This document shows, piece by piece, positions 1 to 45,889 of a DNA stretch of 45,889 nt. Under the pieces are notes generated by a model. The model worked only from the letters and a program-made list of their open reading frames with translations. It was not told where the DNA came from and ran no database searches. The DNA is from Acidobacteriota bacterium (GTDB lineage Bacteria > Acidobacteriota > JAAYUB01). Within the stretch, counting starts at the first letter, position 1. The number at the start of each line of letters is the position of its first letter. The DNA lies in contig JAFGRT010000127.1 of assembly GCA_016935015.1 (NCBI GenBank), positions 1 to 45,889 of the forward strand. Reading direction: 5' to 3'. The position numbers and the translations under genes are program-made.

Positions 1-11
1 AACCTCCAAAA

Positions 12-29
12 TGTAGATATATATCTACA
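12..29. promoter_or_regulatory. 18-bp perfect palindrome, possible operator
   Basis: TGTAGATATATATCTACA is an exact palindrome in the AT-rich segment before the riboflavin gene. It is not followed by a T-run and is not GC-rich, so it does not look like an intrinsic terminator. A binding site for a dimeric regulator is the simplest reading. It lies about 130 bp upstream of the riboflavin gene start and could equally serve a gene beyond the left edge of the window. Confidence 0.35.
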
Positions 30-162
30 ATATCACACCGAAAAAAAAGAGACAATACCCAAAACCCCCTTTTATGTCGCAGGCCCAGCGGTGGAGAAGC
101 GCTTGCATTCCACCGTCAAAAGAGTAAAATACCATCTGAATCTGCCGGGAGCAACCATTGGC

Positions 163-1293
163 ATGCCATTGAGTACCATCGAAGAAGCCGTTGCAGAACT
201 GCGGGCCGGCCGCCTGATCATTGTTGTCGATGATGAAGACCGTGAGAACGAGGGCGATCTGACCATGGCCGCCGAGAAGGTTACACCCGAGGCCATCAAT
301 TTCATGGCGCGTTACGGCCGGGGTCTCATCTGCCTGCCTCTTGCCGGCGAGCGCCTGGATGAACTGCAGATCCCCATGATGGTCTCCGAAAATTCCTCCA
401 GTTTCGGGACCGCATTCACCGTTTCCATCGAGGCGCGGAGCAATGTCACCACGGGTATTTCCGCCGCCGACCGGGCGACGACCATCCGGGCGGCCATCGA
501 CCCCCGCACCCGACCCGGCGACCTGGCCCGACCGGGTCATATCTTCCCGTTGCGCGCCCGACCTGGAGGAGTGCTGGAGCGGGCCGGCCAGACAGAGGCG
601 GCTGTGGATCTGGCCCGCATCGCCGGCTTGTACCCGGCCGGTGTCATTTGCGAGATCATGAACGAGGACGGCACCATGGCCCGGCTGCCCCACTTGCAGG
701 AGGTGGCACGCCAGCACCGCTTCCGGATCATCACCATTGCCGATCTGATCCAGTATCGGCTGCGGACAGAGAAATTTGTGGCGGAGGTCGAGCGAACCAT
801 CCTGCCCACGGTGTACGGTGATTTTACGGCCGTACTCTTCCAGAATCGACTCAATGCACGCCATCACCTGGTGTTGTTCAAGGGGGATATCACTACGCCG
901 GAACCGGTTCCCGTGCGGGTGCATTCCCAGTCGATCCCGACGGACGTTTTTCAGTCTCTTCAGAATCCGTCAGGACAGTATCTGCAAAAATGCATGCGGT
1001 ATATCGCCGCTGAGGGGCGCGGCGTGATCCTCTATCTGTGCCTCGATCCTGACGGGGCGCGCATGGCCCGGGAACTGCGCGCCTGCAACCGGCATCTGGC
1101 GAACAGGGAGTATTCCTACGCCGAGGAGGTGTTTTTACAGGAAGATCCCAAGGATTATGGTATCGGCGCCCAGATCCTCAGCTCCCTCGGACTGACCCGT
1201 ATCATCGTACTGACCTGTCACTCCCGCAAGTTCACCGTGTTGCAGGGGTACGGACTGGAAGTGGTGGAGCAGCGCGACGTAAACATTTCCTGA
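163..1293 (+). CDS. ribBA: 3,4-dihydroxy-2-butanone-4-phosphate synthase with degenerate GTP cyclohydrolase II domain (RibBX-like)
   Basis: The N-terminal half (about residues 1-200) is a complete RibB domain. It carries the acidic [11 protein letters not shown] loop, GRGLIC and PGHIFPLRA, and should make the four-carbon riboflavin precursor from ribulose 5-phosphate. The C-terminal half (about 205-376) aligns with GTP cyclohydrolase II, keeping RVHS, AEEGRG-like and [10 protein letters not shown] segments. The three zinc cysteines of HSECLTGD and SLRCDCG are replaced by Ser257, Asn268 and Ser270, and the QEGRGIG loop is gone. The frame is continuous, so this is divergence rather than a frameshift. 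Such hybrids are known as RibBX; the first ring-forming step would need a separate RibA. The ATG at 163 is chosen because it follows GGGAG and matches the usual RibB start; a GTG at 91 would add 24 unconserved residues. No FMN riboswitch is visible upstream. Confidence 0.93.
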
Positions 1294-1321
1294 GTCGCCC
1301 GCCCGGCGGAACTTCGAATTC

Positions 1322-2083
1322 TTAGGGCACCGGATGGGTGTCCAGCATAGCCTCGAGCCGGTGTTTGGTAGCGGTGATTTCGCCGCGGATGGTTTCCAGG
1401 AACGCCGCCTTCTCGGCCGGGCCGGCATTGGCGGGAGGCGGCCGATGCGGTCGGCCGTAGGCGACTGCGACCGGTCCACGGAACAGGAGCATGCTTCCTT
1501 TGCGCATGATGCGATGGGTGCCCGCGATGCTGACCGGAACCACCGCGGCGTTCCCCCGGCTGGGGATGCGCAGACTGCCTGACTTAAAGGGCCGGACGTC
1601 ACCGGAGGCAGAGCGGGTGCCCTCGGGGAAGATGATCAGGCGGATACCGCGGTGAAGTCTCTTCACGGCGGTTGCCACGGATTTTAGCGCTCGGCGGGGA
1701 TTCTTGCGGTGGATGGGAATACAACCCTGCAGCCACATGAGCAGTCCCACCAGCGGGACGTAGAACACTTCTCGTTTGGCCAGAAAAGCGCAGTGGCCGG
1801 GGGTGACTCCCGCCAACAAGTAAATGTCGAATGCCGAGGCATGATTGGCGAAAAATGCAACGGGACCCGCGGCCGGGATGTTTGAGCGGCCTTCCACCGT
1901 GATGAGGCTGCAACCCAACCGGGCAATGCTGTAGCCCCAGGTCCGGTGGACCAGGTTCAGAAGACGGCCCCGGAACGGGTCCAGGAGCCAGAGTGGAAAG
2001 CCCAGCAGGCAGAGGATGCTGTTGATGATAATCCCCGCCACCCAGCCCCCGATGGTGATCCGCCAGCGACCCATGAGCGACAT
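1322..2083 (-). CDS. plsC: 1-acyl-sn-glycerol-3-phosphate acyltransferase (PlsC family)
   Basis: This 253-residue membrane acyltransferase should acylate lysophosphatidic acid to phosphatidic acid in phospholipid synthesis. An N-terminal hydrophobic segment (around residues 10-35) is followed by the catalytic NHASAFD box (NHx4D), a central RKNPRRALKS region and the substrate-binding FPEGTRS box. The length fits the family. The frame stays open far upstream, but that extension is Arg/Pro-rich, unconserved and overlaps the HU gene on the other strand, so the start is placed at the ATG giving MSLMGRWR. There is no strong Shine-Dalgarno sequence in front of it. The gene is convergent with the riboflavin gene, 28 bp away, with no obvious terminator between them. 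Confidence 0.88.
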   Translation of the reverse strand: MSLMGRWRITIGGWVAGIIINSILCLLGFPLWLLDPFRGRLLNLVHRTWGYSIARLGCSLITVEGRSNIPAAGPVAFFANHASAFDIYLLAGVTPGHCAFLAKREVFYVPLVGLLMWLQGCIPIHRKNPRRALKSVATAVKRLHRGIRLIIFPEGTRSASGDVRPFKSGSLRIPSRGNAAVVPVSIAGTHRIMRKGSMLLFRGPVAVAYGRPHRPPPANAGPAEKAAFLETIRGEITATKHRLEAMLDTHPVP

Positions 2084-2323
2084 GTCGCCAGCGTAAAGGA
2101 AACGCGGAGAAAAGTCAACGGGACACGAGCCAACCGGTTGACAGCACCGTCCACGAAGTGATAAGGAATTCCTTCGGATATCAGGGACAAGAGATTCGGT
2201 TGGCGGACGACGGCGGCAACGCGGCCCGTGTCTGGGCTGCCGGCCATCCGCCGGCAGGGCGATGTGCCATTCGCCGGCACAATCTTCGGCCCGGTTGTCA
2301 CCCGGTGCTGACAAGGAGTTGAC

Positions 2324-2641
2324 ATGAATCGCAGTGCATTGGTCCGTCATATGGCCCGGCAGGCGAATATTCCGCCCGCAGCGGCGGAAAGGGCGCTCGC
2401 TTCTTTTGCCGAAGCCGTGGGCGCGAGTCTGGGGCGCGGCGAAACGGCCCGCTTCCGTGATCTGGGCACTTTTTCGGTGGCGGAGGGCGTCCCCCGCCCC
2501 GGTCGAAATCCCTTCACCGGCGCTCCCCTGGAACTTTCGCGGCGACGTTTTCCTCATTTTACGCCCAGTAAAAAACTCAAGGATATCCTGGGTACACCCC
2601 GGCCCGATGCGCCACCAGAGCCCATGATATCCATATATTAG
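2324..2641 (+). CDS. HU/IHF-family DNA-binding protein
   Basis: A 105-residue histone-like protein. The N-terminal helical dimerisation part is followed by the beta-arm signature: RDLGTFSV, then GRNPFTG (the usual GRNPQTG arm tip) and FTPSKKLKD, where HU has FKPGKALKD. It should bind and bend DNA as a dimer in the nucleoid. It is about 15 residues longer than typical HU, with a Pro-rich tail after the fold. The start ATG follows AAGGAG at good spacing. A CCCGGC/GCCGGG hairpin just downstream lacks a T-run. The sequence does not decide between HU and IHF subfamilies. Confidence 0.9.
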   Translation: MNRSALVRHMARQANIPPAAAERALASFAEAVGASLGRGETARFRDLGTFSVAEGVPRPGRNPFTGAPLELSRRRFPHFTPSKKLKDILGTPRPDAPPEPMISIY

Positions 2642-2691
2642 GCGCAGCTTTCACCCGGCGGTGCCGGGCGACGGACCGGCCAAGATTTTCC

Positions 2692-2719
2692 TTGCTCCCG
2701 TCTTCAATCATCCTATAAT
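2692..2719 (+). promoter_or_regulatory. Sigma-70-type promoter of glgC
   Basis: A perfect TATAAT (2714-2719) lies 28 bp before the glgC start, with a weak TTGCTC 16 bp upstream of it. The predicted leader is about 20 nt and carries AAGGGAG ahead of the ATG. Confidence 0.55.
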
Positions 2720-2746
2720 GGATGTAACTTATCAAGGGAGCCTGGG

Positions 2747-4036
2747 ATGGATCACACGATCGCAGTCATCATGGGCGGTGGTCAGGGAACCAGACTCTAC
2801 CCCCTCACCAAGCACCGTTCCAAACCCGCCGTCCCCCTTGCCGGAAAGTACCGCTTGATTGATATCCCCATCAGCAACTGTATCAATTCGGGAATCCGCA
2901 AGATTTTTGTGCTAACCCAGTTCAATTCCGAATCCCTGAACCGACACGTCACCCACGCCTATCGATTCGACAATTTTTCCCGCGGCTTCGTGGAGATCCT
3001 GGCGGCGGAACAGACCTTCGACTCCCACGACTGGTTTCAGGGGACGGCCGACGCGGTGCGCAAGGGATTCCGGCATTTCGCCTCCTACAACCCCCAGTAC
3101 ATCATGATTCTGTCCGGCGACCAGTTGTACAAGATGGATTATCGTGAATTCATCGCCTTCCATGAGGAGAAAGAAGCCGAGGTTACCGTGGCCACCATTC
3201 CCGTGGCCGCGGAAGACGCATCCTCCTTTGGCATCATGAGAACCGACCGGGACCTGCGGATCAATGATTTCGTGGAAAAACCGTCGGAGGATCAGCTGCC
3301 CCTCCTGAGTTTCAAAGCGAGTGAAGTCAAGGGATTACCGCCGCACATCCGGGCCCGGATCCGTGCCAAACCGCTGCTGGCGTCCATGGGCATCTACTTG
3401 TTTAATACAGCGGTTCTGGAAAAGATGCTGGCCGAGCAGGAATGCCTGGATTTTGGCAAGCATTTGATTCCGAAAGCGATTCGGAAAAGAAAAGTATTCA
3501 GCTATCCCTTCGACGGCTACTGGTCCGACATCGGAACCATCAAATCGTTCTTCATGGCCAACCTGGATCTGACCCGGGCCAATTCGGCGTTCAACCTGTA
3601 CGACGTCCGTTCGCCGACCTTCACCCACCCCCGCTTTCTGCCGGCCACCAAGATCTTCCAGTGCCAGATCAGCAGTTCCATCATCTCCGACGGCTGCGTG
3701 TTGAGTGGCGCCCTGATCTGGAATTCCATCATCGGTATCCGCTCGCGGATCGGCAACGGCACCGAGATCCGGGAATCCCTCATCATGGGAGCGGATTACT
3801 ATGAAGACCGGACCGCCCTGAACCTGAATCGTAAGGAGGGTCGTCCCGACATCGGCATAGGCAATTTCTGTACCATCCGCCGCGCCATCCTCGACAAAAA
3901 TGTCCGCGTCGGCAACAACGTCCGCATCCTGAACCGACACAACGAGCAGGATTTTGAATGCGACCAGTACGTTATCCGAGACGGCATTGTGATTATTCCC
4001 AAGAACACGGTGGTACCCGATAACACGGTCATATGA
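2747..4036 (+). CDS. glgC: Glucose-1-phosphate adenylyltransferase (ADP-glucose pyrophosphorylase)
   Basis: Makes ADP-glucose from ATP and glucose 1-phosphate, the committed step of bacterial glycogen synthesis. The nucleotidyltransferase N-terminus has GGGQGTRLYPLTKHRSKPAV and YRLIDIPISNCINSG; further on come LSGDQLYKMD, the sugar-phosphate-binding FVEKPSE, and the YWSDIGTI segment. The last 150 residues form a left-handed beta-helix of hexapeptide repeats with an IIRDGIVII-type end. At 429 residues, and by motif wording (LTQFNSESLNRH), it resembles the cyanobacterial/plant-type enzyme more than the enterobacterial one. No other glycogen gene lies in the window, so it appears to be transcribed alone. 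Confidence 0.95.
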   Translation: MDHTIAVIMGGGQGTRLYPLTKHRSKPAVPLAGKYRLIDIPISNCINSGIRKIFVLTQFNSESLNRHVTHAYRFDNFSRGFVEILAAEQTFDSHDWFQGTADAVRKGFRHFASYNPQYIMILSGDQLYKMDYREFIAFHEEKEAEVTVATIPVAAEDASSFGIMRTDRDLRINDFVEKPSEDQLPLLSFKASEVKGLPPHIRARIRAKPLLASMGIYLFNTAVLEKMLAEQECLDFGKHLIPKAIRKRKVFSYPFDGYWSDIGTIKSFFMANLDLTRANSAFNLYDVRSPTFTHPRFLPATKIFQCQISSSIISDGCVLSGALIWNSIIGIRSRIGNGTEIRESLIMGADYYEDRTALNLNRKEGRPDIGIGNFCTIRRAILDKNVRVGNNVRILNRHNEQDFECDQYVIRDGIVIIPKNTVVPDNTVI

Positions 4037-4053
4037 GTGGATCGTGATTGCCC

Positions 4054-4082
4054 TTGAAATAAAACGATGAGCATCATACAAT
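4054..4082 (+). promoter_or_regulatory. Sigma-70-type promoter of the secreted-protein gene
   Basis: TTGAAA, a 17-bp spacer and TACAAT each match the consensus at five of six positions. It starts 18 bp after the glgC stop and predicts a leader of about 140 nt, which holds a GC-rich stem near 4151-4178 and a 19-codon ORF but no recognised riboswitch. Confidence 0.6.
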
Positions 4083-4227
4083 TATACTGGCTGTCAAATG
4101 ATCACAGATGTTTCAGGAAGTAACGTTTGTTCGCCTATTGGGTTGGCCGGCGCCTGATTGCTTACGCGCCCGGCGAAGGTGACGGCTGGGGTTATTGCCA
4201 ATTTCTGACATTACCACGGGGGTACTA

Positions 4228-4755
4228 ATGGAAAAAACGATACGTATGTCGGCTATTTGTATTCTGGTCATGCTTATGGCCGCGATCACGCCCGCCAACC
4301 AGGCGGCAGTGAATCTCGACCAGCTGAAAGGATTGCTCGATCAGAAGGACACCTCCTATTTTGTCATAAAATCACCCACGGAAAATAACGGCTTCATCGG
4401 TATCAATTATCTCAAGGACGTTTCACTCATCGTCATTCATGCCAATGTGCTGGATGACAATGTTTCGTTTGTCGAAGACAGCATTTCCGCCAAGGACTAC
4501 AAAAAAGCGTACCTGGATCTGAGCCTGATGAAGGGAAACTCCTACACCATTATCTTCGATTTTATGATCGACGGCCTGGAGGTCAGTTCCTCTTCGGGTG
4601 ATTTTATCAAAACGGACGATCAGGTGGTCTATCTCAACAAGAGTCCTGATGAGGCCGGTTTCGATTCCGGCCAGGACTTCGACAAGTTCGTGCGAGAGAA
4701 TACCCAGAATTACGAGGACTGGCTTCGAGCCGTCCAGAACGCCCTGACTCGCTGA
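4228..4755 (+). CDS. Small secreted protein of unknown function
   Basis: Not recognised as any family. The 175-residue product starts with a short basic N-terminus and hydrophobic core ending near TPANQA, a good signal peptidase I site, so the mature protein of about 150 residues should be exported. It is acidic, has no cysteine in the mature part, and is rich in aromatic and beta-forming residues (FIGINYL, VSLIVIHANV, YTIIFDFMIDGLEV), suggesting a compact beta-sandwich. It has its own promoter and a hairpin terminator, so it appears monocistronic between glgC and recJ. The ATG at 4228, behind GGGGGT, is preferred over an upstream in-frame codon because it puts the signal peptide at the N-terminus. 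Confidence 0.75.
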   Translation: MEKTIRMSAICILVMLMAAITPANQAAVNLDQLKGLLDQKDTSYFVIKSPTENNGFIGINYLKDVSLIVIHANVLDDNVSFVEDSISAKDYKKAYLDLSLMKGNSYTIIFDFMIDGLEVSSSSGDFIKTDDQVVYLNKSPDEAGFDSGQDFDKFVRENTQNYEDWLRAVQNALTR

Positions 4756-4765
4756 CGCGCCACGC

Positions 4766-4789
4766 ACAGGTCGGCCCGGCGGCCTGTTT
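4766..4789 (+). terminator. Probable intrinsic terminator
   Basis: Arms ACAGGTCG and CGGCCTGT pair over 8 bp (one G-T pair) with a 6-nt loop, followed by a short TT and a pyrimidine stretch. It lies 10 bp after the secreted-protein stop. The weak T-run makes it only moderately convincing. Confidence 0.4.
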
Positions 4790-4849
4790 CCTCTCCACGC
4801 CCCCCCCCCGGTCATCTCAACGGAAAAAAACACGGAGCCTATTCGAGTA

Positions 4850-4879
4850 TTGCCTCTGCATCTGCGGCTGTGTTATACT
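4850..4879 (+). promoter_or_regulatory. Extended -10 promoter of recJ
   Basis: TTGCCT, an 18-bp spacer and TATACT preceded by TGT (the TGn extension) form a plausible sigma-70 promoter. The predicted transcription start is near 4886, which conflicts with a recJ start at the GTG at 4870. Confidence 0.45.
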
Positions 4880-6630
4880 TTTCTTTGATATATAGAAAAA
4901 CGTATCATCGCGATAACGAAACCCCCAAAAGGTGGATTTCCCATCCTGTTGAAGATGCCTCAGTAGACCGCCTAGTCGAAGAAATTCGTATTTCCCACCT
5001 CCAGGCCCTGCTTCTGATCAACCGGGGCATCCGCACCCCGGAAGCGGCGCACCGCTACCTCCACTCCACCCTGGCCGATATGCATGATCCTTTCCTGATG
5101 AAAGACATGCGCAAGACGGTCGAGCGCATCCTACGCGCCATTCACCAGCAGGAAAAGATCCTGATATACGGCGATTTTGACGTGGACGGCGTCACTTCCA
5201 TCGTCGTGTTGAAAAAAGCCATTGAAGCGCTGGGCGGGACGTGCGGCTTTTATGTACCGCGGCGGTTGACCGACGGGTACGGCCTCAAAAAAGATGCCAT
5301 CGAGGAATTCAAGCACCAGGGCTACTCCCTGGTGATCAGCGTGGACTGCGGCATCCGGGCCGAGGAAGTGGCCCGGTTCGCCAAGGAAATCGGTCTCGAT
5401 CTCATCGTGACGGATCACCATCTGCCCGGTGACTCTTTGCCGGACTGCTATTCCATCATCAATCCCAAGCTGGCGGATTGCCCTTACCCCGACAAGAATC
5501 TGGCCGGAGTCGGGGTGGTCTATAAGGTGGTGCAGGCCCTGTTCAAGGAGACGCAGCGGCAGGCGGAGGAGAACCGTTTTCTCCATCTGGTGGCCATCGG
5601 CACTGTGGCCGACCTGGTCTCCCTGACGGACGAAAACCGGATTATCGTGAAATACGGCCTCAATTCTCTGCAAAACCCGGAGAACGCCGGTTTGCAGACC
5701 CTGCTGGAGATGGCCGGTGTCCGGGGCAAGGAAATTTCCTGCATCGACGTGGCCTTCAAAATCGCACCCCGCATCAATGCCGTGGGCCGTATGGGCGGTT
5801 CCAACGCCGCCGTGGAGCTGTTCGATTCCGATGACGTGGAGCATATCCGCAGCATCGTGCGGGACATGAACCGCAAGAACCTCCTTCGCCAGCAGGAGGA
5901 GAGTTCCATTCTGGCCGAAATCGATCGACTGACCCGGGTCCAGCCGGAGCTGTTCAAGGACCTGGTGATCGTCATCGCCGGTGAAAACTGGCATCGCGGC
6001 GTCATCGGCATCGTGGCCTCGCGCATGGTGGAACGCTTCCACCGGCCCACCATTATCCTGTCCATCGAGAACGGCGAGGCCCACGGTTCGGGTCGCTCCA
6101 CCTCCAAATTCCACCTGCTCCAGGCGTTGCAGCTCTGTGATGATTATCTCATCAAGTACGGCGGTCATGCTCTGGCGGCGGGGCTGACGCTGATGTCCGG
6201 CGATGTGGACGATTTCCGCCGCGCCATCAACCAGTACGCCCGGACACAGATCCGGCCGGGGGATCTGATCCCCGAGCTCACCATCGACACGTATCTGGAA
6301 CTGAACCAGATCAGCTTCAAGTTCCTGGACGAGATCAACCAGCTGGCCCCATTCGGCGAAGGGAATCCCATTCCCATCTTCGCCACCAAGAACGTGAAGG
6401 TCTACTCCGGACCGTGGCTGCTGAAGGACCGTCACCTGAAGATCAAGGTGGGCAACGTGCTGCAAAACTTCGATGCCGTGTGGTGGAAAAAAGGGACCCT
6501 GTTTGACCGGCTGATTTACGAGAAGGTCATCTCCATCGCCTACAGTCTGCATCTCAACGAGTATCAGGGGGTCAGCAACCTGCAGCTGAACCTGAAGGAC
6601 ATCAAGTTCAACACCCGCGACAATCCGTAA
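4870..6630 (+). CDS. recJ: Single-stranded-DNA-specific exonuclease RecJ
   Basis: A 5'-3' single-strand exonuclease of recombination and mismatch repair. All DHH phosphoesterase motifs are present: YGDFDVDGVTS (motif I), SVDCGI, VTDHH (the name-giving motif), INPKLADC and LAGVGVVYK. The DHHA1 domain has GGHALAAG, and an OB-like C-terminal domain completes the protein. At up to 586 residues it is of normal length. The start is uncertain: the GTG at 4870 lies inside the apparent promoter, and no ATG or GTG occurs before the conserved PKRW segment (near 4924), so a TTG at 4885 or a rarer start is possible. It is convergent with trmJ, 68 bp away. Confidence 0.93.
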   Translation: MLYFSLIYRKTYHRDNETPKRWISHPVEDASVDRLVEEIRISHLQALLLINRGIRTPEAAHRYLHSTLADMHDPFLMKDMRKTVERILRAIHQQEKILIYGDFDVDGVTSIVVLKKAIEALGGTCGFYVPRRLTDGYGLKKDAIEEFKHQGYSLVISVDCGIRAEEVARFAKEIGLDLIVTDHHLPGDSLPDCYSIINPKLADCPYPDKNLAGVGVVYKVVQALFKETQRQAEENRFLHLVAIGTVADLVSLTDENRIIVKYGLNSLQNPENAGLQTLLEMAGVRGKEISCIDVAFKIAPRINAVGRMGGSNAAVELFDSDDVEHIRSIVRDMNRKNLLRQQEESSILAEIDRLTRVQPELFKDLVIVIAGENWHRGVIGIVASRMVERFHRPTIILSIENGEAHGSGRSTSKFHLLQALQLCDDYLIKYGGHALAAGLTLMSGDVDDFRRAINQYARTQIRPGDLIPELTIDTYLELNQISFKFLDEINQLAPFGEGNPIPIFATKNVKVYSGPWLLKDRHLKIKVGNVLQNFDAVWWKKGTLFDRLIYEKVISIAYSLHLNEYQGVSNLQLNLKDIKFNTRDNP

Positions 6631-6698
6631 TCCGCCGCCGGTCCGTCGACGGTTGGAATCCACGATCACCAGCGGTTGGCATCCTCACGCCCGTTATG

Positions 6699-7439
6699 CT
6701 ATTTGCGGAATTCGCCGCCGGTTTGCCGTAAGGCCCAGCGGAGCTGGCGTACTACGCCGCGCAGAATCTTCAGCTCCCGCCGGTTCAGGCCGGCGCGATT
6801 CAGGATGTGCCGCAGTACGTACATGATGCGTTCGGGATCCTGGCGGTGCAGGAAGCCGGCGTCCAGCAAGGCTTCCTGCAGCTGGACGAAAAACTGTTCC
6901 CGGTCACCCACGGCCGCGGGCGGCTCCCGGTCCGGCAACGGGGACGGCCGGGCCGCCTTCCGGTGTCGGTACAGTTCATAGAACAGGATGCCCGCCGCCT
7001 GGGCGATGTTGAGAGAAGGATAGGCCGGGGACGTGGGAATGGACACCAGCCAGCGGCATTTTTTCAACTGTTCATGTCCCAGACCGGTATCTTCGGGGCC
7101 CAACAGCACGCCGATTTCACGTTCTTCGGGCAGCCCCGCCAGGATTTCGGCCAGCTCCGGCGGTGCGAGCAGCGGACCATGACGGGTGATGTCCGGTTTT
7201 CCGGTGGTGCCCACCAGGTCATGCAGGCGGGGGATCAGACGATCCAGATCGTCATGCCATTCTGCGTTTTCCAGGATGGGCAGGGCATGGCAGGCCCTTT
7301 GCCGTGCCTCGGCGTCGACACGGCAAGCCGGTTGCACCAGGTGCAACTGCTCCAGGCCGAAATTCATCATGACCCGGGCGATGGCGCCCAGATTGGCGCT
7401 GCCCTGGATGCCCAGGCAGATCACCGTCAGCCGGGGCAT
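6699..7439 (-). CDS. trmJ: tRNA (cytidine/uridine-2'-O-)-methyltransferase, TrmJ family
   Basis: A SPOUT-class (trefoil-knot) methyltransferase of 246 residues, likely to methylate the 2'-O of the tRNA wobble-region nucleotide 32. Motif 1 is GSANLGAIARVMMNFG, motif 2 LLGPEDTGL and motif 3 IPTSPAYPSLNIAQAAGI, followed by an all-helical C-terminal tail of about 85 residues as in TrmJ. Its ATG overlaps the dapF stop (TGATG), so it is the translationally coupled last gene of the five-gene operon. TrmJ rather than another SpoU-family member is preferred because of the C-terminal extension and motif wording; the exact tRNA target is inference. Confidence 0.85.
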   Translation of the reverse strand: MPRLTVICLGIQGSANLGAIARVMMNFGLEQLHLVQPACRVDAEARQRACHALPILENAEWHDDLDRLIPRLHDLVGTTGKPDITRHGPLLAPPELAEILAGLPEEREIGVLLGPEDTGLGHEQLKKCRWLVSIPTSPAYPSLNIAQAAGILFYELYRHRKAARPSPLPDREPPAAVGDREQFFVQLQEALLDAGFLHRQDPERIMYVLRHILNRAGLNRRELKILRGVVRQLRWALRQTGGEFRK

Positions 7440-8329
7440 CAGGACGCCTCCGCCGCGGAACGGATGGCGGCGGCGAAGATGGTGCCCTGGTAGACGACTT
7501 CCGCCCAGGCTTCCTGGCGGACGGTCCCGCCGGGCTCCCATTCGATCAGGATATCGCCGCCGGGCATGCTGACCATGACCGGTGAGGATGCCCAGCCGTT
7601 GAGGATGGCCGCCACGGCCGCCGCGGCGCTGCCGGTGCCGGACGATGGGGTGATGCCCACGCCGCGTTCCCAGAGCAGCACGTTCAGCGAATTGTCCTCA
7701 ATACGCTGAATGATGCAGACATTAATGCGGGCGGGGAACAGGGGGTGATTTTCCAGGGCGGGGCCGACCGCGGTAACCAGGTTCAGGTCGGCATCGGGAT
7801 AGCGTACCACCAGGTGCGGATTGCCAAGAGAAAGCACGGTGCCAGGCAGCTCTATACCCTTCACCTTAAATGGGTAATCACGAATGGGTGTCTGTACCTG
7901 GCGATCAGCGAAGGGAATGTCCTCCGGTCGCAGCCGCGGCGTTCCCAGTTCGGTGGACAGCAGGAAGCGTCCCTCGGACAGGCGCAGGCACTGCAACTCC
8001 TTGGTGGTCCCGCCGAGATGAACGCGGAGACTCTTTTGAACCCAGATGCGGTTGAAAAACAGGGCTGCGGCCAGACAGCGCAATCCGTTGCCGGACGACT
8101 CCGCTTCGGAGCCGTCGGCATTGTAAATGCGGGCCTCCACGCCCGGCGGGTCGGTGCTGAGCCGCCAGAAAATCATGCCGTCGGCACCGGCGCCATAACG
8201 GCGGTTGCACAAACCCCGCGCGGCTTCGGGCGGAAAGATGCGGCCGGCGGCCAGATCGGTGGCGGCCATGATGATGAAATCATTGCCCATACCGTGGCAT
8301 TTGGTGAAATGAAGAGGTACGTCTTTCAT
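7439..8329 (-). CDS. dapF: DapF-family protein (diaminopimelate epimerase fold) lacking both catalytic cysteines
   Basis: The 296-residue product has the full two-domain DapF fold: FTKCHGMGNDF at the N-terminus, YNADGSEAESSGNGLRC, GNPHLVV and ERGVGITPSSGTGS. DapF interconverts LL- and meso-diaminopimelate using two cysteines as base and acid, one just before GNG and one just before GTG. Both are serine here (Ser79, codon 8095-8093; Ser230, codon 7642-7640; both TCC). All substrate-binding segments around them are kept. The frame is intact and the gene sits inside a housekeeping operon, so decay is unlikely. It may be a slow or altered epimerase, a different isomerase, or a binding protein. 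The ATG at 8329 follows GGAA; a GTG nine bases upstream has no ribosome site. Confidence 0.9.
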   Translation of the reverse strand: MKDVPLHFTKCHGMGNDFIIMAATDLAAGRIFPPEAARGLCNRRYGAGADGMIFWRLSTDPPGVEARIYNADGSEAESSGNGLRCLAAALFFNRIWVQKSLRVHLGGTTKELQCLRLSEGRFLLSTELGTPRLRPEDIPFADRQVQTPIRDYPFKVKGIELPGTVLSLGNPHLVVRYPDADLNLVTAVGPALENHPLFPARINVCIIQRIEDNSLNVLLWERGVGITPSSGTGSAAAAVAAILNGWASSPVMVSMPGGDILIEWEPGGTVRQEAWAEVVYQGTIFAAAIRSAAEAS

Positions 8330-8359
8330 GGATTCCACATGCTGCTTATAAACGTCGGA

Positions 8360-9739
8360 TTATGGTGATGTGGGCGCCAGCCGGGCCCTGAGATCCATGA
8401 TAGTGTCCGTCATCTCCGCCTGAATCCGCGCCAGGGCGTCGGGTGTGGAGGCCTCGAATCGCAGTACCAGCAGCGGCTGGGTGTTGGAGGCCCGCACCAG
8501 GCCCCAACCGTCGTCGAAATCCACCCGGGCGCCATCGATGTCGATTACGGGGCGAGTGGCCCTGTAGTGCTCCTGAACGGCTCTGACCAATGGCTCCTTG
8601 AGGGATTCCGGACATTCCAGGCGGATTTCGGGCGTGTTGAAGGTTGACGGCACATCGGCCATGAGGTCGGCCAGATCCCGGCCGGTCCGGTCGGTGATCT
8701 CCAGCAGCCGCCCCGCGGCATACAGGGCATCGTCAAAGCCAAAATAGCGGTCGGCAAAGAACATGTGTCCGCTCATTTCACCGGCCAGGGCCGCGCCGGT
8801 CTCCTTCATTTTGGCCTTGATCAGGGAATGACCTGTTTTCCACATCAGGGGCCGACCGCCCAGCCGCGCCACTTCATCGTACAGCACGCGTGAGGCCTTG
8901 ACTTCGGAGATGATGGTGGCGCCCGGTTGCCGCGACAATACATCGCGGGCATACAGCAACAGCAGCTGATCGCCGTGCACGATGCGGCCGGCGGCATCCA
9001 CCACACCGATCCGGTCGCCGTCACCGTCGAAAGCGACGCCCAGGGCGGCGTTCTGTTGCCGGACCAGGCGGATCAGATCGGTTAGGTTCGCGGCGACGGT
9101 GGGATCGGCCTCGTGATTGGGAAAACGGCCGTCCACATGGCAGTAAAGTTCCACCACCCGGCATTTCATGCGGCGGAGGAGTTCCGGCGCCACTAGGCCG
9201 GCGGTGCCGTTGCCGGCATCCACCACCACCTTGGGGCGACTGTTGAAAACGCCGAAGTGCCGGGCCAGGTACTCGATGTAATCGGGGATGATGGGGCAGG
9301 CGGTTTCCCGGCCCTCCCCCTGATCGAAATCCTCTGTTTCCACCCGGCGGCGCAAGGCCTGGATATCGTCATCGTACAGGGCGTCGAGGCCGCTGCAGAT
9401 CTTGAAACCGTTATATTCCGGCGGATTGTGACTGGCGGTGACGGCCACGCCGCCACCGGCTTCCAGGTAAACAATGGCGAAGTAGACCAGGGGTGTCGGG
9501 CAGATGCCGATATGGATGACATCCAGGCCGGTAGAGAGGATGCCGTAGCTGAAGCGGGTGGTGAACTCCAGTCCGGACAGCCGGCCGTCGCGGCCCACCA
9601 CAACCGAGGTTTTCCCCCGGCGACGAAGCTCGGTGCCCACCGCCCGGCCGATGGCTTCGGCCAGATCAGGGGTCAGTTCCCGGCCGGCGATGCCGCGAAT
9701 ATCATAGCGCTTGAAAATGTGCGGGGAAGGGATGTGCAT
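8360..9739 (-). CDS. Phosphomannomutase/phosphoglucomutase
   Basis: A 459-residue alpha-D-phosphohexomutase moving phosphate between C1 and C6 of mannose or glucose phosphates, feeding GDP-mannose, glycogen and envelope polysaccharides. The four domains show YDIRGIAG at the start, the phosphoserine loop TASHNPPEYNG, the metal loop DGDGDR, the sugar-specificity loop GEMSGHMFF and the phosphate-binding RASNTQPLLVLRFE. GEMSGH and the overall length favour the bifunctional AlgC/ManB type over GlmM. The start ATG follows AGGAA. It lies 14 bp after coaD and 30 bp before dapF in the same operon. Confidence 0.92.
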   Translation of the reverse strand: MHIPSPHIFKRYDIRGIAGRELTPDLAEAIGRAVGTELRRRGKTSVVVGRDGRLSGLEFTTRFSYGILSTGLDVIHIGICPTPLVYFAIVYLEAGGGVAVTASHNPPEYNGFKICSGLDALYDDDIQALRRRVETEDFDQGEGRETACPIIPDYIEYLARHFGVFNSRPKVVVDAGNGTAGLVAPELLRRMKCRVVELYCHVDGRFPNHEADPTVAANLTDLIRLVRQQNAALGVAFDGDGDRIGVVDAAGRIVHGDQLLLLYARDVLSRQPGATIISEVKASRVLYDEVARLGGRPLMWKTGHSLIKAKMKETGAALAGEMSGHMFFADRYFGFDDALYAAGRLLEITDRTGRDLADLMADVPSTFNTPEIRLECPESLKEPLVRAVQEHYRATRPVIDIDGARVDFDDGWGLVRASNTQPLLVLRFEASTPDALARIQAEMTDTIMDLRARLAPTSP

Positions 9740-9753
9740 AACGGATTCCTGTT

Positions 9754-10254
9754 CTAGCGGGATAGGTTGTATTTTTGGATCAGCCGCCGGGCCACCGCAT
9801 CGGGAACCAGGCATTCCGGTGTGCAGCCGCAGGAGAACACTTCCTTGACCAGCCTAGAGCTGAGATAGGAATATTTCTGATCGGGTACCAGGAACACGGT
9901 CTCGATATCCGGCGCCAGTTTGCGATTCATCAGGGCCATCTGCAGTTCATATTCGTAGTCGGATACGGCCCGGATGCCCCGGATGATGACGTTGGCGTTG
10001 TGCTGGCGGGCGGCCTCGACCAGCAGGCCGTCAAAATAAATGGTCTCGACCCGTGGTCCGAAGTCGGTGATGGCATCCCGCATCATTTCCAGCCGTTCCT
10101 CGGGGCTGAACAGAGGCTGCTTGTCCTTGTTGACGAGAATGGCGGCGATCACCGTATCGAACAGTTCCAGGCAACGCTTGATGATATCCAGATGCCCAAA
10201 GGTGACCGGATCGAAAGAACCGGGATAGATGGCGATGACCTTCTTGCCTGTCAT
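9754..10254 (-). CDS. coaD: Phosphopantetheine adenylyltransferase
   Basis: Transfers AMP from ATP to 4'-phosphopantetheine, the penultimate step of coenzyme A synthesis. The 166-residue protein has the family's usual length. It has YPGSFDPVTFGHLDII with the TxGH nucleotide-binding motif, NKDKQPLFSPEERLEM, VIIRGIRAVSDYEYE, and the late YSYLSSRLVKEV segment that contacts ATP. The start ATG follows an AAGGAGGT site. It is the second gene of the operon, 28 bp behind the RlpA-like gene. Confidence 0.96.
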   Translation of the reverse strand: MTGKKVIAIYPGSFDPVTFGHLDIIKRCLELFDTVIAAILVNKDKQPLFSPEERLEMMRDAITDFGPRVETIYFDGLLVEAARQHNANVIIRGIRAVSDYEYELQMALMNRKLAPDIETVFLVPDQKYSYLSSRLVKEVFSCGCTPECLVPDAVARRLIQKYNLSR

Positions 10255-10282
10255 GCGGACCTCCTTGGCGGAGCGGTGTCGT

Positions 10283-10690
10283 TCAGTTGAGGAGCGTAAT
10301 CCTTACGGGAATCACACCGTCCCGGATCATATCCAGCCGGACGGCGGCGGCATAGGACAGATCGATGATACGGTCGGATCGGAAAGGGCCGCGATCGTTG
10401 ATCCGTACCACCACGGTCCGGCTGCTGAGCAGGTTCTGCACCCGCACCACCGTGCCGAAGGGCAGTGTCTGATGGGCCGCCGTAAATTTATACATATCGA
10501 AGATCTCTCCGCTGGCCGTCGGTTTGCCGTGAAAATCCCGGCCGTACCATGACGCCAGGCCTTCCAGCAGGTGGGAAACAGGCGGCGGATCGGGATCGGG
10601 CAGGCGTGGCCGGGAACGGCGGCCACAACCGCTCCCCAGCAGCAGCAGGATCACCAGACCCAAGAGCGCCAAACGTGCATCCGCCCGCAC
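10283..10690 (-). CDS. rlpA: RlpA-like lipoprotein (double-psi beta-barrel)
   Basis: A 135-residue lipoprotein with a hydrophobic leader ending in the lipobox LGSGC, so it should be lipidated and anchored in an envelope membrane. The remainder is one RlpA double-psi beta-barrel: GLASWYGRDFHGKPTASGE, FTAAHQTLPFGT and INDRGPF, with the catalytic-type Asp in NDRGPF retained. RlpA acts on naked peptidoglycan glycan strands at the septum in some species. The C-terminal SPOR domain of larger RlpAs is missing. Translation starts at GTG behind AAGGAGGT, and a strong promoter lies directly upstream, making it the first gene of the operon. Confidence 0.88.
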   Translation of the reverse strand: MRADARLALLGLVILLLLGSGCGRRSRPRLPDPDPPPVSHLLEGLASWYGRDFHGKPTASGEIFDMYKFTAAHQTLPFGTVVRVQNLLSSRTVVVRINDRGPFRSDRIIDLSYAAAVRLDMIRDGVIPVRITLLN

Positions 10691-10715
10691 CGGGCAACCT
10701 CCTTGTGAAGGCTTG

Positions 10716-10744
10716 AATATAAACCATTACATTTCTATTGTAAA
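10716..10744 (-). promoter_or_regulatory. Promoter of the rlpA-coaD-pgm-dapF-trmJ operon
   Basis: On the minus strand TTTACA, a 17-bp spacer and TATATT each match the consensus at five of six positions. The predicted start of transcription is about 20 nt before the rlpA GTG. The downstream genes are separated by 30 bp or less or overlap, and no second promoter is evident. Confidence 0.65.
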
Positions 10745-10797
10745 GCCAAATTCTGATGCCGGCCGCTGGCGGCGGTGTTGCCGCGCCCGCCCGGCCG

Positions 10798-11223
10798 TTA
10801 CAGGACGGCCAACAGGCGTTCCGGCAGTGTCGCCGGCAGTTCGGAGCCCAGTCGCAGGAGATGGCCGGGGCAGCCGGTCGGGCAGTCGCTGTTGCCGAAT
10901 CCGGCCACGGGCACGGCGGCGGGGCAGTGTTCCCGGACCAGGCGAATCAGGCGGCATTCGGTCAGCTCCGGCCGGGAGGTGCACAATACCAGCGGGACGC
11001 CGACGGTGGGGCGGGTCGTCAGGAGATCCAGATGCCAATGGATTTTCTTGACGAACTTCAGGTGGCGGAGGATTCGGGGAAACAGAGCGGTGCGGGCGCT
11101 GCCGGCGTAGGCGTACACACCTGGCGGAAGGCGCCATTCCCGGCCGGTGCTGCGGATATGCTCGGCCAGACGGAGCTCCAGAAAGATCAGGTAGACGCCG
11201 CATGGAATCCGCCCCCGTTTCAC
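10798..11223 (-). CDS. DUF123 / GIY-YIG-like nuclease-family protein
   Basis: A 141-residue DUF123 protein. This family is related to GIY-YIG nucleases and is sometimes fused to endonuclease III in archaea; its function is not established. Visible signatures are CGVYLIFLEL, PPGVYAYAGSA, the RILRHL and KIHWHLD segments, and a C-terminal GFGNSDCPTGCPGHLLRL with the family's Cys/Cys/His set. The start is the GTG whose GTGA overlaps the dihydrouridine synthase stop, so the two genes are translationally coupled. A much longer upstream reading of this frame is only the shadow of the preceding gene. Confidence 0.8.
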   Translation of the reverse strand: MKRGRIPCGVYLIFLELRLAEHIRSTGREWRLPPGVYAYAGSARTALFPRILRHLKFVKKIHWHLDLLTTRPTVGVPLVLCTSRPELTECRLIRLVREHCPAAVPVAGFGNSDCPTGCPGHLLRLGSELPATLPERLLAVL

Positions 11224-12188
11224 GCGGTCTGTACCTGCTGGAAAAAGCGACGGATGATCTCCTCCCCTTCCGCCAACGATGTGCTGGACTGCACGCCGGC
11301 AAAGAGCGTATGACCGAAAAATTGCGATTTGGCGAACCAGGTCACGAAGATCTTGAGGCGGCTGAGGTGTTTTTCCGGAGGGAGATACTGTCGGAGCAGG
11401 CGGATAAAGTCGAGGAGCACCTGTTCGGGGTCCAACCGTACCTCGTGGCCGGTAAGGATCTCCTGAAAGATCTGGGGGCGCATGACGGCGCCGCGACCGA
11501 TCATGACTCCGGCGCAGCGGGTCTGATGCCGTAGGCGGGTGGCGTCCGCCGCGCTGAACACGTCGCCGTTGCCCACAACGGGCAGGGGGAGTTCTTCCTG
11601 CAGCCAGCGGATCCACTCCCAGCGGGCCGTTCCCTTGAATTTTTCATGGCGGAAACGGGGGTGGACCACCAGCGTCTGGACCCCTTCCTCCGCCAGCATG
11701 CGGCAAAAGTTCAACAGAGCCGGCCGGTCGTCTTGCCAGCCGAGGCGGATCTTGGCGCTGAGGTGACCGGGAAAAGATTGCCGGACGGCGCGGATGATGC
11801 GACGGGTCAGCTCAGGCCGGCGCATCAGGGCCACGCCCTCGCCCTTGCGAATGATGGTCGGGGCCGAGCAGCCCATGTTGATGTCCATCGCCCGGACCCC
11901 GCCGGCGGCCAGTCGCTCGGCCGCGGCGGCCATCAATGCCGGGTCGGCGCCGGAGACCTGGTGGATCAGGTCCGTCTCTTGCTCGTCGCGCAGCAGAAAG
12001 AGCGAAGTCGACGCCTGGCCGTGAACCAGGGTGTTGGAGGAGAGCATTTCGGTGCAATAGAGATGGGCGCCGCCGATCTGTCGGAGCAGCATGCGAAAGG
12101 CCACATGGGTGACTTCGGCCAACGGAGCGAGGATGAGCGGGCACTCCACGGAGGAGTCAAAAGCCCGGGGTGAATCGGATGGTGACAC
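11220..12188 (-). CDS. tRNA-dihydrouridine synthase
   Basis: An FMN-dependent TIM-barrel enzyme that reduces uridines in the tRNA D-loop. The APLAEVTHVAFR start of the barrel, TEMLSSNTL, the catalytic-cysteine segment DINMGCSAPTI, AKIRLGW, LVVHPR, VVGNGDVFSAAD and MIGRGA are all present, with a helical C-terminal tRNA-binding domain. The GTG at 12188 is chosen because it follows GGGGAGG and lies just after a clear promoter; upstream in-frame ATGs would fall within the promoter. The resulting 322 residues fit the family. Subfamily (DusA/B/C) cannot be fixed by eye, though general form is DusB-like. Confidence 0.9.
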   Translation of the reverse strand: MSPSDSPRAFDSSVECPLILAPLAEVTHVAFRMLLRQIGGAHLYCTEMLSSNTLVHGQASTSLFLLRDEQETDLIHQVSGADPALMAAAAERLAAGGVRAMDINMGCSAPTIIRKGEGVALMRRPELTRRIIRAVRQSFPGHLSAKIRLGWQDDRPALLNFCRMLAEEGVQTLVVHPRFRHEKFKGTARWEWIRWLQEELPLPVVGNGDVFSAADATRLRHQTRCAGVMIGRGAVMRPQIFQEILTGHEVRLDPEQVLLDFIRLLRQYLPPEKHLSRLKIFVTWFAKSQFFGHTLFAGVQSSTSLAEGEEIIRRFFQQVQTA

Positions 12189-12215
12189 GAACGATGATGC
12201 CTCCCCAAAATCGAC

Positions 12216-12244
12216 ACTATACCATGACGCCGGTTGCATGTAAA
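12216..12244 (-). promoter_or_regulatory. Promoter of the dihydrouridine synthase operon
   Basis: Minus-strand TTTACA, 17-bp spacer and TATAGT, both five of six to consensus. The predicted start is about 20 nt before the GTG at 12188, and this decides the start codon of the gene. Confidence 0.65.
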
Positions 12245-12304
12245 CGGGTGATTGCCGGTCCGGAAGAGGCAGCCGAGATCCCAAAGCGCAGCCGACACTA
12301 TTGC

Positions 12305-12334
12305 TTGACTTTAGGTGGCGGGGTGGCCTAGTAT
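12305..12334 (+). promoter_or_regulatory. Possible pilT promoter
   Basis: TTGACT followed after 18 bp by TAGTAT. The -35 is good and the -10 only four of six. It is divergent from the dihydrouridine synthase promoter 61 bp away. Confidence 0.4.
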
Positions 12335-12364
12335 GGTAAACGGAATCCAGTTAGGGGATCTGCC

Positions 12365-13495
12365 ATGAAAGTTGACGATCTGTTACGAATCGCCGTCGGC
12401 AAGGGTGCCTCGGATCTGCACCTGAAGGCCGGCTCGTTTCCGCACATCCGGGTATACGGTGAGCTGGTGCCGCTCATGGACTTCAAGAAGCTGTCCAAGG
12501 AAGACACCCTGCTCATGGCCTTCGGCATCATGAACAACCGCCAGAAGCTCTACTTCAAGGAAAACAGCGAGATCGACCTGGCCTACGGCGTGAAGAGCCT
12601 CGGCCGTTTCCGCGTGAACGTCTACCAGCAGCGCGGGACGGTGTCACTGGTCTTTCGTGTCATCCCGGCCCAGATCCGGTCGTTCGAGGAGCTGCATCTG
12701 CCCGAGGTCCTGAAGACCATCTCTCTGATCCCCCGCGGCCTGGTTCTGGTGACGGGCACCACCGGCAGCGGCAAATCCACGTCGCTGGCCACCATGATCG
12801 ATTACGTCAACGAGAACCGGACGTGTCACGTCATCACCATCGAAGATCCCATTGAATTTTTGCACCGGGACAAAAAGAGTATCCTTTCCCAGCGGGAAGT
12901 CCGCGTGGATACAAATACGTTTGCCGATGCCCTCCGCAACGCCCTGCGCCAGGACCCCGACGTAATCCTGGTGGGCGAGATGCGGGACCGGGAAACCATT
13001 GAAACGGCCCTCCTGGCGGCCGAGACCGGTCATATGGTGTTCTCCACGCTGCATACGCTGGACGCCACCGAAACCATCAACCGTATCATCGCCGTATTTC
13101 CGCCCCATCACCAGCAGAATATCCGGATCCAGCTGGCATCCATTCTGCGGGCCGTCGTCTCCATGCGTCTGCTCAAACGCTCCGACGGCCAGGGCCGGGT
13201 GCCGGCCATCGAGGTGTTGGTGGTGACGGAGTTCGTGCGCAACTGCATCATCGATCCCTCCAAGACCAAGTTCATCAAGACGGCCATCGCCGCCGGCACC
13301 AGTCAGTACAGCATGCAGTCCTTTGATCAGTCCATCTACCAGTTTTACAAAAAGAACTACATTTCCTTCGAAGACGCGGTCAACTACGCCACCAATCCCG
13401 ACGAGTTCAAGCTGCGGGTGCAGGGCATTTACTCGGCCCAGGAAGCGGCCATGGAGGAGATGGAGAAAGAAATCGAACGCCAGCAGAACATCTAG
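12365..13495 (+). CDS. pilT: Type IV pilus retraction ATPase PilT
   Basis: A hexameric secretion-type ATPase that powers pilus retraction (twitching motility, DNA uptake) at the inner membrane. The N-terminal ASDLHLKAG domain is followed by the Walker A GTTGSGKST, the Asp box TIEDPIEFLH, Walker B DPDVILVGEMRD and the His box TGHMVFSTLHT. The C-terminal segment has SMQSFDQSIYQFY and a charged coiled tail. The 376-residue length suits PilT, slightly long. No other pilus gene lies nearby; the order pilT-recX-alaS recalls Desulfobacterota and Acidobacteriota genomes. The recX start codon directly abuts its stop. PilT or the closely related PilU cannot be fully separated here, but PilT is more likely. 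Confidence 0.92.
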   Translation: MKVDDLLRIAVGKGASDLHLKAGSFPHIRVYGELVPLMDFKKLSKEDTLLMAFGIMNNRQKLYFKENSEIDLAYGVKSLGRFRVNVYQQRGTVSLVFRVIPAQIRSFEELHLPEVLKTISLIPRGLVLVTGTTGSGKSTSLATMIDYVNENRTCHVITIEDPIEFLHRDKKSILSQREVRVDTNTFADALRNALRQDPDVILVGEMRDRETIETALLAAETGHMVFSTLHTLDATETINRIIAVFPPHHQQNIRIQLASILRAVVSMRLLKRSDGQGRVPAIEVLVVTEFVRNCIIDPSKTKFIKTAIAAGTSQYSMQSFDQSIYQFYKKNYISFEDAVNYATNPDEFKLRVQGIYSAQEAAMEEMEKEIERQQNI

Positions 13496-13976
13496 ATGGA
13501 GACACAGTTTCGTGCGGCGCTCCAGTACGCCGTCCGGTTGTTGGGACGGAAAGTTTACACCGAGCTGGAGTTGCGCCGCAAACTTGAAAAACGATTCCCG
13601 CAATCCCCCGCCAACGAGCAGGTCATTGAGAGATGCCGGGAACTGAAATTCCTGGATGACGGGGAATATGCGCGATTCTTCGCCCGCAATCGCATCATCG
13701 AACGGTTGTGGGGCCCCTTCCGGGTGCTGTTCGAGCTGGAACAGCGCGGAGTGCCGCCCTCCCTGGCCCAGGCGGCCGTTGACGCGGTCTGGTGCGAAAC
13801 GAGCCACGATGAGGTCATGGCGAAGGCGGTGCGGAAATGGCTGAAATCGCACGGCCGGATTCGGCAGTGGAAGGAGCTGGCCGGTATGAGGAATTACCTG
13901 CTGCGCCAGGGCTTCGATTCGGAAAAAATTCGGGAATGCCTGGCCGGGTTTGACATTGAAGACAGGAATGAGGCTG

Positions 13977-13987
<11 letters not shown>
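13496..13987 (+). CDS. recX: Regulatory protein RecX
   Basis: A 163-residue all-helical protein of the RecX family, which binds RecA filaments and inhibits recombinase and coprotease activity. Family features are an alternating three-helix repeat pattern, AVRLLGRKVYTELELRRKL near the start, LKFLDDGEYARFFARNRI in the middle, and LRQGFDSEKIRECL at the end. It starts immediately after the pilT stop and overlaps alaS by 11 bp, so translation of all three is probably coupled. recA itself, often beside recX, is not in this window. Confidence 0.87.
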
Positions 13988-16595
<2,608 letters not shown>

Positions 16596-16604
16596 AGCCT
16601 CCGG

Positions 16605-16625
16605 CCGGCGGATCCGCCGGATTTC
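16605..16625 (+). terminator. Possible terminator after alaS
   Basis: CCGGCGGATCCGCCGG is a perfect palindrome that folds into a strong stem beginning 10 bp after the alaS stop, followed by ATTTC. The short T-tract makes intrinsic termination plausible but not certain. Confidence 0.45.
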
Positions 16626-16676
16626 TCATCATTCCCGTCCAAGCATGAAACACCCTTTCACGGGGCGAAGGTGGTA

Positions 16677-16734
16677 GTTCGGGTTCGACCTGTCTGCCGA
16701 AGCTCGGACGAGCGAAGGCGGGCGAATCCGGAAC
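16677..16734. repeat. 58-nt imperfect hairpin, REP-like
   Basis: Outer arms GTTCGGGTTCG and CGAATCCGGAAC pair over 11 bp with one bulged base and one G-T pair. An asymmetric bulge leads to CTGCC/GGCGG, then a symmetric GAA/GAA internal loop (able to form sheared G-A pairs) and GCTCG/CGAGC capped by GA. It codes for nothing visible and resembles a repetitive extragenic palindrome, but only one copy is seen in the window. Confidence 0.5.
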
Positions 16735-16821
16735 TCCTCATGGATGAAGATCCAAAGATGAAGGAGCGCCTTCGGGCATAAGGCGGTAGGACCAGTTTTT
16801 GGAAATGTCGCACACCGCTCC

Positions 16822-17150
16822 CCGCCGGGCTTGCCCCGGCGGAAGCGAGGACTGAATGCCAGCGAGGGATTCCTGCAGAATAATGGCACCGCCGGCCTGG
16901 CGCCGGTGGGGCCATGTTATATTTGCAGGTGGTTCCATCGACAGTGAAAGGACGACACCTTTTATGGCAAGGTCCCTTGCATATGACCTTTTCAAAGTTC
17001 GCGATACGTTTCAGGAGAACATCGCTCCACCGGCGCCAGGCCGGTGGTGGCGGTTGCCAGGACGGCCGTTTAACTGGCGGTCAGTCACGGCCCCGCTGGC
17101 ACGAGGCCAGCGGTGGCCGGCAGGTGTGGCCCGCACCGGTCGGGTGCGGG
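16822..17150. repeat. Cluster of five 21-nt hairpins (8-bp stem, 5-nt loop)
   Basis: Five units of the same geometry occur in a gene-free stretch. 16822-16842: arms CCGCCGGG/CCCGGCGG, loop CTTGC. 16889-16909: CCGCCGGC/GCCGGTGG with one G-T pair, loop CTGGC. 17027-17047: CCACCGGC/GCCGGTGG, loop GCCAG. 17093-17113: CCGCTGGC/GCCAGCGG, loop ACGAG. 17130-17150: CCCGCACC/GGTGCGGG, loop GGTCG. The second and third are inverted copies of each other with one difference. Several have extra flanking pairs, for example ATGGC/GCCAT around the second. Spacing is irregular. None is followed by a T-run, so they are not a chain of terminators. A structured RNA or a nest of REP-like elements is possible. Confidence 0.65.
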
Positions 17151-17180
17151 ACCGTTCACCGCGACAAAGCCAAACGGGTT

Positions 17181-17210
17181 TTCATACAGAGGGCAGCCGG
17201 GGTGTATAAT
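17181..17210 (+). promoter_or_regulatory. Promoter of the HD-domain gene
   Basis: A perfect TATAAT (17205-17210) with TTCATA 18 bp upstream (four of six to consensus). The predicted leader is about 58 nt. Confidence 0.5.
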
Positions 17211-17274
17211 GGGGTTATTTTTGTCCTGCCGGCATCGCGAAGCCATGCCGCAGGAATCCGTTGAAGGAACATAC

Positions 17275-17736
17275 ATGGACATCGTTTTCACTCTACCAGG
17301 CAAGTCTGAACTGACCCTTCTGGAAAAGGCCCTGCTCCTGGCCCTGCGGGCTCATCTCGGCCGGACCGACAAGGCGGGTCAGCCGTATGTGTTCCACCCC
17401 CTGCGCCTCCTGTTGACCCTGGACACGGAAGAAGAGAAAATGACCGCGCTGCTGCACGACGTGGTGGAGGATTCGGACATCACCCTGGAGGAATTGCGGC
17501 AGGCCGGCATTCCCGAGACGGTGGTGCAGGCCGTGGACGCCCTGACCCGTCGAAAGCCGGAGGAAAGCTACGAAGAGTATATCGAACGCGCCGCCCGGCA
17601 TTCCGTCGCGCGGCGTGTGAAACAGGCTGATCTGCGCGATAACATGGACATCTCCCGCCTGACCGAGCTCACCGCCAGGGACATCCAACGGCTGACCCGG
17701 TACCTGCACGCCTGGCGTTTCCTGCAAAGCGAATGA
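17275..17736 (+). CDS. Small HD-domain phosphohydrolase, RelA/SpoT hydrolase-like
   Basis: A 153-residue stand-alone HD domain resembling the ppGpp-hydrolase half of RelA/SpoT. It has AHLGRTDKAGQPYVFHPLRL, where Rel proteins have AHKGQ...PYISHP, the metal-binding ALLHDVVEDSDIT (HDxxED) and KQADLRDNMDISRL, corresponding to K-ADRLHNM. These supply the metal and alarmone ligands, so hydrolysis of (p)ppGpp or a related nucleotide is plausible as in small alarmone hydrolases; substrate is inference. The ATG follows AAGGAA and has its own promoter, and a strong terminator lies downstream. No synthetase domain is attached or nearby. Confidence 0.82.
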   Translation: MDIVFTLPGKSELTLLEKALLLALRAHLGRTDKAGQPYVFHPLRLLLTLDTEEEKMTALLHDVVEDSDITLEELRQAGIPETVVQAVDALTRRKPEESYEEYIERAARHSVARRVKQADLRDNMDISRLTELTARDIQRLTRYLHAWRFLQSE

Positions 17737-17848
17737 TCGGCCGGCGGGCGAGCCAACCCTGTGCCTGGCTGTTGCCGCTGGTGCGTCCGCTCAGCGCCAT
17801 CGCTCCAGCCCAAGGGACACCTCTGAAAGTGTTTTTCGGCAGGAAAGA

Positions 17849-17874
17849 AAAACCCCCGGCGAACCGGGGGTTTT
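17849..17874. terminator. Bidirectional intrinsic terminator
   Basis: Arms AAAACCCCCGG and CCGGGGGTTTT pair perfectly over 11 bp with a CGAA loop, giving a U-tract on either strand. It sits between the convergent HD-domain gene and the POT transporter and should serve both. Confidence 0.88.
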
Positions 17875-17900
17875 GACTATTCGAAACCGCAGGTGAGCGG

Positions 17901-19571
17901 TCAGGAATGGGTTGCCCGCTCCAGAATCCGCAGGATGGAGAACATGAGGATGGCCGCGACCAGGGATGTGGCCACCAGCAGACCGAAGGTCTGGACCAGC
18001 GACAGATTTGACCAGGGGATGGCCACAAAGCCGGACAGAGTGTTGCCTACGGCGGTGGCGCCCAGCCAGCCGCCCTGCATCATACCGCGAAACTGGGGTG
18101 GTGAGACCTTGGCCACAAAGGCCAGGCCCATGGGGCTGATATTCAACTCGGCGATGGTCAGGGTGAAATAGGTGCTGATGAGCCAGTAGGGGGAGACCAG
18201 CAGCTCCGACACCCCGCCCTGGGACAGGAGCGACTGGGGGCTGGCCAGCTTGAAGGAGCCGACGACGAGGATCATGAAGCCCACCGCCGTGATGAGCATG
18301 CCGAAGGCCATCCGCTTGGGTGTGGACGGCTCCTTCCCCTTCTTGCCCAGCCAGGCGAAGAACGCCACCACCACCGGCGTGAGAAAGACCACGAACATGG
18401 GATTGAAGCTCTGGAACAGCTCCGGGGAGATGGAGTTGGTGGGTCCCTCGGAGAACGTGATGTAGCGGTTGTAAAGCACGCCGCCCGAGATCAGCAGCAG
18501 GGCGATGGAAAACAGCTTGAGGTTCTTGGCAAATTTGCGCCCCACCAGGAAGATGATGCCGGCGATGATGCCCACGAAGGCCAGAAAGGCCCAGATGTCG
18601 AAAAAGATTTTGGTAAACGGTCCCACGGAACCGGCGGTGTAGTTTTTGGCGAACCAGGTGAGGGTGAGCCCGTTCTGGTGAAAGGCCATCCAGAAGAAGA
18701 TGACCACGATGAACACCAGGATGAGGGCGACGAGGCGGTCGCGTACCTGCTTCGGAGCCAGCTGAACCGTGGTGGGATCTGCCTTGATGCGGTCCTTCTG
18801 AAGTAAATCAGCATGTTTGTAATACTTGCGAAAGCCGAGGAAAATCAGCAGCGAAATCACGATACTGGCCCCGGCGATGGCAAAGCCGGCGTTGTAGCCC
18901 GTGCTCAGCGAGTCGAGATAGCTTTGACAGAAGGCACTGACGGAAGTGAAACTGCCCCCCATCTGCTGCAGGGCAATGGTTTTCAACTCCGCCAGTTTGC
19001 CGGTTTCCAGAGTGCCCTTGATGAACTGGTGAGCCATGCCCGGCACCCGGGCGTCGTAGGTGAATCCGTCGGTGCCCATGAGGACGTCGCGGATGCCCGT
19101 GGCGGCGTAGGGCGCGAAGAATGCGCCGATGTTGATGCCCATGTAATAGATATTGAAGGCGTGGTCATGGAGCGGCTTGTATTCGGCCCGTTCGTACAGG
19201 TTCCCGAGAATGACCGCCAGATTTCCCTTGAAAAACCCGGTACCCAGGGCGATGACAAACAGCGAGAGGTAGATGAAAATCTGGGTGGTGCCCGGCACCG
19301 ACATCATGAAATACCCGCTGAACATCAGGATGATGCCCAGGGAGACGATGCGTCCGTAGCCGATACGGTCGGCCAGGATGCCGCCCAGGACGGGCAGGGC
19401 GTAGACGGCCGTCAGGAAGCCGGACCAGACGAAGCCCACATCCTCGGGGTGCAGGCCGAACTTGGCCTCGAAAAACAGGGCGAAGATGGCCATCATGGTG
19501 TAGTAGCCGAAGCGTTCGCCCATGTTGGAGAAGAAGAGAACATACAGTCCTTTGGGATGACCTTTAAACAT
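17901..19571 (-). CDS. POT-family peptide MFS transporter
   Basis: A 556-residue polytopic membrane protein of the proton-dependent oligopeptide transporter family. Helix 1 carries FFSNMGERFGYYTMM, the family's ExxERFxYY motif with the first acidic residue replaced by Asn. Helix 5 carries FNIYYMGINIGAFFAP, the PTR2 signature. Long hydrophobic stretches imply about 14 transmembrane helices, and ISPMGLAFVAKVSP lies near the C-terminus as in peptide transporters. Likely substrates are di- and tripeptides, coupled to protons. The start ATG has GGAGG upstream. Expressed singly; the next gene to its right is divergent. Confidence 0.9.
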   Translation of the reverse strand: MFKGHPKGLYVLFFSNMGERFGYYTMMAIFALFFEAKFGLHPEDVGFVWSGFLTAVYALPVLGGILADRIGYGRIVSLGIILMFSGYFMMSVPGTTQIFIYLSLFVIALGTGFFKGNLAVILGNLYERAEYKPLHDHAFNIYYMGINIGAFFAPYAATGIRDVLMGTDGFTYDARVPGMAHQFIKGTLETGKLAELKTIALQQMGGSFTSVSAFCQSYLDSLSTGYNAGFAIAGASIVISLLIFLGFRKYYKHADLLQKDRIKADPTTVQLAPKQVRDRLVALILVFIVVIFFWMAFHQNGLTLTWFAKNYTAGSVGPFTKIFFDIWAFLAFVGIIAGIIFLVGRKFAKNLKLFSIALLLISGGVLYNRYITFSEGPTNSISPELFQSFNPMFVVFLTPVVVAFFAWLGKKGKEPSTPKRMAFGMLITAVGFMILVVGSFKLASPQSLLSQGGVSELLVSPYWLISTYFTLTIAELNISPMGLAFVAKVSPPQFRGMMQGGWLGATAVGNTLSGFVAIPWSNLSLVQTFGLLVATSLVAAILMFSILRILERATHS

Positions 19572-19972
19572 GAAACCTCCGTGGGGGTTTGGCGACCGGT
19601 TTCGGAACCCGTGCCGGATGGCGGTTCATCGTCATCCGGAAAGCCATTGGCCGGAGAGCGCGCCGGATAACCTCCCGCGATTCGGGCCGGCAGCGGCTGT
19701 TTGCGCCAGGGGCGAAACCGGTTCTGGATGTCAGATTGTATGTATACAATAAAAGTTCATCATTTCAAACATATTTAACCCTGCCGTCGTCCGGCCATGT
19801 GGTACAATATGCGGAAAGGGCTTGCATTCCATGGATTTGGAAACTTAACGCATGCTGCCATTTTTTCACACGCCGCCGGGTTTGCTTCACCAGCGGGGCG
19901 TCACCGCCCATGGGGGCGGGAATATGACCTGACCCCCGGCACAGATATCCAAAGGTTACGAGGAGGTTATCG
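19572..19972. other. Gene-free divergent intergenic region (401 bp)
   Basis: This lies between the divergent POT transporter and aldo/keto reductase genes. It holds one inverted repeat (19736-19749) and a possible -10 TACAAT at 19803-19808 without a clear -35. No open frame has a ribosome site or family resemblance, and no riboswitch was recognised. Confidence 0.5.
19736..19749. promoter_or_regulatory. Inverted repeat TTGTAT-N2-ATACAA, possible operator
   Basis: Perfect 6-bp arms around two bases in the AT-rich part of the divergent region. The half-site is of the size and base content bound by GntR-type dimers, but no regulator gene lies beside it, so this is only a candidate. Confidence 0.35.
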
Positions 19973-21208
19973 ATGAACCGAAACGATTCACTGAACAGCC
20001 GCCGCGGCTTTTTGCGCCAGGGGGCGGCCGGCCTGGCCGGTGTGACCGTGCTGGCCGCCGGCCGCTGGCCCGAAGTCCACGCCCGGGCGGGCACGGAGAC
20101 GGCCAGCCCCGACCGCCGGCCGTTCATATACCGCACCCTGGGCAAGACGGGGTTGAAGGTGTCCGTGGTCAGCATGGGCGTGATGAACGCCGACAATCCC
20201 AATCTGGTCCGGGCGGCCCTGGATGCCGGCATCATCCATCTGGACACGGCCCACGTCTACCAGCGGGGCCGCAATGAGGAAATGATCGGCGAGGTCATCA
20301 AGGGACGTCCCCGGGATTCGTTCATCATCGGCACCAAGGTCAAGGGCGGCCATCAGGACCGGGAAACGGGCCTGTTCGGCGCCGACACGAGCGCCGCCGC
20401 CTTCGTCGAGGACTTTCACACCAGCCTCCGGCGGCTGCAGCTCGATCATGTGGACATCCTGTACCTGCATAACATCAACAAGCGGGAAGCGGCCCTGTTC
20501 GAGCCGCTCCTGTCGGCCATGCTCAGGTTGAAAAAGGAAGGGAAGACGCGTTTCATCGGCGTGTCCACCCACCGCAACGAGCCGGAAGTCCTGCGCGCGG
20601 CCGTGGAGAGCAAGGCCTATGATGTGGTGCTGACGGCCTACAATTTCCGTCAGGATCATCGCGACGAGGTCAAGCGGGCCATCGCCGAGGCGGCGGCAGC
20701 CGGGCTGGGCATCGTGGCCATGAAGACCCAGGCCGGTGCTTACTGGGACCGGGAGCGCCAGCAGCCCATCAACATGCAGGCCGCCCTCAAGTGGGTGCTT
20801 CAGGACGAGAACGTGCATACGGCCATCCCCGGCTTCACCACCTTTGACCAGCTGGAGACGGACCTGGCGGTGATGGCCGACCTGGCGCTGTCGCCGGTCG
20901 AGAAGAAAGACCTGCAACCGCGTGAGCCGGTTACCAGTGCCGGTCTCTACTGCCAGCAGTGCGACGGCTGCCGCGGCCAGTGCCCGGCCGCGCTGGACAT
21001 CCCCACCCTCATGCGCGGCTACATGTACGCCTACGGCTACCGCAACCTGGGCGCCGCCAAGGCGACCCTGGCCGAGGCCGGCCTGGCGGGCTCGCCCTGC
21101 GACGATTGCGCCACCTGCCGGGTGTCGTGCCGCCAGGGCTTCGACGTTCGCGCCAAGGTCGCCGACGTCGCCCGCCTGCGGCACGTGCCCGACGATTTTC
21201 TGGTCTGA
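19973..21208 (+). CDS. Tat-exported aldo/keto reductase with two C-terminal [4Fe-4S] motifs
   Basis: A 411-residue protein in three parts. The N-terminus is a twin-arginine signal (SRRGFLRQG plus an Ala-rich hydrophobic stretch), so the folded, cofactor-loaded enzyme should reach the periplasm. Residues about 50-310 form an aldo/keto reductase barrel with the tetrad Asp91, Tyr96, Lys122 and His166. The C-terminus has two C-x2-C-x2-C-x3-C clusters (Cys327/330/333/337 in CQQCDGCRGQCP and Cys376/379/382/386 in CDDCATCRVSC), expected to bind [4Fe-4S]. Similar Tat-type Fe-S aldo/keto reductases are annotated in other phyla without known substrate. The ATG follows GAGGAGGT. A strong terminator follows; it appears monocistronic. 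Confidence 0.9.
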   Translation: MNRNDSLNSRRGFLRQGAAGLAGVTVLAAGRWPEVHARAGTETASPDRRPFIYRTLGKTGLKVSVVSMGVMNADNPNLVRAALDAGIIHLDTAHVYQRGRNEEMIGEVIKGRPRDSFIIGTKVKGGHQDRETGLFGADTSAAAFVEDFHTSLRRLQLDHVDILYLHNINKREAALFEPLLSAMLRLKKEGKTRFIGVSTHRNEPEVLRAAVESKAYDVVLTAYNFRQDHRDEVKRAIAEAAAAGLGIVAMKTQAGAYWDRERQQPINMQAALKWVLQDENVHTAIPGFTTFDQLETDLAVMADLALSPVEKKDLQPREPVTSAGLYCQQCDGCRGQCPAALDIPTLMRGYMYAYGYRNLGAAKATLAEAGLAGSPCDDCATCRVSCRQGFDVRAKVADVARLRHVPDDFLV

Positions 21209-21258
21209 TTTCGAATGACTGGCCTATCGGAAACGGTGGCGGGGAAAATATCCGGGAC

Positions 21259-21303
21259 GATCCGGCGGTTCCGCTCAGTTGAAGCCGACCGCCGGATCTT
21301 TTT
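21259..21303 (+). terminator. Intrinsic terminator of the aldo/keto reductase gene
   Basis: Arms GATCCGGCGGT and ACCGCCGGATC pair perfectly over 11 bp around an 18-nt loop and are followed by TTTTTT. The convergent acyl-CoA dehydrogenase stops 16 bp beyond. Confidence 0.85.
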
Positions 21304-21318
21304 GTCTGCGGGTCGGAT

Positions 21319-22464
21319 CTACTCCCGCAGCAGGTCGCGGGCGATGACGATGCGCTGGATCTCGCTGGTTCCTTCGTAGATGGTGGTCACCCGGGCGTCG
21401 CGATAATAGCGCTCCACGGGGTATTCCCTGGAAAATCCGTAACCGCCGTGGATCTGGACCGCCTGGCCGGTGACTTCGTTGGCCATTTCCGAGGCGAAGA
21501 GCTTGGCCATGCTCGAATAGCGGGCCAGGCGCGTCTCGCCTTCGTCTTCCCGAAAGGCGGCCAGGTAGACCAGCAGGCGGGCGGCTTCGATGCGGGTGGC
21601 CATGTCGGCCAGCATGAACTGGATGGCCTGAAATTCGGCAATGGTCTTGCCAAAGGCTTCGCGCATCTTGGCATATTTCAAGGCTTCCTCGTACGCGCCC
21701 TGGGCGATGCCGACGGACTGGGCGCCGATCCCTGTGCGCGACGCACCCAGCACCGACAGGGCCACCTTGAGCCCCGCCCCCTCGGGTCCCAGCAGATTTT
21801 CCGCCGGCACGGCGCAATCTTCCAGCACCAGCTCCGATGTTTTGGACGAGCGCAGGCCCATCTTGTCCTCGATGGTCCCGATCGTGCAACCGGGGGTGTC
21901 CTTTTCCACGATGAAGGCGCTGATACCTTTGGCGCCCCGCGTGGGATCCGTGACGGCCATGACGATGATGACCCCCGCCTCCGGCGCGTTGGTGCACCAG
22001 GCCTTGACGCCGTCCAACACGTAATGGTCGCCGCGGCGCACCGCGCGGGTTTTCTGGTTGGCGGCATCGGAGCCGGCCTGGGGTTCCGTCAGGGCGAAGG
22101 CGCCGAGCACCTGGCCGGCGGCCATGTCCGGCAGGTATTTTTTCTTCTGTTCTTCCGTACCCCATTTGCGAATGGGAAAGCAGGCCACGGAATTGTGGAC
22201 GGCCACGGTGACGGCCAGGGCGGCGTCCACCCGGGCCAGTTCCTCGATGGTGATGGCGTAGGAGATGCTGTCGATGCCGGATCCACCCAGGACCTCCGGC
22301 ACCAGGCAGCCCATGAAGCCGAGCTCGGCCAGCTTGGCCAGGATCTCCCGGGGGAAGCGGGATTCGCGGTCCCGTTCGGCGGCGCCGGGCCACACTTCCG
22401 TCTCGGCAAAATCACGGATCGTTTCCCGGATCAGTTGCTGATCTTCCGTCAGGTTGAAATTCAC
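21319..22464 (-). CDS. Acyl-CoA dehydrogenase
   Basis: A 381-residue flavoprotein oxidising acyl-CoA to trans-2-enoyl-CoA and passing electrons to ETF. The N-terminal helical domain begins FNLTEDQQLIRETIRDFAE. The middle beta domain has AFALTEPQAGSDA and WCTNAPEAG. The C-terminal domain has QIHGGYGFSREYPVERYYRD and IYEGTSEIQRIVIARD, where the first Glu aligns with the catalytic base of short/medium-chain enzymes. The GTG at 22464 is preferred because AAGGAGGT lies just before it. There is no etfAB or thiolase gene here; the Fe-S membrane protein at 28727-30703 may be its downstream electron acceptor system. Chain-length preference is not readable. Confidence 0.93.
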   Translation of the reverse strand: MNFNLTEDQQLIRETIRDFAETEVWPGAAERDRESRFPREILAKLAELGFMGCLVPEVLGGSGIDSISYAITIEELARVDAALAVTVAVHNSVACFPIRKWGTEEQKKKYLPDMAAGQVLGAFALTEPQAGSDAANQKTRAVRRGDHYVLDGVKAWCTNAPEAGVIIVMAVTDPTRGAKGISAFIVEKDTPGCTIGTIEDKMGLRSSKTSELVLEDCAVPAENLLGPEGAGLKVALSVLGASRTGIGAQSVGIAQGAYEEALKYAKMREAFGKTIAEFQAIQFMLADMATRIEAARLLVYLAAFREDEGETRLARYSSMAKLFASEMANEVTGQAVQIHGGYGFSREYPVERYYRDARVTTIYEGTSEIQRIVIARDLLRE

Positions 22465-22618
22465 GAGGACCTCCTTGTTGAGGGTGCAGGTAATCGGGTC
22501 GCGGCGATGGTGAAAAGTGTAGCACAAGGACACAAGGGCCGCCAGATCGAAATACCGCCGCGGCAGTGATGCTGCCACCGGAGGGTCTGAGGAAATTGCG
22601 TTTTAGCTGCTTTAAGGT

Positions 22619-22647
22619 TTGATCCGGAGAAAACCTCGGAGTATAAT
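22619..22647 (+). promoter_or_regulatory. Promoter upstream of the LRR gene
   Basis: TTGATC, a 17-bp spacer and a perfect TATAAT. The expected transcription start is near 22654, giving a 164-nt 5' region before the LRR start codon. Confidence 0.6.
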
Positions 22648-22662
22648 TTTTTCATTGTAACC

Positions 22663-22821
22663 ATGTGTCACGGTTTGGAAGCCTACTTGACGAAAGTCAC
22701 CAACTCTGCAGGAGGACCCGGAGCAAGTGTGATGAATGGCCCAGTGAGAATGGATCATAGGTTGATATCGGACAGTCGGGAAAAATATCTCATCACCATA
22801 AGGGAAGGAAAGGTCATATGA
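22663..22821 (+). CDS. Possible 52-codon ORF overlapping the LRR gene start
   Basis: An uninterrupted frame from ATG (MCHGLEAYL) to TGA, ending KEGKVI-like (REGKVI), whose stop overlaps the LRR start codon as ATGA. It begins about 9 nt after the predicted transcription start, has no Shine-Dalgarno sequence and resembles nothing recognised. It could be a leader peptide coupling translation to the LRR gene, a small protein, or chance; a frame of this length has a chance probability that is not negligible. The same leader also contains a TGAC/GTCA hairpin with a GAAA loop. Confidence 0.3.
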   Translation: MCHGLEAYLTKVTNSAGGPGASVMNGPVRMDHRLISDSREKYLITIREGKVI

Positions 22822-24710
22822 AATCGATTGTTATTGTTGGTCTGATGATGCTGACAACCACTGTTTGGCTGGGCGGTGCCATCCCCCAGACGGAGCGCGA
22901 CGCGCTCATCGCCCTGTACAATTCCACCGGCGGCGACCAGTGGAGCAACAAGGAGAACTGGCTGGGTGCGGCCGGGACCGAGTGCACGTGGCACGGCGTC
23001 ACCTGCGACAATGACGGGAACCATGTTGTTGAAATAAACTTATCCTATAATAACCTCACCGGATCCATTCCGTCGGCAATCAGCGCACTGACGTCTATGC
23101 ACAGTTTTTCTCTTTATTACAACCAGATCGAAGGCCCGATTCCCAGCGAGATGGGCAGCCTGAGCAACCTGGGGGACTTGCGACTGTACGGCAACCGCCT
23201 GAGCGGGCCCATCCCCACCCAACTGGGAAACCTGACGAACCTGTCCCACCTGTCGCTGCACACCAATCGCCTTGAGGGGCCCATCCCCACCGAACTCGGC
23301 AGCTTGACCAACCTCTATTACCTCAAGCTCGGCTACAATATGTTGACCGGTACCATTCCCACCGAGGTGATGAACATCCCCACCCTGTTCATTCTGGAGG
23401 TGCCCGGCAATCAGCTGACCGGGCCCATCCCCACCGGACTGGCCAACCTGACGAACCTGGCTACCCTCGATCTCAATTCCAATCAGTTCACGGGGCAGAT
23501 CCCCACCGAGCTGGCCAGCATGACGAGTCTGTCCAGGCTGGAGGTCGGCGGGAACCAGCTGACGGGGACCATCCCCACCCAGCTGGGTGAGATGCCCAAT
23601 CTGGGCTACCTGAACGTGGCCGCCAACCAGCTGACGGGCACGATCCCGGTGACCGCCAAAAATTTCAGCGCCCTGCGGCAGCTTTTCGCCTACGACAACC
23701 AGTTCAGCGGTCCATTTCCCGCGGGATTGACCAGCCGGGACATGGTGGAGCTCGATCTGGCCATGAACAACTTTCACGGCCCCCTGCCCACAGAAATCGG
23801 CAACTGGACCAAAATGTCGTATCTCAGCCTGTACCGGAACAATTTCAGTGGTCCCTTGCCCACGGAGCTGGGCAACCTGACCGATGTGTTATGGTTCTAT
23901 CTCGACCGCAACCGGCTTGAGGGGCCCATCCCTTCCGAGCTGGGCAACATGACCAACGTGCGCTTCATCAATCTGGGGGAAAACAGCCTCACCGGCAACA
24001 TCCCCACCGAGCTTGCCAACCTGCCGAATATGAGCAACCTGAACCTGAGCGGCAACATGCTGGCCGGAGAAATACCGGCCGGGATCAAGGATTTCACCAC
24101 CCTGGGGCGCTTTGGCCTGAATATTTTTTACAACGCCCTGTATTCCAGCGATCAGACAGTCATCGACTTCGTGGAGAATCACCATGCCGGTTCCGGCTAT
24201 GTTGATTTCCGCGACCGGCAGACCGTGGCTCCGGAAAACGTGATGCTGAACCTGGTCACCAAGGTGGTGGCCGGTGAAATCGAATGGGATCTCATCCGCT
24301 ACACGGAGGATGACGGCGGTTACGAGATCCTGATGGCCACCACGCCCGGCGGACCCTACCATGTGATGGGCATGACGGGCGACAAGACCGTCGACACCTA
24401 CGCCCTGGAATGCCTGCCGCCCGGCGCCGACCTCTACGTGGTGGTCCGCAGCGTGACGTACCCCCATCCGGACAACCCCAACACCGTCATCAGCGGCTAC
24501 AGCCAGGAGGCTCATGTCACCACGCCGGGCGTCAAGGGCGACCTGAACGACGATGCTCAGGTGACCATGGCCGATGTTGATCTGCTGGCCGATTACCTGG
24601 TGGAGAAACGATACAGTTTCCCCAACTGCACCGCCGCCGGGGATGTGAACGGCGACTTCGTAATCAACGTGGTGGATCTGCTCCTCTTGCGGACCATGAT
24701 GAATCCATAG
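22818..24710 (+). CDS. Secreted leucine-rich-repeat protein with C-terminal dockerin
   Basis: The 630-residue product begins with a signal peptide (MKSIVIVGLMMLTTTVWLGG). Next comes a plant-like LRR cap with the spaced Trp/Cys pattern NWLGAAGTECTWHGVTCD, then about sixteen 24-residue repeats of the form LxxLxLxxNxLxGPIPxELxxL (about residues 70-430). A beta-type linker follows, and the last 60 residues are a type I dockerin with two calcium loops beginning at Asp575 (DLNDDAQVTMAD) and Asp609 (DVNGDFVINVVD). Dockerins bind cohesins; none is visible here. The repeat type is that of plant receptor LRRs, also found in some bacteria. Function is probably extracellular binding or surface display. 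It is expressed from its own promoter and ends at a terminator. Confidence 0.9.
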   Translation: MKSIVIVGLMMLTTTVWLGGAIPQTERDALIALYNSTGGDQWSNKENWLGAAGTECTWHGVTCDNDGNHVVEINLSYNNLTGSIPSAISALTSMHSFSLYYNQIEGPIPSEMGSLSNLGDLRLYGNRLSGPIPTQLGNLTNLSHLSLHTNRLEGPIPTELGSLTNLYYLKLGYNMLTGTIPTEVMNIPTLFILEVPGNQLTGPIPTGLANLTNLATLDLNSNQFTGQIPTELASMTSLSRLEVGGNQLTGTIPTQLGEMPNLGYLNVAANQLTGTIPVTAKNFSALRQLFAYDNQFSGPFPAGLTSRDMVELDLAMNNFHGPLPTEIGNWTKMSYLSLYRNNFSGPLPTELGNLTDVLWFYLDRNRLEGPIPSELGNMTNVRFINLGENSLTGNIPTELANLPNMSNLNLSGNMLAGEIPAGIKDFTTLGRFGLNIFYNALYSSDQTVIDFVENHHAGSGYVDFRDRQTVAPENVMLNLVTKVVAGEIEWDLIRYTEDDGGYEILMATTPGGPYHVMGMTGDKTVDTYALECLPPGADLYVVVRSVTYPHPDNPNTVISGYSQEAHVTTPGVKGDLNDDAQVTMADVDLLADYLVEKRYSFPNCTAAGDVNGDFVINVVDLLLLRTMMNP

Positions 24711-24738
24711 CCTCCGGCGCGGTGTTCCCATAAAACAC

Positions 24739-24773
24739 AGGCCGACGGAACTGTTCCGCCGGCCTTGCTTTTT
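24739..24773. terminator. Intrinsic terminator of the LRR gene
   Basis: AGGCCGaCGGAA pairs with TTCCGcCGGCCT (one A-C mismatch) around CTG, followed by TTGCTTTTT. On the opposite strand it is followed by GTGTTTT, so it may also serve the convergent thioredoxin-fold gene. Confidence 0.8.
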
Positions 24774-24813
24774 CCGGGAAGATGTGATCAAGGGGCGGGA
24801 TTCGCCCGGCCAC

Positions 24814-25395
24814 CTAGCCGAAGTAATCCGGTTCGTTGCCCCGTTTCCACTTGATATTGCAGCCCACGCTGGGCGCCTGATCCTCGGCGGGGATTTCCCG
24901 CCCCGCCAGGACGTCGTCCACCGCCGCCGTCAGTTCCTCGCCGGTGACGGGTTCGTGGTTTCCGGGCCGGCTCTGGTCGAACTGGCCCCGGTAGGCCAGC
25001 CGGCGCTGGTCATCGAAGAGGAAAAAATCGGGCGTGCAGGCGGCCCGGTAGGCCTTGGCCGCTTCCTGGGTTTCGTCGTAGAGATACGGGAAGGTGTAGC
25101 CCAGGCGATCCGCCTCGGCGGCCATCTTTTCGGGACGGTCATCGGGATAGTTGGCCACGTCGTTGGCGTTGATGCCCACCACGGCCACGCCCCGCGCCTG
25201 GTATTCCTTCGCTTTTTCCGCCAGTTTTTCCTGGATGTGTTTCACATAGGGGCAGTGATTGCAGATGAACATGACCAGCAGGGCCTTGGCATCGACGAAA
25301 TCCTGGAGGGAATATATGCGGCCCGACGGATCGGATAAACTGAAATTCGGCGCCGGCGTACCCAGGGGCAGCATGGTGGAGGGGGTTAATACCAT
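24814..25395 (-). CDS. Thioredoxin-fold redoxin protein (AhpC/TSA type)
   Basis: A 193-residue cytosolic redoxin with CNHCPYVK (Cys45, Cys48), the thioredoxin-like CxxC of the family often annotated as AhpC/TSA or thioredoxin-family protein. GTPAPNFSLSDPSGRIYSL opens the redoxin domain, GVAVVGINANDV and CTPDFFLFD follow, and the tail SVGCNIKWK is typical of the group. Likely a thiol reductase or peroxidase; the reductant is unknown. No signal peptide is visible. The ATG follows AAGGAGA. It appears to be a single-gene unit between the LRR and aspartase genes. Confidence 0.85.
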   Translation of the reverse strand: MVLTPSTMLPLGTPAPNFSLSDPSGRIYSLQDFVDAKALLVMFICNHCPYVKHIQEKLAEKAKEYQARGVAVVGINANDVANYPDDRPEKMAAEADRLGYTFPYLYDETQEAAKAYRAACTPDFFLFDDQRRLAYRGQFDQSRPGNHEPVTGEELTAAVDDVLAGREIPAEDQAPSVGCNIKWKRGNEPDYFG

Positions 25396-25563
25396 AAGAA
25401 ATCTCCTTTTCGGGTAGTTGCTTCTATTCATTTAGACTGGGTGAGGGCCGGGTTCGTTTCAGAATAATGCCCCGGTAACGGCGAGGCCGTGGAATTGCCT
25501 CCGGCCGGACCGAGGGGGCGGCGAATGCTTTCGAAGTCGGCACGACAATGGTCAGGATGGCTT

Positions 25564-26982
25564 CTAGTGGTTTTTGCCGCTGACGGGCACGGCCAGGGGT
25601 TGGGTCATGGTGCGGGGATCGAGGATCTTCGTAAGCTGGGCTTCATTGATGAGTCCGCTCTCCAGGGCCAGTTCAATGACGCTGCGATCGGTGGCCAGGG
25701 CCTTCTTGGCGATGTCGGCGGCAGCCTCGTAGCCGAGATGGGGCACCAGAGCGGTGACGATGCCGATGGAACGGTCCAGCAGTTCGCGGCAGTGGTCGGC
25801 GTTGGCGGTGATGCCGGCTACGCAGCGGGAAGTCAGTACGGTGCAGGCATTGGTCAGGATCTGCAGTGATTCGAAGATATTGAGGCCGATGATGGGCTCA
25901 AAGGCGTTGAGTTCCAGCTGTCCGCCCTCGGCGGCCATGGTGATGGTGACATCGTTGCCGATGACCTGGAAGCAGACTTGGTTGACCATTTCAGGGATCA
26001 CCGGATTGACCTTGCCGGGCATGATGCTGGAACCGGGCTGCATGGCCGGCAGGTTGATTTCGTTGAATCCGGCCCGCGGGCCGGATGACAGCAGGCGCAG
26101 ATCGTTGCAGATCTTGGACAGCTTGACGGCGACCCGTTTGAGGACGCCCGACAGCTGAACGAAGGCACCGGCGTCGGAGGTGGCTTCCACCAGGTTGGGT
26201 GCTGTGCGCAGCGACAGCCCGGTAATTTCGATCAGCCGGGCCCGGATCTGGTCGGCGTAACCGGTCCGGGTGTTGATGCCCGTGCCGATGGCGGTGGCTC
26301 CCAGGTTCATTTCGTGCAGCAGGCGCGCGGCTTCGCGCAGCCGCTCCATGTCCTCGCTGACGGTGATGCTCCAGGCGGCGAACTCCTGGCCCAGGGTCAT
26401 GGGGACGGCGTCCTGCAGCTGGGTGCGGCCGATCTTGAGGATATCGCGGAACTCGTCGCTCTTGATGGCGAACGCATCCTGCAACTGGCCCATGGCCGTC
26501 AGGAGGCTGTGAATCTTCCAAATGGCGGCGATTTTCAGCGCCGTCGGGTAGACGTCGTTCGTGGACTGGGACAGGTTGACGTGGTTGTTGGGGTGGCAGT
26601 AGCGGTATTCGCCGCGTTGGTGGCCCAGGATCTCCAGGGCCCGGTTGGCGATGACCTCGTTGGCGTTCATGTTGCAAGATGTGCCGGCGCCGCCCTGGAT
26701 GACGTCGACGATGAACTGGCGCAGGTGCTTGCCGTCGCGGATTTCCCGGGCCGCGGCGATAATGGCCTCGGCCACGCCGGGGTCCAGTTCGCACAGGTCG
26801 GCGTTGGCCCGGGCGGCCGCTTCCTTGATGGCGGCCAAGGCCCGGACGAGGGTGGGAAAGCGGGAGATGGGGACGCCGGTGATGGGAAAGTTCTGCTTGG
26901 CCCGCAGCGTCTGGATCCCGTAGTAGGCCTCCGCTGGGATCATCATCTCGCCGAGACTGTCCTGTTCTTTCCGGTAATTCAT
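25564..26982 (-). CDS. aspA: Aspartate ammonia-lyase (aspartase)
   Basis: A 472-residue enzyme of the fumarase/aspartase superfamily deaminating aspartate to fumarate. Visible are TSCNMNANEVIANRA, the HVNLSQSTNDVYPTA segment, KIGRTQLQDAVPMTLGQEF, and the flexible catalytic loop GSSIMPGKVNPVIPE with the catalytic Ser. Asparate-type rather than fumarase-type is favoured by DVIQGGAGTS with NMNANEVI and by length. It supplies fumarate and ammonia, or runs in reverse. An AGAGGT site precedes the ATG, and a 14-bp tandem repeat lies upstream. It appears to be a single-gene unit. Confidence 0.93.
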   Translation of the reverse strand: MNYRKEQDSLGEMMIPAEAYYGIQTLRAKQNFPITGVPISRFPTLVRALAAIKEAAARANADLCELDPGVAEAIIAAAREIRDGKHLRQFIVDVIQGGAGTSCNMNANEVIANRALEILGHQRGEYRYCHPNNHVNLSQSTNDVYPTALKIAAIWKIHSLLTAMGQLQDAFAIKSDEFRDILKIGRTQLQDAVPMTLGQEFAAWSITVSEDMERLREAARLLHEMNLGATAIGTGINTRTGYADQIRARLIEITGLSLRTAPNLVEATSDAGAFVQLSGVLKRVAVKLSKICNDLRLLSSGPRAGFNEINLPAMQPGSSIMPGKVNPVIPEMVNQVCFQVIGNDVTITMAAEGGQLELNAFEPIIGLNIFESLQILTNACTVLTSRCVAGITANADHCRELLDRSIGIVTALVPHLGYEAAADIAKKALATDRSVIELALESGLINEAQLTKILDPRTMTQPLAVPVSGKNH

Positions 26983-27003
26983 GATGGTAACCTCTGTACT
27001 GAC

Positions 27004-27031
27004 TGTTCAATCCCGAATGTTCAATCCCGAA
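27004..27031. repeat. Two tandem copies of a 14-bp sequence upstream of aspA
   Basis: TGTTCAATCCCGAA is repeated exactly twice with no spacer, 22-49 bp upstream of the aspA start. Directly repeated sites in this place could bind a regulator, or the repeat may be a local duplication. Confidence 0.4.
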
Positions 27032-27143
27032 GGAAGGCATATTCCCATAATTCGGGCGGCGGGTCAATGGGCGATCGCGAGAGGGATACCTTCTGATCGG
27101 CTTCCTGTGCGACCGATGGATGGCATGAGACAATCAGGGTCAC

Positions 27144-27689
27144 TCACGGCATGTTCAGGGTCGGGACGGATGGGAAATCCAGGCGGGTGCCGGCAGCCAG
27201 GTTGATGTAATTGGTGAAAAGGGTCAGGGCCACGACGGCGATGATTTCAATGATTTCCTCGTCGGAATAGTCGACGCGCCGCAACCGGCCCAGATCCTCG
27301 TCGGTTATGGCCCCATGGGATTTGAGCATGACCAGGGCGAACTGCATGGCCGCTTCCTCTTTGCGGCTCGGCGAACAACCCCGTCGGCTGTCCACGATAT
27401 CCTCCTCGGCCATGCCCACGGTCCGGCCCAGGGCGCTGTAGGCAGCCACACAATACTCGCAGCCGTTACTCTCGGAGACAGAGAGGGCGATCCGGTGGCG
27501 GAGCCGCTCCGACAGGAGACCCTCCCCCAAGGCCTGATTGAAGTCCAGATAGGCCTTTAAGGCGGCGGGGGAGTTCGCCAGAGTTCGGTAAAAATTCGGT
27601 GTCATGCCCATCGTTTGCTGCAGATTTTCCAGCAGTACCTTTGATTTGCCGTTGAGGTCGTGAAGTTGAACAGGGGGTATGCGCTGCAC
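27144..27689 (-). CDS. AhpD-like / carboxymuconolactone decarboxylase family protein
   Basis: A 181-residue alpha-helical protein of the peroxidase-related AhpD-like group. The core SESNGCEYCVAAYSALGR holds the redox CxxC (Cys77, Cys80) in the usual place, but the family's active-site His three residues after the second Cys is Tyr84. A C-terminal helix bundle ends TNYINLAAGT. If active, it should act as a thiol-dependent peroxidase; loss of the His makes this uncertain. Translation starts at GTG behind AAGGAGG. An inverted repeat lies about 35-65 bp upstream. No AhpC partner is adjacent, though a thioredoxin-fold protein is encoded 2 kb away. Confidence 0.85.
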   Translation of the reverse strand: MQRIPPVQLHDLNGKSKVLLENLQQTMGMTPNFYRTLANSPAALKAYLDFNQALGEGLLSERLRHRIALSVSESNGCEYCVAAYSALGRTVGMAEEDIVDSRRGCSPSRKEEAAMQFALVMLKSHGAITDEDLGRLRRVDYSDEEIIEIIAVVALTLFTNYINLAAGTRLDFPSVPTLNMP

Positions 27690-27724
27690 CCAAGCCTCCT
27701 TGCCTGCGTGAGATTGTGCGATAA

Positions 27725-27752
27725 AGTCAGAAAAAGTCTAACTCTTCTGACT
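27725..27752. promoter_or_regulatory. Inverted repeat AGTCAGAA-N12-TTCTGACT, possible operator
   Basis: Perfect 8-bp arms 12 bp apart, immediately upstream of the AhpD-like gene. A CTGATCAG palindrome follows directly. Location and symmetry suggest a regulator site, perhaps for a redox-responsive protein, but the sequence does not identify one. Confidence 0.4.
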
Positions 27753-27867
27753 GATCAGATGACTGCTTCGAACCAAACGATTCCACCGTCACGATATTTT
27801 TGGGCGGGGATGGAAATGAGGGATCTTCCGGGCCCGGAATAGAGCCGGAAAAGGGGGAATCCGGCCG

Positions 27868-28650
27868 TCAGTGATCCTTGTCCGTGCCCTTAACCATGGG
27901 GACGAACCGAACGGGCAGGAGGTAGGATTCCTTGACCTGACCGCTTGCATCCTTCTCGATTTTCACGAGATGCTGGACGGACCCCACGGCGCCGACGGGC
28001 ACCACCATCCGTCCACCGGGGGCCAGCTGTTCCACCAGGGCGGCGGGAATGCTCGGCGGGGCGGCGGTGACGATGATGGCGTCGTAGGGGGCGGCGTCGG
28101 GCCAGCCCTTGTAGCCGTCACCGATGCGGCACCGGATGTTGTTGTAGCCGAGTTCGGCCAGCAGCGCAGCGGCCCGCCGGCCCAGCTCGGGGACGATTTC
28201 GATGGTGTAGACGCGACCGGCCAGCTCGGCGAGGATCGCCGCCTGGTAGCCGGAGCCGGTACCGATTTCCAGAACCCGTTCATCCGGTTGAAGATCCAGC
28301 GCCGCCGTCATGTAGGCCACGATGTACGGCTGGGAAATGGTCTGGTCCTGGCCGATCGGCACCGGTTGGTCCGAGTAGGCCCACGACTGGTAGCTTGCGG
28401 GGATAAAGCGGTGTCGGGGCACTTGGCGCATGGCGGCCAGCAATCTTTCGTCCCGGATGCCCCGGGCGGCGATCTGGTGCATCACCATCTGCTGGCGACG
28501 CGGGTGAAACTCATCCGCCTGGTCGTTGCCCGTAGCGGAAAAAGACCCGGTGGTCGTGATGGACGGGCTGCGCAGGGCGCGCAGAATCAGCACGGACAGA
28601 ACCACCACCAGGACGAGAGCGGCGATGACAAGAAAAATGGTGGATCGCAT
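27868..28650 (-). CDS. pcm: Membrane-anchored protein-L-isoaspartate O-methyltransferase
   Basis: A 260-residue protein whose last 210 residues are a typical Pcm: MHQIAARGIRDERLLAAM, QDQTISQPYIVAYM, the SAM-binding VLEIGTGSGYQAAILAEL, and the YDAIIVTAAP, LVEQLAPGGRMVVPVG motifs. It methylates isoaspartyl residues for repair. Unusually, residues 1-27 form a strong hydrophobic anchor or signal peptide, then a Ser/Thr-rich linker, so the enzyme should sit at or outside the inner membrane. It has no Shine-Dalgarno sequence; a near-perfect promoter lies 8 bp before the ATG, implying a leaderless or nearly leaderless message. Confidence 0.88.
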   Translation of the reverse strand: MRSTIFLVIAALVLVVVLSVLILRALRSPSITTTGSFSATGNDQADEFHPRRQQMVMHQIAARGIRDERLLAAMRQVPRHRFIPASYQSWAYSDQPVPIGQDQTISQPYIVAYMTAALDLQPDERVLEIGTGSGYQAAILAELAGRVYTIEIVPELGRRAAALLAELGYNNIRCRIGDGYKGWPDAAPYDAIIVTAAPPSIPAALVEQLAPGGRMVVPVGAVGSVQHLVKIEKDASGQVKESYLLPVRFVPMVKGTDKDH

Positions 28651-28658
28651 ATATCCCG

Positions 28659-28688
28659 ATTATAGCATACGGTCAGGGCGCAGCTCAA
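28659..28688 (-). promoter_or_regulatory. Promoter of pcm, close enough for a leaderless message
   Basis: Minus-strand TTGAGC, 18-bp spacer and TATAAT with an upstream TGC extension. Only 8 bp separate the -10 box from the ATG, so transcription should start at or just before the start codon. Confidence 0.6.
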
Positions 28689-28726
28689 ATCGGCGCGCCA
28701 CGCGGCCGGCCGCCGCAGCGCTCTGG

Positions 28727-30703
28727 TCATGCGGATCCATCGTCCATGGCTTCCCAGAGCAGCTGGGCGATATCCCTGACCTCCACCTGCTCCACGTTTT
28801 TCTCCGCCACGCCGTCGGCCAGCATGGTCATGCAGAAAGGGCAGGCCGAGGCCACGGTACGGCAGCCGGAGGTACGGACATGGTCGATACGCGTATGATT
28901 GATCCGTGTGCCGATGGTCTCCTCCATGAAGATGCGGCCACCCCCGCCGCCACAGCAGTAGCCGCGTTCATGGTGCAGCTCCAGTTCGGCCGGACCGTCG
29001 TTCGCAAGGTGGCGCAAGACATTGCGCGGCGCGGCATAGATGTCATTGTAGCGGCCCAGATAGCAGGAATCGTGATAGGCGATCTTGCCGTCCAGCTGCC
29101 GGATCGGTTTGAGTTTGCCTTCGAGCAACAGCTTTTCGAGAAATTCGGTGTGGTGATAGACCTCGTAAGTGCCGCCGAATTCGGGGTATTCGTGCCGGAT
29201 GGTGTTATAACCGTGGGGACAGGCAGTAATGATTTTCCTGACGCCGGCTTCGTTGAATGTCTCGATATTGGTCGTGGCCAGTTCCTGGAAGAGCAGCTCG
29301 TTGCCCGTGCGGCGGGCCATGTCCCCGCAGCAGCCCTCGGCCTCGCCCAGGATGGCGAAGGATACGCCGGCCTTGCGCAGCAGGCGGACCAGGGCCCGGG
29401 CCACCTGTTTGTTGCGATCGTCGAAACTGCCGGAGCAGCCCACGAAGAACAGGTACTCGAAGCTCTCCACCTCGCCGGCCAACGGAACGTCCAGGTCAGC
29501 GGCCCATTCCGCCCGCTGATGGGCGCCGATACCCCAGGGATTGGAATTGTTCTCCAGGCCTTTGAAGGCCTTGGTCAGCTCTTTGGGAAAGTTGCTCTCC
29601 ATGAGAGTTTCGTGGCGCCGGAAATCGACGATCCAGGGGACTTCCTCGATGAACAGCGGACAGGCCGTCTCACAGAAGCGGCAGGTGGTGCAGGCCCAGA
29701 TCTCGTCATGTCCCACGACACCGGCCTCGAACAGATCGGGCAGTTCGGCCGTTTGGCCGGCGATGATCTTGTCCTGGTTCCGGTAGACGAATTCCTTGAT
29801 GTGGTCATTCATGCGCTTGGGCGATAGCGGTTTGTCGGTAGTGTGGGTGGGGCAGAACTCATGGCAGCGGCCGCACTCGGTGCAGGTATAGACATCCAGT
29901 AGCAGTTTCCAGTCCAGATGCTCCGCCCGGGATGTGCCGAAGGTTTCGGTCTCCTCATCCTCGAGGTCGAGCGTTTTTAGCTTGCCCGGCGGATTCAGTT
30001 CCTGGAAGTAAACGTTGGGCAGGCTGGTAATGACGTGGAAGTGCTTGGAGCCGGGCAGGATGTTCAGGAAAGCCAGGATGGTGACGGCCTGAATCCACCA
30101 GCTGACGCTGAACAGGGTCTCCAGTCCGGCCGGCGAAAACCAGCCGGCCACCATCTCCTTGAGGTAGACGCCGAGAAAACCGTGGGCCGCGGTTTCAGGA
30201 TGGGCACCCAGGGCGCCCTCCATGGCCACGTCGGTGACCATCAGGATGAAGATGAGACCCAGCACCAGGTAAGCCTCGCCGGAATCATCCACCCGGAAGG
30301 GCCGCAGCACCCCGCGCCGGAAAAAAGCGTAGACGACAGCCAGCAGCACGAAGGCGACGAACGCGTCCTTGGGGCAACCATACCAGTGGCCCAATCGCTG
30401 CTCCAGATCCCAGCCGGTCAAACCGACGATAAAAACGGAGGCGGTGTGGATGAACAAGATACAGAATCCCCAGAAGATCAGGGCATGCATCAGGCCGGTA
30501 CCGGCATCCTGCAGGATGCGTTTCTGACCGAACACATGCACCAGAACGTTCTTCAACCGGCGACCGGGCTGGTCGAAACGGGCGGCCGGGGCCGCCGTGA
30601 TGAGAAGCCGCCACTTCTTATGGATCCGGAAGTAGAACAGAACGACTGCCGCGACCACCACGACGAGAAAAATATAGTACCAGGCCCCGGGTACAGGATT
30701 CAT
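28727..30703 (-). CDS. Membrane Fe-S protein, ETF:menaquinone oxidoreductase type (NarI-like + 2x[4Fe-4S] + 2x CCG)
   Basis: A 658-residue fused electron-transfer protein. Residues 1-230 hold about five or six hydrophobic helices resembling the NarI gamma subunit, with His residues suited to haem b. Two ferredoxin-like motifs follow: Cys274/277/280/284 (CTECGRCHEFC) and Cys338/341/344/348 (CTTCRFCETAC). The rest has two heterodisulfide-reductase CCG domains (ACCGD-like GEAEGCCGD and RGYCCGGGGG). This architecture is that of FadF/EMO proteins, which accept electrons from ETF and reduce menaquinone in fatty-acid oxidation, fitting the acyl-CoA dehydrogenase of this window. An AGGAGGGAGG site precedes the ATG. 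No ETF gene is adjacent, so partner and quinone are inference. Confidence 0.88.
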   Translation of the reverse strand: MNPVPGAWYYIFLVVVVAAVVLFYFRIHKKWRLLITAAPAARFDQPGRRLKNVLVHVFGQKRILQDAGTGLMHALIFWGFCILFIHTASVFIVGLTGWDLEQRLGHWYGCPKDAFVAFVLLAVVYAFFRRGVLRPFRVDDSGEAYLVLGLIFILMVTDVAMEGALGAHPETAAHGFLGVYLKEMVAGWFSPAGLETLFSVSWWIQAVTILAFLNILPGSKHFHVITSLPNVYFQELNPPGKLKTLDLEDEETETFGTSRAEHLDWKLLLDVYTCTECGRCHEFCPTHTTDKPLSPKRMNDHIKEFVYRNQDKIIAGQTAELPDLFEAGVVGHDEIWACTTCRFCETACPLFIEEVPWIVDFRRHETLMESNFPKELTKAFKGLENNSNPWGIGAHQRAEWAADLDVPLAGEVESFEYLFFVGCSGSFDDRNKQVARALVRLLRKAGVSFAILGEAEGCCGDMARRTGNELLFQELATTNIETFNEAGVRKIITACPHGYNTIRHEYPEFGGTYEVYHHTEFLEKLLLEGKLKPIRQLDGKIAYHDSCYLGRYNDIYAAPRNVLRHLANDGPAELELHHERGYCCGGGGGRIFMEETIGTRINHTRIDHVRTSGCRTVASACPFCMTMLADGVAEKNVEQVEVRDIAQLLWEAMDDGSA

Positions 30704-30767
30704 GCCTCCCTCCTCAGTGGAATGCTGGATGAACGATGCTTGTCCAGATCTCTTCTTTCCAGGTCAA

Positions 30768-30797
30768 TCATTAGCAGAGTTTCGCCCTCGCTGTCAA
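30768..30797 (-). promoter_or_regulatory. Possible promoter of the Fe-S protein gene
   Basis: Minus-strand TTGACA (perfect), 18-bp spacer, then TAATGA preceded by TGC. The -10 is poor, so the call rests on the -35 and the extension. Confidence 0.3.
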
Positions 30798-30869
30798 GCC
30801 GCGAATACCCTGGGGCGAGAACCACCCCTGGTGAGTCGCTGCGCCAACCTGTCGACGGGTGCCTGCCGC

Positions 30870-30891
30870 AAAAGAGCCTGCGGTCAGGCTC
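30870..30891 (-). terminator. Minus-strand terminator-like hairpin
   Basis: Arms GAGCCTG and CAGGCTC pair perfectly with a 4-nt loop, and on the minus strand are followed by TTTT. It lies upstream of the Fe-S protein gene, so it would stop leftward transcription before that gene; no minus-strand gene that it would end is visible. A second stem (GCCACCGG/CCGGTGGC, 30909-30940) lies beside it. Confidence 0.45.
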
Positions 30892-30955
30892 CTGCCAGGC
30901 ATTACGCCGCCACCGGCAGACCGGCAAGTTACCCGGTGGCCGGCCAAGTTTTTGG

Positions 30956-30984
30956 TTGACAACATACCGGTTTTGGGGTATAAA
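30956..30984 (+). promoter_or_regulatory. Strong sigma-70-type promoter of the tRNA genes
   Basis: Perfect TTGACA, a 17-bp spacer and TATAAA. It is the best promoter match in the window and should start RNA near 30991, about 62 nt before tRNA-Lys. No terminator separates it from tRNA-Leu or tig, so it may also feed the protein-quality-control genes. Confidence 0.75.
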
Positions 30985-31052
30985 TCCGTGTTCCTTGACT
31001 CGGAAGCCCATTGGGCTTGTGGTCTAATGGGTTCTGCGGATTCAAATCAGGT

Positions 31053-31128
31053 GGGCCGTTAGCTCAATTGGCAGAGCAAGGGACTCTTAATCCCTAGGTT
31101 GAAGGTTCGATTCCTTCACGGCTCACCA
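31053..31128 (+). tRNA. tRNA-Lys(CTT)
   Basis: A 76-nt cloverleaf with encoded CCA end. The acceptor stem pairs GGGCCGT with ACGGCTC (one G-T pair). The D arm has AGCTCAATTGGCAGAGC. The anticodon loop CTCTTAA gives anticodon CTT (31086-31088), and the T arm reads GGTTCGATTCC. It reads AAG lysine codons. Confidence 0.95.
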
Positions 31129-31249
31129 TTCATCTCCTTATGATTCAGCGAATCTCTGAAAAAAATCATCACCAGGACAGCAACAGAGACACTGAGGGAC
31201 AACGTTTCATTGATAACCCGTTTCAGCTCAGTAAAACGGAAAATTCCGT

Positions 31250-31336
<87 letters not shown>

Positions 31337-31400
31337 TCCCATGAGCCGTCCCCGCGAGAGTGAATACTCAACACGACAGGTAAGGAAAGGAAGGTCACCG

Positions 31401-32780
31401 GTGAAAACGAACTTGATCGAAGAGAGCATGTGCAAACGAATCCTCGAACTGGAGATTCCGGCGGACAAGGCGGCCGAGGAGCGCCGCAATGTGATCGGCA
31501 AACTCAAGAAAAACGTCGCCCTGCCCGGGTTCCGGGTGGGTCGGGCGCCGGTGGGACTGCTGGAGCGACGCTTCCGGGAAGCCATCAACCAGGAAGTCCT
31601 GGAGCATCTCGGTGCCGAAGCCATCAAGCAGGCCTTTGAGGAAGTGAAGGTCAATCCCGTGGGCGAACCGGAGCTGCTGGAGCAAACGTACGAGGAGGGC
31701 CGGCCCATCCAGCTGAAGATCGCCTTCGAGGTCATGCCCGACGTGGAAATGAAGGACTACCGGGGACTGGATGTGGAGTTCGAGGCGATTCAATTCGAGG
31801 AGGCGATGGTCGAGCGGGAACTGGCCAAACTGCAGCAGCAGAACACCAACCTGATTCCGGTGACGGACCGTCCGGTGGCCGAGGGGGACTTCGCCACGGT
31901 GGATTACACGTTGATCCGCGCCGACAACCCGGCGGCGGAGCCCGTCACGCGCGAGAACACGCCCATGCTGGTCCGGGAGGGGATGCCTTATTCCATCCTG
32001 GCGCTGGAACTCAAGGGGATGAGCGCCGGCGAGGAAAAGGAAGCGGAAATCGCATTTCCGGAAGACTATTTCGATTCGCAGATCGCCGGCCATCAGGCGA
32101 AGGTCATGTTCACCCTCAAGGACATCCGGGAGAAACAGGTGCCCGAACTGAATGATGATTTTGCGAAATCCGTGGGTGAATTTGCAACTTTGGACAGCCT
32201 GCGGGATCACATCTCAGCAGAGATCAAAAAGGATCTGGACAGGAAGAACCGCCAGAACCTGGAACGGGCGGTTCTCCGTCGGCTGAACCGCGATTACGAA
32301 TTCGACGTGCCCGACAATATGGTCAACAACCTGTTCCGCGAACATGCCAGCAGCATGGTGGGTGAGATGATGCAGTACGGCATGAACGCCGACCAGATCC
32401 GCGGCATGGACTGGGAGAAGTTGCGTGAGGAACGCAAGACCGAACTCCAGGCCCGGGTTCGCGAGTTTATCCTTTTGCAGAATATCATTCAGAAAGAAGG
32501 CATCGAAGTATCCGACGACGATATGGAAGCCGAATTTGTAAAAATGGCCGAACAAGACCTGTCACAGGTGGACGAATTGAAGCAGCGCCTGGTGCGCGAA
32601 GAGGGGGCCCTCGATCGGTTGCGGTCGGATTTGAAAGTGCAGAAAGCCATGGATATTCTGATGGAATCCGTGAACTTGAAGGCACCGACGGTCCCGGAGA
32701 CGGCGGAACCGGAGGCGGAACCGGTGGAAGCGACGGCAGAAGAGTCCGGCGAGAGCGACGGCGACGTGAAAGAAAAATAA
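31401..32780 (+). CDS. tig: Trigger factor
   Basis: The ribosome-bound chaperone and peptidyl-prolyl isomerase that meets nascent chains. The N-terminal ribosome-binding domain has the GFRxG(K/R)xP signature as LPGFRVGRAPVGLLERRF. A central FKBP-like domain (about residues 155-240) has EGDFATVDYTLI and FPEDYFDSQIAGHQAKV. The long helical C-terminal arms follow, and the tail ends in an unusually long acidic Glu/Ala/Ser stretch. At 459 residues it is slightly longer than E. coli Tig because of that tail. The GTG at 31401 follows AAGGAAGG. It is the first protein gene of the cluster leading to clpP, clpX and lon. Confidence 0.95.
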   Translation: MKTNLIEESMCKRILELEIPADKAAEERRNVIGKLKKNVALPGFRVGRAPVGLLERRFREAINQEVLEHLGAEAIKQAFEEVKVNPVGEPELLEQTYEEGRPIQLKIAFEVMPDVEMKDYRGLDVEFEAIQFEEAMVERELAKLQQQNTNLIPVTDRPVAEGDFATVDYTLIRADNPAAEPVTRENTPMLVREGMPYSILALELKGMSAGEEKEAEIAFPEDYFDSQIAGHQAKVMFTLKDIREKQVPELNDDFAKSVGEFATLDSLRDHISAEIKKDLDRKNRQNLERAVLRRLNRDYEFDVPDNMVNNLFREHASSMVGEMMQYGMNADQIRGMDWEKLREERKTELQARVREFILLQNIIQKEGIEVSDDDMEAEFVKMAEQDLSQVDELKQRLVREEGALDRLRSDLKVQKAMDILMESVNLKAPTVPETAEPEAEPVEATAEESGESDGDVKEK

Positions 32781-32839
32781 AACGTTAGCCGATGCAACAA
32801 CATCCAAAGAATATGGAGTCGGTGAGAGAGGAGGCGATT

Positions 32840-33430
32840 GTGGCACTTGTTCCGATGGTAGTCGAACAGACCAACCGGGGTGAAAGAGCCTATGATATTT
32901 TTTCACGGCTGCTCAAGGACAACATCATCTTTCTGGGCACCCCCATCAATGATGAAGTCGCCAATCTGGTGACGGCGCAATTGTTGTTTTTGGAAGCCGA
33001 GGATCCGGAGAAAGACGTGTCCCTCTACATCAATTCGCCGGGCGGTTCCATCACGGCGGGTTTGGCGATTTACGATACCATGCAGTTTATCAAACCGGAT
33101 ATCACCACCATTTGCATCGGCCAGGCGGCCAGCATGGCCGCACTCTTGCTGGCGGCCGGCGCGCACGGCAAACGGTTTGCGTTGCCCAACAGCCGGATCC
33201 TGATCCATCAGCCGTCCATGAGCGGATTGTCGGGGCAGGCCACCGACATCGATATTCATGCCCGGGAAATCATCCGCCTGCGCCAGATGACCAACGAGAT
33301 TCTGGCCCGTCATACCGGCCAGACGTTGGAACGCGTGGCGGCGGATGTGGAAAGGGATTACATCATCGGCTCCGCGGAAGCCAAAAAGTACGGCATCATC
33401 GATCGGGTGATCGAACGACGAGAGCTCTAG
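32840..33430 (+). CDS. clpP: ATP-dependent Clp protease proteolytic subunit ClpP
   Basis: A 196-residue serine protease forming the tetradecameric barrel. The catalytic triad is Ser98 (GQAASMAA), His123 (LIHQP) and Asp173 (ADVERD). NSPGGSI and the handle [13 protein letters not shown] are intact. The GTG at 32840 is chosen because GGAGG precedes it and the product then begins [19 protein letters not shown], the family's standard start. An upstream ATG at 32792 would add 16 unconserved residues. It lies 59 bp after tig and 12 bp before clpX, its ATPase partner. Confidence 0.97.
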
Positions 33431-33442
33431 ACGGAGGAGATC

Positions 33443-34699
33443 ATGGTTCGGAAGGACACCAGCAAATCCGGTAATTTGCACTGTTCCTTTTGCAGCAAGG
33501 GGCAGAACGAAGTGCGCAAGCTCATTGCCGGTCCATCCGTATTCATATGTGACGAGTGTGTTCGCATCTGTCAGGAAATCATCGACGAGGACGTATATAC
33601 CGATCTGGAGATCCTGCGGGAAGAGATCCCCATCCCCGCTGAAATCAAGAAATTCCTCGATGATTTTGTGATCGGCCAGCACACGGCCAAGAAGAAACTG
33701 GCCGTGGCGGTGTATAATCATTACAAGCGCATTGAGTATCAACGCAACCGCAAGAATGACCCCAACGATGTAGAGCTGCAGAAGAGCAATATCATGCTCA
33801 TCGGCCCGACCGGGACCGGCAAAACGTTGTTGGCCCAGACCCTGGCCAAGAAGCTGAGCGTCCCCTTTGCCATCGCCGATGCCACCACCCTGACGGAGGC
33901 CGGCTATGTGGGCGAGGACGTGGAGAACATTCTGCTGCGCCTGCTGCAGAACGCCGACGGTAACGTGGAGCGGGCCCAGTACGGCATCATTTATATCGAC
34001 GAGATCGACAAGATTGCCCGCAAGGACGAGAATCCATCCATCACTCGGGATGTGAGCGGTGAGGGCGTACAACAGGCCCTGCTCAAGATTCTGGAAGGGA
34101 CCGTCGCCAACGTGCCGCCCCAGGGTGGGCGCAAGCACCCGCATCAGGAGTTCATCCAGATGGACACCACCAACATCCTCTTTGTCTGCGGCGGGGCATT
34201 CGTCGGTCTGGAGAAGATCGTGGAGCGGCGCCTGGGCAAGCGGAGCGTCGGTTTCATGCGCAGCGACGAAACCAGCACCCTGCATGAATACCGCGACCAG
34301 CTGCTGGGGCAGACTCAACCCCAGGATCTGATCAAGTACGGCATCATTCCGGAGTTCGTCGGCCGCGTTCCGGTGATCGGTGTGCTGGAGGAACTGGATC
34401 GGGAAGCGCTCATCCGGATCCTGACGGAACCGCGGAACGCCATCGTCCGTCAGTATATAAAAATGTTTGAATATGAGGGAGTGACATTGGATTTTTCCAA
34501 GGACGCCCTCGAGGTGGTGGCCGATATGGCCATCGAACGCAAGCTCGGTGCGCGCGGGCTGCGCATGATCATGGAAGAACTGATGCTCGACCTGATGTAC
34601 GAACTGCCATCCGCGGAGAATGTCGGACAGGTGACCATCACCGGTGATGCCGTTCAGAACAAAGAAGTCATGTGCCAGTTGTTGCGTAAAGCGAGCTAG
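33443..34699 (+). CDS. clpX: ATP-dependent Clp protease ATP-binding subunit ClpX
   Basis: The AAA+ unfoldase that feeds ClpP. The N-terminal zinc-binding domain has CSFCSKGQ and CDECVRICQ with four cysteines. The AAA domain has Walker A GPTGTGKT, Walker B YIDEIDKI, the pore loop GYVGEDVE, and the ClpP-docking IGF-like loop in the [16 protein letters not shown] region. The sensor 2 arginine is in GARGLR. It is 418 residues, as usual. AGGAGA precedes the ATG. It lies 12 bp after clpP and 8 bp before lon. Confidence 0.97.
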
Positions 34700-34707
34700 G
34701 AGGAGGA

Positions 34708-37104
34708 ATGAGCAAGCGAACCTTGACGGGCATCCCCCTGATCCCTATTCGGGACGTGGTCGTATTTCCTCAAACCATGTTTCCTTTCATCGTGGGACGC
34801 CCATCATCCATAGAAGCATTGAACGAAGCCCTCAAGGGGGATCGCCAGCTGTTTTTGGCCACCCAGAAGGATCCGACGCTGGATGATCCGGAACCCGATC
34901 AGATATATGAACACGGTACCTTGACTATGGTAATCCAGAACCTGCAGCTGCCGGAAGGCAACATCAAGGTGCTGGTGGAGGGACTGCGCCGCGGCAAGAT
35001 CCAGCGTGTCGACAAGGTCGGCGAGCACTACTTGGTTGACGTAGAGGTGTACGAAGAGGATTCCATCGCCGAGGAAGAGGCGGAAAAACTGCGCGACGGA
35101 CTGATGAAGATTTTCGAGGAGTATGTTAAGTACAACCCCGGCTTCAATCTGGAAGCGGCCCTGCGCACCCTCAAGCATTCGGAAATGGGCAAGATCGCCG
35201 ATAACATCGGCCACAATCTGCCGGTGGGCATCCAGGAGAAGCAGGAACTCCTGGAAACGCTGGATCCCGTCGAGCGGCTCAACAAGATCACCCAGATTGT
35301 GCGTTTCGAGATCGAGAAGGTCAAAATCGACCGCTCCCTGCAGGGCCAGGTCCGCGAACAGATGGAAAAGGCTCAGCGGGACTATTATCTACACGAGAAG
35401 ATCAAGGCCATCAAGAAAGAGCTGGGCGAAGATCAGACGGCCTCGGAGCTGGAGGAACTCCGCCAGAAGGTGGAGGATTCGGGTATGCCTCCCGACGCCA
35501 AGGAGAAGGCGCTGAAGGAAGTTCAGCGCCTGGAGTTGATGCCCGCCATGTCCGCGGAAACCACTGTATCGCGCAACTATCTCGACTGGTTGCTGAGCCT
35601 GCCCTGGAAAAAGAAATCCCGGGAGAACCGCAACCTGCGGCGCGCCGAGCGCATTCTGGAAGAAGATCATTACGGCCTGGAGAAGATCAAGGACCGCATT
35701 CTGGAATTCTTGGCTGTGCGTCAGTTTTCCCGGAAAACCCACGGTACCATCCTCTGCTTTGTCGGTCCACCGGGAGTGGGGAAAACATCCATCGGTCGCT
35801 CCATTGCCCGGGCCACCGGCCGCCAGTTTATCCGGATGTCCCTGGGCGGCGTCCGCGACGAAGCGGAGATCCGGGGCCATCGCCGCACCTATATCGGCGC
35901 CTTCCCCGGCCAGATTATCCAACTCGTCAAAAAGGCCGGCACCCGCAATCCGGTGTTCATGCTGGACGAAGTGGACAAGATGAGCGTGGATTTCCGCGGT
36001 GATCCGTCGGCGGCGCTGCTGGAAGTGCTGGATCCCGAGCAGAATTCCCACTATGTGGACCATTTCATCGATACGGAGTTCGATCTCTCTCAAGTGATGT
36101 TCATCGGTACGGCCAACACGCTGCACGCCATTCCGCGCCCGCTGATGGACCGGATGGAAGTGCTGGAGTTTACCGGTTACACCGAGCGGGAAAAACTGGA
36201 AATCGCCAAACGCTATCTGCTGCCCAAGCAGCGCGAGAATGCCGGACTGAAGGAAAAACTCATCCGTCTCACCGATGAGTCCGTCATCAGTATCATCCGC
36301 TATTACACGCGGGAATCGGGTGTCCGCAATCTGGAGCGGGAAATCGGCAAGGTCTGCCGGAAAGTCGTGCGCAAGGTGCTGGTGTCCGGCAAGCGGAGCA
36401 AACACACCATCACTCCGGAGAACATCGCGGAATACCTGGGTCCCATCAAGTTCCACGGCCAGCAGACCGAGGAGAAGAACGAGATCGGCATGGCCACGGG
36501 AATGGCCTGGACGGAAGTGGGCGGCGAGGTCCTGTTCACCGAGGCCACCAAGATGCCGGGTTCGGGCAAGCTCACCCTGACGGGAAAACTGGGTGACATC
36601 ATGAAGGAGTCGGCCCACGCAGCCCTCAGTTACGTCCGTTCCCGGGCGGAATTCTTCAACATCGATCCGGATTTCTCCCAGAAGATGGACATCCATGTCC
36701 ACGTGCCCGAAGGCGCCATCCCCAAGGACGGACCCAGCGCCGGCATCACCATCGCCACCTCGATCGTATCCGTCACCACCGGCATTCCGGTGCGACGTGA
36801 TGTGGCCATGACGGGTGAAATTACCCTCCGCGGCAAGGTGCTGCCCATCGGCGGCGTCAAGGAGAAAGTCCTGGCCGCCCACCGGGTGGGCCTCCAGCAC
36901 GTGATCCTGCCCTTCGAGAATAAGAAGGACCTGGAGGATATCCCCGTCGAGGTACGCGAATCCCTGGCCCTCCATTTTGTGAAAACCATGGACGAAGTCC
37001 TGGCCATTGCCCTGGAAAGTCTCCCGGCCGCTATGAAATCCTTGGCCCAAAACATCTCCGCCACGCTCGAGGGGAAAGTGGATGAGGGGCGAGTGACCTA
37101 CTGA
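34708..37104 (+). CDS. lon: ATP-dependent protease Lon
   Basis: A 798-residue Lon protease with all three parts. The N-terminal substrate domain begins [18 protein letters not shown] coiled-coil region precedes the AAA module with Walker [10 protein letters not shown] and Walker [10 protein letters not shown]. The serine protease domain has the catalytic Ser in [10 protein letters not shown] and Lys in [13 protein letters not shown]. It degrades misfolded and short-lived regulatory proteins. The start ATG follows AGGAGGA, and the gene continues the tig-clpP-clpX run with an 8-bp gap. Confidence 0.97.
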
Positions 37105-37119
37105 GCAGGTTCTTTACAA

Positions 37120-37720
37120 GTGAAAATCACGTCCGTCGAATACCTACTGAGTGCGCGGTCCGCCACCGACTATCCCCGGCAATCCCGTCCCGAGATCGCC
37201 TTCGCCGGACGATCCAATGTCGGCAAATCGAGCTTGATCAACACCCTGCTCAAGCGCCGCGGCATCGCCAAGACAAGTTCGACGCCGGGTAAAACACGGT
37301 GCATTAATTTTTTTCTGATCAATGGATCTTTTTACTTCGTTGACCTGCCCGGTTACGGGTACGCCAAAGTCTCGCGCCATGAACAACAGCAGTGGGGCGG
37401 CATGATCGAGGAGTACCTGCAAGCGGGGGATCGACGCAAGCTGGTCGTGATGCTGGTGGATTGCCGCCACGCCGCTTCCCCCCTGGATCTCCAGATGAAG
37501 CAATGGCTGGATCATCATTCACTGGCCCATGTCATCGTCGCCACCAAGGCGGACAAATTGTCCAAAAACCAGCTGGCCCAGTCGCTGCGGCGGTTGGGGA
37601 ATGCGTTCGACGGATCCGTGCTGCTCCCCTTTTCCGCCGAAAACGAAACGGGGCGCCTGGAACTGTGGCGCCGAATCCAGCATTTTATCGATTCTGATGA
37701 ACAACCTACAGGAGGTAGCT

Positions 37721-37728
<8 letters not shown>
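37120..37728 (+). CDS. engB: Ribosome-biogenesis GTP-binding protein EngB (YsxC/YihA)
   Basis: A 202-residue GTPase needed for late assembly of the large ribosomal subunit. The G motifs are G1 [10 protein letters not shown]2 TSSTPGKT, G3 DLPGYGYA, G4 TKADKL and the G5 SAEN segment. [14 protein letters not shown] is diagnostic of EngB. Translation starts at GTG 16 bp after lon, with a weak AGGT upstream. The lon-engB order is also found in Bacillus (lonA-ysxC). The 3' end overlaps rho by 8 bp. Confidence 0.95.
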
Positions 37729-39024
<1,296 letters not shown>

Positions 39025-39028
<4 letters not shown>

Positions 39029-39624
39029 TTTTCCTCCGTCGTGGCACGCCGACCATCCTTCCGCCACACCGTGAAGAACGCCAGCCGGGTCCGGACCGTT
39101 TCGCCATGGTCAAACCCCGCGGCACGGAGCCATGGGCCCAGTTCGTCCATACTGCTGTAGCGAACTTTTTCCACCAGTCGGCTTTCCAGGGTCTGCAACA
39201 GGCGGACCCAGCGTGACGTGCGCTCGAAATCGTGCATGAGCAGGCGGCCGCCCGGGCGCAGAACCCGGGCGACCTCGCCCAGCAGCCATTCCGTTTCAGG
39301 GATGTGGTGCAGGGCGTCGGACAGGACGGCGCCGTCGAACACGCCACTGCGGATGCCCATGCGCCGGCCGTCGCCGCAGACGGCCCGGACGCCGGACGGC
39401 CCGTCGACGTGGGACAGCATGCCCAGACTGATGTCCAGTACCGTCACCGAAGGTCCATGTTGGGCGATATGACGGGCGATCCAGCCCGTCCCGCCGCCGA
39501 CATCGATGAACCGCTCATGCGGTTCCGGCCGTAGCAGCCGGATGATGGTCTCATCGGCATAGAAGCCGGTCAGCCGCATAAATGGATCATACAGCCGGTG
39601 CAACCTGTCGAAGGCATTTTTCAC
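39025..39624 (-). CDS. Class I SAM-dependent methyltransferase
   Basis: A 199-residue Rossmann-fold methyltransferase of UbiE/Methyltransf_11 type. The SAM motif I is [15 protein letters not shown], followed by [33 protein letters not shown] and [16 protein letters not shown]. The substrate is not readable. The GTG at 39624 is chosen because GGGGAGA precedes it and an upstream ATG would add 24 unconserved residues. It is convergent with rho, sharing the CTAG at their stops. No partner gene is adjacent to suggest a pathway; quinone or lipid methylation are only guesses. Confidence 0.85.
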
Positions 39625-39726
39625 AGGTTCTCCCCGCCGGGTTCGGCCATTCGGTAACCGGCCGCCCGGCAGTTCCATTTTCGCCAATCCCGCCATTGAT
39701 TACAATCATCTTTCCCGGATGTCCAT

Positions 39727-39745
39727 CCGCAAAGGCGGTTTTTTT
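39727..39745 (+). terminator. Short hairpin with seven-T tract (rightward)
   Basis: CCGC/GCGG with a 4-nt loop followed by seven T. The stem is short, but the T-tract is good. It lies 698 bp beyond the rho stop, on the rho strand, past the antisense methyltransferase gene. It could end a long rho transcript that runs antisense through that gene. Confidence 0.4.
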
Positions 39746-39888
39746 ACGCCCAGAAAAATGATATAAAAGGGTAGAAGACGATACTTTCGTTTATACCCGC
39801 AGCAGTCCGCGGCGGACCGTGCCGGCGGCGCCGGCCGTGGGGACGAACCGCCTGCCGGGAGCGGAATCTGTAGGGGAAAGGAAGGCAT

Positions 39889-42800
39889 ATGAAGCTGTCG
39901 CTGCTGGCCATGGTGGTCCTGGTGGTCATGATGACCCTGGTGTTGTTGCAGATCTGGGGCCGGGCCCAGACGGATGAGTGGTGGAAGGAAGCGGAGAAGG
40001 CCAAACAGGACGGCCTGCCGCAGACGGCGGCGGAGATCCTGCAACAGATCTACCGGGCGGCGGTGGAGGCCGGACATTACGGCGAGGCGCTGCGGGCCGT
40101 GGCCGAAAAGGTAGTGCTGGAAAGCGTGGTGCAGGGGAACCAGCCAGCGGAACGGATCCGGCGCCTGCAAGCAGCCATCGACCAGGCCCCGCCGGCCATG
40201 AAACCGCTCATGCGGCTGATCCAGGCCCGCTGGTATTGGCACTATTTCGAGCGCAACCGTTGGCGGTTCATGCAGCGCAGCCGGACGGCCGGTCCGGTTG
40301 ACGAAGACTTCACTACCTGGGATCTGCCGCGCCTTTTCGGGCAGATCGACATCCTTTACCAGGACGTCCTGCAGCAGAAAGGCTTTTTGCGGCAGCTGCC
40401 GCTGACCGATTTCCGCGCAACCTTGGAAGATGTCGAGCCGTTGGGACGATTGCGTCCCACCGTATACGATTTTGCCGCCTGGGAGGCGCTGGCGTTTTAT
40501 ACGTCCGCCGAGCAGGCCGCCGCCCAACCGGCCGACGCCTTCGAGATCGACGCCGAGTCGCCCGCCCTGGCGCCGGTGAAGGAGTTCCTGGCCTGGTCGC
40601 CGGAAACCACCGACGCCGGGTCACCCAAGCGGCGGGCGGTCCACCTCTATCAGGAGCTGCTGCGCTTCCATGCCGGCGATGAACAGCCCGACGCCTTTCG
40701 CGACGCCGACCTGGCCCGACTGCGTTACGCGAAAGATGTGGCTGTGGGCGAGAACGCCCGTATCCGCTACATGCAGCGCATGAAAGAGCTGGCGGTGGCC
40801 TATCCCGTCACTGAGCTGAACGCGCTGGCCCAGTTCTACCTGGCCGAGGCCATGTTCCAGGGCGACGATTACCAGACAGCCTATCACGCCGCCCGCGAGG
40901 GGCGGGACATGGCGCCCGAGTCGCGCGGCGGGCAAAACTGCGCCGCCCTCATCTCGCGAATTCTGGACAAAGAATACGACGTGACCGCCGAAGGATCCCT
41001 GCTGCCGCAGCGCCCGGGGCAGGTCAAGGTGGCCTGCCGCAACGTGGAGCGGCTCCATTTCCGGGTGGTGCGTGATGATATCCGCCAGTTCCTGAAGGGC
41101 GATCGCCGTGGCAATCCCAATTACCTGCCCCAGGAGGAGGTGGCGGCCCGCCTGCGGAGGAAACCCGTGCAGGAATGGTCGGCCGCGTTGCCGCCGACGG
41201 AGGACTACCGGACCCGCGAACACCTGGTGACGGTCCCGGCCCTGGCACCCGGCTACTACGTGCTGATGGTCAGCCACCGGGCTGATTTTTCGCCCCACGA
41301 GAACAAGATCCAGTATTGCCGCGTCTGGGTAAGCGGGCTGGCCCTGGTGACCCGCGGCCGCAATGGCACCTGGGAGGGCTTCGTGGTGGATGCCGCCGCC
41401 GGCACGCCCCGTAACGGGGTCACGGTGGAACTGTACGAATTCGAGTACCGCCACCGCGCGTATCGGCAACAGGCGGCGGTGGTGACCGATGCCGATGGAT
41501 TTTTCTGTTTTCCGGAGATGGGTGGGGGCTACAACCATTATCTGCTGGTCCATGAACCGGCGGGCGACATGCTGGGCGAGAGCCGCCTGACCGGGTCCTC
41601 CGCCGTGGAGCGCAAACCTTATGCCCGCACCGTCTTCTTTACGGACCGCGCCCTCTACCGCCCCGGCCAGATGATCCATTTCAAGGGAATCTGCCTGGCG
41701 GTGGACGAGGCGGAGGACAATTACGAAGTGATCAGGCGACAGCAGGTGACGGTGTTTCTGCGCGACGTCAACAATGAGGAGGTCGGCCGTCTGAACCTGC
41801 TGAGCAACGATTTCGGCTCCTTCAGCGGCACTTTTACCGCGCCGGCGGGACGACTGACCGGTGCCATGACTCTCACCTGCACCCAGCCCGAGGGGCGGGC
41901 CGTCGTCCGGGTGGAGGAATACAAGCGGCCCCGCTTCGAGGTGGAGCTGAACAAGCCGGAAACGGAGTACCGGCTCAACGACGAGATCGAGCTGGACGGC
42001 GAGGCCCTGGCTTACACCGGCGCGCCCGTGGACGGCGCCACGGTGGTCTACCGTGTCTTCCGCGAAGTCCGGCTGCCGCCCTGGTGCTGGTGGTACCGCC
42101 CGCCGGCAGGTGGCGGTGCCCAGGAACTGGCCCACGGCACCGCGGCCACCGACGCCGACGGCCGGTTTGCCATCCGCTTCCCGGCCCGGCCCGACCGCTC
42201 CGTGCCGCGCGACAGCCAGCCGATCTTCACCTTCCGCGTCCAGGCCGATGTGACGGACGCCACGGGCGAGACGCGCAGCGCCGAAACCCGGGTGCGTCTG
42301 GGCTACACCGCCATCACCGCCGACCTCCGGCTGGACGAATGGCAGACGGTGGAGCGACCGGTCAACGTCACCGTGGCGGTGAGCACCCTGAACGGCCAGG
42401 CCGTGGCCAACCAGGGGATCATGGCCGTCTATGCCCTGGAGGGCCCGGACCAGCCGGTGCGGGCCGATCTCATGGGCGAATCGCTGGTGGGCCGTGCTGG
42501 CTCTGACGGCGAGGGCCCCCTGCAACTGCGCGAGACGGCGCAGTGGGAGCGGTGGCCCGACGGCCGCCGGGTGACCGAGGCGCCCTACCTCTTCTCGGTG
42601 GCCGAGGGTGCCGGGCCGACGGAGCTGTCGTTTGCCCTGCCGGCGGGGGCGTACCGCCTGGTGCTGCGCACCCGCGACGCCTTCGGCGCGGCGGTGGAGG
42701 CTCGCCGTCATATCATGGTTGTGGATCCGGCGGCCACAGCCTTCCCGGTAGCGGTGCCGCGATATTATGCTGTCCGCGCCGCCCAGGTGGAAGTGGGCAA

Positions 42801-45800
42801 CGAATTTGAAGCCGTGTGGGGGACCGGTTACGGCCAGGGACCCGTACTGGTGGAGTACCTGCGGGACGGCGAAGTGCTGGCGCGGGTGTGGCAGCCGGCT
42901 GAACGCACCCAGGTGACGCTGCGCCGGCCGGTGGACGAATCGCTGCGCGGCGGCTTCACTGTGGTGACCACCTTCGTCAAGGAAAACCGCCACTACAGCT
43001 CCCAAACCCGGGTGAACGTGCCCTGGACCAACAAATCACTGGATCTCCAGTGGCAGACCTTCCGCTCGAAGCTGCGGCCGGGGGAGGCCGAGACCTGGGC
43101 GCTGCGGATCACCGGCGCCGACGCCACCGTCCGGGCGGCGGAGATGGTGGCGACGCTCTACGACGAGTCGCTGGACCAGTTCTATCCGCATCACTTCCAG
43201 TCCTTGCGATACATCTTCCGCCACGACCGGACATCCCTACGGGATATGTTCAGCAATGGCGCCGTAGGCCTGTCCTCCTACGTGGACAACCTTGATGAGC
43301 TCATCGGTTATGCCGCCGACGATTACCCCCGTTTTCCCGACATGATGGTGCGGGACCTCTTCGGCTACGGCTATCCCGATGATATTCTGGTCATGTCGAA
43401 GAGCATGGAGCGGTCGGAGGGGGCCATTCCGCCGCCGGCGCCGGCCGAAAGCGCGCCGCCGCCACCGCCGTCCCCCCTCAATGGCCGCAACGGAGAGAAG
43501 GTCGAAGAACCAGAGGAGAGAGCTCCGACGCCGCCGGCCGTGGACCTGTCGCAGGTCCAGGCTCGCAAGAACCTGGACGAGACGGCCTTCTTCTATCCCC
43601 ATCTGACCACCGACGCCGCGGGCGGGGTGACCCTCACCTTCACCATGCCCGAGGCCCTGACCCGCTGGCACTTCCTCGGTTTCGCCCATACGCGCGAGCT
43701 GGAGTCGGGCGCCATCGAGGCCCACACCGTCACCCAGAAAGAGCTGATGGTGCAGCCCAACGCGCCGCGCTTCCTGCGGGAGGGGGACGAGCTGGCCTTC
43801 ACCGTCAAGATCACCAACATGCAGGATCAGCCGGCCCGGGGCCAGGCGCGCCTGACCTTCTTCGACCCGGTGACGGAACGCCCGCTGGACGCGGCGCTGG
43901 GCCTCGACGCCGCGCCGCAGCCCTTCGATGTGCCGGCGCGCCAGTCGCAGACCCTGTCGTGGCGCATCACCGTGCCCGACGGCCTCACGGCGGCCGCCTA
44001 CAGGGCCGTGGCCGCCACACCGGAGTTTTCCGACGGCGAGGAGGGCGTGGTGCCGGTGCTCAGCCGGCGCATCCTGGTGCAGGAGGCCCTGCCCCTGTGG
44101 ATCAGCGGGGCGGGGGAGAAGGAGTTCCGCTTCGAAAAACTGCTGGACGCGGCCGTGTCCGACACCCTGCGCCACCAGTCCCTGACGGTGCAGATGACCT
44201 CCAACCCGGCCTGGTACGCCGTGCAGGCGCTCCCCTACCTGATGGAGTTCCCCTACGAGTGCTCGGAGCAGGTGTTCAACCGCATCTACGCCAACGCCCT
44301 GGCGCGGCACATCGCCGGATCGGATCCGAAGATTCGGGCCGTGTTCGAAGCCTGGCGGGGGGCGGAGGCCCTCGACTCCCCGCTGGAGAAGAACGAGGAT
44401 CTCAAATCGGTGCTGCTGGAGGAAAGCCCGTGGGTGCGGGCGGCCGTCAGCGAGCGGGAGGCCCGGCAACGGGTGGGTCTGCTGTTCGAGGCGAACACCG
44501 TGGGCGGGGAACTGCGCCGCGCCCTGTTCACCCTGGAGCAGATGCAGTACCCCGACGGCTCTTGGCCCTGGTTTCCCGGCGGCCGCGGCAATCCGTACAT
44601 CACCCTGTACATCACCTGCGGTTTCGCCCGCCTGGCGCACCTGGGCGTGGCCGACGTACCCCGCCGGCCGGCCGAAAAGGCCCTCAATTATCTGGACGGC
44701 TGGATCGCTGAAATCCACGCCGATCTGAAAAAGAAGGAGTTACTGGAGAAAAACAACCTGACGCCCCTCGTCGCCCTCTACCTGTACACCCGCAGCTTCT
44801 TCATCGACGATCATCCCGTGTCGCGGCGGCAGCGGGAGGCGGTGCTCTATTTTCTGGATCAGGCCGACGAGCACTGGCTCCAGCTGGCCAACCGCCAGAG
44901 CCAAGCCCACCTGGCCCTGGGGCTGCAACGCTTCGACCGGCCGGATACGCCGGCCAAAATCATGCGCTCCCTCAAGGAGCGCAGCGTCGTGGACGAGGAA
45001 CTGGGCCGGTTCTGGCGCGACCAGGAATACAGCTGGTGGTGGTACCGGGCGCCCATCGAGTCCCAGGCCCTGATGATCGAGGCTTTCCGCGAGGTGGCCC
45101 GGGACCAGGCGGCGGTGGAGGAGTGCCAGGTCTGGCTACTCAAGCAGAAGCAGACCCAGGACTGGAAGACCACCAAGGCCACGGCCGACGCCGTCTACGC
45201 CCTGCTGCTGCAGGGGACCCGGATGCTGGCGTCAACGGAACTGGTGGAGGTGCGCCTGGGCGGGGAAAAGGTCAGCCCCGACCGGGCGGAAGCCGGCACC
45301 GGCTTCTACGAGCAGCGGTTCGGCGCGGCGGAAATCCGGCCGGCCATGGGGCGGATCTCCGTCACCAAGAAGGACCCGGGCATCGCCTGGGGCGGCGTCC
45401 ACTGGCAATACCTGGAGGACATCGCCCGCATCACGCCCCACCAGCAGAACCCGCTGCGCCTGACCAAGGCCATTTACGTCCGCCGCCTGACGGACGCCGG
45501 GCCGGTCATCGAGCCGCTGAGCGGCCCGCTGGCCGTGGGCGACGAGGTGGTGGTGCGCGTCGAGCTGCGCACCGACCGCGACATGGAGTACGTCCATCTC
45601 AAGGACCACCGCGGCAGCGGTCTGGAGCCGGTGAACGTCCTGTCGGGCTACCGTTTCCAGGACGGGCTGGCCTATTACGAGTCCACCCGCGACACGGCCA
45701 GCCACTTCTTCATCGAGTACCTGCCCAAGGGGACCTACGTGTTCGAGTACTCCCTGCGAGTGGTGCACCGGGGCCGATACCAGAGTGGCATGGCCCACAT

Positions 45801-45864
45801 CGAGTGCATGTATGCGCCCGAGTTCAACAGCCACTCGGCCAGCGTCGCGTTGATGGTGGAGTAG
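39889..45864 (+). CDS. Alpha-2-macroglobulin-family protein
   Basis: A complete 1,991-residue exported protein. The N-terminus is a signal peptide (MKLSLLAMVVLVVMMTLVL) with no lipobox. Residues to about 350 are helical and repeat-like. A carboxypeptidase-regulatory-like beta domain (about 500-550) precedes the first macroglobulin domain, with FTDRALYRPGQMIHFKG near 579-600. A Pro-rich stretch (about 1173-1222) may be the protease bait region. The alpha-2-macroglobulin segment reads ARKNLDETAFFYPHL. The thioester motif CSEQ starts at Cys1458 within YECSEQVFNRIY, and an alpha/alpha-toroid follows. Such proteins trap proteases in the periplasm or outer membrane; the family's frequent pbpC partner is not in the window. 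AGGAAGG precedes the ATG; a TATAAA at 39762-39767 may be its -10. Confidence 0.93.
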   Translation: MKLSLLAMVVLVVMMTLVLLQIWGRAQTDEWWKEAEKAKQDGLPQTAAEILQQIYRAAVEAGHYGEALRAVAEKVVLESVVQGNQPAERIRRLQAAIDQAPPAMKPLMRLIQARWYWHYFERNRWRFMQRSRTAGPVDEDFTTWDLPRLFGQIDILYQDVLQQKGFLRQLPLTDFRATLEDVEPLGRLRPTVYDFAAWEALAFYTSAEQAAAQPADAFEIDAESPALAPVKEFLAWSPETTDAGSPKRRAVHLYQELLRFHAGDEQPDAFRDADLARLRYAKDVAVGENARIRYMQRMKELAVAYPVTELNALAQFYLAEAMFQGDDYQTAYHAAREGRDMAPESRGGQNCAALISRILDKEYDVTAEGSLLPQRPGQVKVACRNVERLHFRVVRDDIRQFLKGDRRGNPNYLPQEEVAARLRRKPVQEWSAALPPTEDYRTREHLVTVPALAPGYYVLMVSHRADFSPHENKIQYCRVWVSGLALVTRGRNGTWEGFVVDAAAGTPRNGVTVELYEFEYRHRAYRQQAAVVTDADGFFCFPEMGGGYNHYLLVHEPAGDMLGESRLTGSSAVERKPYARTVFFTDRALYRPGQMIHFKGICLAVDEAEDNYEVIRRQQVTVFLRDVNNEEVGRLNLLSNDFGSFSGTFTAPAGRLTGAMTLTCTQPEGRAVVRVEEYKRPRFEVELNKPETEYRLNDEIELDGEALAYTGAPVDGATVVYRVFREVRLPPWCWWYRPPAGGGAQELAHGTAATDADGRFAIRFPARPDRSVPRDSQPIFTFRVQADVTDATGETRSAETRVRLGYTAITADLRLDEWQTVERPVNVTVAVSTLNGQAVANQGIMAVYALEGPDQPVRADLMGESLVGRAGSDGEGPLQLRETAQWERWPDGRRVTEAPYLFSVAEGAGPTELSFALPAGAYRLVLRTRDAFGAAVEARRHIMVVDPAATAFPVAVPRYYAVRAAQVEVGNEFEAVWGTGYGQGPVLVEYLRDGEVLARVWQPAERTQVTLRRPVDESLRGGFTVVTTFVKENRHYSSQTRVNVPWTNKSLDLQWQTFRSKLRPGEAETWALRITGADATVRAAEMVATLYDESLDQFYPHHFQSLRYIFRHDRTSLRDMFSNGAVGLSSYVDNLDELIGYAADDYPRFPDMMVRDLFGYGYPDDILVMSKSMERSEGAIPPPAPAESAPPPPPSPLNGRNGEKVEEPEERAPTPPAVDLSQVQARKNLDETAFFYPHLTTDAAGGVTLTFTMPEALTRWHFLGFAHTRELESGAIEAHTVTQKELMVQPNAPRFLREGDELAFTVKITNMQDQPARGQARLTFFDPVTERPLDAALGLDAAPQPFDVPARQSQTLSWRITVPDGLTAAAYRAVAATPEFSDGEEGVVPVLSRRILVQEALPLWISGAGEKEFRFEKLLDAAVSDTLRHQSLTVQMTSNPAWYAVQALPYLMEFPYECSEQVFNRIYANALARHIAGSDPKIRAVFEAWRGAEALDSPLEKNEDLKSVLLEESPWVRAAVSEREARQRVGLLFEANTVGGELRRALFTLEQMQYPDGSWPWFPGGRGNPYITLYITCGFARLAHLGVADVPRRPAEKALNYLDGWIAEIHADLKKKELLEKNNLTPLVALYLYTRSFFIDDHPVSRRQREAVLYFLDQADEHWLQLANRQSQAHLALGLQRFDRPDTPAKIMRSLKERSVVDEELGRFWRDQEYSWWWYRAPIESQALMIEAFREVARDQAAVEECQVWLLKQKQTQDWKTTKATADAVYALLLQGTRMLASTELVEVRLGGEKVSPDRAEAGTGFYEQRFGAAEIRPAMGRISVTKKDPGIAWGGVHWQYLEDIARITPHQQNPLRLTKAIYVRRLTDAGPVIEPLSGPLAVGDEVVVRVELRTDRDMEYVHLKDHRGSGLEPVNVLSGYRFQDGLAYYESTRDTASHFFIEYLPKGTYVFEYSLRVVHRGRYQSGMAHIECMYAPEFNSHSASVALMVE

Positions 45865-45889
45865 GCCGTAGCCCGCGCCGGCCTGGCGC

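What the first reader, a model, noticed from the sequence alone, without database searches (positions are those of the whole stretch)
7439..8329. DapF with serine in place of both catalytic cysteines
The residue before GNG (Ser79) and the one before GTG (Ser230) are both encoded by TCC. In DapF these positions are the two cysteines that act as base and acid in the stereo-inversion. The substrate-binding segments, fold length and operon position are all intact, so this is not obvious decay. Either the enzyme works with Ser/Ser chemistry (which would be unusual), has another activity in the family, or diaminopimelate is made by another route. A linked observation is that the RibBA gene 7 kb away also lost its catalytic cysteines.
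Basis: partly seen in the sequence, partly recalled or inferred. Interest (0 to 1): 0.75.

Follow-up and report, generated by a model that had tools for sequence, protein, structure and literature searches.

The report
DapF epimerase with Ser/Ser active site
This is a cell-wall amino-acid epimerase gene that has serine where every studied relative needs two catalytic cysteines; the swap is not an error, occurs in about half of the host's phylum, arose at least twice, and sits in bacteria with no other known enzyme for the step, so textbook chemistry for this essential reaction may not be universal.

Summary
The gene (window 8329-7439, minus strand, 296 aa) is DapF by sequence and fold, and both catalytic cysteine positions are serine (Ser79, Ser230). 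It is no local oddity. Of 51 DapF sequences typed from the same phylum, 30 are Ser/Ser, 2 Cys/Ser and 19 Cys/Cys. A motif census finds the first serine in 196 of 396 species. Ser/Ser arose at least twice (a single origin is rejected, p-AU 0.0003). It uses all four TCN codons, and in comparable species pairs dN/dS is below 1. In the window's clade every residue that holds the reacting amine or the distal amino acid of diaminopimelate is invariant. No genome has a second DapF or a meso-DAP dehydrogenase above cut-off. Eleven Ser/Ser genomes carry DapA, DapB and LysA, so they need LL-DAP converted to meso-DAP and have no other known enzyme for it. Best reading: a natural Ser/Ser DAP epimerase, contrary to mutant data in which one Cys-to-Ser change nearly abolishes activity. 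Activity is untested. The window's own family lacks DapA, DapB and LysA but keeps MurE and DapF, so its exact substrate and supply route are unknown. The "linked" RibBA gene looks like the known RibBX.

The parts
7439..8329 (-). dapF-like gene, 296 aa, Ser/Ser active site (P0001)
   Evidence: Translation; NCBIfam TIGR00652 DapF 189 bits over cut-off 114.65; two PF01678 halves
8093..8095 (-). Ser79 codon (TCC), position of catalytic Cys73 of H. influenzae DapF
7640..7642 (-). Ser230 codon (TCC), position of catalytic Cys217 of H. influenzae DapF
6699..7439 (-). trmJ-like tRNA methyltransferase; its likely ATG overlaps the dapF stop (translational coupling inferred)
   Evidence: TIGR00050 over cut-off; ORF list
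8360..9814 (-). phosphoglucomutase/phosphomannomutase gene (pgmG-like) 30 bases upstream of dapF
   Evidence: NF046027 527 bits, below its cut-off of 600
9754..10254 (-). coaD-like gene (phosphopantetheine adenylyltransferase), first gene of the inferred coaD-pgmG-dapF-trmJ unit
   Evidence: ORF list, motif read by eye; not searched

Best explanation
It is a functional DapF-type epimerase in which the two catalytic cysteines have been replaced by serines. It binds LL-DAP (in the window's own family possibly a close analogue such as lanthionine) as DapF does: the distal L-amino acid is held by Asn70, Asn170, Asn203, Glu221 and Arg222, the reacting amine by Asn16, and the carboxylate by the N-termini of the two helices that begin after Ser79 and Ser230. 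The two serine hydroxyls face each other across the alpha-carbon; one acts as base and the other as acid, giving meso-DAP for MurE and, where present, LysA. Shown here: the serines, their conservation, two origins, invariant substrate ligands, absence of a second DapF or Ddh, and the pathway context in relatives. Inferred: catalytic activity, the roles of the serines, and the substrate in the window's own organism.
For: Ser/Ser in 30 of 51 typed phylum members; first serine found by motif in 196 of 396 species, 110 of 210 genera. Two origins with the trait columns blanked, single origin rejected p-AU 0.0003. In the window's clade Asn16, Asn70, Asn170, Asn203, Glu221 and Arg222 are invariant in 26 of 26; these correspond to the distal and proximal DAP ligands (PMC12039745; PMC8225329). 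dN/dS 0.04-0.37 in eight Ser/Ser pairs with usable divergence. One DapF per genome, no Ddh above cut-off, MurE with the DNPR motif in all 27 Ser/Ser genomes read. Eleven Ser/Ser genomes have DapA, DapB and LysA over cut-off; the operons of G014, G029, G041 and G053 add DapD over cut-off. Precedent in the related proline racemase superfamily: a Ser93/Cys hydroxyproline epimerase and a Ser90/Thr dehydratase (PMC4113996).
Against: No activity has been measured. Single Cys-to-Ser mutants of histidine racemase (PMC11602996) and of the Dab racemase PddB (PMC8225329) lose nearly all activity, and Cys-to-Ser is used to stall DapF for crystals (PMC12039745). No new conserved acid or base appears in the Ser/Ser clade to help. 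The window's own family lacks DapA, DapB and LysA, so DAP itself is not shown to be its substrate.
Confidence: 0.68

Rival explanations
1. The Ser/Ser protein is catalytically dead or nearly so and is kept for another role, for example as a partner protein as E. coli DapF is for RppH, while an unrecognised enzyme makes meso-DAP.
For: Cys-to-Ser mutants of relatives are almost inactive. E. coli DapF binds and stimulates RppH (PMC4227774, listed).
Against: All substrate ligands stay invariant over 26 sequences, more than a scaffold role needs; the replacement is always serine, never Ala, Gly or Thr, in two independent clades; no candidate enzyme was seen beside dapA/dapB in the operons read.
Confidence: 0.16
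2. The protein acts on a different substrate or reaction: lanthionine epimerase, a racemase of another diamino acid, or a dehydratase-type reaction.
For: The window's family keeps MurE and DapF but lacks DapA, DapB, LysA and LysW; F. nucleatum has lanthionine in its wall, no DAP pathway, and a DapF homologue that is a histidine racemase (PMC11602996).
Against: PddB, a relative with another substrate, has changed most distal ligands, whereas here all are kept. Sister families with the same active site have full DAP pathways. Lanthionine would keep the same mechanism, so that version refines the best explanation.
Confidence: 0.13
3. Sequencing, assembly or alignment artefact.
For: Single draft assembly for the window (237 contigs).
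Against: The same residues in 29 other assemblies with varied serine codons; motif in 196 of 396 species with one hit for the reversed control pattern.
Confidence: 0.01

Closest known systems
Diaminopimelate epimerase DapF (TIGR00652; two PF01678 domains), e.g. H. influenzae, E. coli, Pseudomonas aeruginosa 8qzy, Anabaena 9mro
   Same: Fold (top PDB matches are all DapF), length, about 30-36% identity, all proximal and distal DAP ligands, helix N-termini that bind the carboxylate
   Different: Both catalytic cysteines (Cys73, Cys217) are serine
Engineered H. influenzae DapF C73S (2q9h) and C217S (2q9j)
   Same: Serine at one of the two positions, same fold
   Different: Laboratory single mutants made to stall catalysis; here both are serine by nature
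Proline racemase superfamily 4-hydroxyproline epimerase with Ser93/Cys and trans-3-hydroxyproline dehydratase with Ser90/Thr (PMC4113996)
   Same: Related fold; natural serine as catalytic base at the first position
   Different: The epimerase keeps one cysteine; the Ser/Thr member is a dehydratase; other substrates
Histidine racemase HisR of F. nucleatum and CntK; PddB Dab racemase; O-ureidoserine racemase (7vdy)
   Same: DapF-like fold, PLP-independent racemases
   Different: Cys/Cys active sites; PddB changed the distal ligands

Membership tests
DapF (diaminopimelate epimerase) | Profile match TIGR00652 above curated cut-off | tested here: met
   189.2 bits against 114.65
DapF (diaminopimelate epimerase) | Two-domain DapF fold | tested here: met
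   Model pLDDT 66, pTM 0.63; best PDB matches are DapF, TM 0.53-0.72
DapF (diaminopimelate epimerase) | Residues that bind the distal L-amino acid and the reacting amine of DAP | tested here: met
   Asn16, Asn70, Asn170, Asn203, Glu221, Arg222 in 26 of 26 of the clade
DapF (diaminopimelate epimerase) | Two catalytic cysteines | tested here: not met
   Ser79 and Ser230; hence filed as a Ser/Ser variant and not as a canonical DapF
DapF (diaminopimelate epimerase) | LL/meso-DAP epimerase activity | not testable with these tools
   Indirect support only: sole candidate in eleven genomes with DapA, DapB and LysA
DapF (diaminopimelate epimerase) | Host genome makes LL-DAP (DapA, DapB present) | tested here: not met
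   Absent in the window's genome and not above cut-off in its family; present in sister families with the same active site
Proline racemase superfamily | Sequence or fold membership | tested here: not met
   Only distant fold similarity, 12-17% identity
RibBX (for the neighbouring ribBA-like gene) | Intact RibB domain, RibA-like domain without zinc ligands | tested here: met
   ribB domain over cut-off, ribA far below; [19 protein letters not shown] lacks the zinc cysteines, read by eye; definition in PMC10012899

The most novel reading that the evidence does not exclude
Natural amino-acid epimerases with no catalytic cysteine: in about half of a bacterial phylum the essential LL- to meso-DAP step is carried out by a Ser/Ser pair, evolved independently at least twice from Cys/Cys ancestors, which would mean that thiolate chemistry is not required for cofactor-independent alpha-proton abstraction in this fold.
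Probability: 0.62. Interest if true: 0.82.

Novelty: new variant of a known kind. Interest (0 to 1): 0.68.

Why it matters
PLP-independent racemases are taught as thiol/thiolate enzymes, and changing either cysteine to serine nearly kills the ones tested. A large natural Ser/Ser clade in an essential cell-wall pathway makes a long-standing question directly testable: how the DapF fold removes a proton with a pKa near 29, and whether the thiolate or the closed cage does the work. It also means that annotation pipelines call these genes DapF without noticing the missing residues, and that thiol-reactive DapF inhibitors would be expected to fail against such bacteria.

Tried and rejected
Pseudogene or decay: rejected (intact frames, dN/dS below 1, invariant ligands). 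Cysteines displaced in alignment: rejected. Bypass by Ddh: no match above cut-off in 60 genomes. Second Cys/Cys DapF: none; weak extra matches in G014 and G051 (23 and 21 bits, below cut-off) lie near DapA-like genes and are more likely hydroxyproline-type enzymes. DapL as an explanation: not found above cut-off in the window's genome with TIGR03540 (the other DapL model was not run genome-wide), and would not remove the need for DapF. Single origin of Ser/Ser: rejected. The genome-contig scan found only a Cys/Cys relative in Methylotenera, so no named Ser/Ser organism was obtained; plasmid records gave only matches below 60% identity, and the six fetched were Cys/Cys. A viral contig scan gave only a fragment. 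The structure model used one homologue only, because other relatives are not accepted by that tool, and is of modest quality. The phylum could not be named with the tools; gene content did not settle it.

Full report
Observation. The gene is on the minus strand, 8329-7439, and encodes 296 residues. It passes the NCBIfam DapF equivalog cut-off, matches solved DapFs at about 30-36% identity over its whole length, and is the only PF01678 protein in the genome. The residues before GNG and GTG are Ser79 and Ser230, both TCC, aligned with Cys73 and Cys217 of H. influenzae DapF. It lies in an inferred unit coaD-pgmG-dapF-trmJ; trmJ probably starts on the dapF stop codon.

It is not an isolated event. 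DapF was read from 51 genomes of the same phylum in a sample of 60: 30 are Ser/Ser, 2 Cys/Ser and 19 Cys/Cys. All seven sequences from outside the phylum that were fetched are Cys/Cys. A pattern for N-x-D-G-x5-Ser-G-N-G, restricted to TCN serine codons, hits 196 of 396 species and 110 of 210 genera of the phylum, against one hit for the reversed pattern; a few hits in genomes with two matches look like chance. Serine is encoded by TCC, TCG, TCT, TCA and once AGC, so a recurrent base-calling error is not credible.

Origins. With the two trait columns blanked, the tree puts 26 Ser/Ser sequences, including the window's, in one clade (support 100/96) and four in a second clade (100/99) inside the Cys/Cys group; the two Cys/Ser sequences form their own branch (91/91) in that same group. 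Forcing all Ser/Ser sequences together is rejected (p-AU 0.0003). The direction Cys to Ser is inferred from the Cys/Cys state of all outgroups. In eight Ser/Ser pairs with usable divergence dN/dS is 0.04-0.37; the distant pair of the window with G001 gives 0.51 on near-saturated sites.

Active site. In Anabaena DapF the distal amino acid of DAP is bound by Asn66, Glu215, Arg216, Asn164 and Asn197, and the reacting amine by Asn13 (PMC12039745); the H. influenzae equivalents are listed in PMC8225329. The matching residues here, Asn70, Glu221, Arg222, Asn170, Asn203 and Asn16, are invariant in 26 of 26 sequences of the window's clade. PddB, a relative with another substrate, has changed most of the distal ones. 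The second clade lacks the Asn170 equivalent, as do most Cys/Cys enzymes of this phylum. No new conserved Cys, Lys, His or acid distinguishes the Ser/Ser clade; the only fully conserved differences are the two serines. The AlphaFold model is modest (pLDDT 66) but puts both serines at helix N-termini, as in DapF, and its best PDB matches are DapFs, including the engineered C73S and C217S mutants.

Pathway. No genome of the 60 has meso-DAP dehydrogenase above cut-off or a second DapF above cut-off. Eleven Ser/Ser genomes (G012, G013, G014, G019, G027, G029, G032, G039, G041, G051, G056) have DapA, DapB and LysA all above cut-off. Operons in G014, G029, G041 and G053 contain DapB, DapA, DapD (above cut-off), a DapE-like deacylase and, in most, aspartokinase and an aminotransferase (DapE and the aminotransferase are below equivalog cut-offs). 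The succinylase route ends in LL-DAP, while LysA needs meso-DAP (established pathway knowledge), so an epimerase is required and this is the only known candidate. MurE has the DNPR motif in every one of the 27 Ser/Ser genomes read.

The window's own family. G000-G003 have no DapA, DapB, LysA, Ddh or LysW above cut-off, yet keep MurE and Ser/Ser DapF. The same loss is seen in several other families of the phylum with either active-site type; some of those carry LysW, hence probably make lysine by the aminoadipate route. How such bacteria obtain the third residue of the wall peptide is unexplained; salvage, lanthionine or an unknown route are open. For the window's own protein the reaction type is therefore better supported than the exact substrate.

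Mechanism. The best-supported reading is a two-base epimerase using Ser79 and Ser230. Against it stand the mutant data: single Cys-to-Ser changes in HisR and PddB remove nearly all activity. For it stand the strict retention of serine (never Ala, Gly or Thr) in two lineages, the invariant substrate cage, the pathway logic, and a superfamily precedent in which Ser replaces the first cysteine in a working epimerase (PMC4113996). A dead scaffold with a hidden epimerase elsewhere cannot be excluded.

Comparison. It is a DapF by profile, fold and ligands, but fails the defining Cys/Cys feature, so it is described as a Ser/Ser variant. Literature searches found no description of such a variant; the library held is open-access only. 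The ribBA-like gene at 91-1293 has an intact RibB domain and a RibA-like domain without its zinc ligands, which fits the known RibBX; it is unrelated.

Noticed in passing
Genomes G000-G005, G007, G009, G010, G015, G016, G018, G021-G025, G034, G035, G037, G042, G047, G049, G054, G059 (same phylum): No canonical DapB and no DapA above cut-off, although DapF (where found) and MurE are kept; five of them (G007, G015, G016, G035, G042) carry LysW over cut-off. The source of the wall diamino acid is unexplained.
   Followed up: partly
window 91-1293 (+): ribBA-like gene with intact RibB and a RibA domain lacking its zinc cysteines: fits the known RibBX form.
   Followed up: yes
L030 (G011) and L065 (G026): DapF with Cys at the first and Ser at the second catalytic position, a natural mixed state in the same group as the second Ser/Ser clade.
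   Followed up: partly
G037, locus L027: Ser/Ser DapF on a long branch with ASSTGSA in place of SSGTG, suggesting further change at the second helix.
   Followed up: no
L169-L171, L176 (G053, G041, G014, G029): DapB in these genomes is short (about 230 aa) and matches the family model mainly over its middle and C-terminal parts.
   Followed up: no

Follow-up and report, generated by a model that had tools for sequence, protein, structure and literature searches.

Hairpins between alaS and an HD-domain gene

The window, by which we mean the whole 45,889-nucleotide stretch of Acidobacteriota DNA that was analysed (contig JAFGRT010000127.1 of assembly GCA_016935015.1), contains a gene gap between the end of alaS at 16595 and the start of an HD-domain gene at 17275, and within this gap lies a cluster of hairpins at 16822-17150. 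The initial annotation had reported five 21-nt hairpins here, each with an 8-bp stem and a 5-nt loop, in a stretch free of genes; four of them pair perfectly, and the other contains one G-T pair. Both the setting and the coordinates were reproduced exactly: the hairpins start at 16822, 16889, 17027, 17093 and 17130, and the G-T pair is found in the one at 16889. The comparison with shuffled sequence that the annotation had proposed gave a mean of 0.036 and a maximum of 2 such hairpins in 5,000 dinucleotide shuffles of the interval, none of which reached five; over the whole window, 17 hairpins of this form with at most one G-T pair were counted versus 3 to 11 in 20 window shuffles. A chance cluster of GC-rich palindromes would fit the GC-rich sequence, but it is ruled out by the shuffles together with the 31 homologous places in the genome described below, and we give it practically no weight.

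Four of the five hairpins, here called A, B, B' and A', fit CCRCCGGC-RCNAG-GCCGGYGG-TGGC, a few substitutions aside, and form nested inverted pairs in which A' and B' are A and B read on the opposite strand. Together with an 11-bp inverted repeat, these hairpins make up an imperfect palindrome of about 300 bp, composed of two arms of about 100 nt and a core of about 105 nt. Along the + strand, to which all coordinates refer, the unit begins with hairpin A (16816-16847; 8-bp stem and 5-nt loop at 16822-16842, outer CGC/GCG) and the inner inverted repeat IRa (GACTGAATGCCAG, 16850-16862), runs through a left spacer of about 20 nt (16863-16882), hairpin B (16883-16915; 8+5+8 at 16889-16909, outer ATGG/CCAT) and the core (16916-17021), and returns through hairpin B' (17023-17052; 8+5+8 at 17027-17047, B inverted), a right spacer of about 20 nt (17053-17073), IRa' (CTGGCGGTCAGTC, 17074-17086) and hairpin A' (17089-17118; 8+5+8 at 17093-17113, outer GGCC/GGCC). 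Beyond the hairpins themselves, IRa pairs over a long range with IRa', and the lower stems are extended. The arms align as inverted copies with a local score of 35 versus a shuffle mean of 10, and none of 1,000 shuffles scored as high. The feet of the four hairpins carry TGGC / CGCT / GGCC-type sequence and no GTAG or CGTC tag. A terminator-like site at 16605-16620, just after alaS, and a promoter-like site at 17181-17210, ahead of the HD gene, each a consensus match only, bracket the element, which therefore probably lies outside both transcripts; at this position it is probably inert.

The fifth hairpin (17126-17150, with its 8+5+8 stem at 17130-17150) abuts this unit and has GTGG at its foot. 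It resembles a dispersed repeat, GTAGCCCGCGCC-TGCCG-GGCGCGGG, which has 16 matches in the same genome at up to two mismatches and no match in five relatives. Among the copies of the element this hairpin has 55% identity, with 84% of cells paired, and it is a distinct REP-like repeat with a GTRG tag, frequently found after A' but outside the conserved element. The flanks of the element are other repeats, and its outer ends are fuzzy.

Several further repeats were observed nearby. Just upstream of the element, at 16674-16740 of the window, lies another inverted repeat, of the CGGGTTCGACCTGTCCTCCG ... GGAGGACGAACCCGG type, which also occurs in the flanks of loci L014, L022, L027 and L131. A palindromic repeat of the form GGAGTGCG-stem-CGCTTTGTTTT is present near many copies (flanks of L010, L011, L016, L017 and L027), and at L021 (G000:C90) CGGCCCCGGCGATCGCTCTTCTGGCCGCCAG is found both just before the element, upstream of 1015, and within its right arm. 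The intergenic regions near copies look like mosaics of such repeats. The window itself ends inside a GTAG-tagged hairpin (45868-45889), and in several contigs this repeat is found some 60-90 bases from the end; it may therefore be where the assembly breaks.

Copies in the genome

The element is dispersed through its own genome (4.75 Mb in 237 contigs). A DNA search with positions 16750-17200 gave 58 matches, and a covariance model based on 13 copies yielded 54, many of them the antisense of the same palindromic copy. When antisense matches and pieces of one copy were merged, with small pieces fetched and each part scored, 31 places remained. This list omits C151:718 and C64:40665, where a GTAG-type hairpin stands alone, and keeps C51, which has hairpin A alone; C51, C104 and C29 are short. 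Of the 31 places, eight reach the end of a contig and 24 are no more than 300 bases from one, where 3% would be expected. The copy count is approximate because of this clustering: in some cases two pieces at contig ends may belong to a single copy, and the assembly may lack other copies altogether. Over matches of at least 260 bases, the longer copies share 70-77% identity with the one in the window, so no recent movement is visible.

We also searched outside this genome. The best alaS relatives come from Acidobacteriota metagenome-assembled genomes (68% to isolate USMO_maxbin.051), and in the alaS loci of four relatives, inspected for an empty site, the HD gene was not found beside alaS. The DNA search left the element unmatched in 19 relatives, and the covariance model found no match in 18 of them; in the remaining genome (G019) it gave one weak match of 26.7 bits (E 5e-4) over only 80 bases, which we judged to be chance. 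The element was likewise not found in five other genomes of the class. The exact 27-base pattern had no occurrence in contigs of 84,980 species or in viral contigs, searches that diverged families would escape, and plasmids and phages gave no match by blastn, which would also miss diverged families. Searches of open-licence papers turned up no description of this element.

Conservation and decay among copies

Thirteen copies could be aligned; A is incomplete in L014 and L026, and the other 11 have all four hairpins. The pairwise identity of the stems is 0.925 for A, 0.887 for B, 0.993 for B' and 0.929 for A', and that of the paired IRa is 0.980, with 10 of its 11 pairs never varying. Identity is low in the core (0.589), the left and right spacers (0.417 and 0.462), the fifth-hairpin region (0.551) and the left flank (0.47). 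The pattern persists when only columns with a G or C consensus are used, which give 0.93-0.99 in the stems versus 0.59 in the core. A 5-nt loop closed by at least seven of the eight Watson-Crick pairs is retained in all 11 complete copies of A and in 13 of 13 copies of B, B' and A'. With stems and inverted repeat 89-99% identical, versus 59% in the core and 42-46% in the spacers, it is the sequence that has been kept and not the geometry alone. The earlier view that the hairpins keep their geometry but not their sequence is thus wrong for four of the five: A, B, B' and A' are variants of a single sequence arranged in inverted order, with stems nearly invariant in the 13 copies.

The open frames are not conserved, the longest one changing frame from copy to copy, which rules out a coding core. 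This is what would be expected of a classical MITE, derived by deletion from an insertion sequence of the double-strand (DDE) kind, in whose long inverted arms the palindromes would be incidental, and the length of about 300 bp, the inverted arms and the dispersal fit it as well; the core might then be the remnant of a lost gene. Against this origin, however, the most conserved parts are the internal hairpins and not the terminal 15-30 bp, the outer ends are fuzzy, as the identity of the left flank reflects, and no parent insertion sequence was found, although the genome-wide search covered the Y1 family only. We therefore regard a classical MITE as unlikely, while granting it a real share of the probability.

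Truncated and recombined copies are common. Internal breakpoints, leaving out those at contig ends, occur at 14 places, 9 of them in hairpins (41% expected, p 0.07), so that their clustering in hairpins is only suggestive. Hairpin B is the most frequent breakpoint, with 6 of the 14 (p 0.003, for a hairpin chosen post hoc). By inspection, the start of B' is fused to the end of A' in L025 and L134, and B is fused to A' in L024. Variants of the left flank and of the spacers, the left spacer included, are alternative sequences common to differing subsets of copies, which suggests that modules have been exchanged between copies.

Genes around the copies

The copies are intergenic: none of 29 tested on fetched contigs with a simple codon-usage gene finder overlaps a predicted gene, and the window copy is intergenic as well. 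Their neighbours differ and include EF-hand, peptidase S46, MacB-like and YchF proteins, methyltransferases and others; no transposase was seen among 20 neighbour proteins scanned, which were chosen from those predicted beside copies. The neighbouring gene ends are 3' ends in 26 of 38 cases (hand tally, p 0.03), and REPs likewise lie near 3' gene ends according to Di Nocera et al. (2013, PMC3733652). At eight loci, among them that of the window copy, a gene was found on each side, and in no case was the gene pair divergent.

Such an excess of 3' ends, the absence of divergent-gene gaps and the retention of the hairpins while the remainder decays would all suit REP/BIME-like sites that are kept locally, with hairpins that would serve as binding sites for a host protein or would shield or terminate the 3' ends of mRNAs, and for which the spread would be ancient and incidental. 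Avoidance of promoters, however, would be no less expected if the element were mobile; truncation and chimerism are frequent among the copies; and the window copy sits between the terminator-like and promoter-like sites. Local retention as host sites is, in our judgement, improbable.

A structured RNA

The initial annotation had also proposed a structured non-coding RNA with covarying stems. Folding of the + strand gave -196.3 kcal/mol, far better than shuffles (z -10.3), and the - strand gave -181.4 kcal/mol (z -7.0). Of 65 base pairs tested, 40 never vary (38 of 57 outside hairpin 5), and changes on both sides were seen in 8 pairs versus 3.5 expected in shuffles. The strand preference of the fold and this excess of covariation are what an RNA made from the + strand by many copies would give, but only five of the eight covarying pairs lie in the four hairpins, the other three being in the fifth. 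Exceptions to pairing in the stems are G-U in 10 cases and A-C in 10, and, given this equality, there is no indication that RNA is read from a single strand. No promoter-like site was found from 16560 to hairpin A. At the gathering score, Rfam matched only two tRNAs in the whole window and left the element unmatched, and seven loci (that of the window copy and six with element copies) had no match up to E 1, which rules out a known RNA family. With its stems kept mostly by sequence identity, the element lends the RNA proposal little support; a strand-specific RNA is not supported, and we consider the RNA reading very unlikely.

Y1 transposases in the genome

A genome-wide transposase search, which covered the Y1 family, returned three Y1_Tnp (Y1/RAYT-type) matches, one of them just below the Pfam cut-off. 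The strongest, on C74, has an open frame and scores 92.9 bits, so this kind of enzyme is present in the genome. On either side of the C74 gene (L029, G000:C74) lie inverted repeats with segments of 52 nt (96%) and 28 nt (86%), about 95 nt in all, at 1299-1394 and 1933-2027; they contain internal palindromes, one of them tagged GTAG. This gene with its repeats has the layout called TIRtron in PMC3733652, where long-TIR Y1 systems are also reported in Acidobacteria. Visual inspection showed non-coding stretches like the C74 repeats in L031 and next to the copy of L018, and at L030 (G000:C124, 1013-2021) a second Y1 match is flanked by repeated GTAGTTCAAGCTTCCAGCTTGAGC hairpins of a different REP-like family.

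The hairpins of the element flank none of the three Y1 matches, where other palindromes are found and the best matches to the hairpin motif have 4 mismatches in 21. Nor do the arms show significant sequence similarity to the C74 inverted repeats: shuffles scored as high in 29-49% of cases in four sense comparisons and in 14% and 46% in two reverse-complement ones. A cognate RAYT among these three matches is thus not supported. A Y1 gene lying between such arms may, however, be missed, because the assembly breaks near the repeats.

Discussion

The nearest of the original proposals was that of clustered REP-like elements whose own transposase lies elsewhere. It holds in that the repeat is dispersed and palindromic and that Y1/RAYT-type matches exist in the genome; it fails in that the hairpins are not single, carry no GTAG or CGTC tag and flank no Y1 gene. 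A REP is a palindrome of 20-40 bp that occurs singly, paired or clustered, with a GTAG (or CGTC) tetranucleotide at one foot, whereas the hairpins of the element were not seen singly and only the abutting fifth one has a tag of this kind, GTGG. When the genome was searched for the hairpin pattern with 0-1 mismatches, all 33 places listed lay inside the ~300-bp element, which rules out a free-standing REP. In REP/REPIN systems the same hairpin flanks the RAYT gene; here it flanks none of the three Y1 matches.

MITEs such as ERIC, NEMIS and Bcr1 are non-coding intergenic sequences of 70-300 bp with inverted repeats. The element resembles them in its size range, lack of coding capacity, inverted repeats, dispersal and intergenic position, but its conserved part is four internal hairpins instead of a short terminal repeat. 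ERIC, NEMIS and Bcr1 are named as MITEs in PMC3733652. The same paper describes TIR repeats of the TIRYT/TIRtron type with long arms, self-complementary tracts and dispersed dimers in Acidobacteria, all of which the element shares; those TIR repeats flank a Y1 gene, whereas no Y1 gene was found flanked by arms of the element. The CGTC-tagged REPs described there are similar in having stems of 8-9 bp, loops of 4-5 nt and no dedicated transposase known, but the element has neither the CGTC tag nor A-T closing pairs and is not free-standing. With REPINs and BIMEs (PLoS Genet 2011, PMC3116915), the inverted pairs of conserved hairpins, the less conserved spacer, the intergenic position and the degenerate single halves are shared features; the element differs from them in having four hairpins in a fixed nested order over about 300 bp, no singlets, no GTAG and about 30 places.

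The reading that we favour, with about even confidence, is that this is a lineage-specific non-autonomous mobile repeat of about 300 bp, of the MITE/TIR-dimer/REPIN-like kind, spread by a trans-acting transposase that recognises the hairpins and that is most likely of the Y1 (HUH) type. An enzyme supplied in trans would have copied the element around the genome by recognising the hairpins, most likely in the form of folded single strands, and would most likely belong to the RAYT/TIRYT group of Y1 enzymes. We take a trans-acting Y1 enzyme as the likeliest driver, since it is the hairpins and not the ends that have been retained, and since the genome contains both enzymes of this kind and long arms bearing hairpins. 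The element is an ordinary kind of genomic repeat, new as a family and well preserved, and not a new kind of RNA.

A more speculative version, which we hold to be doubtful, would make it a new mobile layout, with two hairpins at each end, lacking a GTAG guide and recognised in folded single-stranded form by a Y1-type enzyme; hairpin B would be the point at which left and right halves are swapped, hence the modular copies.

Altogether, these results give a little-studied Acidobacteriota lineage a palindromic repeat family that is well defined. The family is a likely reason for the positions at which this draft genome breaks. It also offers a clean case of hairpin sequence kept amid decay, through which one can test what enzyme disperses hairpin repeats that carry no tag.
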